A stretch of DNA of 64,000 bases, taken from NCBI RefSeq assembly GCF_026184235.1, contig NZ_CP110806.1, forward strand, positions 3,162,001 to 3,226,000. Direction: 5' to 3'. Made by a program: the position numbers and the translations under genes. This DNA is from Cellulomonas sp. S1-8. GTDB lineage: Bacteria > Actinomycetota > Actinomycetes > Actinomycetales > Cellulomonadaceae. A model generated the notes under the pieces. The model was given only the letters and a program-made list of their open reading frames with translations. It searched no databases and was not told the DNA's origin. Positions within the stretch are counted from its first letter, which is position 1; each line of letters begins with the position of its first letter. Shown here one piece after another: positions 1-64,000 of this stretch.

Positions 1-868
1 CGAAGTTGCGGATGTCCAGCAGGTCGGCCTCGGACCGGGCCACGAGCTCGCCCACGGAGTGGATGCCCTCGCGCTTGAGGCAGTTGTACGACCGGATGGT
101 CAGCTGCAGGTCCTCGATCGGCAGCGCCAGGTCCGCGGCCAGGGCCGCGTCCGTCGGCGACGGGCCGATCTCGATGCCCTCCGCCTCGACGTTGAGCTCA
201 CGCGCGAGGCCGAACAGCTCGACGAGCGTGCGACCGGCCGACGCGAGCGCGTCGCGCGGGCTGATCGCCTGCTTCGTCTCGACGTCGACGATGAGCTTGT
301 CGAAGTCGGTGCGCTGCTCGACACGGGTCGCCTCGACCTTGTAGGTCACCTTGAGGACCGGCGAGTAGATCGAGTCCACCGGGACCCGACCGATCTCGGC
401 GTCGAACGACTTGTTCTGGTTGGCCGAGACGTAGCCGCGGCCGCGCTCGACGGTCAGCTCGATCTCGAGCTTGCCCTTCTCGTTCAGCGTGGCCAGGTGC
501 AGGCCGGGGTTGTGCACCTCGACGCCCGCGGGCGGCACGATGTCGGCGCCGGTGATCTCACCCGAACCCTGCTTGCGCAGGTACATCACGACCGGCTCGT
601 CGTTCTCCGAGGAGACGACGAGGTTCTTGATGTTGAGGATGATCTCGGTGACGTCCTCCTTGACACCCGGGACTGTCGAGAACTCGTGCAGCACGCCGTC
701 GATCCGGATGGACGTGACGGCGGCGCCCGGGATGGACGACAGGAGCGTCCGGCGCAGGGAGTTCCCGAGGGTGTAGCCGAAGCCGGGCTCGAGAGGCTCG
801 ATGGAGAACCGCGAGCGGTGCTCCGAGATGACCTCTTCGGTCAGGGTGGGGCGCTGTGCGATCAGCAC
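1..868 (-). CDS. rpoA: DNA-directed RNA polymerase alpha subunit (3' end cut by window)
   Basis: Alpha subunit of RNA polymerase; its dimer nucleates core assembly and its C-terminal domain contacts UP elements and activators. The translation from a GTG at 868 ([20 protein letters not shown]) gives the whole N-terminal domain, the linker and the start of the C-terminal domain, including the DNA-contacting [13 protein letters not shown] segment. About 289 codons are visible and the end lies left of the window. A GGAGAGGAA Shine-Dalgarno sits just upstream of the GTG. It follows rpsK directly; rpsD, which lies between them in many bacteria, is absent, as is usual for Micrococcales. Confidence 0.97.
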
Positions 869-1056
869 GGTGTGGTTCCTCTCCGCGAGCGTCCGCCATA
901 TGACGCTGTCGCGAGTGATGCTTGCCTGGACGTGCCTCGGTCTGCAGGTCCGAGCGGGAATGCGTGTGTCATCCGTCGTTCCGTGGTGCGGCTCGTGCGC
1001 CTCGCAGGGCTACCGCCTCGCAGGGCGACGGACGTGGTGCGCGGCGGACGCGCGAG

Positions 1057-1091
1057 GGCCGGGACGAGCGCCTGACGGCATCGTCCCGGCC
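1057..1091 (-). terminator. Hairpin between rpsK and rpoA
   Basis: Perfect 11-bp inverted repeat (1057-1067 with 1081-1091, 13-nt loop) located 10 nt beyond the rpsK stop in the 232-nt rpsK-rpoA gap. No T-run follows. It may partly terminate or process the transcript so that rpoA is made at a different level from the ribosomal proteins. Function inferred. Confidence 0.45.
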
Positions 1092-1100
1092 GTGCGCGCG

Positions 1101-1502
1101 TCAGACGCGTCGACGCTTCGGCGGACGGCAGCCGTTGTGGGCCTGCGGCGTCACGTCCTGGATGGAGCCGACCTCGAGGCCGGTGGCCTGCAGCGAACGG
1201 ATCGCCGTCTCGCGGCCCGAGCCCGGGCCCTTGACGAAGACGTCGACCTTGCGCATGCCGTGCTCCTGCGCCTTGCGCGCGGCTGCCTCGGCGGCGAGCT
1301 GCGCGGCGAACGGAGTCGACTTGCGGGAACCCTTGAAGCCCACCTGACCCGAGGAGGCCCAGGCGATCACGGCGCCCGACGGGTCGGTGATGGACACGAT
1401 GGTGTTGTTGAACGTGCTCTTGATGTGCGCCTGGCCGTGGGAGATGTTCTTCTTCTCCTTGCGGCGGGGCTTGCGCACGGCGGTGCGGGACTTGGGAGGC
1501 AT
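1101..1502 (-). CDS. rpsK: 30S ribosomal protein S11
   Basis: Component of the 30S platform that helps form the mRNA exit region together with S7 and S18. The 133-residue product has the family length, with a basic N-terminus ([19 protein letters not shown]), the conserved [12 protein letters not shown] and [19 protein letters not shown] segments, and a basic C-terminus [10 protein letters not shown]. It sits downstream of rpsM in the rpmJ-rpsM-rpsK-rpoA group and is read on the same strand. Confidence 0.98.
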
Positions 1503-1579
1503 CTCTTCTTCTCTCGGGGTCTGCGGGTCGGAAGGCGGACGGGCGGGCGGTCAGCGAGGTGCGCGACCGGCCCGCGTCA

Positions 1580-1960
1580 TCACTTGCGCCCGGCCTTCTT
1601 CTTGCCGGCGACGGTGCGCTTGGGGCCCTTGCGGGTACGCGCGTTGGTCTTGGTGCGCTGACCGCGCACCGGGAGGCCGCGGCGGTGACGCAGACCCTCG
1701 TAGCTACCGATCTCGACCTTGCGGCGGATGTCGGCGGCGATCTCGCGTCGGAGGTCACCCTCGAGCTTGAAGCTGCCCTGGAGGAAGTCGCGCAGTGCGA
1801 CCAGCTCCGTGTCGCCCAGGTCCTTGACCCGGACGTCCGGGCTGATGCCGGTGGCGGACAGGGCCTGGTGCGCACGCGTGCGACCGACCCCGAAGATGTA
1901 GGTGAGGGCGACCTCGACCCGCTTGTCGCGGGGCAGATCGACACCGATCAGACGTGCCAT
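1580..1960 (-). CDS. rpsM: 30S ribosomal protein S13
   Basis: Head protein of the 30S subunit; it contacts the P-site tRNA and forms inter-subunit bridges. The start chosen is the ATG of [19 protein letters not shown] (126 aa), the family length; the open frame extends 14 codons further upstream without family similarity. The helix-two-turn-helix region ([12 protein letters not shown]) and the [15 protein letters not shown] motif are present, with a lysine-rich C-terminal tail reaching toward the decoding centre. Confidence 0.98.
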
Positions 1961-2134
1961 GTGCCTGGTGACTCCTGTACTGCACTCGGAGGTCTGCCGC
2001 ACCGTCCTCCCGCAGTCCTTGCGGGCCCCAGCCTCCGAGCTGGGGGTTCACCGTGACATCGGCCCGGGGGCCGGGTCACGGAGCGGCGGTGCGCTTGCTC
2101 GCCCCCTGGGGGGCGGGGTGGTGCAGGTGGCTGC

Positions 2135-2248
2135 TCAGCCCTGGCGCTGCTTGTGGCGCAGGTTCTCGCAGATCACCTGGACGCGACCGTGCCGGCGGAT
2201 CACCTTGCACTTGTCGCAGATCTTCTTGACGCTCGGCTTGACCTTCAT
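2135..2248 (-). CDS. rpmJ: 50S ribosomal protein L36 (zinc-ribbon form)
   Basis: Smallest protein of the large subunit, 37 residues: [20 protein letters not shown] and so on. The zinc ligands Cys11, Cys14, Cys27 and His32 are all present, so this is the zinc-binding (C+) paralogue. It lies between infA and rpsM, the standard actinobacterial order. The 174-nt gap before rpsM holds small GC-rich inverted repeats (for example about 2027-2047) with no further gene. Confidence 0.97.
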
Positions 2249-2316
2249 CGCGTTCGTTCCTCCGCCGCCGCGTCCCGGACCGTGTGGCCCGACCGACAGC
2301 GTCTCGATGGTGGTGG

Positions 2317-2538
2317 TTACTTGTAGCGGTAGACGATGCGCCCGCGGGTCAGGTCGTACGGGCTGAGCTCGACGACCACCCGGTCCTCGGGGAGGATCCG
2401 GATGTAGTGCTGACGCATCTTGCCCGAGATGTGGGCGAGCACCTTGTGGCCGTTCGCGAGCTCCACCCGGAACATCGCGTTGGGCAGCGCTTCGACCACG
2501 CTGCCCTCGATCTCGATCACGCCGTCCTTCTTGGCCAT
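2317..2538 (-). CDS. infA: Translation initiation factor IF-1
   Basis: OB-fold factor that binds the 30S A site during initiation. The 73-residue product starts [20 protein letters not shown] and ends RGRIVYRYK, exactly the family length. The upstream in-frame extension to 2712 lacks similarity and is rejected. A 281-nt gap separates it from map, so infA probably has its own promoter and heads the infA-rpmJ-rpsM-rpsK-rpoA unit. Confidence 0.98.
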
Positions 2539-2700
2539 GTCCTCCGCTAACTGTCGTGCTCGTCGTGTCCTGCCGGTGGTCGCCCCACCCCGTGCCAACG
2601 CCCGGCAGACGTGCCGGACGCCGCGCGACATCGTGCGAGGTCGAGCGGAGGACGTGGGGTGACTGGTCGCCGATCCATCGGCGCACACAACCAACGAGCA

Positions 2701-2729
2701 AGCATACGGCATTCCGAGACTGGTCGGTA
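2701..2729 (-). promoter_or_regulatory. Possible infA promoter
   Basis: On the minus strand a TATGCT -10-like hexamer (2701-2706) lies in the 281-nt map-infA gap. The -35 region 17 nt upstream (TACCGA) is weak. It would give a leader of roughly 155 nt before infA. Prediction by eye only. Confidence 0.3.
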
Positions 2730-2819
2730 CCGCGATGTAGGGGACGCAGCGGCCATCACAGCGCGCGACGCGGCGGCCTACCCAGCGGCGCGACCGGAGG
2801 TCACGTCGCTGCTCGCGCG

Positions 2820-3656
2820 TCAGAGCGTCGCGACCTCGACGCCCAGGGCGCGGAGCCGCTCGGCGCCGCCGTCGCGCGCCGTGAGCACCACGATGCCGCC
2901 CTCGAGCAGTGCGACCGTGTGCTCCCAGTGGGCCGACCGCGCGCCGTCGTCCGTGACCACGGTCCAGTCGTCGGCCAGCACGTGGTTGTCCTGCGCACCG
3001 CGCACCAGCATGGGCTCGACCGCCACGCAGAGCCCCGGTCGCAGCCGCACACCGCGGTCACGCGAACGGTAGTTCGGGACGTCGGGGGGCTGGTGCATGG
3101 CGGTGCCGATGCCGTGACCGACGTAGTCCTCGACGATGCCGAACGGCTGCGCACCCGTGCGAGCCGCGGCCTCCTCGACGACGTCCTCGACCGCACCGCC
3201 GACCGCACCCAGCCGGTCCCCCGTCGCGAGCGCGGCGATGCCGGCCCACAGCGCGTCCTGCGTGGTGGCGACGAGCGCGAGGTCCGCCGGGTCGGCGGGG
3301 TCGAGCACGACGGTGAACGCCGAGTCGCCGTGCCAGCCGTCGACGACGGCCCCGCAGTCGACCGACACGACGTCACCGGGCTGCAGCACGCGCGGACCGG
3401 GGATGCCGTGCACGATCTCGTCGTTCACGGACACGCACAGCGACGCGGGGTACCCGTGGTACCCGAGGAAGGACGGGGTCGCGCCCGCGGCCGTGATGAC
3501 GTCCTCGGCGACGGCGTCGAGCTCGGCCGTCGTCACCCCCGGGGCGATCGCGGCCCGCACGGCGTCGAGGGCGTCCGCGACCACGAGGCCGGCGCGGCGC
3601 ATGACGGCGACCTGCTCAGGCGTCTTGTACTCCACGCGGTCGCGGCCGAACACCAC
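2820..3656 (-). CDS. map: Type I methionine aminopeptidase
   Basis: Cytosolic metalloprotease that removes the initiator methionine from nascent proteins. The 278-aa product carries the pita-bread fold ligands: [19 protein letters not shown] (two metal aspartates), [17 protein letters not shown] (metal His), VAVEPMLV (Glu) and [10 protein letters not shown] (Glu). It begins with tandem GTG codons 6 nt after the adk stop, so it is translationally linked to adk, the usual secY-adk-map order. Confidence 0.97.
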
Positions 3657-3662
3657 GGGACC

Positions 3663-4241
3663 TCAGGACCGGACGGGGGCGACCGCGGCGAGCAGCCGCG
3701 TCGTGACGTCGTCGACCTCGCCCAGGCCGTCGACCTGCGCGAGCAGGCCGCGGTCCGCGTACACCTGCGAGATCGGGGCCGTCTGCTCGGCGTAGACGTC
3801 GAGCCGGTGCCGGATGACCTCGACGGTGTCGTCCGCCCGGCCCTCGACCTGCGCACGCTTCGTGAGCCGCTCGACGACGACCTGCGGGTCGACCGTCAGC
3901 TCGACCGCGAGGTCCAGCTCACGGCCCGCCGCGGCGAGCATCTCGTCGAGCGCGGCCACCTGCGCCACGTTGCGCGGGTACCCGTCGAGCAGGAACCCGT
4001 CGACGGCGTCGTCCTGCGCCAGGCGGTCCCGGACGAGCTCGTTGGTCAGCTCGTCCGGGACGAGCCGGCCGGACGCCGTGACGTCCTGCACCCGACGACC
4101 GAGCTCGGTCCCGTCCTTGACGTTCGCGCGGAAGATGTCGCCGGTCGAGACGGCCGGGACACCCAGCGCCTCGGCGAGACGGGCGGCTTGCGTGCCCTTG
4201 CCCGCTCCGGGCGGACCGAGCAGGACCAGACGTGCACTCAA
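3663..4241 (-). CDS. adk: Adenylate kinase (short, lidless type)
   Basis: Interconverts ATP+AMP and 2 ADP. The product is 192 aa, the short actinobacterial form without a zinc-binding lid insert. The P-loop LLGPPGAGKGTQ is at residues 7-18, followed by STGDIFR, GFLLDGYPRN and the short lid around EGRADD. The start is a TTG at 4241 that overlaps the secY stop (TTGA), because no in-frame ATG or GTG precedes the P-loop; translational coupling to secY is likely. Confidence 0.97.
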   Translation of the reverse strand: MSARLVLLGPPGAGKGTQAARLAEALGVPAVSTGDIFRANVKDGTELGRRVQDVTASGRLVPDELTNELVRDRLAQDDAVDGFLLDGYPRNVAQVAALDEMLAAAGRELDLAVELTVDPQVVVERLTKRAQVEGRADDTVEVIRHRLDVYAEQTAPISQVYADRGLLAQVDGLGEVDDVTTRLLAAVAPVRS

Positions 4242-5533
4242 CGCAAGAACCCTTCGTAGTGCCGCTGCTGCAGCTGGGACTCGATCTGCTTGACGGTCTC
4301 GAGGCCGACGCCCACCACGATGAGGATCGACGCCCCGCCGAACGGGATGTTGGCGCCGACGCCGAGCACGATGAACGCGATCATCGGGATCAGCGCGATC
4401 ATCGCCAGGTACAGCGACCCCGGGGTCGTGATGCGCGTGATGACGTAGTCGAGGTACTCGGCCGTCGGGCGGCCCGCGCGGATTCCCGGGATGAACCCGC
4501 CGTACTTCTTCATGTTGTCCGCGACCTCGTCCGGGTTGAACGTGATCGCCGTGTAGAAGAAGCAGAAGAAGATGATGAGGACGAGGTACATCGCGATGTG
4601 GAGCGGGGCGGCCGGGTCGGCCACGTTCACGCTGATCCACTGCACCCAGCCCGCGGTCGCGTCACCGAACTGCGCGATCAGCGTCGGCACCGCGAGCAGC
4701 GAGGACGCGAAGATCACCGGGATGACGCCGGCCATGTTGATCTTGATCGGGATGTAGGTGCTCGACCCGCCGTACATGCGGCGGCCGACCATGCGCTTGG
4801 CGTACTGCACCGGCACGCGGCGCTGCGACTGCTCGACGAACACGACGAGCCCGATGACCAGCACGACGATCGCCAGCACGGCGACGAACTTGCCGGCACC
4901 GTTGTTGCCACCGGCGATCGACCACAGCGCGCCGGGGAACGACGCGGCGATCGACGTGAAGATGAGCAGCGACATGCCGTTGCCGACGCCGCGCTCGGTG
5001 ATGAGCTCGCCCAGCCACATGATGAGGCCGGTGCCCGCGGTCATCGTGATGACCATCAGGAGCAGCGTGACGGGGCTGTCGTCGGGGATGACCTCGAGCG
5101 TGCAGCCCTGGAACAGGTTGCCGCTGCGCGCGAACGTGATGATCGTCGTCGACTGCAGGACCGCCAGGCCGATGGTCAGGTACCGCGTGTACTGCGTCAG
5201 CTTCGCGGTTCCGGACTGGCCCTCGCGGTGCAGCTCCTCGAACTTGGGGATGACCACGCGCAGGAGCTGGATGATGATGCTCGCGGTGATGTACGGCATG
5301 ATCCCGAGCGAGAACACGGAGAGCTGCAGGAGCGCGCCACCACTGAACAGGTTGACCAGGCCCAGCAGGTCGTTGTCCGCGGTCTGCTCGATGCAGGCCT
5401 GCACGTTCGGGTAGCTCACCCCTGGGGTCGGCAGGAACGACCCGATGCGGAACAGCACCATCATCCCGATGGTGAAGAGCAGCTTGCGCCGCAGGTCGGG
5501 CGTCCTGAACGCCCGAACGAATGCACTGAGCAC
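4238..5533 (-). CDS. secY: Protein translocase channel subunit SecY
   Basis: Central pore of the Sec translocon in the cytoplasmic membrane. The 431-aa product has ten hydrophobic segments, the plug region following GSFLPTPGV, and the conserved AKRMVGRRMYGG loop. The GTG start at 5533 is preceded by AGGAGGA. It lies only 75 nt downstream of the last gene of a SipW/CalY-type surface cluster instead of next to rplO, and no strong terminator is visible in that gap, so read-through from the accessory cluster is possible. Confidence 0.98.
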   Translation of the reverse strand: MLSAFVRAFRTPDLRRKLLFTIGMMVLFRIGSFLPTPGVSYPNVQACIEQTADNDLLGLVNLFSGGALLQLSVFSLGIMPYITASIIIQLLRVVIPKFEELHREGQSGTAKLTQYTRYLTIGLAVLQSTTIITFARSGNLFQGCTLEVIPDDSPVTLLLMVITMTAGTGLIMWLGELITERGVGNGMSLLIFTSIAASFPGALWSIAGGNNGAGKFVAVLAIVVLVIGLVVFVEQSQRRVPVQYAKRMVGRRMYGGSSTYIPIKINMAGVIPVIFASSLLAVPTLIAQFGDATAGWVQWISVNVADPAAPLHIAMYLVLIIFFCFFYTAITFNPDEVADNMKKYGGFIPGIRAGRPTAEYLDYVITRITTPGSLYLAMIALIPMIAFIVLGVGANIPFGGASILIVVGVGLETVKQIESQLQQRHYEGFLR

Positions 5534-5608
5534 CTGTCGTCCTCCTGCTGTGTGGGCCGTCCTCCGACCCCGTCGCCGTCGATGAGCGGGACGGACCGCC
5601 GGTAGAGA

Positions 5609-6439
5609 CTACCCCGCGGTGGGCGCCGTACCGGACCCGCCCGGCTGCTGGACGTCCCGCCGGCGACGCGCGGCCCCGACGAGCAGCGACCCGAAGCCGA
5701 TCCCGACGACCGCGAGGAGGGCCGCGCGCAGGGCGTCGAGGCCCGTGAGGGCCAGCGTCGCGGCGTTGCCGGCCGCCGGCGCGGCAGCCACGGTGCCCGC
5801 CGCCGTCGTCGTCGGACCGGGGTCGGCGGCGACACCCTCGCCCGTCGTGGGCGACGGCGCGGGCGTGGCCGTGGGCGACGGCGCGGACGTGGGGGCAGGC
5901 GTGGCCGTGTCGCCGGTGATCTGGACGTGCACCACGAACGACGCCTCACGCTCTCCGACGAGGCCGCGGTTGCCGGTCGTGGCCGTGGCCGGCAGCTCGT
6001 ACGCGACCTCGATCCGGGTGACGGCGCCCTGCGGGAGGTGCGTCTGCGCGATGAGGGTGTCCCCTGCGGCCTCGAGCGCACGGAACGTCGCCCCGTCGGT
6101 CTGAGAAGCCGTCGCCCAGTCCAGGTGCAGGTCGTCGTAGAAACCGTCGTCCGCGCCCGCCGCCGGGTCGAGCAGGTCGACCTGCGTCACCCACGCCTGC
6201 AGGGTGCCACCCGTCGGCCCGTCGTTGCGGACGGTGACCGCGCGCCGGGCGCGGTCACCCGGCACCGTGACGGGTACGCCCACGAACGACTGCTCCGCGC
6301 TGGCGCGCGTGGACCCGTCCCAGGCCAGCGACAGGGTGGGTCCTTCCCAGGCGACGTCGACGGCTGCGGCCGGCCCCACGAGGGCGACGGACGCGAGCAG
6401 CGCGACCGCGGCGGCCGCAGCGACCCGCGCAGGCCTCAC
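5609..6439 (-). CDS. Sortase-type surface protein with LALTG sorting signal
   Basis: A 276-residue exported protein from a GTG start overlapping the previous stop (GTGA). It has an N-terminal signal peptide (RPARVAAAAAVALLASVALV, cleavage near AAA-VD), a beta-rich ectodomain and a Thr/Pro/Ala/Ser-rich stalk. The C-terminus is a sorting signal: LALTG at about residues 229-233, a hydrophobic segment, then ARRRRD. LAxTG is the motif of class E sortases in actinobacteria, so covalent attachment to peptidoglycan is inferred. No sortase gene is in the window. Last gene of the six-gene cluster. Confidence 0.8.
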   Translation of the reverse strand: MRPARVAAAAAVALLASVALVGPAAAVDVAWEGPTLSLAWDGSTRASAEQSFVGVPVTVPGDRARRAVTVRNDGPTGGTLQAWVTQVDLLDPAAGADDGFYDDLHLDWATASQTDGATFRALEAAGDTLIAQTHLPQGAVTRIEVAYELPATATTGNRGLVGEREASFVVHVQITGDTATPAPTSAPSPTATPAPSPTTGEGVAADPGPTTTAAGTVAAAPAAGNAATLALTGLDALRAALLAVVGIGFGSLLVGAARRRRDVQQPGGSGTAPTAG

Positions 6440-7179
6440 GGCGTGCTCCCGGCCCTGGTGGTCGTGAACGCGAACGTGAGCGTGTGGGTCGGCTCGGCGG
6501 ACGGGACGAGGGTCTGGCGCGTGAGGGCCGACCACGAGTCGGTGGCGGTCAGCGGTGACTGGGCACCCAGGCCAGGGATGACGGGCGTCCCCGTCACCGT
6601 GGCCGTGTTGGTGTGGGTGCCGGTGACCGGGACGAAGCGCGCGACGAGGCACCAGTACTCGGACACCAGGGCCGTCGTCGTGGTGTAGGCGGTGCTCCAG
6701 GGAGTCGACGTGGTCGTGACGGTCGCCGTGGTGGACGTCGTGCACGCCGCGGCCGACGCGACCTTGTAGAGCTGCCAGCGCGACGCGCCGAACACCCCGC
6801 CGGTGATGCTCGGGGTGACCGTGTAGGACAGCCCGCGGTGGCCCTGCGCGAGCGAGTCGACCTGGACGGGGATCGCGACCGCGCCGCCCGTGGGACCGCC
6901 GTAGAGGGCCGCGGCCTGCGCCGGGCCGAACGTGAAGGTGAGGGACTGCGGGTCCGCGGTCGCGTACTTCGCGAGCGTGCCGGGTGTCGCGGGCGTGCCG
7001 ACCCCGAACACGGTCACACCCACGGGCATCCGGACCGTCCCGGTGAACTCGTCGCGCCACAGAGCGAGCGTGCCGCCGGTGCCGGCACCCACGAGGATCG
7101 CCGCGAGCAGCACGAACGCCGTCAGGAGCCAGCCGTGCGGTCGCCGCCACGCCGACGCGCGCGTCGTCGCGGTCGTCAC
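6436..7179 (-). CDS. SipW-dependent-type exported protein (third CalY-like)
   Basis: A 247-aa protein from a GTG overlapping the upstream stop (GTGA). The N-terminus has a Twin-Arg-poor but SipW-like signal: hydrophobic core WLLTAFVLLAAILVGAGTGG followed by TLALWRDEF, matching the ALW motif found after the signal in CalY/TasA-type substrates. The remainder is Thr/Val-rich and probably beta-sandwich, with one Cys pair (AACTT, EYWCLVA). It is probably a surface or fibre subunit processed by the SipW-like peptidase encoded two genes upstream. Exact role unknown. Confidence 0.72.
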   Translation of the reverse strand: MTTATTRASAWRRPHGWLLTAFVLLAAILVGAGTGGTLALWRDEFTGTVRMPVGVTVFGVGTPATPGTLAKYATADPQSLTFTFGPAQAAALYGGPTGGAVAIPVQVDSLAQGHRGLSYTVTPSITGGVFGASRWQLYKVASAAACTTSTTATVTTTSTPWSTAYTTTTALVSEYWCLVARFVPVTGTHTNTATVTGTPVIPGLGAQSPLTATDSWSALTRQTLVPSAEPTHTLTFAFTTTRAGSTP

Positions 7180-7814
7180 TGGAAGCCGTCCCCGCTGCGC
7201 ACCTGGGCGAGCTCGACGACGACCGCGCCGGTCGTGGTGACCGGGGCCGACCCCACCGCCGACGGTGCGACGACGACGGCCGAGGTCCCGGTGTAGACGA
7301 GCGAGATGGTCACCGACCACGGCGTGGTCCCCCACGACGCGACCTCGGCGGGCGTGATGTTGTCGGTGCCGCCGGGGAGGGTCACGGGTGAGCCGAGCGC
7401 GACGGGTGCCGACGCCGTGCCGTCGGGCATGGTGACGACGTACGTGGCGGTGACGCGGCCCGTCGGCTGGAGGCTCGGCGGGGTGGCCCAGCGCACGTTG
7501 ACGCGGGCTGCCACGTTGTCGCCCGTCAGCACGGTGCGGAACTGCTGGCGCAGGGTGAACGCGTCACCGGGTGTCGCCAGGTGGTTGGCCGTGATCTGGT
7601 CGCCCTGCATGCCGAACGCGTGGACGGGTGTGACGCCGGGGCTGGTCTCGGTCCACGTCGGCGTGCCGACGATCTGGAGCTCCAGGTTCCCCGAGCGGAT
7701 CACCGGCATGGCCACCGACGCGTCCTCGCCCCACAGCGCGTACGTGATGCCGGCCGTCGCGGCCGCGACGACCAGGGCCGACGCCGCGAGCGACAGCACG
7801 CGACGGGCCCTCAT
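7176..7814 (-). CDS. Alternate-signal (CalY/TasA-like) exported protein
   Basis: A 212-aa protein whose ATG overlaps the signal peptidase stop (ATGA). The signal core LSLAASALVVAAATAGIT is followed by YALWGEDASV and RSGNLELQIVGTPTW, the hallmark of SipW-cognate substrates (TasA, CalY and actinobacterial alternate signal-mediated exported proteins). It is probably an extracellular matrix or fibre component. It shares the ALW...GNL pattern and the terminal VxVNQVRTGxxF-like ending (VVELAQVRSGDGFQ) with the protein at 8500-9177, so the two are paralogues. Confidence 0.8.
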   Translation of the reverse strand: MRARRVLSLAASALVVAAATAGITYALWGEDASVAMPVIRSGNLELQIVGTPTWTETSPGVTPVHAFGMQGDQITANHLATPGDAFTLRQQFRTVLTGDNVAARVNVRWATPPSLQPTGRVTATYVVTMPDGTASAPVALGSPVTLPGGTDNITPAEVASWGTTPWSVTISLVYTGTSAVVVAPSAVGSAPVTTTGAVVVELAQVRSGDGFQ

Positions 7815-8413
7815 CGGCTCGCCTCCGCCGGCAGCGGGTCGTCCGCCGGCGCGTCGGTGTCCGGGGCATCGGCAGCGACGGCGGAGCGTCGACGCTCCGG
7901 GCGCAGGACCATGAACGCCGCGTAGAGGAAGAGCGCCACGGCGACTCCGACGACGAGCAGGCCGCGCTGCTGGCCGAGGTAGAGCGAGACGTGCCCGACC
8001 CACGGCACGTGGTAGACCACCTCGGCCTTGACCTGGGCGGGCACGAGCGGCGCGTCGTCCGCGCTGTTCGCGTCACCGCGCGTGACGAACATGGTGCCGT
8101 CGGCCGTGAACACCTTCTCGACCACGCGGTGCGTGATGAGCGTGGGGTCGTCGGACACGGGCTGGAACGTCACGACATCGCCGATCTGGACCTCGGCCGC
8201 GGCGTCCTTCACGCCGCGGACGACGACCACGTCGCCGGGATCGTACGTCGGCACCATCGAGCCGGTGAGCACCGTCAGCGCGGCACCGTCGAGGACCTTG
8301 GGAACGACCGCGAGCGCGACCGCCGCGGCGAGCACGACGAGCAGCGCGAAGGTCGTGACCGCGGAGAGGAGGCCGGAGAACCAGCTGTCGCGGGGTGCGG
8401 GGTGGGTGCTCAT
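7811..8413 (-). CDS. sipW: Signal peptidase I, SipW (ER/archaeal) type
   Basis: Membrane signal peptidase of the S26B class with a Ser/His mechanism instead of Ser/Lys. In the 200-residue product the nucleophile is Ser52 in LTGSMVPTYDPGD, the general base His95 in LITHRVVE, and RGDANSADD carries the acidic residues. There are membrane segments at about 16-37 and 150-167. It lies among genes for proteins with ALW-type signals, which are the known substrates of this enzyme class (established for Bacillus SipW with TasA/TapA). Confidence 0.92.
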   Translation of the reverse strand: MSTHPAPRDSWFSGLLSAVTTFALLVVLAAAVALAVVPKVLDGAALTVLTGSMVPTYDPGDVVVVRGVKDAAAEVQIGDVVTFQPVSDDPTLITHRVVEKVFTADGTMFVTRGDANSADDAPLVPAQVKAEVVYHVPWVGHVSLYLGQQRGLLVVGVAVALFLYAAFMVLRPERRRSAVAADAPDTDAPADDPLPAEASR

Positions 8414-8462
8414 GGTGTCCTCCTCGGTGGGTCAGCGGGTCGGTGGTGCGGGGTGGATCGAG

Positions 8463-8493
8463 GGGTGGGGCGGGCCAGAGGCCCGCCCCACCC
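8463..8493 (-). terminator. Strong hairpin between the CalY-like gene and sipW
   Basis: Perfect 14-bp inverted repeat with a 3-nt loop (8463-8476 and 8480-8493), 7 nt after the stop of the CalY-like gene and before sipW. Probably a partial terminator or mRNA stabiliser that keeps the structural protein mRNA more abundant than that of the peptidase. Confidence 0.65.
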
Positions 8494-8499
8494 GGGTGA

Positions 8500-9177
8500 T
8501 CACGGGACGACGGGCGGCACGACGAAGTCCGTGCCGGTGCGGACCTGGTTGACGTTGACCACGAGCGAGCCAAGCGCCGTGGTTGCGGACGCCGACGTCG
8601 TCGCCGCGGTCCCCGCGTCGAAGCGCGCCGTCAGGACGACGGTCATGTTCGAGGTCGGGTTGACGGTCGCGAGCGCGGTCCGGTCGACCACGATCGTCGG
8701 TGCCGCGTTGGCGGGCGCCCCCGCCGCCTGGCCGGCGCGAGGGGCCGCGAACCGCACGGCGGAGTCGGTACCGAGCGCGATGTCGTTCGCCAGGACCGTG
8801 CCGGTGGCGCTGACCACGTCGTACGTCACGGACATGCCCGTGGGCAGCGTGCCGACGGTCGTGTCGACGCCGACGTTCGCGACGAGGTTGTCACCCTCGA
8901 GCGCCACCTGGAACCCGTAGGTCCCCTCGGCGACGTCACCCGGGACCATCCGCCACGTGGCGAGGCTGATGTCGTGTCCGGCAGTGCCACGGTCGGCGCG
9001 GTCCGTGGACACGTCCTTCCAGCCCGGGGTGCCGACGGCGGCGATCGCCAGGTTGCCGTTCGTGATCGTGCCACCTGCGACGGTGCTGCTGGCGGTCCAG
9101 AGCGCGAACGTCGAGCCGCCGGTCAGCAGCGCGATACCGGCGACGCCGGCGATGAGGCCCTTGGTCTTGTTCTTCAT
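8500..9177 (-). CDS. CalY/TasA-like SipW-dependent exported protein
   Basis: A 225-aa product starting MKNKTKGLIAGVAGIALLT, followed by GSTFALWTASSTVAGGTI and NGNLAIAAVGTPGW, a textbook SipW-cognate signal region. The start is the ATG with AAAGG upstream; 15 further upstream codons are rejected. The rest is Ala/Thr/Val-rich, predicted as a beta-sandwich like TasA/camelysin, ending VVNVNQVRTGTDF. Probably the major matrix or fibre subunit of the cluster, as a strong hairpin follows its stop. Functional role is inferred from family membership. Confidence 0.85.
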   Translation of the reverse strand: MKNKTKGLIAGVAGIALLTGGSTFALWTASSTVAGGTITNGNLAIAAVGTPGWKDVSTDRADRGTAGHDISLATWRMVPGDVAEGTYGFQVALEGDNLVANVGVDTTVGTLPTGMSVTYDVVSATGTVLANDIALGTDSAVRFAAPRAGQAAGAPANAAPTIVVDRTALATVNPTSNMTVVLTARFDAGTAATTSASATTALGSLVVNVNQVRTGTDFVVPPVVP

Positions 9178-9288
9178 GGTGTTGCCTTTCTGAGGGTGGT
9201 CGCCCGGAGGGCGGAGCAGCACGTCCGGGCGGGCGTCTGCAGGTCTGTGGTCACCGATCGGGTCGTGCGGTGTGCCGGGGTGCGTGCG

Positions 9289-11526
9289 TCAGGGATTCGG
9301 CACCACCGCCCCCGAGGCCGTGCAGGTGGTCGCGGCGCCCACGGCGAGCGTGCCGAGCGCGACGGACGTCCCCGGCGGGAAGCCGGGACAGGTGAGGGTC
9401 GTCGCTCCGCCGGCCGACGTCGTGCCGTCGATCGTCGAGCGGGTCTGCGACCACGCGTCGGAGACGACCACGCCCGTCAGCGGCACCGAGCCGGTGTTGG
9501 TCACGACGTAGCGCCACACGACCGCGGCACCCGGCGCGAGCTGCACGCCGTTGGCGAGCTGGGCCGTGAAGCCCGTGTCGCTCGCGAGGTACGCCTGCTT
9601 GTCGATGGCGAGGCCGGGCCGGTAGAGGTCGACGCGTGCGCACTGCAGGGCGGTCATCTCCGCCGACCCGGCCGCGCAGGTCACCGCTGCCGTGATCGCC
9701 GAGGTCGACACCGCGACCACGTTGGTGAGCACCTGGTCGCCCGGCCCCCCGACGGCGGAGCGCGTCGTCATGGGGTAGGTGAGCTGCACGCTGCCGCCCG
9801 CGGGGACCGTGCCGCTCCACGTGAACCGGCCGGTGCCGTTGTCGGCGAACGTGCTGCCGGCAGGGCGGGCGACGGTACCGAGGGTCGCGTCGTCGAGCGC
9901 CAGGGCGTAGTCGTCGGCGAGGTGCGCCACGACGGCTGCCGCCCCCGCGTTCGCCACGGTGATCGTGAACGTCACGTTCCCGCCGGCGGGCATGGTCGCA
10001 GCGCTCGCGGTCTTGGTCACCGTCAGGGCGGCGACCACCTCGACCTGCCAGTCCTCGACCTCACCGGTCAGGATCGGGGTGGTCGCGGTGAGGAGCTGGG
10101 CGTCGTCGGGGGCGATCGCCACGCGCAGGGTCCGACGGCCGAGCTGGGCCGAGGTCACGGTGATGCCCGTCCACGTCAGCGTCGCCGTGCCTGCCGTGCA
10201 TGCGGCCGTGGCGGTCGCCTCGCCTGCGTCGAACCCGTTGTTGGCGTTCCAGTCGAGCCACCCCCGGACACGACCGGTCGTGGCTGCAGCACACGAGACG
10301 GGCAGCGAGTAGGTCGACGCCACACCGACCTGCGCCGTCAGTCGCGGCGGGGTGGTCACCGTGTCCTCGTCGGCGGTCTGCGTGGTCGCGCCCGTGGTGC
10401 CGTTGGGCACGGCCCAGCCGGCATCGCCGGTGGCGTCTGCGCTCGTCGGGACCGTCCGGTTGGGGTGCGCCTGCAAGCCGAGCCGGGTCGTCGACGCCGC
10501 CATGGTGGCGAGCTCGAAGCCACCGGCCAGCAGGTTCGTGGGGGCGGCGGTGCTCGTGCTGACTGACGACCCCCCGGTCCAGGTCGGCTGCACGACGGCA
10601 GGCGCGTGACCGTAGCTCGCCGGCGCGTCGCCGTAGTCGGCGCCGAGCACGTAGCCGATCGAGGCGGCGGCGATGCCGCTGCCGTTGAGGGCGATGTCGA
10701 GGGACGTCGACCCCTGGGCCAGCGCCACAGCGGTGGCGGAGGACGCCCCCGTACCCCCGCACTCCATGTTCGAGCTCAACGTCAGCGTCCTGCTGGAATT
10801 GGTCACCGCGCCGCGGTACTCCGAGCCGCACGTCCCGGCCCAGCGGTCGATGATGCGCCAGGTCGTCCCGGCCACGCCCGTCGCCGCCAGCGTCTCGGTG
10901 GCGTTGGTCGACTCGGCGTCGGCCACCACGAGCCCCGCGAGCGGGACCGGCTGCGTGGTGGGCGTGCCGTTGAATCCGGTCGGATAGGTCGCGAGCACCG
11001 CGCTGCACGCCACGTTCACGGTCCGGTCGGCGTTGTCGCCCGGGATCGCGAAGCCCGACACCAGGCCCGGTGCGCCCGACGCCCGGTAGAGCTGCGGCAG
11101 GCCGTCGGCCGCGTAGGTGCCGGGACGGTAGACGACCACGTTCTGCTCGTATCCGCGCGTCATCCTGCACGTGACCTCGAGGCGCGCGTTCGCGCTGACC
11201 TCCTGGCGGGTGGTGACGGAGGTGACGGCGTCCGTGTACTCCCAGCTGAACCAGTTCCACGAGCGGGTCCCGCCCGTGAGGCTCGCTCCGGCCGCACCCC
11301 AGTTGACCCAGGTGATGCGGTCCTTGTACCGCCCTGCGCCGTCGGTCGCCATCAGCGCCGACCCGCTCGCGGTGGAGCTGAGGTCGCCGGTCGCGGCGGC
11401 GGCAGGAGTCACGGTCAGGACGCCGACGACGGGCGCGAGCCCCAGGCCGAGCACGAGGGCGAGCGCTGCGCCGAGGGCGGCACGTCGCGTGCCCACCCTG
11501 CGCTGCCGGCTCGTCCCTGCTCCCAT
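9289..11526 (-). CDS. Large secreted adhesin-like protein (GEVED and DUF11-type domains)
   Basis: First gene of the surface cluster, 745 aa from ATG 11526 (a TTG 23 codons upstream is less likely, its purine-rich site being too close). Signal peptide: RRVGTRRAALGAALALVLG up to AAAATG. The first 230 residues resemble a CshA-type non-repetitive adhesin region (GDLSSTASGSALMATDGAG, RITWVNWG). Next comes a GEVED-type segment ending LTGEVEDWQVEV, then DUF11-type beta repeats (LTVTKTASAATMPAGGNVTFTI; VWRYVVTNTGSVPLTGVVV). It ends VVPNP without a sorting signal or membrane anchor, so it may be released or held by the matrix proteins. Confidence 0.75.
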   Translation of the reverse strand: MGAGTSRQRRVGTRRAALGAALALVLGLGLAPVVGVLTVTPAAAATGDLSSTASGSALMATDGAGRYKDRITWVNWGAAGASLTGGTRSWNWFSWEYTDAVTSVTTRQEVSANARLEVTCRMTRGYEQNVVVYRPGTYAADGLPQLYRASGAPGLVSGFAIPGDNADRTVNVACSAVLATYPTGFNGTPTTQPVPLAGLVVADAESTNATETLAATGVAGTTWRIIDRWAGTCGSEYRGAVTNSSRTLTLSSNMECGGTGASSATAVALAQGSTSLDIALNGSGIAAASIGYVLGADYGDAPASYGHAPAVVQPTWTGGSSVSTSTAAPTNLLAGGFELATMAASTTRLGLQAHPNRTVPTSADATGDAGWAVPNGTTGATTQTADEDTVTTPPRLTAQVGVASTYSLPVSCAAATTGRVRGWLDWNANNGFDAGEATATAACTAGTATLTWTGITVTSAQLGRRTLRVAIAPDDAQLLTATTPILTGEVEDWQVEVVAALTVTKTASAATMPAGGNVTFTITVANAGAAAVVAHLADDYALALDDATLGTVARPAGSTFADNGTGRFTWSGTVPAGGSVQLTYPMTTRSAVGGPGDQVLTNVVAVSTSAITAAVTCAAGSAEMTALQCARVDLYRPGLAIDKQAYLASDTGFTAQLANGVQLAPGAAVVWRYVVTNTGSVPLTGVVVSDAWSQTRSTIDGTTSAGGATTLTCPGFPPGTSVALGTLAVGAATTCTASGAVVPNP

Positions 11527-12041
11527 GGCCACTGCCCCCTGGATCCTGCTGGGGCCGTCGTGCCGCTCTCCTGACGAGTGCGACGCCTCCGACAACCCCT
11601 TGCGGATTTAAGTAGGTCACTTGTCCAGGTCGACCGTCCACTTCGACAGATCGGGGCACAGCGGGGCACACCCGGACCTAGGGGCGCACAACGACGGGTG
11701 GTAACCCCTAGCGGGCCGAGACCTTTCACCCGGACTTTCGAAAGTCGAAACGCTTGCGGCAGAATCGGTCATCGAGGGTTGCTCGCGTCGCCCGCTTCAC
11801 GGCAGACCTGCAGGTCACGGGCGGCAAACGTTCGCCATAGGCCTCAAAACGATTCAATCGTGGGGGTCGTCCGAGGGCTTCGCGCGGTGCGCCCGGGGCG
11901 CGATGTGGGGTGTTTCGTCTCCCCTGCCACGTGCTCGACCGGGCGCGGGAGCACGCAGGTATCGCACTGTCGATCGCCGACTATCGGAGCCCGCCACACA
12001 CCTCGGTGGCGCATGGGGACGCACGTCTGCCTGCCAACGCC
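11527..12041. promoter_or_regulatory. 515-nt intergenic region with several palindromes
   Basis: No credible gene. This comparatively AT-rich stretch lies upstream of the surface cluster. It holds inverted repeat CTAGGGG/CCCCTAG (11678-11684 and 11705-11711, 20-nt spacer), a perfect 14-bp palindrome GACTTTCGAAAGTC (11733-11746), and an odd palindrome ACGATTCAATCGT (11849-11861). A direct repeat CGGGGCACA occurs twice near 11652-11670. These are plausible operators for the cluster promoter, which I could not pin down. Confidence 0.5.
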
Positions 12042-12083
12042 GCAGCGGGCGGCCCCGGGATCTCTCCCGGGACCGCCCGCTGC
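12042..12083 (-). terminator. Terminator of the S10-spc operon after rplO
   Basis: Nineteen-bp stem with one mismatch and a 4-nt loop (12042-12060 with 12065-12083), 32 nt past the rplO stop. It separates the ribosomal transcript from the surface cluster that follows. Confidence 0.8.
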
Positions 12084-12115
12084 GGGTGGTCCGACCTGCG
12101 TGACGCCTCGGAGGG

Positions 12116-12847
12116 TCAGTCCCCCGCGACGCTCCCGCCGGCAGCCTCGATCTTGTCCTTCGCGGACGCGGAGTACGCGTCCACGGCGACGGACACCTTG
12201 ACGGTCAGGTCACCGTCACCCAGCACCTTGACGCGCTGGCCCTTGCGGACCGCGCCCTTGGCGACCAGGTCGGCGACCGTCACGTCGCCACCGTCGGGGT
12301 ACAGCGCGGAGAGCTTGTCCAGGTTGACGACCTGGTACTCGACGCGGAACGGGTTCTTGAAGCCACGGAGCTTGGGCAGCCGCATGTGCAGCGGCATCTG
12401 CCCACCCTCGAAGCGGTCCGGCACCTGGTACCGGGCCTTGGTGCCCTTGGTACCGCGGCCGGCCGTCTTGCCCTTGGACGCCTCGCCACGACCCACACGG
12501 GTCTTGGCGGTCTTGGCACCGGGGGCCGGACGCAGGTGGTGCACCTTGAGGGTGCCACCGGCGCCGGGCTGGGCAGCGGCCTCGGCAGCAGCCTTCGCGG
12601 CAGCCGTCGGGGCCTTCTTCTTGGCCGGAGCCTTGTCGGCCTTCGCCGAGGACTCCGTCGTGGCCGAGGTGTCCGCCTTCGCGGACGCCTTCTTGGCTGC
12701 AGCCGGAGCAGCGTCCGCCTTGGCGGACTTCTTCTCCGCGGCCGGAGCGGCATCCGCCTTGGCGGCAGCCTTCTTCGCCGGAGCCTTGGCAGCCTTGGGC
12801 GCCTCGGTGTCCGTCGTCGTGTCGTCGGCCTTCTTGTCGTCGGCCAT
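12116..12847 (-). CDS. rplO: 50S ribosomal protein L15 with long Ala/Lys N-terminal extension
   Basis: Large-subunit assembly protein. The canonical L15 core (about 145 aa, from [20 protein letters not shown], with [20 protein letters not shown] and [18 protein letters not shown]) is preceded by about 98 extra residues of low complexity, made of Ala, Lys, Asp and Pro with repeats such as KADAAPAA and AKADTSA. The total is 243 aa against about 147 usually. ATG 12847 is chosen (GAGGAGG 10 nt upstream); a GTG at 12853 overlapping the rpmD stop is the alternative. Reading frame and strand are continuous, so the extension is real coding sequence. Confidence 0.93.
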
Positions 12848-12849
12848 GG

Positions 12850-13032
12850 TCACTCGACCTCCTCGACCGCGATCAGGTGCGTCACCGTCTTGACCATGCC
12901 GCGGATCTCAGGGCGGTCCTCCTTGACGACGACGTCGCCGATCCGCTTCAGGCCCAGGGTGCGCAGCGTGTCGCGCTGGTTCTGCTTGCCGCCGATGGCG
13001 GACCGGGTCTGGGTCACCTTCAGACGGGCCAT
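12850..13032 (-). CDS. rpmD: 50S ribosomal protein L30
   Basis: Sixty-residue large-subunit protein, [20 protein letters not shown] to IAVEEVE, with the family [17 protein letters not shown] core. Its ATG overlaps the rpsE stop (ATGA), and its stop lies within a few bases of the rplO start, so the three are translationally coupled. Confidence 0.97.
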
Positions 13033-13673
13033 CACGCACCCGCCTTCGATGCTGCCGCGGCGGCACGACCCTCGGCCTGCGCGCGCAGCAGCGCGTGCGG
13101 CGCGACGTGGTCGAGAGGCAGGCCGCGGCGAGCCGCCACAGCCTCCGGCTCCTCGAGGGAGCGCAGTGCCTTGACCGTGGCGTGCACGATGTTGATCGCG
13201 TTGGACGACCCGAGCGACTTGCTGAGCACGTCGTGGATGCCGGCGCACTCGAGCACCGCGCGCACCGGACCACCGGCGATCACGCCGGTACCCGGCGACG
13301 CGGGACGCAGGAAGACGACACCGGCAGCAGCCTCACCCTGGATGGGGTGCGGGATGGTGCCCTGGATGCGGGGGACGCGGAAGAAGCTCTTCTTCGCCTC
13401 CTCGACACCCTTGGCGATCGCCGCGGGCACCTCCTTGGCCTTCCCGTAGCCGACGCCGACCGTGCCGTCGCCGTCGCCCACCACGACGAGCGCGGTGAAG
13501 CTGAAGCGGCGGCCGCCCTTGACGACCTTGGCGACACGGTTGATCGTCACGACGCGCTCGACGAACGCGCTCTTCTCGGGGGCGTCACGCCGCCCGCCGT
13601 CACGACGGCCGCCGTCCCGGCGGTCGCCGCCGGTGCCACCGGCACCGGTGTTGCTGCGCTGAGGAGCAGCCAT
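13032..13673 (-). CDS. rpsE: 30S ribosomal protein S5
   Basis: Small-subunit protein at the mRNA entry channel, involved in decoding fidelity. The 213-aa product has a glycine/arginine-rich N-terminal extension ([19 protein letters not shown]), the [19 protein letters not shown] double-stranded RNA-binding segment, [15 protein letters not shown] and the [15 protein letters not shown] region. The C-terminal tail is Ala-rich. ATG 13673 is chosen because the family similarity starts shortly after it. Confidence 0.97.
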
Positions 13674-13707
13674 CAGAGAGTCCTCTTCTTCGATGCGGAG
13701 TTCGTCG

Positions 13708-14079
13708 TCACAGGGCCAGACCGCCCTCGCGTGCGCCGTCGGCGACCGCGGCCACACGGCCGTGGTACTTGTTGCCGCCGCGGTCGAACACGACCGCCTC
13801 GACGCCGGCAGCCTTGGCACGGGCGGCCACGAGCTCGCCGATCTTCCGTGCCTTGGCGGTCTTGTCGCCGTCGTCGCCGCGCAGGTCGACCTCGAGGGTC
13901 GACGCCGACGCGAGCGTCTTGCCGAGGGCGTCGTCGACGACCTGGGCCGTCATGTGCCGCGCAGAGCGCGTCACGACGAGGCGGGGACGAGCAGCCGTAC
14001 CGACCACCTTCTTGCGCAGGCGCAGGTGACGACGCCGACGAGCGACGGTCGTGCCCTTGCCTCTGATGCCGATAGCCAT
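13708..14079 (-). CDS. rplR: 50S ribosomal protein L18
   Basis: 5S rRNA-binding protein of the central protuberance, 123 aa. Conserved stretches are [40 protein letters not shown] and the final EGGLAL. It begins 2 nt from the rplF stop in the order rplF-rplR-rpsE, standard for the spc operon. Confidence 0.97.
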
Positions 14080-14081
14080 GG

Positions 14082-14621
14082 CTACTTCCCAGCCTTTCCG
14101 ACCTTGCGGCGCACGTTCTCGCCCGCGTACCGCACGCCCTTGCCCTTGTACGGCTCGGGCTTGCGGATCTTGCGGATGTTCGCGGCGACCTCGCCAACCT
14201 GCTGCTTGTCGATGCCCTGCACCGAGAACTTGGTCGGCGCCTCGACGGCGAACGTGATGCCCGCCGGCGGCTCGACGACGACCGGGTGGCTGAAGCCGAG
14301 CGCGAACTCGAGGTTGTCGCCCTTTGCCGTGACGCGGTAACCCGTGCCCACGATCTCGAGCTTCTTGATGTAGCCCTCCGTCACACCGGTGACCAGGTTG
14401 GCCAGCAGCGTGCGGGTCAGGCCGTGCAGCGAGCGCGAGAGGCGCTCGTCGTCGGGACGCGTCACCACGAGGGCGCCCGCGTCGTCGCGGTCGACCGCGA
14501 GCGGTGCCGCGATGGTGTGGCTGAGCGTGCCCTTCGGACCCTTGACCGTCACGAGGCGGTCGTCGATGGCGACATCGACGCCGGCCGGAACCGGGACGGG
14601 GACCCTGCCGATACGAGACAT
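14082..14621 (-). CDS. rplF: 50S ribosomal protein L6
   Basis: Large-subunit protein near the sarcin-ricin loop and the GTPase-associated centre; 179 aa from [19 protein letters not shown]. It has two homologous L6 folds, with [12 protein letters not shown] in the first and the signature [14 protein letters not shown] near the C-terminus. The in-frame extension to 14675 runs back toward rpsH and is rejected. Confidence 0.98.
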
Positions 14622-14646
14622 GGCTGTTCTCCTCTCCGTCTCGGAC

Positions 14647-15045
14647 TTACCAGACGTAGGCGAGGACTTCCCCACCCACGCCCTTCTTGGCGGCCTGCTT
14701 GTCGGTCAGCAGCCCGGAGGACGTGGACAGGATCGCCACGCCCAGGCCGCCGAGCACCTTCGGCAGGTTGGTCGACTTGGCGTACACGCGCAGGCCCGGC
14801 TTGGACACGCGCTTGATGCCGGCGAGCGAACGCTCGCGGTTCGGGCCGTACTTCAGCGTGATCGTGAGGTTCTTGCCCACCGGGGCGTCCTCGACGGTCC
14901 AGCCGGAGATGTAGCCCTCGGCCTGCAGGATCTCGGCGACGTGGCTCTTGAGCTTCGAGAACGGGATCGTCACCGTGTCGTGGTGCGCCGAGTTCGCGTT
15001 GCGCAGACGCGTCAGGAAGTCTGCGATCGGGTCGGTCATGGTCAT
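14647..15045 (-). CDS. rpsH: 30S ribosomal protein S8
   Basis: Primary 16S rRNA-binding protein; in E. coli it also represses the spc mRNA. The 132-aa product has the family ending [20 protein letters not shown] and start [16 protein letters not shown]. Two ATGs (15045 and 15039) lie close together; the first is used. AAAGGG precedes it by about 11 nt. Confidence 0.97.
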
Positions 15046-15141
15046 CGGGCGTCAGCCCTTTCTCGCCGGGGTATCCGCAGCCCCCCGGAGGGGGGCCGCG
15101 GACCTACCGACGTCAGGAGGATGGTGCCGAGCAGGGCTGGG

Positions 15142-15327
15142 TTACCAGCTGCTCTTGGTCACGCCGGGGAGCTCGCCACGGTGGGCCATCTCCCGCACGC
15201 AGATCCGGCACAGGCCGAACTTGCGGTACACCGAGTGCGGACGTCCGCACTTCTGGCAACGCGTGTAACCGCGGACCGCGAACTTGGGCTTCGCGGCCGC
15301 CTTGTTGATGAGGGCGGTCTTCGCCAT
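15142..15327 (-). CDS. rpsZ: 30S ribosomal protein S14 type Z (zinc-binding)
   Basis: Sixty-one-residue S14 with an intact zinc ribbon: Cys24, Cys27, Cys40 and Cys43 (CQKC and CRIC). It assembles into the 30S head. It lies between rplE and rpsH, the normal spc location for the type Z gene. It ends [11 protein letters not shown], the conserved C-terminus. Confidence 0.98.
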
Positions 15328-15328
15328 G

Positions 15329-15901
15329 TCAGTTCTCCTTGAACGGGAAGCCGAGGAGCTTGAGGAGCGCGCGCCCCTCCGCGTCCGTCGTCGCGGTGGT
15401 CACGATCGTGATGTCCATGCCGCGGACACGGTCGATCTTGTCCTGGTCGATCTCGTGGAACACGGACTGCTCCACGAGGCCGAAGGTGTAGTTCCCGTGG
15501 CCGTCGAACTGCTGGGGCGACAGCCCCCGGAAGTCACGGATGCGCGGCAGCGCCGTCGACAGCAGGCGGTCGAGGAACTCCCAGGCCCGGTCGCCGCGCA
15601 GCGTCACGTGAGCGCCGATCGGCATGCCCTCGCGCAGCTTGAACTGAGCGATGGACTTGCGAGCCTTCGTGACCTGCGGCTTCTGTCCCGTGATCTGGGT
15701 CAGGTCGCGGATCGCGCCCTCGATGAGCTTGGAGTCCTTCGCGGCCTCGCCGACGCCCATGTTCACGACGACCTTGACCAGGCGCGCGACCTGGTTGATG
15801 TTCTCGTGGCTGAACTGCTCGAAGAGCGCCGACCGGATCTCGTCGTTGTAGCGCGACTTGAGGCGCGGCAGGGCCGGGGCCTCGATGGTGGTCTCGGTCA
15901 T
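15329..15901 (-). CDS. rplE: 50S ribosomal protein L5
   Basis: 5S rRNA-binding protein that contacts the P-site tRNA; 190 aa. Conserved [54 protein letters not shown] and [18 protein letters not shown] are all present. Its ATG overlaps the rplX stop by one base (ATGA-type junction), and rpsZ starts right after its stop. Confidence 0.98.
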
Positions 15902-16242
15902 CAGATGTCCTTACCGGAGCGCTTGGCGACGCGGACACGCACGGTGCGCGTGCGTCCGTCGCGCTCGACCTGCTCGCTGCGGTAGCCGACCCGGGTGCCC
16001 TTCTTGGTCTCCGGGTCCACGAGCATCACGTTGCTGATGTGGATGGGGGCCTCGATCGTCTCGATGCCGCCGGTGCGGGTGCCGCGCGAGGTCTGGCCGG
16101 CCTTCGTGTGCTTCTGCACACGCTGGACGCCCTCGACCACGACGCGCTGCGTCTCGGGAAGGACCTCGAGGACGCGGCCCTGCTGGCCCTTGTCGCGACC
16201 CGAGATCACGAGGACGAGGTCGCCCTTCTTGATCTTTGCCAT
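15901..16242 (-). CDS. rplX: 50S ribosomal protein L24
   Basis: Assembly initiator of the large subunit, 113 aa. A KOW motif near the N-terminus ([20 protein letters not shown]) is followed by [13 protein letters not shown] and [20 protein letters not shown]. It lies 2 nt after rplN and overlaps rplE. Confidence 0.98.
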
Positions 16243-16244
16243 GG

Positions 16245-16613
16245 TCAGATCACCTCCGGAGCGAGCGAGATGATCTTCATGAACTTCTTGTCACGCAGCT
16301 CCCGGCCCACCGGGCCGAAGATGCGCGTGCCACGAGGCTCACCGTCGTTCTTGAGGATCACGGCCGCGTTCTCGTCGAACTTGATGTACGAGCCGTCGGG
16401 ACGCCGACGCTCCTTGCGGGTGCGGACGATGACCGCCTTGACGACGTCGCCCTTCTTGACGTTGCCGCCGGGGATGGCGTCCTTCACGGTGGCGACGATG
16501 ACGTCTCCGATACCCGCGTAACGGCGGCCGGAGCCGCCGAGCACACGGATGCAGAGAATCTCCTTCGCACCCGTGTTGTCGGCGACACGCAGTCGCGACT
16601 CCTGCTGGATCAT
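16245..16613 (-). CDS. rplN: 50S ribosomal protein L14
   Basis: Subunit-interface protein of 122 aa, the exact family length. [20 protein letters not shown] starts it and [12 protein letters not shown] ends it. First gene after a 164-nt gap following rpsQ; nothing else recognisable lies in that gap. Confidence 0.98.
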
Positions 16614-16777
16614 CTACCTACTCCTGTCGTCTGGCGGGTTCTCGCTCGCACGGCGGCGGCGAGCCTGGCCATACGGATGGTTGCCGTGGTGCACACGCCG
16701 CGGGCGGGGTGACCCGCCCGCGTCGTGGGCAACTGTCGTGGTGCGGTGCTGCGGTGGCCTCGCGGCCCGACGCAGGG

Positions 16778-17068
16778 TTACTTGGCCTTCTGGAGGATCT
16801 CGACGACGCGCCAGCGCTTGGTCGCCGACAGCGGCCGGGTCTCCATGATCTCGACCAGGTCGCCGATGCCGGCGGCGTTGAGCTCGTCGTGCGCCTTGAC
16901 CTTGCTGGTGCGGCGGATGACCTTGCCGTACAGCGGGTGCTTGACGCGGTCCTCGACCTCGACGACGACGGTCTTGTCCATCTTGTCGGACACGACGTAG
17001 CCGCGACGCGTCTTGCGGAACGTGCGGTCGTCGGCCGTGGCCGTCGTGTTCTCGTGCTTCGTGGTCAT
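16778..17068 (-). CDS. rpsQ: 30S ribosomal protein S17
   Basis: 16S rRNA 5'-domain binding protein, 96 aa from [20 protein letters not shown]. The OB-fold core [20 protein letters not shown] and [13 protein letters not shown] is clear. The family starts after a short Thr-rich N-terminal extension; in-frame codons further upstream overlap rpmC and are rejected. Confidence 0.97.
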
Positions 17069-17075
17069 GGTTGCC

Positions 17076-17312
17076 TCACTCCGCGCTCGGTGCGGTACGG
17101 ATGCCGAGCTCGCGCTCGCGCAGGATCGTGTAGATGCGCGCGATGTCACGACGGACGGCCTTGAGCCGGCCGTGGCTCTCGAGCTGACCGGTCGCGGACT
17201 GGAAGCGGAGGTTGAACAGCTCCTCCTTGGCCTTCTTCAGCTCGGCGACCAGCTTCTCGTCGTCGAAGGTGTCCAGCTCGGTGGGAGCCAGCTCCTTGGT
17301 TCCGATAGCCAT
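17076..17312 (-). CDS. rpmC: 50S ribosomal protein L29
   Basis: Two-helix protein at the exit tunnel near the docking site for trigger factor and SRP, 78 aa. [20 protein letters not shown] and [18 protein letters not shown] are diagnostic. Its start overlaps the rplP stop. Confidence 0.97.
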
Positions 17313-17728
17313 CAGTTACCACCCTCGCGCACGATGAAACGTGTCTTCATCGGGAGCTTGTGCTGCGCGCGACGCATGGCCTCACGCGCGAGCGGCTCCG
17401 GGACACCGGCGAGCTCGAACAGAACTCGGCCCGGCTTGACGTTGGCGATCCACCACTCGGGCGAGCCCTTGCCGGAACCCATGCGGGTCTCGGCGGGCTT
17501 CTTCGTGAGGGGGCGGTCCGGGTAGATGTTGATCCAGACCTTCCCTCCACGCTTGATGTGGCGGGTCATGGCGATACGTGCAGCCTCGATCTGCCGGTTG
17601 GTGACGTAGGCGGGCTCGAGAGCCTGGATGCCGTACTCACCGAAGGAGATCGTCGTGCCACCCGTCGCCGCGCCGGAGCGCCCGGGGTGGTGCTGCTTGC
17701 GGTGCTTCAGCCTGCGCGGGATCAGCAC
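17312..17728 (-). CDS. rplP: 50S ribosomal protein L16
   Basis: A-site-proximal large-subunit protein, 138 aa. It starts [20 protein letters not shown] and contains [39 protein letters not shown] and [20 protein letters not shown], all family signatures. It follows rpsC by 3 nt. Confidence 0.98.
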
Positions 17729-17731
17729 GGC

Positions 17732-18598
17732 TCAGGCCTCCGTTCCGGACTCGGTGGGCGCATCCGCCGCGGGCGCCTGATCGGCGGCCGGGGCGGGTGC
17801 GTCCTGACGCTCGGGACGACGACCGCCACCGGCACCGCCGGCACCACCGGCACCGCCGCGGGGACCACGGTCACCGCCACGCTCACCGCCACGGTCGGTA
17901 CGCGGGCCGCCACGCGAGGGACGCGGAGCCTGCGAGGCCTGCTCGCGCGCCCACTCCTTCTCGGTCATGTCGCCCTTGTAGACCCAGACCTTCACGCCGA
18001 TGCGGCCGAAGGTCGTGCGGGCCTCGAAGAAGCCGTAGTCGATGTTCGCGCGCAGCGTGTGCAGCGGCACACGACCCTCGCGGTAGAACTCCGTACGGCT
18101 CATCTCCGCGCCACCGAGGCGGCCGGAGACCTGCACGCGGATGCCCTTGGCACCGGCACGCTGGGCCGACTGGATGCCCTTGCGCATGGCACGGCGGAAC
18201 GAGACGCGGCTCGCCAGCTGCTCGGCGATGCCCTGGGCGACCAGCTGAGCCTCGATCTCGGCGTTCTTGACCTCGAGGATGTTCAGCTGCACCTGCTTGC
18301 CCGTGAGCTTCTCGAGCTCGCCGCGGATGCGGTCGGCCTCCGCCCCACGACGCCCGATGACGATGCCCGGGCGGGCGGTGTGGATGTCGACGCGCACACG
18401 GTCCCGCGTGCGCTCGATCTCGACCTTGGCGATACCGGCGCGCTCGAGACCCGTGCTCATGAGCTTGCGGATCTGCACGTCCTCGCGGACGTAGTCGCGG
18501 TAGCGCTGACCCGGCTTCGTCGAGTCGGCGAACCAGCGCGAACGGTGGTCGGTCGTGATGCCCAGGCGGTACCCGAGCGGGTTGACTTTCTGTCCCAC
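17732..18598 (-). CDS. rpsC: 30S ribosomal protein S3
   Basis: mRNA-entry-channel protein with helicase activity together with S4 and S5; 288 aa. N-terminal [20 protein letters not shown], a KH domain ([18 protein letters not shown]) and the C-terminal domain up to VWVYKGDM are normal. The last 70 residues form an Arg/Gly/Ala/Pro-rich tail ([20 protein letters not shown]), common in actinobacterial S3 but low in complexity. Its start overlaps the rplV stop. Confidence 0.98.
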
Positions 18599-18966
18599 TA
18601 TCGGGCCCTTCCCTTCGTCTCACGCTCAGTGACGACCACCGTGATGTGGCTCGTCCGCTTGAGGATCTGGCTCGCGCGACCCTGCGCCCGCGGACGGAAC
18701 CGCTTGAGCGTGGGGCCCTCGTCGACGAAGACCTCCGAGATGAAGAGGTCGGCCTCGTCGAGCCGCTCGCTGTTGCGCTTCGCACCCTCGACCGCGTTGG
18801 CGACCGCGGACTGCACCGTCTTGAGGACGGGCTCCGCTGCTGCCTGCGGTGCGAACTTCAGCACCGCCACGGCCTCCGCCGCCTGCTTGCCACGGATGAG
18901 GTCCACGACGCGGCGGGCCTTCTGGGGCGTGACACGGACGAACCGTGCCTTCGCCTTGGCTTCCAT
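18598..18966 (-). CDS. rplV: 50S ribosomal protein L22
   Basis: Tunnel-lining protein (site of macrolide-resistance mutations elsewhere), 122 aa. Family features are [19 protein letters not shown] and the beta-hairpin [18 protein letters not shown]. No hairpin deletion is visible. It follows rpsS after a 53-nt gap. Confidence 0.98.
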
Positions 18967-19019
18967 CGCTGTCCTGCTCTCTTGTCTCTGCCGTCAGGGC
19001 GTCACCGGGCTGACCGAGG

Positions 19020-19301
19020 TCAGCGGCGACGGCCCTTCCGGTCGTCCTTCTCGTGGCCGCGGAACGTCCGCGTCGGGGCGAACTCGCCGAGCTTGTGCCC
19101 GACCATCGACTCCGTCACGAACACCGGGGTGTGCTTGCGTCCGTCGTGCACCGCGAACGTGTGGCCGAGGAAGTCCGGCGTGATCATCGAACGGCGCGAC
19201 CACGTCTTGATGACGTTCTTCGTGCCGGCCTCGTTCTGGACGTCGACCTTCTTCTGCAGGTGGCCGTCGACGAACGGGCCCTTCTTCAGGCTGCGTGGCA
19301 T
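19020..19301 (-). CDS. rpsS: 30S ribosomal protein S19
   Basis: Head protein that pairs with S13; 93 aa. [40 protein letters not shown] and [19 protein letters not shown] match the family throughout. Twelve nt separate it from rplB. Confidence 0.98.
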
Positions 19302-19313
19302 CTCAGGCTCCTA

Positions 19314-20153
<840 letters not shown>

Positions 20154-20178
20154 GAAAGTAAGTCCTCTTCGCTCTCGG

Positions 20179-20481
20179 TCAGCCGACCGGTCCGCCGAAG
20201 ATGTCGATCGAGCCCTCGCGGAGGGTGACGATCGCACGCTTCGTGTTCTTGCGGCGGCCGATGCCGAAGCGGGTCCGGCGGGCCTTGCCCTGACGGTTCG
20301 CGGTGTTGACCGACTCGACCTTGACGCCGAAGACGTGCTCGACGGCGATCTTGATCTCGGTCTTGTTGGCGCGCGGGTCGACGAGGAAGGTGTACTTCCC
20401 CTCGTCGAGCAGGCCGTAGCTCTTCTCCGAGACGACCGGCGCGATCAGGATGTCGCGCGGGTCCTTGCCGAGGGCGGTCAC
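20179..20481 (-). CDS. rplW: 50S ribosomal protein L23
   Basis: Exit-site docking platform for trigger factor and SRP, 100 aa from a GTG that overlaps the rplD stop (GTGA). [40 protein letters not shown] and [13 protein letters not shown] are diagnostic. Confidence 0.96.
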
Positions 20482-21179
20482 TTCGTCTCCTCGTGAGCCA
20501 CATCGTCGGTCGTGGTCTCGGATGCCGCAGCATTCCGTGCGCCCTTGACGGGGCCGGCCAGGAACGCGTCGAGCGCGCCCTGGGTGAAGACCACGTCGTC
20601 CGAGATGAGGACGTCGTAGGTGTTGAGCTGGTCGGCGACGAGCAGGTGGACCCGCTCGACGTTGCGCAGCGACTTCCACGTGATCTCGTCCTGACGCTCC
20701 ACGACCACGAGGACGTTCTTGCGCCCGGAGAGGTTGTCGAGCACCGCGATCGCGGACTTCGTCGACGGGACCTCGCCCGGGGCGAAGCCCGTGACGACGT
20801 GGACGCGGCCCGCACGCGCGCGGTCCGAGAGAGCACCGCGGAGCGCCGCGGCCTTCATCTTCTTCGGGGTGCGCTGCGAGTAGTCACGCGGGGTCGGGCC
20901 GTGGACGACGCCACCGCCGGCGAACTGCGGTGCACGGGTCGAGCCCTGACGGGCGCGGCCGGTGCCCTTCTGCTTGTACGGCTTCCTGCCACCACCGCGG
21001 ACCTCGCCGCGGCTCTTGGTGTCGTGGGTGCCCTGCCGCGCGGCGGCGAGCTGGGCGACGACGACCTGGTGGATCAGGGGGATGTTGGTCGTGGCGTCGA
21101 AGACGTCACCGGGCAGGTCGGCCGTGCCGGCCTTCTTGCCCTTGTCGTCGAGGACGTCGACGGTCAGCGTGTCGCTCAT
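20478..21179 (-). CDS. rplD: 50S ribosomal protein L4
   Basis: Tunnel-constriction protein, 233 aa from ATG 21179 ([20 protein letters not shown]). A GTG three codons upstream overlapping the rplC stop is an alternative. The tunnel loop [20 protein letters not shown] and the [20 protein letters not shown] region are intact. The C-terminus has about 20 extra acidic/Thr residues ([15 protein letters not shown]). Confidence 0.96.
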
Positions 21180-21184
21180 CGAGG

Positions 21185-21844
21185 TCACGCACCCTTCACA
21201 GCGGATCGCACGACCACGACGCCACCCTTGGGGCCGGGAACTGCGCCCTTGACGAGCAGCAGACCCCTCTCGACGTCGATCGCGTGCACGGTCAGGTTCT
21301 GGGTCGTCTGGCGGTCGACGCCCATCCGACCGGCCATCTTGATGCCCTTGAACACGCGCGACGGCGTCGATGCGCCACCGATCGAGCCGGGCTTGCGGTG
21401 GTTGCGGTGCGCACCGTGGGAGGCGCCGACGCCGTGGAAGCCGTGACGCTTCATCACACCGGCGGTGCCCTTGCCCTTGGTGGTACCGGTCACGTCGACC
21501 ACCTGGCCGGGCGCGAACGCGCCGGCGGTGATCTCCTGGCCGAGGGTGTACTCGGCCGCGTCGGACGTACGGATCTCTGCCACATGCCGGCGGGGGGTGA
21601 CCCCGGCCTTCTCGAAGTGGCCCTTGAGCGGCTTGGTGACCTTGCGCGGGTCGATCTGGCCGTAGGCCAGCTGGACCGAGGCGTAGCCGTCGCTCTCAGC
21701 GGAGCGGACCTGCGTCACGACGTTCGTGCCCACGCCGACGACCGTGACGGGAACGAGGCGACCTGCCTCGTCCCACACCTGGGTCATGCCGAGCTTGATG
21801 CCGAGGAGCGCCGTGACGGGGCGCGCGTTCTGCTGGGTAACCAT
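21185..21844 (-). CDS. rplC: 50S ribosomal protein L3
   Basis: Assembly initiator near the peptidyl transferase centre, 219 aa. [20 protein letters not shown] opens the core; [20 protein letters not shown] and [20 protein letters not shown] follow. It lies 22 nt after rpsJ in the S10 operon. Confidence 0.98.
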
Positions 21845-21866
21845 GTAGATCAGTCCCTTCCCAGCG

Positions 21867-22175
21867 TCAGAGCTTGATCTCGATGTTCACGTCGGCGGGG
21901 AGGTCGAGACGCATGAGCGAGTCGACGGCCTTCGGCGTGGGATCGATGATGTCGATGAGCCGCTTGTGCGTGCGCATCTCGAAGTGCTCGCGGCTGTCCT
22001 TGTACTTGTGGGGCGACCGGATGACGCAGAAGACGTTCTTCTCCGTCGGCAGCGGCACCGGACCCACGACCGACGCACCAGCGCGAGTCACCGTGTCGAC
22101 GATCTTGCGCGCCGAGCTGTCGATGACCTCGTGGTCGTAGGACTTGAGCCTGATGCGGATCTTCTGTCCCGCCAT
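21867..22175 (-). CDS. rpsJ: 30S ribosomal protein S10 (NusE)
   Basis: First gene of the S10 operon; a 30S head protein and also the NusE subunit of antitermination complexes. 102 aa from [19 protein letters not shown] to [11 protein letters not shown], the family length. The upstream in-frame extension to 22307 falls in the leader and is rejected. Confidence 0.98.
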
Positions 22176-22214
22176 GGCGTCGTCTACTTCTCTCTCTAGA
22201 AAAACCGGCCGTGT

Positions 22215-22239
22215 CCGACCCCCGCGCTCGGGCGTGTCG
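22215..22239 (-). promoter_or_regulatory. Leader element shared with rpsL
   Basis: Minus-strand CGACACGCCCGAGCGCGGGG followed by GTCGG, 40 nt before the rpsJ start; 24 of 25 bases are identical to 27176-27200 upstream of rpsL. It can fold with CGAC/GTCG ends and a GC-rich core. Candidate RNA regulatory element of the S10 and str operons. Confidence 0.6.
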
Positions 22240-22551
22240 CTCTTCGCGACCGTCTTTGCGCTGCGTACCGTTCCCGGGACAGGGGCCGTGGTGTCGTCGA
22301 ACGCCACCCTCCGGGTGACCAGGGGGTCCGGGCGTTCGCCACGTCTGTTCGCCCAGCATTGGGCGCGCGTGAACGCACACCCCAGCGGGCAACCCCAGAA
22401 GTCTGCCAGACGAACCCGAAAAGACCAAGTCGCACGTGGTCCTACCCCGCAATAGCGAGGTCACCGATCGGGCTCCACCCCGCCGGCACCTGGGTGCAGA
22501 CCCGCGGGCACCGACCGCGTGGTGCTGCTGCCGGGGCTCGGCACGCCGGTG

Positions 22552-22578
22552 CTCGTGAGCCTCGTGAGCCTCGTGAGC
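22552..22578. repeat. Three tandem 9-bp repeats
   Basis: CTCGTGAGC occurs three times head to tail at 22552-22560, 22561-22569 and 22570-22578, between the tuf terminator and the S10 leader. Too short for CRISPR; probably a slippage product. Confidence 0.85.
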
Positions 22579-22640
22579 CTCCACCGCGGCCGACGACCAC
22601 TGCGGCGCGGCTGCCAGGCCGCTGTCTCACCCGCGACGAC

Positions 22641-22674
22641 GCAGGGCCCGGGAGCCGAAGCTCCCGGGCCCTGC
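22641..22674 (-). terminator. Terminator of the str operon after tuf
   Basis: Perfect 14-bp stem (22641-22654 with 22661-22674) and a 6-nt loop, starting 29 nt beyond the tuf stop. Confidence 0.85.
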
Positions 22675-22702
22675 GTGGTGGATCAGCCCCGGGGGGCGGT
22701 GA

Positions 22703-23896
<1,194 letters not shown>

Positions 23897-24017
23897 TAGT
23901 AGTCCTCCTCAGGACTTGGTAGAGATTGCCCGACGGCAGCCACCTGACGGTACCTGCTCGGCGTGCGGTCCTACGGGTCGGATGTGTTGCTGGAACTGCA
24001 GGGTTCGACCTGTGGGA

Positions 24018-26120
<2,103 letters not shown>

Positions 26121-26165
26121 GTGGTAGCCCCTTGTCGGTTGGCTTTGAGGTGGTGCCGTTCGCGT

Positions 26166-26203
26166 CGCCGCGGGCCGCGCCTGTCTCCAGGCGGCCCGCG
26201 GCG
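26166..26203 (-). other. Hairpin between rpsG and fusA
   Basis: Stem of 11+5 bp with a 2-nt bulge and a TCTC-type loop (26166-26183 with 26188-26203) inside the 93-nt rpsG-fusA gap. May modulate fusA expression or mRNA stability. Confidence 0.55.
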
Positions 26204-26213
26204 AGCGCAGGGG

Positions 26214-26684
26214 TCACCAGCGGTAGTGCGCGAACGCCCGGTTGGACTCGGCCATCTTGTGCATGTCCTCGCGGCGCTTGACCGCGGCACCGAGGCCGTT
26301 CGAGGCGTCGAGGATCTCGTTCATGAGGCGCTCGGTCATGGTCTTCTCACGACGTGCGCGGGAGAAGTCCGTCAGCCAGCGGAGCGCGAGCGTCGTGGAC
26401 CGCACGGGGCGGACCTCGATCGGGACCTGGTAGGTGGCACCACCGACGCGGCGGGACTTGACCTCGATGGACGGACGCACGTTGTCCAGCGCGCGCTTGA
26501 GCACGACGACCGGGTCGGACTGCGTCTTGTCACGGACGCCCTCGAGCGCGCCGTAGACGATGGACTCGGCGACGGTCTTCTTGCCGTCGAGGAGCACCTT
26601 GTTGATGAGCTGCGTGACGACCGGCGATCCGTAGACCGGGTCGATGATCAGCGGCCGCTTCGGAGCGGGACCCTTGCGAGGCAT
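26214..26684 (-). CDS. rpsG: 30S ribosomal protein S7
   Basis: Nucleator of 30S head assembly, contacting E-site tRNA and mRNA; 156 aa. It starts [20 protein letters not shown] and contains [39 protein letters not shown] and the ending [12 protein letters not shown]. Five nt after rpsL. Confidence 0.98.
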
Positions 26685-26689
26685 CTGTC

Positions 26690-27058
26690 TCAGCCCTTCT
26701 TCGCGCCGTAGCGGCTGCGTGCCTGCTTGCGGTTCTTGACGCCCTGCGTGTCGAGCGCACCGCGCACGATCTTGTAGCGGACACCGGGGAGGTCCTTCAC
26801 ACGGCCGCCGCGCACGAGCACGATGGAGTGCTCCTGCAGGTTGTGACCGACACCCGGGATGTAGGCGGTGACCTCGATGCCCGACGAGAGGCGCACGCGC
26901 GCGACCTTGCGGAGCGCGGAGTTCGGCTTCTTCGGGGTGGTCGTGTAGACGCGGGTGCACACACCGCGCCGCTGGGGGGAGCCCTTCAGGGCAGGCGTCT
27001 TCGACTTGTTCGTCTTCGCCTGCCGGCCCTTGCGGACCAGCTGCTGAATCGTAGGCAC
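26690..27058 (-). CDS. rpsL: 30S ribosomal protein S12
   Basis: Decoding-centre protein, 122 aa from a [22 protein letters not shown] holds Lys43, and [20 protein letters not shown] holds the second loop, both in streptomycin-sensitive form. First gene of the str operon. Confidence 0.98.
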
Positions 27059-27175
27059 TGCATCTCCGTCTGTCGGTGATCTCTGGTCTGACCGGCACCC
27101 GTCACCCTGGACGGCCGGCGAGCTTCCGGATCGTCGCCCGTCGCGCGACTACCCCGGGGGGTCTTGCGTCCCGCA

Positions 27176-27200
27176 CCGACCCCCGCGCCCGGGCGTGTCG
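27176..27200 (-). promoter_or_regulatory. Leader element shared with rpsJ
   Basis: Minus-strand CGACACGCCCGGGCGCGGGG followed by GTCGG, 24/25 identical to 22215-22239. It lies about 130 nt downstream of the predicted rpsL transcription start, so it is within the transcribed leader. Candidate cis-acting RNA for ribosomal-protein regulation. Confidence 0.6.
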
Positions 27201-27336
27201 TCCTGGTCCTCCGCACCGCGATCGTCCCGAAGGAGTGATCCGGCGGAGGTGGAAGCCACCCGGTGCGACTCGTGCCGCCCGTGAGGGTTCGGCCGAGTGC
27301 ACGCGCAAGGGCCCGACGGCGCGGGCACGGTGTCCT

Positions 27337-27365
27337 ACGTTACCTGGCACTGAACAGAGCGTCAA
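27337..27365 (-). promoter_or_regulatory. rpsL-rpsG-fusA-tuf promoter
   Basis: Minus strand: TTGACG (27360-27365), 17-nt spacer, TAACGT (27337-27342). Both hexamers match the housekeeping sigma consensus well. Transcription would start near 27330, giving a leader of about 270 nt. Confidence 0.7.
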
Positions 27366-27375
27366 AGGAGGAGGT

Positions 27376-27406
27376 CGGCGCCCCGCACGTGCCCGTGGTG
27401 GCGCCG
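27376..27406 (-). terminator. Hairpin after the second lipoprotein gene
   Basis: Inverted repeat CGGCGCC (27376-27382) with GGCGCCG (27400-27406) immediately after the lipoprotein stop and just upstream of the rpsL -35. Likely terminator of the calpain-lipoprotein unit. Confidence 0.5.
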
Positions 27407-27757
27407 TCACTCGACCGGCAGCACCCAGGCGGAGCCGGTCGCCTGGTCGACGTCGTCGCCCGTGCCCTCGACCTCCACCGCCACGAGCTCGAAGGTCCTG
27501 CCCTTGACCTCGCCCGGCTGACCGACCGTCAGGTCGACGGCCTCGTCGTAGTCCTCACCGTCGGAGGCGATCAGCGAGATGCTGTCCTCCCCGAAGTTGG
27601 CAGCGGTGAGGGTCAGTCCGCCGACCTCGACGGGTTCGCCCGCCTCGAGCTGAACAGCCCCCTCGGGCACGTCCGGCCCCTGCGCACCGCAGGCCGCGAG
27701 CAACGCGACCACCCCGACGACCACAGCGGTGCGAACCGCTCGTCCACCTCGTCCCAC
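27407..27757 (-). CDS. Putative lipoprotein, paralogue of the upstream gene
   Basis: A 116-aa protein from GTG 27757 with a lipoprotein signal (GGRAVRTAVVVGVVALLAAC, lipobox LAAC). The mature part is acidic and shares with the protein at 27891-28241 the same length, PEGAVQL after the lipid Cys, KGRTFEL in the second half and the ending WVLPV(E/D), so the two are tandem duplicates. Function unknown. Its position downstream of a calpain-like protease suggests an inhibitor or immunity role (inference). Confidence 0.72.
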   Translation of the reverse strand: MGRGGRAVRTAVVVGVVALLAACGAQGPDVPEGAVQLEAGEPVEVGGLTLTAANFGEDSISLIASDGEDYDEAVDLTVGQPGEVKGRTFELVAVEVEGTGDDVDQATGSAWVLPVE

Positions 27758-27890
27758 CAGCGACCCCGTCCCGTCTCGATGCACCTGCGCGCGCCGCGCT
27801 CGTCCACCCGTGAGCGGGTGACTGCCAGATGCTAGCCGGGCCGGCCGCCTCGTCGCCGTCTCCCCCAGGGACGGGATCCACAGCGACGGG

Positions 27891-28241
27891 TCAGTCGACC
27901 GGCAGCACCCAGGCATAGCTCCCGGACCCGCCGGGCGCCGACTCCTCCATGTCCTCGTGGATCGACAAGAGCTCGAACGTGCGGCCCTTGATCGTCGCGC
28001 GCTCCCCCACCGAGAGCCCGGCGTTCTGAGCCGCACCGTCGCCGTCGTCGACGGACAGGACGATCGACTCGTCCCAGATGTTGCCCGCGACCAGGTTCAG
28101 CTCACCGACCGGCGTCGGCAGGTTCTCCCGCAGCTGGACGGCACCCTCGGGCTGCTCCTGCGGTTCGTCGCTGCACGCCCCGAGGGCGAGCACCAGCCCG
28201 ACCACGACCACCCAGGACCACGCGCGTCGACCCCGCACCAT
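27891..28241 (-). CDS. Putative lipoprotein directly following the calpain-like gene
   Basis: A 116-aa protein starting MVRGRRAWSWVVVVGLVLAL with lipobox LGAC. The mature part (PEGAVQLRENLPTPVGELNL, ATIKGRTFELLSI, AWVLPVD) is predicted to be an all-beta small domain. The ATG directly abuts the TAG of the protease gene (TAGATG), so the two are translationally coupled. No family is recognised. An exported, membrane-anchored partner tightly coupled to a secreted protease is consistent with an immunity/inhibitor protein, but this is inference. Confidence 0.75.
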   Translation of the reverse strand: MVRGRRAWSWVVVVGLVLALGACSDEPQEQPEGAVQLRENLPTPVGELNLVAGNIWDESIVLSVDDGDGAAQNAGLSVGERATIKGRTFELLSIHEDMEESAPGGSGSYAWVLPVD

Positions 28242-29687
28242 CTAGCTCACCTCGTTCACGTCGACCTGGCGGAACTGCTCCAGGTAGTCGGCGTACGGCA
28301 TCGTGATCGGCGGGTTGCGCGCGATCCCCCACGGGTTCACGAGGGTCACGGTGCCGCCGTCCACGTCCACGGACTGCAGGTAGTACGCGTGGTTGGCGTA
28401 CAGGACGTCCGCCCCCGCATCGCCCTGATAGTAGGCACTCTTCTTCGCGTCCTCCTTGGTCAGCGAGGCCACGCCGACGGCGCCGCCGTCGGACAGCGTC
28501 GAGGCGAGCTCCTGGATCGACACGTCGTCGGTGTCGTGGCTCGTCGACTCCCGGCCGGTCAGAGCGGCCATGCCGTCCGCCGGCCATCCGCCCTCGATCT
28601 TCTCGTAGTCGCCGTAGTGCAGCGCCAGCGCCTTCTCCATCACCATGGGCCACAGCTCGTAGCCGAGGGTCGTGTCATCAGCCAGCAGGTACTGCGGCGA
28701 CCGGGCCAGTGCCGGCGCACCGTCGACCAGCACCATCTCGGGTGTGACCGTGATGTCGACCGGTCGGCCGTCGTCGTAGAGCCGGACCGTGTACGTGCCG
28801 TTGGCGTTCACGGTGATGGCGTCCTCGATGATCCCGGGGTCCGCCTGCGCGATCGCGCCCAGCGACGCCATCCACCAGCAGTCGCCGATGGAGCCCTGCT
28901 GGATGTCCTCGGGGCTCGGCCCCTCCACGAAGAGGTCGTGCGGCACCTCGCCGTACTCGCCGACGTTCCGCGGGCTGTCGGGCTTGTCCCGGGCCTCGTC
29001 ACCGCCGACCTCGTCGAACGACGGCTGGAGCTCGTCCGTGAACTGCGAGAGGCGGTCCAGGGTCTCTTTCGACGCGCGCGTCGCCAGCAGCTCCCAGAGC
29101 TCGCGGCGCTCCTCGCGCGACCACCCGCCCTGCAACCAGCCGTCGTCCATCTGGCCGACCCAGTGCTCGAGCTCCTCGTCGTCCATCGACGCGATGAGAG
29201 CGTCCAGCTCGGGACCGTTGAGCCCCTCCACGGCCTCACGGGCGTCCTCCAGGTCGCCCGTGCGGACCCCGAAGAACCCGCCCTCGAGCGCGTCCCGCAG
29301 GTCCTCCAGGGCGCCGGCCACGCGCTCCGGGTCGGCCTCGCCCCGCTCGTCGGAGGCGTTCGCGTACTCGGGGGACGTCGAGTCCTCCTGCTCGGCGCCG
29401 TCCGACGACGAGCCGTTGCCGCCCTCCCGTGGAGCCGCGGCCGTCAGTCCGTCCTCGTCCTGGCCGCCGTAGGTGGTCGGCGCGTCGTCGCCACCGCAGT
29501 CGCCGGCCTGGGAGAAGGCCGAGCGGATGTCGCAGACGGCGGCCGCGACCCACTGCGACGGCCCGGCGGCGCGCACGCCCACCACCACGGCGACGACCAG
29601 CAGCGCGGCCACCGCCACGATGCCGAGGTACTCCAGGGTCCCGGCGCCCTGGTCGCCACGCGCGGAGCAGTGCCGTCGTCGTCTCAC
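28242..29687 (-). CDS. Calpain-type cysteine protease with prepilin-like N-terminus
   Basis: A 481-aa protein from GTG 29687. Residues 11-43 (GDQGAGTLEYLG, then a 20-residue hydrophobic stretch) resemble the class III prepilin signal of Flp/TadE pilins, with Glu at the +5-like position. An acidic, low-complexity linker and a helical middle region follow. The C-terminal half is a C2-calpain catalytic domain: Cys270 in GSIGDCWWMASLGAIA, His433 in LYANHAYYLQ and Asn451 in VNPWG, the full triad. It probably acts outside the membrane. It lies between rpoC and the str operon, unrelated to both, and is coupled to the lipoprotein gene downstream. Confidence 0.82.
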   Translation of the reverse strand: MRRRRHCSARGDQGAGTLEYLGIVAVAALLVVAVVVGVRAAGPSQWVAAAVCDIRSAFSQAGDCGGDDAPTTYGGQDEDGLTAAAPREGGNGSSSDGAEQEDSTSPEYANASDERGEADPERVAGALEDLRDALEGGFFGVRTGDLEDAREAVEGLNGPELDALIASMDDEELEHWVGQMDDGWLQGGWSREERRELWELLATRASKETLDRLSQFTDELQPSFDEVGGDEARDKPDSPRNVGEYGEVPHDLFVEGPSPEDIQQGSIGDCWWMASLGAIAQADPGIIEDAITVNANGTYTVRLYDDGRPVDITVTPEMVLVDGAPALARSPQYLLADDTTLGYELWPMVMEKALALHYGDYEKIEGGWPADGMAALTGRESTSHDTDDVSIQELASTLSDGGAVGVASLTKEDAKKSAYYQGDAGADVLYANHAYYLQSVDVDGGTVTLVNPWGIARNPPITMPYADYLEQFRQVDVNEVS

Positions 29688-29763
29688 GCGGTGATCGTCT
29701 CGACGCCCGTCGGTGCACGACAGGGCCCGGGGGCCCTGGGCGCGCGCCGACCGCCCCGGACGC

Positions 29764-29800
29764 CCGAGGGGCCCGTCGGACGAACCGACGGGCCCCTCGG
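29764..29800 (-). terminator. Terminator of rpoBC
   Basis: Perfect 16-bp stem (29764-29779 with 29785-29800) and a 5-nt loop, 25 nt beyond the rpoC stop. Confidence 0.85.
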
Positions 29801-29824
29801 GGTCATGCTGGGAGGTGGTCGACC

Positions 29825-33694
<3,870 letters not shown>

Positions 33695-33810
33695 GGGGGT
33701 CCTACTTCCTTCGCTTGCCGGTTTCGAGAACCGGCGGAACGGAAATCGTGCTGAGGGGTGCGGGCACCCGGTCCGGCTTCGCGCGAGCGTGGCCGGCCCG
33801 GGGCTCGACG

Positions 33811-37317
<3,507 letters not shown>

Positions 37318-37591
37318 GAGGGGTCCTTCCCTGCGGATCGTGGCACGCTGCGCCGCCTGGCAAGGCGCAACCCCCCGGCCACGACACGAGGTCCGACGCG
37401 CGTACGTCGGAACCGGGGTCGGGATATCTGAGGTCGCGGGCACAGGCCAGCGCAAAGCGCTAGCGTACGCGCCTTCGTGGGCAACTTCAAGTCAGCCCAG
37501 AGGGAGCCCACCACGGGCCACACCGCCCGTACCGGCGACCTCGTCGTCGCCGCGTGCCATGGTGACACACCCTCCCCGGCGGGGAAACGGT
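37318..37591 (-). other. rpoB leader and upstream region
   Basis: No gene in 274 nt. It contains the rpoB promoter near 37475 and a leader of about 140 nt; the palindrome AGCGCAAAGCGCT (37450-37462) lies at the predicted transcription start. Confidence 0.55.
37462..37490 (-). promoter_or_regulatory. rpoBC promoter
   Basis: Minus strand: TTGAAG (37485-37490), 17-nt spacer, TACGCT (37462-37467). Good housekeeping-type match; start near 37455. Confidence 0.6.
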
Positions 37592-37626
37592 GCGGGGTCA
37601 CACGTCCTGCCGACGTGTGACCCCGC
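37592..37626 (-). terminator. Terminator of the DUF5317-like/microprotein unit
   Basis: Perfect 14-bp stem (37592-37605 with 37613-37626), 7-nt loop, 34 nt past the microprotein stop. Confidence 0.8.
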
Positions 37627-37659
37627 GACCTCGGCGCGACCCCTCAGGGGCCGCCCGGA

Positions 37660-37764
37660 TCAGTGCCCCTGCGTGTAGGGGGCGGCGAACGCGTAGACGG
37701 CCAGGACGACTGTCACGACGCTCGCGGTGGTGACGTACATGCGCTCGCGGGTGGGCTTGCTCAT
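37660..37764 (-). CDS. 34-residue single-pass membrane microprotein
   Basis: Short open frame: MSKPTRERMYVTTASVVTVV, then LAVYAFAAPYTQGH and a TGA. One hydrophobic helix (about residues 10-28) with a basic N-terminus. Its ATG overlaps the stop of the DUF5317-like gene (ATGA), and a strong terminator follows, which supports real translation. No counterpart follows the second DUF5317-like gene. Function unknown; possibly a small partner of the membrane protein. Confidence 0.65.
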   Translation of the reverse strand: MSKPTRERMYVTTASVVTVVLAVYAFAAPYTQGH

Positions 37765-38408
37765 CGGGTGCTCCTCTCGGTCGCGGGCACGACGCCCGCC
37801 TGGGTGGGGTGGTGCTTCTCACCGGGGTCACCGGTGGGTTCTGCGGCCCGGCGGACGCCGAGCACGAGGACGGCCGCGAGGCCGCCCCACAGGAGCAGGT
37901 CGCCGATGCTGAGGACGACGCCGAGGCCGGGCAGGCCGATGACGTCCGACAGCGCGACCAGGTCGGTGTCGGGACCGACGGGGACGTGGCCCGGTGTCGG
38001 CGCCGCGACGTGCTCGGGCGCGATCCCGGCCGTCCGCGCTGCGTCCACGGAGAAGGGCATGCCGCCGTTGAGGGCCGTGGCGAGCGCGTTGGCGGCCGCA
38101 CCCGCCAGCACGGCCGCGAGCGCGAGCCGCGCCGCCCGCCCCGCGCGGCCGGCGTTCGCGAGCACGAACCCCGTCGCGCACACGGCGAGCGCGAGGGGTG
38201 GCAGCACTCCGCCCGCGGTGTGCAGGAGCCCACCGGCCCACGCCGGGTCGGCGGTACGGACGACCTGGACGAGCGCGCCCACGAGCACCCACGGCAGTCC
38301 CCGCACCCGGACGTGCGCGAGCGCTGCGACACCCTCGCCCCGCACGAGGACCACCACGAGCGCGAGCACGGGGACGACGAGCAGCACGAGGAGCTGGCCC
38401 GCACTCAT
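37761..38408 (-). CDS. DUF5317-like multi-pass membrane protein
   Basis: A 215-aa protein from MSAGQLLVLLVVPVLALVVV with about six hydrophobic segments and the central motif ALNGGMPFSVDAARTAGI, followed by VALSDVIGLPGLGVVLSIGD, as in the DUF5317 family. Role unknown. It is paralogous to the broken gene at 39920-40656, and the pair flanks rplJ-rplL. It is cotranscribed with the 34-residue microprotein. Confidence 0.8.
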   Translation of the reverse strand: MSAGQLLVLLVVPVLALVVVLVRGEGVAALAHVRVRGLPWVLVGALVQVVRTADPAWAGGLLHTAGGVLPPLALAVCATGFVLANAGRAGRAARLALAAVLAGAAANALATALNGGMPFSVDAARTAGIAPEHVAAPTPGHVPVGPDTDLVALSDVIGLPGLGVVLSIGDLLLWGGLAAVLVLGVRRAAEPTGDPGEKHHPTQAGVVPATERSTR

Positions 38409-38579
38409 GCCCGCCTCCTGGCCGCAGCTCGGGCGCACGGCCGGGGGCCCTGCGCGCGGACGCCACGTCCGCGCCGACGACAGTATCGACGATCCGGACA
38501 TCACGGACAGGGCGTCTCAGGGTGCGGCGCGGGCCGCGCGAGGCCTCCTGCGCGGCCGCTCCGTCACCGGGGACGGCAC

Positions 38580-38642
38580 GAGGCCCGGTCCCCCACAGGG
38601 GACCGGGCCTCGTCAGCACTGGCGCCGGCCTCGCGGCCGGCG
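38580..38642 (-). terminator. Double terminator after rplL
   Basis: Two hairpins follow the rplL stop: CGCCGGCC/GGCCGGCG (38623-38630 with 38635-38642) and a perfect 14-bp stem (38580-38593 with 38598-38611). Confidence 0.8.
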
Positions 38643-38646
38643 CAGA

Positions 38647-39036
38647 TCACTTGAGCGTGATCGTGGCGCCCGCGCCCTCGAGCGCAGCCTTGGCCTTCTC
38701 GGCCGTCTCCTTGTTGACACCCTCAAGGACCGGCTTCGGCGCGCCGTCGACGAGGTCCTTGGCCTCCTTCAGACCGAGGCTCGTGAGCGTGCGCACCTCC
38801 TTGATGACCTGGATCTTCTTCTCGCCGGCAGCCTCGAGGACGACGTCGAACGAGTCCTTCTCCTCCTCGACCTCGGCCTCGGCGGCGCCACCGGCGCCGG
38901 CGGGGGCCGCGGCGGCGACCGGAGCGGCGGCGGTGACCTCGAAGGTCTCCTCGAACGCCTTCACGAACTCGGACAGCTCGATGAGCGTGAGGTCCTTGAA
39001 CGCGTCGATGAGCTCGTCGGTGCTGAGCTTCGCCAT
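38647..39036 (-). CDS. rplL: 50S ribosomal protein L7/L12
   Basis: Stalk protein recruiting translational GTPases; 129 aa. N-terminal dimerisation helix ([20 protein letters not shown]), Ala/Gly hinge ([20 protein letters not shown]) and C-terminal domain with [20 protein letters not shown]. 94 nt downstream of rplJ. Confidence 0.98.
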
Positions 39037-39130
39037 GGTGGCGGTTCCTTCCGTTCGGACCCGCTGCCCGATTCTCGGACGGCGGGAGGTGCTGGGCGTG
39101 CTACGTGAGCGTGCGGCCGGAGCGTCGGGC

Positions 39131-39661
39131 TCAGGCTGCGGCGTCGGACTCCTCGCGCTTCGCGCGCAGGGCCTCGACGGTGCGCACGGCCTGCGAGGCA
39201 GGAGCCGTGAACAGGTACGCGGCCTGGTAGAGCTTGGCCTTCATCGCGCCGGCCGCCTTGGCCAGCAGGACCTCACGGGACTCGAGGTCCGCGAGCTTGG
39301 TGATGTCCGCAGCGGTCACGGGGCGGCCGTCGAGGACGCCCGCCTTGATGACCAGTGCGGGGTTCGCCTTGGCGAAGTCACGCAGTCCCTTGGCCGCCTC
39401 GACCGGGTCACCGGTGACGAAGGCGATCGCCGACGGGCCCGCGAGCGCGTCGTCGAGGCCCTCGAGGCCGGCATCCTTGGCCGCGATCGCGGTCAGCGTG
39501 TTCTTCACCACGGCGTAGTGCGCGTTGCCGCTGAGCGCCTTGCGCAGCGCCTTGAGCTGCGCGACGGTGAGCCCGCGGTACTCGGTCAGCACGGCCGCGT
39601 TCGAGCCGCGGAAGCGCTCCGTCAGCTCCGCGACAGCGGCAGCCTTGTCCGGCCTCGCCAT
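39131..39661 (-). CDS. rplJ: 50S ribosomal protein L10
   Basis: Stalk base protein that binds L7/L12 dimers; 176 aa from [38 protein letters not shown] and [13 protein letters not shown] are family signatures. The 54 in-frame codons upstream lie in the structured leader and are rejected. Confidence 0.97.
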
Positions 39662-39720
39662 GGCATTCCTTCCGATGGTGGTGCCACCGGGCGCGAACCT
39701 CGCTGCCGCAGGAACGACGA

Positions 39721-39880
39721 GAGCCCCGCGCAGGCGCGGGGCTCGACGCCGCACCGGCCCGGTCGGGCCACGTGCAGCACAGGACGTGCGATGAACTCTC
39801 ACCTGCGCAGGCCCCCGCGTCACGCGGAGCTTCGGCCGGTCCGACGAGCGGACCGACGACCGGCGGTCTTGGGCACCGAC
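39721..39880 (-). promoter_or_regulatory. Putative L10 leader
   Basis: The untranslated leader of about 215 nt before rplJ folds into several hairpins, including a perfect 10-bp stem with a 4-nt loop (39721-39730 with 39735-39744) and CGGTCCG/CGGACCG near 39838-39855. Position and structure fit the autoregulatory L10(L12)4-binding leader known for rplJL operons. The conserved kink-turn was not verified. Confidence 0.55.
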
Positions 39881-39881
39881 G

Positions 39882-39911
39882 AGACTACGACATGCCCGGG
39901 GGTACGACCAA
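39882..39911 (-). promoter_or_regulatory. rplJL promoter
   Basis: Minus strand: TTGGTC (39906-39911), 18-nt spacer, TAGTCT (39882-39887). Confidence 0.5.
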
Positions 39912-39919
39912 ATCCACGG

Positions 39920-40656
39920 TCACCCGGACCGGCGCTCGGTGAGCACGGCGACCGCCACCCGCGCCTGCGCGCTCCCGGACGCACGCTCCCGGCGTCGCGG
40001 GCCCGCCGCCGTCGCGACGAGCAGACCGGCCGCCCCCGCCCCCAGGAGCACGTCCCCCGCGCTCAGGACCACACCCGCGCCAGGGACGGGGAACACGTCA
40101 CCGAGGGCGAGCAGGTGCGTGCCCTCGCCCGCGACGACGTGCCCGGACACCGGCGCCACGACCGCCGACTCCGGGAGACCGGCGGCGCGCGCCGCCCCGA
40201 CGTCCAGGGGCATGCCGCCGTTGACGCCGACGACCAGCAGGTTCGCACCCGCCCCGAGTGCCATGGCGGCAAGCGCCGTCCGCGCCGCCCGGTCCGCCCC
40301 ACGCCACGTCGTCGCGACGAGCCCGACCACGCAGCCCGCGAGCAGGGCGGCGACCGCGGTGCCGCCGGCGGGGCGCGCACCACCGCGGACGCCCACGCCG
40401 GGTCCAGGACGTGCAGCAGGTGGACGCCGACAGCCGTCACCACCCAGGGCAGCAGACGCGCGACGCGCGACGCCGCGGCCCGGACGGTGTCGCGCGCGGC
40501 CACGACCTCCCCGGGGGCGGGCGGCACGTCAGCGGGGTCCGGGGACGTCGGCAGGGCGTCGACGGCGACGTCCTCCCGGGTCGCCGCGCGCAGGACGAGG
40601 ACGATCAGCGCGACGAGCGGCAGCACCGCGAGCGCGCCGAGCTGGTCTGCACCCAC
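39920..40656 (-). pseudogene. Second DUF5317-like membrane protein, split by a frameshift
   Basis: Two overlapping frames form one protein. GTG 40656 (GAGGTGG upstream) encodes MGADQLGALAVLPLVALIVL through LLHVLDPAWASAVVRA. The frame ending at 39920 supplies GGTAVAALLAGCVVGLVATT, LVVGVNGGMPLDVGAARAAG and GDVFPVPGAGVVLSAGD. The halves align end to end with the intact paralogue at 37761-38408 (DPAWA, NGGMP, GLGVVLSIGD). The span is one base short of a multiple of three; restoring one base near the G-run at 40371-40374 gives about 245 aa. Either a real pseudogene or an assembly error. Confidence 0.75.
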
Positions 40657-40779
40657 CCCGCCACCTCGCTGCCCGCAATGCCCGGTTTGACCCGCTATGG
40701 GTCGTGCGGGGCAGCGTAGGGCGGCGGGCCTGCGCGGCGGCAGGTGGATCTCAGATGGCGGATGGGGTCGGACAGACCC

Positions 40780-43469
40780 TCAGGCGGCACCGTGCGCGCT
40801 GAACGTGCACCAGTTGACGAAGCCCGCGGGCGTGTCCCGGTCGATCTCGCCGCGCGCGCCGTGCAGGGCCCGCGCCATCGTCTCCCCCGCGGCCAGCCGG
40901 CGGTGCAGCGCGAGCATGAGGTCGACCACCTCGACGTCCGGCACCGCCGCGATGGAGGCGACGACGCCGGCGGTGCCGCGCGACAGAATCGCCGACACCA
41001 GCCCGAGCACCTCGTCGCCCTCGTACGCCACGTCCGCGCCGGAGTGGCAGGACGCGAGGACGAGCCGACGGGGCGCCACCCCCGCCCGGTGCAGCTCCTG
41101 CACGGTCACGGGCCCGTCGGCCAGCACCACCGACGAGAACATCGGGTTGTCGGAGCGCAGCGCGCCGTGGCACGCGAGGTGTGCGAGGTCGGCCGCCGCC
41201 ACCGCGGCGACCACCGCGTCGGCACGGCTGTCCTGCGCGCCCAGCACCTGCACGTCGCGGTGCAGCGCGCGCAGCGCCTCGACCTCGTCCTGCGCGCCCC
41301 GCAGGTCGGGTCCCGCGACCAGGACCACGGGCCGGTCGGGGGCGGGCACGCGGGCCCGGGTCCGCAACCAGGCAGCGGCCGACGGCGCGAGCGCGACCGG
41401 GCCGTCGTGCAGCGCGGACCAGGGGGCACCGTGCAGCACACCCACCGGCACGACGACGAGCTCGGCGTCCGGCGACAGCCCGAGCGGCTCGACCAGCGTC
41501 GCCCGCAGGCGTGCGATCCGCAGGTCGGCGCTCGCCCGCGCGGCCTCCGCCGCGGCACGGCTGCTCGGGTCGACCATCCGACGCAGCGCGAAGACGAGCG
41601 CGCGCAGGGTGTCCCCGACGTCGCCGGCGACCTCGCCGAGGTCGACGACGCGGGCGCGCGCGGCGTCGACGACGACGGCGACGAACCGGTCGCCGTGCCG
41701 CCCGTACTCGACCAGGACCCGCCCCCCGAGCGCGGCGCGGACGGTCCCGATGCCGGGCACGCTCGTCACGCGCGACGGCGCGCCCGCGACGTCCTCGAGC
41801 CAGGCGGAACGGCGGGCGTCCGCGAGCTCGTCGTCCGCGACGATCACCGCACGCTGCCGGGCGGCCGCATGCGCGGACTCACGGTCCTCCTGCTCCGCAC
41901 CCGGAGCGACGCCGTCGTGCGGCACCGCACGGGTCGGTCCCTCCGGCTCCGGTGCGACGACGGGCAGCCGTGCCTGCAGGGCCGCCGCGCGCGTCTGCTC
42001 CATCCAGCGCAGCACGGCGGCGGGCGACCCTGCCGGACCACGACCTCGAGCCCCAGCTCCCCCAGCTGCGCCCCGTGACCCGACGCCAGCGCCTGCAGCT
42101 CCATCGTCGGCAGCGCGTCGCGGTGGCGCGCGAGGTCGCGCAGGCCTGCCCGGCACTCACGCAGCACGTCGTCGTCGACGCCGCCGAGGCGTCCCGCCAG
42201 CGCCGCGGCCAGCCGCCCCCGCAGCCGCACGGAGAGCGGTCCGCGACGGGCGAGCGATGCCGCTGCGGTGAGGTGGCGGTCGGCGCGCCGGGGCATCGCG
42301 AGGGCGGCCGCGAGCCTGCCGCCCTCGAGGTGCGCGTCCGCGGCGGATCCGAGCTCACGCGCGCGCTCCAACCGTCCTGCGGCACGACGGACCGCGGCGA
42401 GGTCGGCGGGGCCCGCGTCACCGGCCCTCGCCCGGGCGCGGACGGCGATGAGCACGGCGCGGTCGTGCGCACCCGGGCGGCGCTGCGCACGCGCGCGGAC
42501 GCGGGCCGTCTCCGCCTGTTCCGCCGCTCCGACGGCGTCGCCGAGCATCAGCAGCGTCTCCGCCAACGAGATGCGCGCGTCGACCTCCACCAGCCCGCCA
42601 CCGGCCGCGGCCAGCTCGTCCAGCGCGCGGCGGCCGGCAGCCGCGGCCTCCGGCAGGAGCCGGAGCTCGCGCATCGTCTCCGCGTACTCGACGTAGTACT
42701 CACCGGGAGACTGCCCGGCCTCCTGCGACGCCCGCGCCGCACGCTCCAGGTCACGCAGTCCGTCCGCGAGCCGCCCGGTCTGCACCTCGATGAGGGCCCG
42801 CGTCAGGTAGGGCCACGAGCGCAGCGACGGCCCCAGGCGGGCTGCACCGTCGACCGCGAGCTGGGCCCAGCGCAGCGCCTCCGTGTACTCGGTGCGCGCC
42901 ACGAGCACGAGCGCGAGGTTGTTCGCCGCCCGCACGAGATTCGCGCTGCCGGGCGCCACCTCGCGCACGATCGACCGGTACCGGGCCTCGGCCTCGACGA
43001 GGCGGCCGGCGTTGTGATCCATCACGGCGAGCTGGAGCTGGATCCGAGCGTGCAGGTCGTCGAGCTCGGGGTCGTCGCCGCGGCGCTCGTCGACGATCCG
43101 CAGCGCCGCCGACGCGTCGGTCCGCGCGCGAGCGGTGCGGCCGAGCTCCAGCTGCGCGACCGAGCGGCTGGCGAGCACCCACGCCCCGGGTGTCGCGAGC
43201 CCCGCGCGCCGCGCGAGGGCGAGCGCGTCGTCGAGCATCGCGACGGCACCGGCCGGGTCGCCTTCGTGCCTACTGAGGACGGCCAGCGCCCGCAGGGCCC
43301 AGACCAGTGCCTCCGGGTGGTGGTGGGCCCGCGCCTGCTCGGCGAGGTCGGCCGCACGGAGCCGGGTCCCGGCCGGGTCCGCGTCGATCTCCGACTCGAG
43401 CCGACGGGCCTGCGCGAGCACCTCGGCGCGCGACGTCACCAGGGGCGTCGTGGACTCGGGGGGCTGCAC
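40780..43469 (-). pseudogene. TPR-CHAT caspase-like protein, split by a single-base shift
   Basis: The frame from GTG 43469 encodes about 480 residues of Ala-rich helical TPR-like repeats (for example YRSIVREVAPGSANLVRAAN, AADAHLEGGRLAAALAMPRR). After the shift near the C-run 42028-42030 the second frame gives RWMEQTRAAALQARLPVVAP and a C-terminal CHAT peptidase domain. The catalytic pair is His in DLAHLACHGALRSDN (about 41170) and Cys in LVLASCHSGADVAYEGDEV (about 41050). Adding one base yields one protein of about 896 aa. Cytosolic, no signal peptide. It is divergent from the subtilase/sigma operon and lies next to it, so it is probably functionally linked. Confidence 0.8.
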
Positions 43470-43561
43470 CCTGGGATTTTAGTGCCCCGGACGTATCAAG
43501 CACGGCACCCGGACCCTCTGCACTGGCGAGGACCGTACCGATCCGAGATGAGGAGCACCCC
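43470..43561. promoter_or_regulatory. Divergent promoter region of the CHAT and subtilase genes
   Basis: Only 92 bp separate the two divergent starts. The plus-strand end carries GATGAGGAG, a good ribosome-binding site for GTG 43562. No housekeeping promoter is obvious, so recognition by the ECF sigma factor encoded downstream is possible. Confidence 0.4.
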
Positions 43562-45006
43562 GTGGCCCGATTCCCCGGCAGGCCCGCCGGCCGGCCGTTC
43601 GCCGACGACTACGACGCGCGACTGGTCGGTGGTCGCCCGAGGGCCGCGTCGGCCCCGCCGCGATGGTCGGGTTGAGGGGTCCAGGCTCCGGGTACCTGCG
43701 GGGTCTCGGCCGGTCGCTGTCGCCGGACGACGACGCCGACGAGGCCGTCCAGCGTCGGCGGGAGGCCGTCATCGAGCGCCTCCGGACCGGGTGGACACGC
43801 CGCGAGGCCCCCGAGCTCGAGGTGGTCCAGAACGACTACGGGTCCGACGTCTTCCCGGTCGCGGGCGAGATCCTCGCCGCCACCGCGACCTGGGACGACA
43901 TCCAGACCGAGGAGGGCGGGGCCGGCCTCGAGGTCGTGCCGCTGGGCCACCCCGAGCTCGAGGGCAGGGTCGTCCGGCTGAGGCAGGCGGTGCCCGGGAC
44001 GAACGAGGACGTGCGGGAGCTCGTCAGGTCGTTGCAGGGACGTGGGCACGCCGTCTCGATGTCGTACGTGACCCCCCTGGGCGGACGACCGATCATGAAG
44101 CCGAACTCCGGCGAGTTCGCACCCCAGGTCGCGGACTTCCCCGCCTACCAGGCAGCGGGTCCCCGCTACGGCGAGGGCGTGGTCGTGGCCGTCATCGACA
44201 CGGGCGTCACCCAGGACCCCCGCAGCGACGGATGGCTCGCCGACGTGCCGCGGGTCGCGCACGACGACGCGTCCACCGCGCACGACGACTCGAACATCGA
44301 CCCGCTCGACGCCGAGCCACGGGACGGGTGGCTCGACGTGTACGCCGGCCACGGGACGTTCGTCGCCGGCGTCGTGGCACGCGTTGCACCCGGCGCGGAG
44401 ATCCGCGTGTACAAGGCCGTCGGCCCGGGCGGCGCCGGCTGCGAGCTCGACGTCGCGTCCGCGCTGATCCGGGCCGTGCGCGACGGCGCGCACGTCGTCA
44501 ACCTCTCGCTGGGAACCCAGACGCTCTTCGGCGAGGCCTCCGTCCCGCTCGGCGTCGCGCTCGACGTGGTCCGGGAGATCGAGGACGAGCGAGGAAGCGT
44601 CAGCGTGATCGTCGCGTCCGCGGGCAACTACGGGGACGCGGTGCCGACCTACCCCGCCGCCTTCGGCCGGGTCGTCGCCGTCGGAGGCCTGACGGCCGAG
44701 CTCCGGCCGACGACGTGGTCGAGCCGCGGCCCCTGGGTGGACATCTCGACCGTCGGGGAGGACGTCGTGTCGACGTACGTCGAGGGCCGCCAGAACCCGG
44801 CCTTCGGCAGCGGTGCGGAGTTCGGCGAGAACCCCTTCGCCCGCTGGGTCGGCACGTCCTTCGCCGCACCCCAGGTCGCGGGCGCGATCGCGCGCACGAT
44901 GACCGAGCTCGGGGTGTCGGGCCCCGAGGCCGTCAACGCCCTGCTCGCCGCCGGTAAGCCCGTCGCGGGCTTCGGCAAGGCGTTGCAGATCCTGCCGGGA
45001 GCGTAA
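43562..45006 (+). CDS. Cytosolic subtilisin-like (S8) serine protease; N-terminus probably frameshifted
   Basis: The intact frame 43663-45006 (447 aa) holds a subtilase domain: Asp in VVAVIDTGVT (44197), His in YAGHGTFVAGVV (44350), Asn in IVASAGNYGDAV and Ser in VGTSFAAPQVAG (44857). The ATG at 43663 has no ribosome-binding site. GTG 43562 does (GAGGAG, 8 nt) and encodes VARFPGRPAGRPFADDYDAR, but it is out of register by one base. One added G near 43641-43643 would join both into a protein of 481 aa. No signal peptide or membrane segment is seen, so it is probably an intracellular protease. A 74-nt gap leads to the sigma factor gene. Confidence 0.85.
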
Positions 45007-45080
45007 CCATGTTGGGCACCTGCCTCGTCGAGCGTCATGATGGCCTTCGGGACGAACCCGACAGGCGAAGGAGTCGTGCC

Positions 45081-45722
45081 GTGAGCAGCCGAGAACAGCT
45101 GGGCCTGCCCTACGACGAACGCACCACGTCACAGCTCGTGGCGGGTGCGCTCACGGGCGACGAGGGGTCATGGGCCGAGATCGTGCGCCGCCACACGAAC
45201 CTCGTGATGGCGCGCGTGCGGCAGTTCCGGCTCACGCCGCAGCAGGCCGAGGACGTCGCGCAGACCGTGTGGCTCAACCTGCTGGAGCACCTCGCTGACC
45301 TGCGGGAACCCGCTGCTCTGCCCGGCTGGATCTCGACGGCGACGCGGCACGAGTGCATCCGCATGACCAACCTGTCGCGCCGGTCGATCCCCGTCGACCC
45401 GACGACGGGCCGGCTCGACGGCCAGGACGACGTCGAGCTCGACGGCGAGCTGCTGCGCAGCGAGCGGCACGCCGCGCTGCGCGCCGCGCTCGCCGAGCTG
45501 CCCCCGCACCAGCGCGAGCTGCTGCTCCTGCTGTCCACCGATCCACCGCCCAGCTACCAGGAGGTGTCGACCCGCCTCGGCATCCCCGTCGGGTCGATCG
45601 GCCCGACGCGGCAGCGCGGTCTGGCGCGACTGCGTCAGACGGAGGCGATCCGCACCTATCTCGCGGTGCCGTCAGGCCCCGTGCTCGGCGAAGGAGGCCG
45701 CGATGTGCTGGCACTCGGATGA
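45081..45722 (+). CDS. ECF-type RNA polymerase sigma factor
   Basis: A 213-aa sigma-70 family protein from GTG 45081, with AAGGAG 7 nt upstream; the longer frame from 45009 is rejected. Region 2: WAEIVRRHTNLVMARVRQFR, AEDVAQTVWLNLLEHLADLR and PGWISTATRHECIR. Region 4: LPPHQRELLLLLSTDPPPSY and an HTH whose recognition part reads GIPVGSIGPTRQRGLARLR instead of the common VKSRLxRAR form. No anti-sigma factor with zinc or membrane motifs is adjacent. It overlaps the next gene by 20 nt and presumably controls this locus (inference). Confidence 0.88.
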   Translation: MSSREQLGLPYDERTTSQLVAGALTGDEGSWAEIVRRHTNLVMARVRQFRLTPQQAEDVAQTVWLNLLEHLADLREPAALPGWISTATRHECIRMTNLSRRSIPVDPTTGRLDGQDDVELDGELLRSERHAALRAALAELPPHQRELLLLLSTDPPPSYQEVSTRLGIPVGSIGPTRQRGLARLRQTEAIRTYLAVPSGPVLGEGGRDVLALG

Positions 45723-46227
45723 CGTGAGCCTGCCGCAGCCGCGCCCCGCGGACGCGTGGGAGGACGACGACGTGCTCGCCGGCGACCTCGTCCGCGCGGT
45801 CACGGAGGACGACGCGGTGCGCCGGGTCACCACCGCGGCGACGACCGCGTTCCACGCGCACCGCGGCATGCTCGCGCTGCGTGACGAGCTGGCGACGGAC
45901 CTGCTGCTGCTCTCCCTGGTGCACGACTCGTGCACCGCGGGCGAGCTGACGGGGGTCCGCGACCGCAGCGGTCAGCCGTCGCGGACCCTCGTCTTCGAGG
46001 GCGACGGCATCGGCGTGGAGGTCGAGGTCACCGACGGCGCCGTCGAGGGCCAGCTCATCCCGGCGCGCCCCGGCCGCGTCGTGCTGCGCCGGCCGGACGG
46101 CGACGTCACGGGCGTCGACACCGACGAGGTCGGGTACTTCCGTCTCGACGCCCGCCCCGAGGGTCCCGTACGGCTGGTCTGCGAGAGCGCGGCCGGCACG
46201 TGCGTGACCGCCTGGCTGCCCTGGTGA
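45703..46227 (+). CDS. Small unknown protein coupled to the ECF sigma factor
   Basis: A 174-aa protein from ATG 45703 with AAGGAGG 5 nt upstream, overlapping the sigma gene by 20 nt. No signal peptide, membrane helix or HxxxCxxC anti-sigma motif. The N-terminal half is helical (LVRAVTEDDAVRRVTTAATT); the C-terminal half is beta-rich (TLVFEGDGIGVEVEVTDGAV, GRVVLRRPDGDVTGVDTDEV, GYFRLDARPEGPVRLVC) and resembles a carboxypeptidase-regulatory-like fold. A regulator or cargo of the sigma/protease module is possible. Function unknown. Confidence 0.75.
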   Translation: MCWHSDDVSLPQPRPADAWEDDDVLAGDLVRAVTEDDAVRRVTTAATTAFHAHRGMLALRDELATDLLLLSLVHDSCTAGELTGVRDRSGQPSRTLVFEGDGIGVEVEVTDGAVEGQLIPARPGRVVLRRPDGDVTGVDTDEVGYFRLDARPEGPVRLVCESAAGTCVTAWLPW

Positions 46228-46267
46228 GGGGCTGACGCGCCGCGGGACCCTCCCGGTGCGTGGACGG

Positions 46268-46369
46268 GGCCCGGTCCGCAGGGGGGACCGGGCCTCGTCG
46301 CGCGCCCCCACGGCGGCGGCCCGTGACGGACGACGGCCCGGCCACCCCTCGCGGGGTGCCGGGCCGTCG
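46268..46369. terminator. Two convergent terminators
   Basis: GGCCCGGTCC/GGACCGGGCC (46268-46277 with 46285-46294) follows the plus-strand operon. CGACGGCCCGGC/GCCGGGCCGTCG (46331-46342 with 46358-46369) follows rplA on the minus strand. Confidence 0.75.
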
Positions 46370-46389
46370 GACGTGCGGGAGGCGGGCCG

Positions 46390-47106
46390 TCAGGCCGCGT
46401 CCTCCTCCGTGAGGTTGCGCGTCTTGGACTGGTCCAGCGCGATGCCGGGGCCGTTGGTCGTCGAGACGGTCGCCTTGCTGATGTAGCGACCCTTCGAGGA
46501 CGCGGGCTTCAGACGCAGGATCTCCTCGAGCGCGGCGGCGTAGTTCTCCACCAGCGAGACCTCGGGGAAGGACGTCTTGCCGATGATGAAGTGCAGGTTC
46601 GCGTGCCGGTCGACCCGGAACTCGATCTTGCCGCCCTTGATGTCCGTGACGGCCTTGGCGACGTCCATCGTCACGGTGCCGGTCTTCGGGTTCGGCATGA
46701 GGCCGCGGGGTCCGAGGACCTTGCCGAGGCGACCGACCTTGCCCATGAGGTCCGGCGTGGCGACGGCGGCGTCGAAGTCCGTCCAGCCGTCCGCGACCTT
46801 GGCGATGAGCTCGTCGCCGCCGACCTCGTCCGCACCGGCGGCGCGGGCCTGCTCGGCACGCTCACCGTTCGCGAACACGATGACGCGGGCCGTCTTGCCG
46901 GTGCCGTGGGGCAGGTTGACCGTGCCACGGACCATCTGGTCGGCCTTGCGGGGGTCGACACCGAGGCGGAACGCGACCTCGACGGTCGCGTCGTACTTCG
47001 TGGTCGACGTCTCCTTGGCGAGGCGCACGGCCTCGAGCGGCGTGTAGAGGCGGTCGTCCTCGATCTTCTCGAGGGCGGCGCGGTACGCCTTGCTGTGCTT
47101 TGCCAT
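46390..47106 (-). CDS. rplA: 50S ribosomal protein L1
   Basis: L1-stalk protein and classical translational repressor of the L11-L1 mRNA; 238 aa. [40 protein letters not shown] and [20 protein letters not shown] are diagnostic. 115 nt after rplK. Confidence 0.98.
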
Positions 47107-47221
47107 CTGCTTGCTCTCCTTGTTCAGCAGTCGTGGTCATCCGGGCCGCACATGGGCCCTGCCACCTGTCCGTGGGCGCGGGACGCGCTCACGGGACGTG
47201 CGTGTCGGTACTGAGCGGTGC

Positions 47222-47653
47222 TCAGGCCTCGACCTTGATCCCCATCGAGCGCGCGGTCCCGGCGATGATCTTCTGCGCCGCGTCCAGGTCGTTCGCGTTG
47301 AGGTCCTCGAGCTTGGTGGTCGCGATCTCGAGCACCTGCGCCTTGGTGAGCGTCGCCACCTTGACGGTGTGCGGCGTCGGCGAGCCCTTGGCCACGCCCG
47401 CGGCCTTCTTGATCAGCTCGGCGGCCGGCGGCGTCTTCGTGATGAAGGTGAACGAGCGGTCCTCGTACACCGTGATCTCGACGGGGATGACGTTGCCGCG
47501 CTGCGCCTCGGTGGCCGCGTTGTAGGCCTTGCAGAACTCCATGATGTTCACGCCGTGCTGACCGAGCGCGGGCCCGATCGGCGGCGCGGGGGTGGCCGCG
47601 CCGGCCTTGATCTGGAGCTTGATGAGGCCGGTGACCTTCTTCTTGGGGGGCAT
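47222..47653 (-). CDS. rplK: 50S ribosomal protein L11
   Basis: GTPase-centre protein, target of thiostrepton-type drugs and needed for the stringent response; 143 aa. [20 protein letters not shown] and [19 protein letters not shown] at the N-terminus, and [16 protein letters not shown] ending ([10 protein letters not shown]). 84 nt after nusG. Confidence 0.98.
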
Positions 47654-47737
47654 GATGCCTTCCGTTCGTGTCGTGGGCCGACGCCGTGGGCGATGACCCG
47701 GTTGCAGTACCCCGCTGCGCGGGGCGGATCAGCGAGG

Positions 47738-48634
47738 TCAGATCTTCGAGACCTGGCTGAAGGACAGCTCGACCGGGGTCTCCCGGCCGAAGAGCGAGAC
47801 GAGGACCTTGAGCTTCTGGTTCTCGGGGTTGATCTCGGAGATCGTCGCGGGCAGCGTGTCGAAGGGCCCGCCGTCGGTGACGGTGACCGACTCGCCGACC
47901 GTGAAGTCGACCTCGACCGGCTTGCTCGACGACGCGGCCGCCTGCTGGGCCGGGGTCTTGATCTCGAGCGTCGGCGCGAGCATCGAGAAGACCTCGTCGA
48001 GCGTCAGGGGCACCGGCTGGTGCGTGTGCCCGACGAACCCGGTGACGCCCGGCGTGTGGCGCACGGCGCCCCACGACTCGTCGGTCAGGTCCATGCGGAC
48101 GAGGACGTAGCCGGGGATCCGCACGCGCTTGACGACCTTGCGCTGCGCGTTCTTGATCTCCACGACCTCCTCCATGGGGACCTCCACCTGGTGGATGTAG
48201 TCCTCCATGTTCAGGCTCTGCGTGCGCGACTCGAGGTTCGCCTTCACGCGGTTCTCGTAGCCCGCGTAGGAGTGGATGACGTACCAGTCGCCGGGCATGC
48301 GGCGCAGCTGCGCCTTGAACGCGGCGACGGGGTCCTCGTCAGGGTCGATCTCGTCGTCCGACGCGGGCGCGGCCTCGTCGGTGGCGTCGTCGTCGGCGGC
48401 ATCGGCTGCGTCGTCCGGTCCGGCCTCGTCGGCGTCCCCGGCCTCGCTGTCGTCGGCCACCTCGACCTCGGCCACCTCGACCTCGTCGGCCTCGACCTCG
48501 TCGCCCTCGACCTCGGCGGCGCTCGTGTCGTCGATCTCGTCACCCGCGCTCGCCTCGACGGCCTCGACGGAGGCCAGGGCGTCCGCGAGCTCGGCCTCGG
48601 CGCCCGACGTGGGCTCCTGCGACTCCTGCGACAC
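47738..48634 (-). CDS. nusG: Transcription antitermination factor NusG with acidic N-terminal extension
   Basis: Elongation factor that binds RNA polymerase through its NGN domain and S10 or Rho through its KOW domain. 298 aa from GTG 48634. About 110 Asp/Glu/Ala-rich residues precede the NGN domain ([40 protein letters not shown]). The KOW domain near [20 protein letters not shown] completes it. Acidic extensions are common in actinobacterial NusG, though this one is long. Confidence 0.97.
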
Positions 48635-48735
48635 GTGCAACCTGCTTTCTTTCGGTGAGGGGCCGGCGCACACGCCGGCGTCGCGCGGGCTCGACCCGCG
48701 CGGGTGGGTGGTGCGCCGGCGTCAGCCGGCGCGCG

Positions 48736-49017
48736 TCACCCGAAGACCCAGAACGTCAGCTTCCCGATGCCCAGGTCGATGAGCGTGACGAAGAGCATCA
48801 CGACGGTGACGAACACGAGCACCACGCTGGTGTAGGTGATGAGCTCCTGGCGGGTGGGCCGGACGACCTTCTTGAGCTCGGCCACGACCTGCCGCACGAA
48901 GAGCGCGATGCGCGCGAACAGCCCGCGCTTGTGCTCCTCGCGGCGCGGCTCGCGCTCGCTCCGGTCGGCGGCGGAGCCGTCGGCGTCGGACGCCGCGGCG
49001 GCAGCGGTATCGCTCAC
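48736..49017 (-). CDS. secE: Protein translocase subunit SecE
   Basis: Single-membrane-span Sec translocon subunit; 93 aa from GTG 49017 (AGGGG 6 nt upstream; a GTG ten codons further up is possible). An acidic/Ala N-terminus, the amphipathic helix [20 protein letters not shown] and one membrane segment ([20 protein letters not shown]) are present. Confidence 0.96.
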
Positions 49018-49174
49018 GTCAGGCCCCTGTCTCGTCTCGTGCGGCACCCGGACGGGACCGCTGGTCGAGGACGCACGGGCCGGACCGACGCGACGCGCCG
49101 GACCGACCGGCGGTCCTGCTCACGACGCCGACCCGCGCCCCGAGAGATCTCGGGGACGGATCGGTCCGCGTGCG

Positions 49175-49247
49175 CAGGGCAGACAGGACTCGAACCTGCA
49201 ACCTGCGGTTTTGGAGACCGCTGCGCTACCAATTGCGCCACTGCCCT
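49175..49247 (-). tRNA. tRNA-Trp (anticodon CCA)
   Basis: Seventy-three nt: acceptor AGGGCAG/CTGCCCT, D-arm GCGCAATTGGTAGCGC, anticodon loop CTCCAAA with CCA, T-arm with GGTTCGAGTCC, discriminator G. CCA is not encoded. It lies upstream of secE, the standard tRNA-Trp-secE-nusG arrangement. Confidence 0.97.
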
Positions 49248-49341
49248 ACGACGACCTGGTCCACCACGACGTCGCTCCCCCCAGGACCGCTGTGGCCTGA
49301 GGGCGTGCTTCATCATGGCGGACGTCAACCGCCGGGTGATC

Positions 49342-49371
49342 ACTGTACGCGACCCGGGCGGTGCGGTCGAA
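49342..49371 (-). promoter_or_regulatory. tRNA-Trp/secE promoter candidate
   Basis: Minus strand: TTCGAC (49366-49371), 18-nt spacer, TACAGT (49342-49347), about 95 nt before tRNA-Trp. Confidence 0.4.
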
Positions 49372-49479
49372 CCCGCCCATCCTCGCCCCCGGGGCGTCGG
49401 CCGATCTCGCCCACGGCCCGCGTACCACGTCGTGATATCCGCTCGCGGCACCGCCCCGTGCCTCTGCGAGGATGTCCGC

Positions 49480-50715
49480 GTGAGCCAGCACAGCGCCCCG
49501 ACGACGACGTCCACCCGCGCGAGGGTCTCCGCCCGCGTCGCCGCGATCGCGGAGTCCGCGACCCTCGCGGTCGACGCCAGGGCAAAGGCCCTCAAGGCCG
49601 CCGGCCGGCCGGTGATCGGCTTCGGCGCCGGCGAGCCCGACTTCCCGTCGCCGGACTACGTGGTCGAGGCGGCGGTGCGCGCGGCGCAGGACCCGGTCAA
49701 CCACCGGTACTCCCCCGCGGCCGGCCTGCCCGTGCTGCGCGAGGCGATCGCCGCCAAGACGCTGCGCGACTCCGGCTACGACGTGAAGCCCTCCGAGGTG
49801 CTGGTGACCAACGGCGGCAAGCAGGCCGTCTTCCAGGCCTTCGCCGCGCTCCTCGACCCGGGTGACGAGGTCCTGCTGCCCGCGCCGTACTGGACGACCT
49901 ACCCCGAGGCGATCCGCCTGACGGGCGCCGAGCCCGTCGAGGTGTTCGCGGGCGTCGACCAGGGCTACCTGGTGACGGTCGAGCAGCTCGAGGCGGCCCG
50001 GACCCCCCGGACCAAGGTGCTGCTGTTCAACTCGCCCTCGAACCCGACGGGCGCGGTGTACTCCCCCGAGCAGACGCAGGAGATCGGCCGCTGGGCGCTC
50101 GAGCACGGCATCTGGGTCGTCACGGACGAGATCTACGAGCACCTGACCTACGACGACGCGGTGTTCACCCCGATCGTGCGCGCCGTCCCGGAGCTCGCGG
50201 ACACGACCGTCGTCCTCAACGGCGTCGCCAAGACCTACGCGATGACCGGCTGGCGCGTGGGCTGGATGATCGGGCCCACCGACGTGATCAAGGCCGCCAC
50301 GAACCTGCAGTCGCACCTGACGTCGAACGTCGCGAACGTGTCCCAGCGCGCGGCCGTCGCCGCGCTGACGGGCGACCTGTCGGCCGTCGAGACGATGCGG
50401 GCGGCGTTCGACCGGCGCCGCCGCACGATGGTCGAGATGCTCTCGACGATCGACGGCGTGCGCTGCCCGGCGCCGCAGGGCGCGTTCTACGCCTACCCCT
50501 CGGTCGAGGGCGTCCTCGGCCGCACGATCCGCGGCGTCACGCCGACGACGTCGGCCGAGCTCGCCTCGCTCATCCTCGACGAGGTCGAGGTGGCGGTCGT
50601 GCCGGGCGAGGCGTTCGGGCCCAGCGGCTACCTGCGCCTGTCGTACGCGCTCGGCGACGACGACCTGGTGGAGGGCGTGGGCCGCATCCAGGCCCTGCTC
50701 GGCGAGGCCGTCTGA
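49480..50715 (+). CDS. Class I/II pyridoxal-phosphate aminotransferase (aspartate type)
   Basis: A 411-aa PLP enzyme from GTG 49480 (GAGGA upstream), probably aspartate aminotransferase forming oxaloacetate and glutamate. [20 protein letters not shown], the PYWTTYPEA loop, [30 protein letters not shown] and the PLP lysine in [19 protein letters not shown] are all present; the C-terminal Arg is in [11 protein letters not shown]. Prephenate specificity cannot be excluded. Divergent from secE/tRNA-Trp. Confidence 0.92.
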
Positions 50716-50728
50716 CCCGCTGACGGAC

Positions 50729-50758
50729 GCGGTCGTCCACCGATCGGTGGACGACCGC
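50729..50758. promoter_or_regulatory. 30-bp perfect palindrome upstream of the ABC exporter
   Basis: Both halves (13-bp arms around GATC) are exact: core GTCCACCGATCGGTGGAC. It lies 13 nt after the aminotransferase stop and 52 nt before the ABC ATPase start. It could be the aminotransferase terminator or an operator for a regulator such as the NarL-type protein encoded in the same cluster. Confidence 0.7.
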
Positions 50759-50810
50759 CACCACCGCGCGGTCGTCGCGGCGGCGACGTCCCCGGCGGGA
50801 CGCTCGGAGC

Positions 50811-51722
50811 ATGATGACGACGAACGCCCCGGCCGTCCTGGTCGAGGGCCTGCACAAGCGGTACGGCGACAAGCGCGCCGTGGACGGCCTCGACCTGCGC
50901 GTCGAGCACGGCGAGATCGTCGCCGTCCTCGGTCCCAACGGCGCCGGCAAGACCACGACCGTCGAGACCCTCGAGGGGTTCCGACGGGCCGACGCGGGGC
51001 ACGTGCGCGTGCTCGGTGAGGATCCCGCGCGCGGCGGACGGGCCTGGCGGTCCCGGCTCGGCGTGGTGCTGCAGGACAACCAGGACCTCGCCGAGGTGAC
51101 GGTCGGGGAGATCGTGCGGCACGTCGCGGGCTTCTACCCCGCGCCCCGGGACCCTGACGCCGTGATCGACGCGGTGGGCCTGCGGGAGAAGGTGTCGACC
51201 CGCACGCGTGCGCTGTCCGGCGGGCAGCGGCGCCGGCTCGACGTCGCACTCGGCGTCGTCGGCGACCCCGAGCTGCTGTTCCTCGACGAGCCGACCACGG
51301 GGTTCGACCCGCAGGCGCGCCACGACTTCTGGGACCTCGTGGAGTCCCTGCGGGACACGGGCACGACGATCCTGCTGACGACGCACTACCTCGAGGAGGC
51401 CGAGCGGCTGGCGGACCGCGTGGTCGTCGTGGCGCGCGGACGCGTCGTGGCCGAGGGCGCGCCGGCGGACCTGGGAGGACGACGGGCGCGACGGGCCCGT
51501 GTGCGCTGGACGGTCGACGGCGTCGGCCACGAGGAGGCGACGGACACCCCTACGGCGCTCGTCGCGCGCCTCGCCGCACAGGTCGGCCGGCCCGACGGGG
51601 AGGTCCCCGGGCTGCAGGTGCTGCGGCCCACGCTGGAGGACGTGTACCTGGGGCTGATCGGCGAGGCCGCGACGGACGCGGCGACGGGCACGGCTGCGAC
51701 ACACGAGGAGGCGGCACGATGA
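50811..51722 (+). CDS. ABC transporter ATP-binding protein (DrrA/Nod type)
   Basis: A 303-aa ATPase: Walker A GPNGAGKTTTVETLEGFRRA, Q-loop LQDNQDLAEVTVG, signature LSGGQRRRLDVALGVVGDPE, Walker B LLFLDEPTTGFDP and H-loop LLTTHYLEEAERLADRVVVV. The C-terminal 80 residues match drug/lipid exporter ATPases. Its stop overlaps the permease ATG. Substrate unknown. Confidence 0.93.
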   Translation: MMTTNAPAVLVEGLHKRYGDKRAVDGLDLRVEHGEIVAVLGPNGAGKTTTVETLEGFRRADAGHVRVLGEDPARGGRAWRSRLGVVLQDNQDLAEVTVGEIVRHVAGFYPAPRDPDAVIDAVGLREKVSTRTRALSGGQRRRLDVALGVVGDPELLFLDEPTTGFDPQARHDFWDLVESLRDTGTTILLTTHYLEEAERLADRVVVVARGRVVAEGAPADLGGRRARRARVRWTVDGVGHEEATDTPTALVARLAAQVGRPDGEVPGLQVLRPTLEDVYLGLIGEAATDAATGTAATHEEAAR

Positions 51723-52594
51723 CCACGACGACCGGCACCACCGACGGCACGCGCACGACGCGCTCCGCACGACGCACGACGACGGCGCTGCCGGGCCCGG
51801 CCCGCCTTGCCTGGTCCCGCACCCGGTACGAGGTCCGGGGGTTCTTCCGCGAGCGCGACTCGGTCGTGTTCGTCTTCGCCTACCCGATCCTCATGCTCGC
51901 GATCTTCGCGACGGTGTTCGGGGCGGACGAGGAGGTGCTGGCCGGGTCCGGCGTCTACTTCCCGCAGTACTTCCTGCCCGGCATGGTCGCCACGGGCGTC
52001 ATGCTCTCGAGCTTCCAGAACCTGGCGATCGCGATCGCGGCCGAGCGCGACGACGGCACCCTCAAGCGGCTGCGGTCGACACCGCTGCCCCCCACGGCGT
52101 ACTTCCTGGGCAAGACGGGGCAGGTGCTCGTCACGGCGGGCGTGCAGACCGCGCTGCTGCTCGCGGTCGCGGCCCTGGTGTTCGACGTCCCCCTGCCGAC
52201 GGAACCCGGCCGCTGGGCGACGTTCGCCTGGGTCTTCGTGCTCGGCACGGCCGCCGGATCGGTGTGCGGCGTGGCGTACTCCTCGGTCCCGCGCACGGGC
52301 CGGTCGGCCAGCCCGGTCGTGATCCCGGTGGTGCTGGTCCTGCAGTTCGTCTCCGGCGTGTTCTTCCAGTTCGACCAGCTGCCGACGTGGATGCAGCAGC
52401 TGGCGTCGGTCTTCCCGCTGAAGTGGATGGCCCAGGGCATGCGCTCGGTCTTCCTCCCCGACGAGGCGGCGGTGCTGGAGCCGTCGGGCTCCTGGCAGCA
52501 CGGGGCGACGGCCGCCGTGCTCGCGGCGTGGCTGGTCGTGGGGCTCGTGGTGGGCGTGCGGACCTTCCGCTGGCGGCGCCGGGACGACGGGTGA
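51719..52594 (+). CDS. ABC-2 type permease
   Basis: A 291-aa membrane protein with six hydrophobic segments. ARLAWSRTRYEVRGFFRERD leads into VVFVFAYPILMLAIFATVFG; the signature-like FFQFDQLPTWMQQLASVFPL KW region (as in ABC2_membrane exporters) follows. ATGA overlap with the ATPase. Forms the exporter channel; regulated by the adjacent two-component system by position. Confidence 0.9.
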   Translation: MTTTTGTTDGTRTTRSARRTTTALPGPARLAWSRTRYEVRGFFRERDSVVFVFAYPILMLAIFATVFGADEEVLAGSGVYFPQYFLPGMVATGVMLSSFQNLAIAIAAERDDGTLKRLRSTPLPPTAYFLGKTGQVLVTAGVQTALLLAVAALVFDVPLPTEPGRWATFAWVFVLGTAAGSVCGVAYSSVPRTGRSASPVVIPVVLVLQFVSGVFFQFDQLPTWMQQLASVFPLKWMAQGMRSVFLPDEAAVLEPSGSWQHGATAAVLAAWLVVGLVVGVRTFRWRRRDDG

Positions 52595-52637
52595 CGCGCG
52601 TCGACCGGTCGGCCGGGACCGTGGCAGAGTCGCGGGC

Positions 52638-53897
52638 ATGAGCACCGCCGCCGCCGCGCCCCCCGGGCGCGCGACCGTGGACCGGCACGGGTTCTGGCTG
52701 CGCACGCTGCTGATGTACGACCTGGTGTTCGTCGGGATGTCGACGGTGTACCTGATCGCGGTGCTGACGCAGGCCGACGACCTCGCCGAGGCGCTGGTGC
52801 CGGCGACCACGATGGTGGTGCTGACGCTCGCGTACGCCCTGGTCGGGCGGCGCGGCGCGCAGCGCGGCAGCGCCCGGCTCGTGGACGCGTACCTCGTGGT
52901 CCTGGTCGTCGTCGTGGTCGTGCAGGTCGTGAACGGCGACATCGGCTCGGTCCTGCTCTTCCTCGCCTTCACGCAGATCTGGTTCTTCGCCCGCACCCGC
53001 GTCGCGGGCGTCGTGTGGGCGACGGTGCTGACGGTGGCCATCACGACCGGCGCGGTCCTGCGCGTGCAGGCGAGGGGCCCGCAGATCGCGGAGATCGCCG
53101 CGGAGTACGGCGCCGCGCTGCTCTTCGCCGTGGTCCTCGGGCTGTGGATCACGCAGGTCGCCGAGCAGAGCGAGGTGCGCGCCTCCCTGCTCGAGGAGCT
53201 GAGCGCCGCGCAGGACGCGCTCGCGGCCTCCCACCACGAGGCCGGCGTCGTCGCCGAGCGGGAACGGCTGGCCGCGGAGATCCACGACACGCTCGCCCAG
53301 GGGTTCACGTCGGTCGTGATGCTCGCGCAGACCGCGACGGTCGAGCTCGAGCGCGGGCACGCCGACCGCGCGGCCGCGCGGCTGGCGCACATCGAGGACG
53401 TCGCGCGGGACAACCTGGCGGAGGCGCGTGCGCTCGTCGCGGCGTTCGCCCCGCCCGACCTGCAGGACGGCACCCTGGCCGACGCCCTGGCGCGCCTGGC
53501 GGCGCGGTTCGGGGCGGAGACCGGGACGCACGTGGAGGTCGTCGCCGCGGCCGCGGACGACGTGACCGGACGCGATGCGCAGCTCGTGCTGCTGCGGGTC
53601 GCGCAGGAGTCCCTGGCGAACGTCCGCCGGCACGCGGGCGCGTCGCAGGTCACGTTGCGCCTGACGCGGTCCGGCGACGAGGTCGTGCTCGAGGTCGCCG
53701 ACGACGGCGGCGGGCTGCGGCCCGGCACACCGGAGGGCAACGGGCTGCGCGGCATGCGGGCCCGCGCCGACGCCGCAGGGGGTGCGCTCGACGTGGTGGG
53801 GATGCCGGGCGGAGGCACGCGGGTGCGGGTCCGGGTACCGGCCGCCGTGGACGCCGCTGCGACGCGCCCCACCGCCACCGACGGGGAGGCGTCGTGA
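52638..53897 (+). CDS. NarL-type sensor histidine kinase
   Basis: A 419-aa membrane kinase. Five to six hydrophobic segments (about residues 20-170), a short coiled coil, the HisKA_3 box AERERLAAEIHDTLAQGFTS with the phosphoacceptor His, then HATPase features LRVAQESLANVRRHAGA (N box) and VADDGGGLRPGTPEGNGLRG. Directly follows the ABC exporter, suggesting envelope or drug stress sensing; signal unknown. Confidence 0.92.
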   Translation: MSTAAAAPPGRATVDRHGFWLRTLLMYDLVFVGMSTVYLIAVLTQADDLAEALVPATTMVVLTLAYALVGRRGAQRGSARLVDAYLVVLVVVVVVQVVNGDIGSVLLFLAFTQIWFFARTRVAGVVWATVLTVAITTGAVLRVQARGPQIAEIAAEYGAALLFAVVLGLWITQVAEQSEVRASLLEELSAAQDALAASHHEAGVVAERERLAAEIHDTLAQGFTSVVMLAQTATVELERGHADRAAARLAHIEDVARDNLAEARALVAAFAPPDLQDGTLADALARLAARFGAETGTHVEVVAAAADDVTGRDAQLVLLRVAQESLANVRRHAGASQVTLRLTRSGDEVVLEVADDGGGLRPGTPEGNGLRGMRARADAAGGALDVVGMPGGGTRVRVRVPAAVDAAATRPTATDGEAS

Positions 53898-54523
53898 CCG
53901 TGCGCGTCGTCGTCGCCGACGACCACCCGGTCGTCCGGGCGGGGATCGTGGCCCTGCTCGACCTCGAGCCGGACCTCGAGGTCGTCGGGGAGGCCGGCGA
54001 CGGGGAGCAGGCCGTCGCGCTCGCCGCGGCGCTGCGCCCCGACCTCGTCCTCATGGACCTGCGGATGCCGGGCACCGACGGCGCGGACGCGACGGCCCGC
54101 ATCGTCGCGGAGGTGCCGGGCGTGCACGTGCTGGTCCTGACGACGTACGAGACGGACACCGACATCCTGCGGGCGGTCGAGGCGGGTGCGACCGGCTACC
54201 TGCTCAAGGACACGCCGCGCGACCAGCTCGTCGCAGGGGTGCGCGCCGCCGCACGTGGTGAGTCGGCGCTGTCGCCGTCGGTGGCCCGCCGGCTCGTGCA
54301 GCAGGTGCGCGGCGACGGTGGCGACCGCCTCACACCCCGCGAGCGACAGGTCCTCGCGGGCGTCGCGCGGGGGCTGTCCAACGCCGCGGTGGGTCGCGAG
54401 CTGTTCATCACCGAGGCGACCGTGAAGACGCACCTGCTGCGGGCGTTCGCCAAGCTCGGCGTCGACGACCGCACCCGCGCCGTCACCGTCGCGATCGAGC
54501 GCGGGATCCTGCCCGGCGCGTGA
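53894..54523 (+). CDS. NarL/LuxR-type response regulator
   Basis: A 209-aa regulator from GTG 53894 overlapping the kinase stop (GTGA), with GGGGAGG upstream. Receiver: VVVADDHPVVRAGIVALLDL, phosphoacceptor Asp in LVLMDLRMPG and Lys in YLLKDTPRDQL. C-terminal LuxR HTH LTPRERQVLAGVARGLSNAA, VGRELFITEATVKTHLL. Probably binds near the ABC exporter promoter. Confidence 0.94.
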   Translation: MTVRVVVADDHPVVRAGIVALLDLEPDLEVVGEAGDGEQAVALAAALRPDLVLMDLRMPGTDGADATARIVAEVPGVHVLVLTTYETDTDILRAVEAGATGYLLKDTPRDQLVAGVRAAARGESALSPSVARRLVQQVRGDGGDRLTPRERQVLAGVARGLSNAAVGRELFITEATVKTHLLRAFAKLGVDDRTRAVTVAIERGILPGA

Positions 54524-54593
54524 CGCGCCGACCCGCAGACCGGCGCGCGGACGCACCTACTCCCCGCACCGGGCGCCCGACCATACTGAGCGC

Positions 54594-56132
54594 ATGCGGA
54601 ACGGGCCGGCGTCGGGACGGGCGCTCGGCGTGCCCTCCGAGGCGCCGCGGGCCACGACCTCGCGCGTCACCGTCCGGGGCCGGCTCATGACGGCCGTGGT
54701 CGCGCTGACCGCGGCGGCGATGACGGTGGCCGGGGTCACTGGGCTCGCGCTGCAGCTGCGCGCGACCGACGCCCGCATCGACGACTCGCTGAGCCGCGCC
54801 GTCACCGCGTTGCGCAGCACCCAGGCGGAGGGTCAGGTGCAGCCCGACGGGTCGCGCGGCCCGTGGACCTCCGTGCAGGCGATGCTGCGCGAGGCGGTCG
54901 AGGCGCGCGTGCCGGCCGAGCACGAGGGCATGCTCTCGATGATCGACGGCACGTTCGACCTGCGGCCTGCGGACGAGACGCGCGCGATCCGCCTGGACAC
55001 CGACGAGGAGCTCATGGCGTGGCTCGGCGGGCTCACGCCCGACGACCCGCTCTCCGACGTCCCGCGCACGGTGCGCACGTCCGTGACCGAGTACCGCCTC
55101 GTCGCCGTCCCGGTGAGCCTCGAGGCCGATCCCGGCGTCGCGGGCATGTTCGTCGTCGCCTCCGACCGGACCGCGCAGAACGCGGGCGTGTGGCGGATCT
55201 TCGCCACCTACTCCCTGGTGGGGCTGGTGGCGCTGGCGGTGACGTCGCTCGTGGCGTGGTTCGTCGTCGGGCGGATGCTGCGCCCCGTCCGGGTGCTGCG
55301 CGACACCGTGCGCCGCGTCACCGAGTCGGACCTCTCCGAGCGCATCGCCGTCCGCGGCAAGGACGACCTGTCCGACCTCGCGGCCTCCGTGAACTCCATG
55401 CTCGCGCGTCTCGAGGGCGCCTTCGGGTCGCAGCGCGAGCTGCTGGACGACGTGGGCCACGAGCTGCGCACCCTGACGATCGTGCGCGGCCACCTCGAGC
55501 TGCTCGACCCGGGCGACGAGTCCGACGTGCGCGCGACGCAGTCCCTCGCGCTCGACGAGCTGGACCGCATGCAGCGCCTGGTCGACGACCTCGTGACGCT
55601 CGCGACGGCCGACCGCCCCGACTTCGTGCGGCGGGCGCCCGTCGACGTCGGACGCCTCACCGACGACGTGCTGGAGAAGGCCCGCGGGCTGGGCGAGCGC
55701 CGGTTCGTCGTCGTGTCGCGCGCGGACGTCATGGCGGACGTCGACGCGCAGCGCGTCACGCAGGCCTGGCTGCAGCTGCTGGCCAACGCGGTGCGCTTCT
55801 CGGCTCCGGGGTCGACCGTGCGCCTGGGCAGCGAGGTGTCCGCCGGCCGCCTGCTCGTCTGGGTGCGCGACGAGGGCCCGGGCGTGCCACGCGACGAGGA
55901 GACGCGGATCTTCGAGCGCTTCCACCGCGGGCAGGCCGACCGCGTCCAGCACGGTGCGGGCCTCGGCCTGCCGATCGTCGCGGCCATCGCGGCCGCGCAC
56001 GGGGGACGCGTGTTCCTCGAGCATCCCCCGCCCGGCGCCGGTCCCGGCGTCGGTTTCGTCCTCGACCTGCCCGCCGTCGGCCTCGTCGACGGCGAGTCCG
56101 AGTCCCTCGAGCTCGTGGAGCCCCGCAGATGA
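54594..56132 (+). CDS. HAMP-domain sensor histidine kinase with altered H-box
   Basis: A 512-aa kinase: two membrane spans (about 31-52 and 205-228) with an extracytoplasmic domain between, HAMP (VGRMLRPVRVLRDTVRRVTE), H-box LLDDVGHELRTLTIVRGHLE, N box WLQLLANAVRFSAPGS, G1 VRDEGPGVPRDEE, F RIFERFHRGQ and G2 GAGLGLPIVAAIAAAHGG. The conserved Pro of HELRTPLT is missing (HELRTLT), as if one codon were deleted. Pairs with the downstream OmpR-type regulator. Confidence 0.93.
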   Translation: MRNGPASGRALGVPSEAPRATTSRVTVRGRLMTAVVALTAAAMTVAGVTGLALQLRATDARIDDSLSRAVTALRSTQAEGQVQPDGSRGPWTSVQAMLREAVEARVPAEHEGMLSMIDGTFDLRPADETRAIRLDTDEELMAWLGGLTPDDPLSDVPRTVRTSVTEYRLVAVPVSLEADPGVAGMFVVASDRTAQNAGVWRIFATYSLVGLVALAVTSLVAWFVVGRMLRPVRVLRDTVRRVTESDLSERIAVRGKDDLSDLAASVNSMLARLEGAFGSQRELLDDVGHELRTLTIVRGHLELLDPGDESDVRATQSLALDELDRMQRLVDDLVTLATADRPDFVRRAPVDVGRLTDDVLEKARGLGERRFVVVSRADVMADVDAQRVTQAWLQLLANAVRFSAPGSTVRLGSEVSAGRLLVWVRDEGPGVPRDEETRIFERFHRGQADRVQHGAGLGLPIVAAIAAAHGGRVFLEHPPPGAGPGVGFVLDLPAVGLVDGESESLELVEPRR

Positions 56133-56806
56133 CGCACATCCTGATCGCCGAGGACGAGGAGCGCATCGCCGCCTTCGTCGCCAAGGGCCTGCGCGCCCAC
56201 GGGTACGAGGCGACCGCCGTCCTGACCGGTGAGGCGGCGCTCGAGCGCGTCGAGACCGGTGGTGTCGACCTGCTCGTGCTCGACCTGGGCCTGGGCGACA
56301 TGGACGGCTTCGACGTGCTGCGGTTCCTGCGCGCCGAGGGCTACGAGCTGCCCGTGATCGTCCTGACGGCACGCTCGTCCGTGACCGACACGGTCACGGG
56401 CCTGGAGTCCGGCGCCGACGACTACATGGCCAAGCCGTTCCGCTTCGAGGAGCTGCTGGCCCGCATCCGGCTGCGGCTGCGCAGCCAGCCGGCGGCGACC
56501 GCCGCACGCGGCAACGTGCTGGTGCACGGGCGGCTGCAGCTCGACCTGCGCACGCGGCGCATGAAGGTCGACGAGGTCGAGGTCGACCTGTCGGCGCGGG
56601 AGTTCGCGCTCGCGGAGACCTTCATGCGCAACCCCGGGGACGTGCTGACGCGCGAGCGGCTGCTGTCCGAGGTGTGGGGCTACGACTTCGACCCGGGCTC
56701 GAACGTCGTCGACGTGTACGTGCGGTACCTGCGGCGCAAGCTCGGCGCGGAGCACTTCGACACGATCCGCGGCGTCGGCTACCGCCTGGTGGACGCGCCC
56801 GCGTGA
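56129..56806 (+). CDS. OmpR-type response regulator
   Basis: A 225-aa regulator from ATG 56129 overlapping the kinase stop (ATGA). Receiver: MTHILIAEDEERIAAFVAKG, Asp in LLVLDLGLGDMDG and Lys in YMAKPFRFEELLARI. Winged helix: SAREFALAETFMRNPGDVLT, SEVWGYDFDPGSNVVDVYVR and IRGVGYRLV. Target genes unknown. Confidence 0.95.
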   Translation: MTHILIAEDEERIAAFVAKGLRAHGYEATAVLTGEAALERVETGGVDLLVLDLGLGDMDGFDVLRFLRAEGYELPVIVLTARSSVTDTVTGLESGADDYMAKPFRFEELLARIRLRLRSQPAATAARGNVLVHGRLQLDLRTRRMKVDEVEVDLSAREFALAETFMRNPGDVLTRERLLSEVWGYDFDPGSNVVDVYVRYLRRKLGAEHFDTIRGVGYRLVDAPA

Positions 56807-56843
56807 CACGAGCCCGACGCACGCGCCTGGCACACTGGCCCCG

Positions 56844-57875
56844 ATGCGCGACCTGAGCCTGCTCCCCAAGGCACACCTGCACCTGCACTTCACGGGCTCG
56901 ATGCGGGTAGCGACGCTCGCCGAGCTGGCGGAGCAGCACCGCATCCGGCTGCCCTCGGTGCTGCTCGACGACGATCCCCTGCGGGTGCCCGCGGGCGAGC
57001 GCGGCTGGTTCCGCTTCCAGCGGCTGTACGACGCGGCGCGCGCGTGCGTGCGCTCCGAGGCGGACATGCGGCGCATCGTCGCGGAGGCCGCTGCCGACGA
57101 CGCCGCCGAGGGGTCGGGGCGCCTGGAGATCCAGGTGGACCCCACCTCGTACGCGCCGTTCGTCGGTGGTCTGACGCCCGCGCTCGAGATCGTCCTGGAC
57201 GAGGCGCGCACCGCGCAGGCGGCCACGGGCGTCGAGATCGGCGTCGTCGTCGCCGCGTCGCGCATGCGGCACCCCCTGGACGCGCGGACGCTCGCCCGGC
57301 TCGCCGCCCGGCACGCCGGCGACGGGCCGGGGCAGGTCGTCGGGTTCGGCCTCTCGAACGACGAGCGGCGCGGCACGACCGCCGACTTCGCCGGGGCGTT
57401 CGCGATCGCGCGGCAGGCCGGGCTGCTGAGCGTGCCGCACGGCGGGGAGCTGCTGGGACCCGCGCACGTCGAGGAGGTCCTCGACCACCTGCAGCCCGAC
57501 CGCCTGGGGCACGGCGTGCGCTGCGGCGAGGACCCGCGCGTGCTGGACCGGGTCGTCGAGCGCGACGTCCCGCTCGAGGTGTGCCCGGCGTCGAACGTGT
57601 CGCTCGGCGTGTACGCCGGGCCGGCGGACGTGCCGCTGCGCGCCCTGGTCGACGCGGGTGCGCGCCTCGCGCTCGGCGCGGACGACCCGCTGCTGTTCCG
57701 GTCCCGTCTGGTCGACCAGTACCGCATCGCGCGGGAGGACCTCGGTTTCACGGACGCGGAGCTCGCGGATCTTGCCCGGGCGTCCGTGACCGCGAGCGCG
57801 GCGTCACCGGCGACGCGTGCGCGTCTGCTGGCCGGGGTGGACGCGTGGCTCGCGGCGGAGCCTGCCGCGGCCTGA
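56844..57875 (+). CDS. add: Adenosine deaminase family protein
   Basis: A 343-aa amidohydrolase. Zinc ligands His13 and His15 in KAHLHLHFTGSM; this replaces the usual HLHLDG, so the Asp position is Thr, as in one actinobacterial subgroup. SVPHGGELLGPAHVEEVLDH, DRLGHGVRCGEDP, PLEVCPASNVSLGVY and ALGADDPLLFRSRL carry the other conserved residues. Deaminates adenosine or a close analogue; exact substrate unsure because of the first motif. Confidence 0.88.
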   Translation: MRDLSLLPKAHLHLHFTGSMRVATLAELAEQHRIRLPSVLLDDDPLRVPAGERGWFRFQRLYDAARACVRSEADMRRIVAEAAADDAAEGSGRLEIQVDPTSYAPFVGGLTPALEIVLDEARTAQAATGVEIGVVVAASRMRHPLDARTLARLAARHAGDGPGQVVGFGLSNDERRGTTADFAGAFAIARQAGLLSVPHGGELLGPAHVEEVLDHLQPDRLGHGVRCGEDPRVLDRVVERDVPLEVCPASNVSLGVYAGPADVPLRALVDAGARLALGADDPLLFRSRLVDQYRIAREDLGFTDAELADLARASVTASAASPATRARLLAGVDAWLAAEPAAA

Positions 57876-57911
57876 CGGCCCGCCGGCCCCCCGACGGACC
57901 CCGACCCGGAC

Positions 57912-57948
57912 CGCGGTGGGGCCCGGCGCACCGCCGGGCCCCACCGCG
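57912..57948. terminator. Bidirectional terminator
   Basis: Perfect 16-bp stem with a 5-nt loop (57912-57927 with 57933-57948) between the convergent add and hydrolase genes. Confidence 0.88.
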
Positions 57949-57968
57949 TCAGCCTCCGAGCCGCGGCG

Positions 57969-59794
57969 TCACGACGCGCGCGGCGTCGCGCCCGGGACCG
58001 GCGGGACGACCGGCGGCAGCATGCGCGGGGTCTGCGCGGTGCGGGACTGCGGCTGCTCGACGAACGGCTGCGCGTCGCCGACGCACGTCGTTCCCTCCGC
58101 CGGGACCTCACCGGTCAGCAGGTACCGGCCCACGGTGTCGGTCGCGCAGGCGGACGTGCCGAACGCGACGTGGCCCCAGCTGTCCGACGACAGCAGCCGG
58201 CTGTTCGGCAGCTCCCTGGCCGCAGCCAGCGCGCCCTCGTACGGCGTGGCCGGGTCCCAGAGGTTGCCGACGACCAGGACGGGTGCGACGGTCCGCGCGT
58301 CGAACGGTCCGCGGTACACGTCCTCGTCCTGTGCGGTCCAGGAGCGCGTCGCGCACTGCGGCGACCCCCACGTCCACCGCGGCCCGAACCCGGGGGCGAC
58401 GGCCTCCGAGGCCTGGGCGGCACCGATCCACGCCTCCCCGCGACGCGGCCCGCGCGCATCGGCGCACACGACACCGGAGAACGACTCGAACCCGTTCTCG
58501 TACGACGTGTCCCGGCCGAAGACCGCGGACAGGGCGAGGAACCGGCGCTCGGCCTCGGCCGCGACCTCGGGCGGCACGTCGAACAGGGCGAGGAGCTCGC
58601 GCGAGGCCTGCGCCCGCGACGGCGCGTTCTCGGGCGTGTCGGGCAGCTGGAGCTGGTGGACCGCCCAGACGACCACGTCGACCCGGGCCGCGCCGACGGG
58701 CGAGTAGAGCTCGCCGAGCACCACCGAGAGCACGTCCGGCCACGTCAGCACGCCGAGGAGGGTCCCGCTCTCGGGGTCGATCAGGGGCGCCGGGGCGGCG
58801 CGCAGACCGTCGGTCACCTGGGCCCAGACCGCACGCGGCGCCCCCAGCCCCGCCGTCCGGCAGACGTCGGGACCGGCCGCCTCGCACCGGTCGAGCACCT
58901 CCTGCATCGCGCGCCAACCGGCCGCGCCGGACCCGATCCGGTCCGTCACGGGGGTTCCCTCCGTGCGCCTGGTCCCCGCCCACGCCCACGGGTCGACCAC
59001 GCCGTCGATCGCCAGGGCCCGGAACCGGTCCGGGAACAGGTTCGCGTACACCTGGCCCAGCACGCTGCCGTAGGAGAAGCCGAGGTAGCTGAGCCGCTCG
59101 TCACCGGCGGCGCGGCGCAGCACGTCCAGGTCCCGCGCCACCTCGGCCGTGGACATCGACGCGCTGAGCGGTGCACCCGTCGTCGAGCAGGCCCGGCCGA
59201 GCGCGTCCGCCGAGGTGAGGTACGCGGACGTCTCCTCCTCGGTCGTCGGGAAGGCGACGAACATCCCCCGAGCGCGTCCGACTGCGCCTGGGCGTCGGCG
59301 AAGCAGCGGATGCTCGCGGAGTAGCCCACGCCGCGGGGGTCGAAACCGACGACGTCGAACCGCGCCAGCACCTCCGGCGGGAGGAACGCGGGCGCGTCCG
59401 CCGCCATGTCGACCCCGGACCCGCCGGGACCGCCGGGGTTGAGGAAGAGCGTGCCGATCCGCGCCTGCGGGTCGGTCGCGGGGATCCGCAGCAGCGCGAC
59501 CCGCGTCGTGCCGCGGCGCGGGTGGTCGTAGTCGAGCGGGAGGTCGACGGTGCCGCACTCGGCGGTGGTGCCGGCGGCCTCCGAGCAGTCCGCCCAGTGC
59601 GGGTCGGGCGTCGGGACGCGGTCGACCCGCGCCGCCTCGACGCGGCTCGTGCGGTCGTGGCCCCCGTGGCCGGGGTGCCCGGGGCCGCGCCCCTCGGCGC
59701 TCGCGCCGGTGGCGGTCAGCGTGGTGGCGGTCAGCGCCAGGCACGCCGCGACGGCGGTCGCGGCGACGGCATGACGGGACGGTCGTCTTCTCAT
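57969..59794 (-). pseudogene. Secreted TAP-like alpha/beta hydrolase, split by a single-base shift
   Basis: ATG 59794 gives a signal peptide (RRRPSRHAVAATAVAACLAL up to ASAEG) and the N-terminal hydrolase part (LFLNPGGPGGSGVDMAADAP, FDVVGFDPRGVGYSASIRC). The frame breaks at the C-run 59265-59269, and the other frame resumes with MFVAFPTTEEETSAYLTSAD. It holds the nucleophile in LSYLGFSYGSVLGQVYANLF, Asp in VVGNLWDPATPYEGA, His in DSWGHVAFG, and the TAP C-terminal domain. One added base restores about 608 aa. Family: tripeptidyl aminopeptidase-like peptidases (S33). The break may be an assembly error. Confidence 0.82.
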
Positions 59795-59963
59795 GGGTGC
59801 ACCCCCTGCACGTGCGCCCGCCGGGCTCGGTGCCCGACCGTCGACGCACCTCCACCCTGGCGGGCCGGGGGGCGCGGGGCATCGGTCGCAGGACGGCACC
59901 CGTGCCCGTCGCGCGGCCGATGCGCCCCGCGGGCGGCGAGGGGTAGCCTCGCGCGCCCGGCCG

Positions 59964-61107
59964 CTACAGGGTGGCGCCGACGAGGACCGGCTCCGCCTCG
60001 AGCACGACGCCGAAACGGTCGCGCACGCCGTCACGGACCGCGCGGGCCAGCTCCAGCAGGTCCTCGGCGCGCGCGTCGCCGCGGTTGGTCAACGCGAGCG
60101 TGTGCTTCGTCGACAGCGTCGCCGGGCCGGGCGCACCGTGACCCCGGCCGAAGCCCGCGTGCTCGATGAGCCACGCGGCGCTCGTCTTGGTGGCGCCGTC
60201 CGGCATCGGCCAGCGGGGGGCGTCGGCGGGCAGCGCGTCGGCCGCAGCCGCCGCGACCACCGGGTTGGTGAAGAACGAGCCCGCGCTCCACGTGTCGTGG
60301 TCGGCGGCGTCCAGCACCATGCCCTTGCGTCCGCGCAGCTGGAGCACCGCGGCCCGCACGTCCGCCAGCGGGGCGCGCTCCCCCACGGCGACGTCGAGCG
60401 TGCGCGCGAGCTCCGGGTAGGCCACGGGCGACGACAGCGAGCCCTCCTTGACCTGGAACGTCACGTCGAGGACGACGTAGCGGGGCGTCGGGCCCCACGG
60501 GGCCGCCGGGTCGGCCGGGTCCGGCCGCATCGAGCGCTTGAGCGTCGACGTGCGGTAGCCGAACCCGAGGGAGACGTACGGCAGCGTGCGCACCCGGCCG
60601 CCCCCGGTCCCACACCCGCACCTGCGCGACGGTCTGCGCGACCTCCTGCCCGTAGGCGCCGACGTTCTGCACGGGCGTCGCACCCGTCGAGCCCGGGATG
60701 CCGGACAGCGCCTCGACGCCGACGAGCTCGTGGGCCACCGCGTACGCGACGACGTCGTCCCACACGGTGCCCGCCGGCACCGTCAGCGTGACTCCGGCGC
60801 ACGCGGACGCGTCGGGGACCGCCACGCCGCCGCGCACGTCGCGGACGACCACGCCGTCGAACCCCGCGTCCGCCGCGAGCACGTTCGACCCGCCTCCCAG
60901 CACGAGGAGCGGTTCGCCCGCGGCGTCGGCCGCACGCACGACCTCGACCAGCTCGTGCTCGGACGTCGCCTCGACGTACCGGCCGACGGGCCCGCCCACG
61001 CGCAGCGTCGTGAGGTCCGCGAGGGTGGGCGTGCCGGGGTGCGTCGGGACCGCCGGGTACGCCGGCTCGGGTGCCGGGCCGGACAGGGCGCAGGTGTCGA
61101 GCTCCAC
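59964..61107 (-). pseudogene. murB: UDP-N-acetylmuramate dehydrogenase, split by a single-base shift
   Basis: Peptidoglycan precursor enzyme reducing UDP-GlcNAc-enolpyruvate. GTG 61107 frame: FAD domain LTTLRVGGPVGRYVEATSEH, LLVLGGGSNVLAADAGFDGV and [20 protein letters not shown]. The frame changes at the C-run 60601-60605, where one base too many is present; the second frame has [20 protein letters not shown], the catalytic [17 protein letters not shown] and the MurB C-terminal domain up to [11 protein letters not shown]. Correct length (about 380 codons) once one base is removed. MurB is normally essential, so an assembly error is likely. Confidence 0.85.
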
Positions 61108-61116
61108 GCGTCCAGG

Positions 61117-62412
61117 CTAGTCCGCGGGGAGCGGTGCGCCCGCGGGGGCGCCCGTCCGCGGCAGGGGGCGCACGGCGGACATCACCAGCAGCCCCAGCAC
61201 GACGGGCACGAGGATCGCCAGCAGCGCGTGCCGGTAGCCGACGTGCTCGGCGAGCAGGCCCAGCAGCGGCGGGCCGGCCAGGAACGCGGAGTAGCCGATG
61301 GTCGACACGACGGCGACGCGCGGCGCGGCGCGCAGCGGGTCGTCGGCCGCGGCGCTCATGCCGACGGGGAAGCCGAGCGCGGCGCCCATGCCCCAGGCAG
61401 CGACGCCGACGAGGGCGAGCCACAGCTGGTCGGCGAGGCCGAACACCAGCAACCCGACGGCCGCCAGACCGGCGCACAGGCGCAGCACCGCCACGCGGCC
61501 GTACCGGTCGAGCAGCGGGGTGCCGAAGAGCCGCATCGCGGTCATCGCGGTGACGAACAGCCCGAAGCCGATGGCACCGGTCGCGTGCCCCGTGCCGAAG
61601 CCGTCGACCACCGCCAGGCTCACCCAGTCGTTCGCGGCGCCCTCGGTGAGCGCGGCCGAGAGCACGACCAGGCCGATGAGCAGCGTCCGCGGCTCGAGCC
61701 AGGCGCCGAGCGCCGCGTGCGCGCCGCGACGTGCGGCGGACGGCGTGGCCGTGCGGTCGGCGTCGTGCCGGTCGGCGTCGTGCGGGTCGGCGTCGTGCGG
61801 CGCGCGGTGCGGCTCGGGCTCCGCGAGGAAGGATCGCACGGCCACCGCGACGGCGACGGACGACAGGGCGACCACCACGGGCAGGTGCACCTGCACGGGG
61901 ACGTGCAGGGCGGCGGCGCCCGCGGCGACCCCGGCGGCGGCCATGGTGCCGAACGAGAATCCGGCGTGGAACCGCGGCATGATCGTGCGACCGAGCCGCT
62001 GCTCCACGACCGCGCCCTCGATGTTCATCGCGGCGTCCCACACGCCGGCGCCGATCCCGGCGAGCACCAGGCCCGCGCCGACCAGCACGACCTGGCCTGC
62101 AGCGACACCGAGCGCGGCGGACGCGAAGCCGAGCGCGTTGAGGATCGCGAAGCCGAGCACGGTCCGACGCGCGCCGAGCCGCTCGACGACCATGCCGGAC
62201 AGCGGCAGCGAGAACAACGACCCGAAGGCGCCGATGAGCAGCAGCACGCCCATGCGCTCGGGGGTCAGGTCGAGCGCGTCCCGCACGGCCGGCAGCCGGG
62301 CCGCCCAGGAGGCGAAGTTCACGCCCGAGAGAAGGAAGACCGCGAACACGGCGGCCGAGGCGAGCCGGACCTCGCGCGCGCCTGGCGCGTGACGGACGTC
62401 CACGCTGCTCAT
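61117..62412 (-). CDS. MFS transporter
   Basis: A 431-aa, 12-span major facilitator protein starting MSSVDVRHAPGAREVRLASA; ATG has GAGG 5 nt upstream. Features of the YbjJ-like subgroup: SWAARLPAVRDALDLTPERM, MVVERLGARRTVLGFAILN and MPRFHAGFSFGTMAAAGVAA. The central cytosolic loop has three 5-residue repeats (HDADP, HDADR, HDADR). Divergent from the LacI-type regulator with a palindrome 18 nt upstream of its start, so probably under its control. Substrate unknown. Confidence 0.9.
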   Translation of the reverse strand: MSSVDVRHAPGAREVRLASAAVFAVFLLSGVNFASWAARLPAVRDALDLTPERMGVLLLIGAFGSLFSLPLSGMVVERLGARRTVLGFAILNALGFASAALGVAAGQVVLVGAGLVLAGIGAGVWDAAMNIEGAVVEQRLGRTIMPRFHAGFSFGTMAAAGVAAGAAALHVPVQVHLPVVVALSSVAVAVAVRSFLAEPEPHRAPHDADPHDADRHDADRTATPSAARRGAHAALGAWLEPRTLLIGLVVLSAALTEGAANDWVSLAVVDGFGTGHATGAIGFGLFVTAMTAMRLFGTPLLDRYGRVAVLRLCAGLAAVGLLVFGLADQLWLALVGVAAWGMGAALGFPVGMSAAADDPLRAAPRVAVVSTIGYSAFLAGPPLLGLLAEHVGYRHALLAILVPVVLGLLVMSAVRPLPRTGAPAGAPLPAD

Positions 62413-62429
62413 GCTGCCTCATCTCGGGG

Positions 62430-62443
62430 TCGAATCGATTCGA
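62430..62443. promoter_or_regulatory. LacI-type operator candidate
   Basis: Perfect 14-bp palindrome TCGAATCGATTCGA in the 126-bp divergent gap, with a central CG-containing pseudo-dyad as in many LacI-family operators. It is close to the MFS start codon, fitting repression of that gene. Confidence 0.65.
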
Positions 62444-62538
62444 TATCTGCCGATGATTGTGCGGGTACGCTGGCGGCGACGTCAAACCGATCCGCGACGC
62501 CACCCCCCGCCCACGCCGCCGGCCCCGGAGGTACTGCC

Positions 62539-63600
62539 CTGTCCGCGCAGCGCACCACCCTCGCCGACGTCGCTGCGAGCGCAGGTGTGTCCGTGTCGAC
62601 CGCGTCGCTCGCGTTCTCCGGCTCCGGACCCATCGCCGACGCCACCCGGACCCGGGTGCTGGACGCCGCCCGCGCGCTGAGCTACGCCGGTCCCAACCCG
62701 CTCGGGCGACAGCTGCGCCGCGGCCGGTCCGGCATCGTCGGCGTGATCATGGGCGACGCGCTGCGCCGCGCGTTCCGCGACCCGGTGGCCGTGCAGGTGC
62801 TCGACGGGCTCACCACGACGCTCGGCCCGCTCGGCCTGGGCGTCCTGCTGGTCCCCGGGCCCGACGACTCGACCCAGCCCGCCGTCGACCCGCTGCTCGG
62901 CACCGCCGCGATGGACGTCGCCGTGCAGATGTGGGGAGGCACCACCGACGACCCCGTCCTGGAGATGCTGCGGCGCCGCAACACCCCCGCGGTGCTCGTC
63001 GAGGGCACACCGCAGCCCGACGTCGCGGCGATCGGCATCGACGACCACGGCGGCATGACGGAGCTCACCCGGTACCTCCTCGACCTGGGCCACACCCGCA
63101 TCGCGACCGTCACCCTGCCGTTCGACCGGGACCGGGGCGAGGGCGCCGCCGACCCGGCGCGCATCGCCGCCATCTCGTGGGAGATCACCCGGCGACGCCT
63201 GGCCGGCGTCACCGACGCCGGGGTGACGCCCACGGTCGTGTACGAGACCCCGGCGTCGCTGGTGGAGAACGGCGCCGCGGCGGGCCGGGTGCTGCTGCAG
63301 GGCGCCGACCGTCCCACGGCGATCGTGTGCCAGTCCGACCTGCTCGCGTCCGGCGTCGTGCTCGCCGCCCGCGAGCTGGGCCTGCGGGTGCCGCAGGACG
63401 TGTCCGTCGCCGGCTTCGACGGCCTGGACCTGCCGTGGCTCGCACCCGACGTCCTGACGACCGTCGCCCAGCCGCTCGCCGAGAAGGGCGCCGCCATCGG
63501 CGAGGCCGTCGCGGAGCTGCTCGCCGGCCGCATGCCGGAACCGCGGGTCCTGCCGGTGCAGCTGCGCGTGGGGACGACGACCGGCCCGCCGCACGCCTGA
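62539..63600 (+). CDS. LacI-family transcriptional regulator, probable CTG start
   Basis: A 353-aa regulator. N-terminal HTH TTLADVAASAGVSVSTASLA with hinge ARALSYAGPNPLGRQLRRGR, then a periplasmic-binding-like effector domain (GIVGVIMGDALRRAFRDPVA, AIVCQSDLLASGVVLAAREL, VSVAGFDGLDLPWLAPDVLT). No ATG, GTG or TTG lies in frame between the MFS start region and the HTH. A CTG at 62539 is preceded by GGAGGT with 7-nt spacing, so it is the likely start. Probably a sugar-responsive repressor of the divergent transporter. Confidence 0.88.
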   Translation: MSAQRTTLADVAASAGVSVSTASLAFSGSGPIADATRTRVLDAARALSYAGPNPLGRQLRRGRSGIVGVIMGDALRRAFRDPVAVQVLDGLTTTLGPLGLGVLLVPGPDDSTQPAVDPLLGTAAMDVAVQMWGGTTDDPVLEMLRRRNTPAVLVEGTPQPDVAAIGIDDHGGMTELTRYLLDLGHTRIATVTLPFDRDRGEGAADPARIAAISWEITRRRLAGVTDAGVTPTVVYETPASLVENGAAAGRVLLQGADRPTAIVCQSDLLASGVVLAARELGLRVPQDVSVAGFDGLDLPWLAPDVLTTVAQPLAEKGAAIGEAVAELLAGRMPEPRVLPVQLRVGTTTGPPHA

Positions 63601-63621
63601 GCGCTCGGACCCGGCCCAACG

Positions 63622-63667
63622 TCGGCTCGGCCGAAGGTCGGCTCAGCCGAGGGTTCGGCTCAGCCGA
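63622..63667. repeat. Three hairpin-forming 13-bp repeats
   Basis: TCGGCTCGGCCGA (63622-63634), TCGGCTCAGCCGA (63638-63650) and TCGGCTCAGCCGA (63655-63667), spaced 16-17 nt, each self-complementary around a central base. They lie between the LacI gene and the converging MaoC gene, whose stop is inside the third copy. Possible bidirectional terminator or protein-binding array. Confidence 0.8.
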
Positions 63668-64000
63668 GGCGGACGACCGCGTGCGCCTTGCCCAGCACGC
63701 GCGCACCCTCGACGCTCACCGTCAGGTCGATGCGCGCGGTCCGCGCGTCGGTGTCGAGCGCACCGACGACCGCGACGACGTCCACGGACGCCTCCCCGGG
63801 GTCGGGCACGGGGACGGGGCGCGTGAAGCGGGTCTGGTAGTCCACGACCGCGCCCGGGTCACCCGCCCAGTCGACGACGACCGCTGCGACCGCGCCCATC
63901 GTCCACATGCCGTGCGCGATGACGCCAGGCAGGCCCACCGACGTCGCGACGCGCTCGTTCCAGTGGATGGGGTTGAAGTCGCCGGACGCCCCGGCGTACC
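63660..64000 (-). CDS. MaoC-like dehydratase (5' end cut by window)
   Basis: Visible C-terminal about 113 codons: YAGASGDFNPIHWNERVATS is the hydratase 2 motif (Asp and His active-site pair), followed by GLPGVIAHGMWTMGAVAAVV. Hot-dog fold (R)-hydratase acting on acyl-thioesters. MaoC genes next to murB are usual in actinobacteria. The start lies right of the window. Confidence 0.88.
   Translation of the reverse strand, partial: YAGASGDFNPIHWNERVATSVGLPGVIAHGMWTMGAVAAVVVDWAGDPGAVVDYQTRFTRPVPVPDPGEASVDVVAVVGALDTDARTARIDLTVSVEGARVLGKAHAVVRLG

Follow-up and report, generated by a model that had tools for sequence, protein, structure and literature searches.

How is an ECF sigma factor controlled when two proteases, and no recognisable anti-sigma factor, are encoded beside it? 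This question is raised by four genes at 40780..46227 of a 64,000-nt stretch of DNA (the window) from Cellulomonas sp. S1-8: a TPR-CHAT protease gene and, divergent from it across a start-to-start gap of 92 bp, genes for a subtilase (S8), an ECF sigma factor and a 174-aa protein (the sigma partner), the last of which overlaps the 3' end of the sigma gene (Table 1). The host is a soil bacterium. The closest neighbours identified are ribosomal-protein genes and one DUF5317 gene.

Table 1. Features of the locus, in window coordinates
Feature	Position	Strand	Remarks
TPR-CHAT protease gene	40780..43469	-	GTG start at 43469; split over two frames in the window, 896 aa when unbroken, as in the second copy
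Predicted -10 element TAAAAT	43476..43481	-	6 nt upstream of the CHAT start codon
Signal-less subtilase (S8) gene	43562..45006	+	GTG start at 43562; N-terminal prodomain-like region; 481 aa when unbroken, as in the second copy
ECF sigma factor gene	45009..45722	+	237 aa from ATG at 45009
Sigma-partner gene	45703..46227	+	174 aa; helical N-terminus, linker, beta-sandwich
Partner linker, codons 74-93	45922..45981	+	pLDDT below 50; holds Asp75 and Arg86

According to ORF calls, the four genes, their divergent spacing and the sigma/partner overlap are as given in a preliminary description of the locus. The coordinates stand, but the CHAT and subtilase genes are not single intact frames in the window. 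The TPR-CHAT gene consists there of two overlapping frames (43469-41844 and 42156-40780), split by a single-base change in length near 42.03 kb. In the subtilase gene a like change near 43.65 kb puts the opening codons out of frame with the remainder. The same assembly holds, directly adjoining, a tandem second copy of the region (about 89 kb, 99.89% identity). Between the copies there are 65 indel events, 50 in homopolymers of at least 3 nt, and 3 mismatches. Since both genes are single open frames in this near-identical copy, the frame breaks of the window are likely an assembly error.

Both proteases appear equipped for catalysis. The CHAT domain is recognised in the window frames with an E-value of 1.1e-30 (Pfam), while TPR_12 falls slightly under its cut-off of 30.1 bits (29.8 in the window, 27.4 in the intact protein). 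The His-Cys pair that had been read as intact is indeed present (His768 and Cys808, intact-copy numbering) and is invariant in all 60 loci where CHAT was found. The sole PDB match of the TPR-CHAT protein, a designed protein, was judged spurious. For the subtilase (Peptidase_S8, E-value 1.8e-31, Pfam, window frames), the catalytic Asp, His, Asn and Ser are present and invariant in 65/65 loci with this gene. Its description as signal-less agrees with a hydropathy scan, in which no signal peptide is apparent (maximum 19-residue Kyte-Doolittle mean 1.14, and 0.55 in the first 40 starts). By the same measure no membrane segment is evident in the sigma factor, the partner or the S8 protein, the highest mean across all four proteins (1.76) lying inside the CHAT domain.

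The structure model of the subtilase has a mean pLDDT of 57, and its N-terminal domain alone was used; there, residues 61-130 of the 447-aa frame form a block (pLDDT 79-89) with the order E-H-E-E-H-E, which looks like a prodomain, so that S8 itself may need activation. A Foldseek search with the S8 model returned 159 matches at E 0.001 or better, the best 50 of which have TM-scores to the query of 0.33-0.43 and an rmsd of about 8-12; these agree with a subtilase and nothing more. The S8 fold is shared with the mycosins of type VII secretion, but the match to TIGR03921 (88.8 bits) is far under the cut-off of 278.75 and the protein has no hydrophobic signal or anchor segment, and a mycosin reading was dropped.

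The sigma factor carries both Sigma70_r2 (E-value 1.4e-9) and Sigma70_r4_2 above their Pfam gathering scores, and the sigma70-ECF superfamily model of NCBIfam gives 59 bits against a cut-off of 42.9. An alternative start is offered by an in-frame GTG at 45081, preceded by AAGGAG. The region 4 recognition segment SIGPTR, which had been called atypical, turns out to be the rule: GPTR is found in 50 of 72 aligned sigma factors of the group, with close variants in most of the remaining ones, and a second sigma factor of the same genome also carries a GPTR-type segment.

The partner is modelled (AlphaFold2, mean pLDDT 76, pTM 0.48) as a helical region (residues 22-77) and a beta-sandwich (residues 96-168) joined by a linker, where residues 74-93 are the lowest-confidence stretch of the model. 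Asp75, Arg86 and Arg94 are each invariant in 73/73 partner sequences. From the model, residues 74-93 are a candidate cleavage or sigma-contact segment; Arg86 and Arg94 may be structural or may touch sigma. Foldseek with the partner model found nothing at E 0.001 or better (best E 0.011), and the partner profile matched neither Csx30 nor an anti-sigma factor among PDB chains, its only matches there, in the residue range 90-153, being to the two biofilm-associated surface proteins 7dm0 (E 3.8e-4) and 6m3a (E 0.03). In Pfam, CarboxypepD_reg scores 16.7 bits, under the gathering score of 32.3. The expectation that the locus lacks a zinc or membrane anti-sigma factor was borne out, as no anti-sigma family was found by Pfam or NCBIfam in the translations of the module or in the neighbouring DUF5317 protein; a zinc-type anti-sigma factor was considered and dropped.

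Whether the four genes belong together was put to the comparison that the preliminary description had named as its own refutation, and the linkage held, being strongly conserved in a module that is widespread. Among 73 loci collected through the partner family, the sigma gene is present in 72, S8 in 65, CHAT in 60 and all four in 57. This count leaves out some partner matches of the genus, namely the second matches of G006 and G077 and those of G024, G027 and G044. The 57 four-gene loci retain the same families in five gene orders, the commonest of which (44/57) has S8 immediately preceding sigma and co-directional with it. Seven of the 73 loci have S8 without CHAT and two have CHAT without S8, eight of these nine being cut by contig ends; in one locus (L103) CHAT sits on another contig of the same genome, and one partner locus (L109) has no sigma gene. 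In a second set, chosen by sigma instead (the best 40 matches beyond the loci already taken, down to E 3.1e-48, with at least 118 genomes matched), the partner adjoins sigma in 32/40 loci, or 33 including one weak match, while CHAT and S8 are both found in the same 15/40. The other seven show no partner, one of them (L226) being cut by a contig end. These comparisons support the 174-aa protein as the regular partner of the sigma factor.

The two proteases need not be encoded beside the sigma factor. Fifteen genomes of one family (f26) have a split form, with sigma and partner apart from CHAT and subtilase; both pairs are present in 15/15, and in 14 a distance of 0.3-1.2 kb separates CHAT from S8. 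These 15 were drawn from 21 genomes with a sigma match (left out were G170, G280, G289, G297, G324 and G333). CHAT was found in 0/20 genomes of class members without a sigma match, a control that does not account for phylogeny because 17 of the 20 come from one order and 3 from others. An empty search alone shows little, but the same query did match in the f26 and genus genomes. Counts from the class search are lower bounds, at most 11 or 9 candidates per genome having been scored. Thus, in the sampled genomes, sigma with partner and CHAT with, usually, S8 form pairs that stand together or apart and yet co-occur.

Within the genus, the module lies beside rplA in 32/35 loci. The Cellulomonas sp. 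S1-8 genome itself encodes these four families a second time, as a diverged set. All ten second-type or diverged loci compared carry sigma together with partner and CHAT, and six of the stretches have no S8 match; the second module type in Cellulomonas is often without subtilase, and S8 is not obligatory. Relatives of CHAT occur in 59/81 genomes of the genus and sigma matches in 40/81 at 1e-20, a difference that arises since the sigma search at this threshold mostly misses the diverged second-type sigma. As the linkage is conserved, a chance neighbourhood is excluded on comparative grounds, and the core idea of the preliminary description, that the four genes form one unit in which both proteases keep their catalytic residues, is supported at this level.

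Ahead of an in-frame start codon of CHAT, at a distance of 4-9 nt, the motif TANNNT is found in 17/20 loci (the window and 19 named loci; the misses are L157, L159 and L164), against 0.68 expected from Markov-resampled sequences. The CHAT transcript is thus predicted to be leaderless and made from a housekeeping-type promoter, which would keep CHAT constitutively expressed, as suits a sensor. The S8-sigma junction is strongly conserved across 18 loci (TGCTGGG in 16, ATGATG in 18 and CATGATGG in 11). Since the sigma frame is open through this junction and its length differs by whole codons among the 15 aligned rows starting there, the junction may be coding, and no ECF promoter is therefore claimed. 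No sigma-dependent promoter was identified in the junction (18 loci) or in the CHAT/S8 divergent region (15 loci), so that autoregulation of the sigma operon is a guess.

A gene neighbourhood of this kind is already in print and hence not new. The ECF54 group (Casas-Pastor et al., 2021; Huang et al., 2015; both as cited in the review PMC8999054) is described, in the part of that review consulted, as comprising ECF sigma factors without an anti-sigma factor beside a carboxypeptidase, a subtilase and CHAT proteins; proteolytic control is proposed, a mechanism described as mainly actinobacterial. The present sigma factor, with regions 2 and 4, no recognisable anti-sigma factor, and a subtilase and CHAT in 65 and 60 of 73 loci, matches this description in these respects, and by its published gene context the module is very probably of ECF54 type. 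The published carboxypeptidase is probably the 174-aa partner family, whose CarboxypepD_reg match stays below the gathering score. The separable gene pairs seen here do not feature in the account consulted, and the published proposal has the opposite sign to release of sigma by proteolysis. Among the matches listed for open-licence PMC papers, this review alone treats ECF54, and no experimental study of the module was found in such papers.

The closest parallel in mechanism is Craspase (type III-E CASP), in which Csx29, a TPR-CHAT protease, cleaves Csx30, an inhibitor of the ECF factor CASP-sigma (PMC10028731, in the part consulted). As there, a TPR-CHAT protein with catalytic His and Cys, an ECF sigma factor and a small regulatory protein are encoded together, and the working logic proposed below equals that of Csx29, Csx30 and CASP-sigma. 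The module differs in its added S8 protease, in a weak match of CHAT to the Csx29 family model (18.3 and 17.1 bits, cut-off 300) and in a partner with no sequence match to Csx30 among PDB chains; no CRISPR array is seen in the window, where every 20-mer occurs at most twice. Sigma may also be freed by a protease cascade, as in RseA/DegS/RseP-type anti-sigma proteolysis, but here the sigma factor, partner and S8 protein lack evident membrane segments and the partner matches no anti-sigma family of Pfam or NCBIfam.

The best explanation overall would be an ECF54-type module whose sigma factor is released by proteolysis of its partner, a reading with a probability of about 0.5. The helical N-terminus of the partner would hold sigma inactive; the TPR repeats would sense a cytoplasmic cue and activate CHAT, which would cut the partner in its conserved flexible linker, with Arg86 as the best candidate, and/or mature the pro-subtilase, which would then destroy the partner; freed sigma would take RNA polymerase to its regulon, probably including its own operon. 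That the module turns genes on by intracellular protein cutting is probable, while this order of events, from CHAT through partner cleavage or S8 maturation to sigma release, is tentative. Conversely, the proteases could continuously degrade sigma, presented to them by the partner as an adaptor, until proteolysis is halted by a signal, allowing sigma to build up. Section 3.3 of PMC8999054, in the part consulted, proposes control of such a kind for ECF54, with ClpXP-AntA as the one proven case, and both the frequent placement of S8 immediately upstream of sigma and the predicted always-on CHAT promoter would suit it. The proteases may sit elsewhere while the partner stays with sigma, which fits better with a regulator pair on which the proteases act, and the prodomain-like N-terminus suggests an S8 that itself awaits activation; neither point is decisive, and constant degradation of sigma is considered possible, if rather unlikely.

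A role in defence, raised at first reading, gained no support from PADLOC, from a repeat count in the window or from the gene neighbourhood within the genus. In such a module CHAT would sense infection, S8 would kill and sigma would merely raise expression, by analogy with the Craspase TPR-CHAT, which acts beside a CRISPR defence effector (PMC10028731, as consulted). The PADLOC subtilase model does match S8 (E 6.4e-14 in the window, 8.1e-14 in the intact protein), but PADLOC gives nothing for CHAT, sigma or partner, and PADLOC-DB yields no multi-gene defence system, only the subtilase and a partial IetS match, both to S8 alone. The steady site beside rplA in the genus is not that of a shifting island and the window lacks CRISPR-like repeats; a defence island was considered and dropped, and an anti-phage or suicide module is improbable. 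The fixed site in Cellulomonas could by descent alone hold together neighbours that share no function, yet the five gene orders, the split form with all its parts in every tested genome and the second diverged set of Cellulomonas sp. S1-8 make this very improbable.

Release of sigma by partner proteolysis, if true, would supply a mechanism for a sigma-factor group described, as far as the source consulted goes, from gene neighbourhoods. A fuller form of it is conceivable but doubtful: a CRISPR-free, chromosomal and vertically kept counterpart of Craspase in Actinobacteria, in which a TPR-CHAT sensor protease, often with a pro-subtilase, would activate a dedicated ECF sigma factor by cutting its bound linker-and-sandwich partner at the invariant arginine, with two exchangeable pairs, in cis or in trans, and paralogous sets per cell. 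With its separable pairs, an invariant arginine in the partner linker and a CHAT promoter predicted to be always on, the module lends itself to direct bench tests. If the reading is true, transcription triggered by caspase-like CHAT proteases would be a general bacterial signalling route, not a quirk of one CRISPR subtype.

The TPR-CHAT protease, subtilase (S8), ECF sigma factor (sigma) and 174-aa sigma-partner (partner) of the window occur together in other genomes, a linkage raised in the preliminary description and now found, with all four genes present in 57 of 73 scanned loci. Of the 81 genus genomes, 38 contain a match to the 174-aa protein, and a search with the partner-family alignment gave matches in at least 37 of 296 class genomes and at least 24 of 115 genera, counts that are lower bounds since at most 11 candidates per genome were scored in the class. 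With five weak genus matches excluded, 72 neighbourhoods (35 genus, 37 class) were fetched and scanned together with the window's own intact copy, the second tandem copy of the region in the same assembly. Sigma is present in 72 of the 73 loci, S8 in 65 and CHAT in 60; the catalytic His and Cys of CHAT are kept in 60/60 loci with the gene found, and the Asp, His, Asn and Ser of S8 in 65/65. Five gene orders occur among the complete loci, the window's order being the commonest (44/57). Eleven of the 16 incomplete loci run into contig ends (L082, L084, L106, L129, L131, L134, L139, L141-L144). As for the others, the CHAT gene of L103 sits on a different contig of the same genome, L109 is without sigma, L117 is without any protease, and L135 and L140 both belong to f26, a family of class genomes. 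The genome of L109 (G173), where partner, S8 and CHAT stand without sigma, carries a related sigma without partner on another contig (L205).

Linkage is also seen from sigma. Among the 40 best class sigma matches outside the 73-locus set, partner adjoins sigma in 32 (33 counting a weak match at L237), and CHAT and S8 occur in the identical 15 loci, all with partner if L237 counts; seven have no partner, including L226, which ends at a contig end. In f26, sigma and partner lie without proteases within the fetched stretch and adjoin housekeeping genes, e.g., those for a type I phosphodiesterase-family protein and a DUF3071 protein, the latter presumably SepH-like. At L216-L236 of this family, the pair lies between the DUF3071 gene region and a phosphodiesterase/DUF5998 region, away from proteases. 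Proteases were sought in 15 of the 21 f26 genomes with a sigma match; all 15 have matches to TPR-CHAT (best E 1.2e-40 or lower) and to S8 (best E 2.1e-22 or lower). In 14 of them a single contig carries the top CHAT match and a high-scoring S8, separated by 285-1151 bp; in G155 the two are on separate contigs. No CHAT at E 1e-10 was found in 20 class members that lack a sigma match, a sample of which 17 belong to one order, with phylogeny not controlled. Linkage, pairing and intact active sites are direct observations on these loci. Counter to a strict CHAT-S8 pairing, six of ten second-type or diverged genus stretches have no S8 match.

Features of the module, its neighbour and the second module of the same genome
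Feature	Position	Strand	Pfam match or setting
TPR-CHAT	first gene of 40780-46227	minus	CHAT
S8 subtilase	start 43562	plus	S8
Sigma	after S8	plus	sigma-70 regions 2 and 4
174-aa partner gene	after sigma, 3' end of 40780-46227	plus	
DUF5317 protein gene, 244 aa	window 39920-40656; intact as L006:4949-5683		between CHAT and rplJ
Second diverged module	L276 6359-11961 (C1:389-395 kb)	one strand	order sigma-partner-S8-CHAT

The positions of the four genes in the preliminary description, as well as its 92 bp gap between the CHAT and S8 starts, were confirmed. Two further Pfam matches, TPR_12 in the TPR-CHAT protein and CarboxypepD_reg in the 174-aa protein, fall under the curated cut-offs. The TPR-CHAT and S8 frames are broken in the window's letters, which corrects the preliminary description: TPR-CHAT is split between two frames that overlap, and S8 opens in a frame other than that of the rest of the gene. 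Breaks lie near 40.4, 42.0 and 43.7 kb, and the DUF5317 gene is disrupted in this copy. From window position 32609, the single 4.5 Mb contig carries a direct tandem repeat of ~89 kb with directly adjacent copies (C1:3194609-3372662), ribosomal-protein genes included. The copies are 99.89% identical, with 3 mismatches and 65 indel events, of which 48 are of one base and 50 lie in homopolymer runs of at least 3; in the second copy both genes are intact (TPR-CHAT 896 aa, S8 481 aa). A recent true duplication plus sequencing errors is possible. Since the copies differ almost solely by short indels and the frames are intact in one, assembly from noisy reads fits, and the repeat is probably an assembly artefact that is also the source of the frame breaks.

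The module is flanked by rplA/rplK on one side and rplJ/rplL on the other. rplA lies in the stretch of 32 of the 35 genus loci (exceptions L104-L106), at most ~3.4 kb from partner. Eighteen genus genomes that lack the module at rplA were picked by hand (in G006 and G061 it lies elsewhere). rplA was located in 17; ten of these carry a diverged CHAT at a distance of 3.8-5.3 kb from it, and the remaining seven gave no CHAT match. From the genus, ten stretches around a second-type or diverged CHAT were fetched; all contain sigma, partner and CHAT, and four contain S8. At L285 (G046) the S8 belongs to an adjoining first-type set, the two module types lying side by side. In L277-L280, L282 and L284, rplA and rplJ flank a second-type module of sigma, partner and CHAT with no S8 match. 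L276, from the window's own genome, is a further, diverged module with all four genes; its S8 has an NPFHST repeat run directly before the catalytic domain. Genus-wide, CHAT relatives occur in 59/81 genomes and sigma matches at 1e-20 in 40/81; the sigma missed in scanned second-type loci is of a diverged form, which the profile detects. The fixed rplA-rplJ site is evidence against a mobile defence island.

A TANNNT hexamer stands directly 5' of an in-frame CHAT start codon in 17/20 loci (expected 0.68), from which a leaderless CHAT transcript from a housekeeping-type promoter is predicted. A sigma-dependent promoter was sought and none was definable. The DNA directly 3' of the S8 stop (window 45009-45043) is strongly conserved in the window and 17 relatives, with TGCTGGG in 16/18 and ATGATG in 18/18, and could represent the sigma coding start, a translation signal or an RNA/DNA element.

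The predicted architecture of partner, modeled from 21 sequences (mean pLDDT 76, pTM 0.48), comprises a helical N-terminus (22-77), a linker (74-93, pLDDT <50) and an eight-strand sandwich (96-168). The Foldseek matches of this model all fall short of E 0.001, the top one being the Ig-like DUF3244 protein 3d33 (E 0.011); by sequence, the sandwich matches the biofilm-associated surface protein 7dm0 (E 3.8e-4). Asp75, Arg86 and Arg94 are kept in 73/73 loci, the invariant Arg86 lying within the linker. Overall confidence in the S8 model is low (pLDDT 57), with block means of 79-89 over residues 61-130; residues 65-137 have the order E-H-E-E-H-E, which is that of subtilisin I9 prodomains, and some Foldseek matches are pro-forms aligned over at least 400 columns.

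In the proposed mechanism, partner would act as an anti-sigma and CHAT as a sensor, cleavage would fall in the partner linker, and S8 may provide a second step. The Csx29-Csx30-CASP-sigma system is a precedent (PMC10028731), and the module is alike in logic. The Csx29 family model stays far under its cut-off of 300 bits (18.3 and 17.1), the window shows no CRISPR-like repeats (no 20-mer is present three times), and partner has no sequence match to Csx30 among PDB chains. Proteolysis that holds sigma inactive is already proposed for ECF54 (PMC8999054). By context, the module is one more ECF54 member, with its neighbourhood already in print there. The part of the ECF54 account considered here does not describe the separable pairs, the invariant linker Arg, the predicted leaderless CHAT promoter or the rplA-rplJ site, which the present analysis adds.
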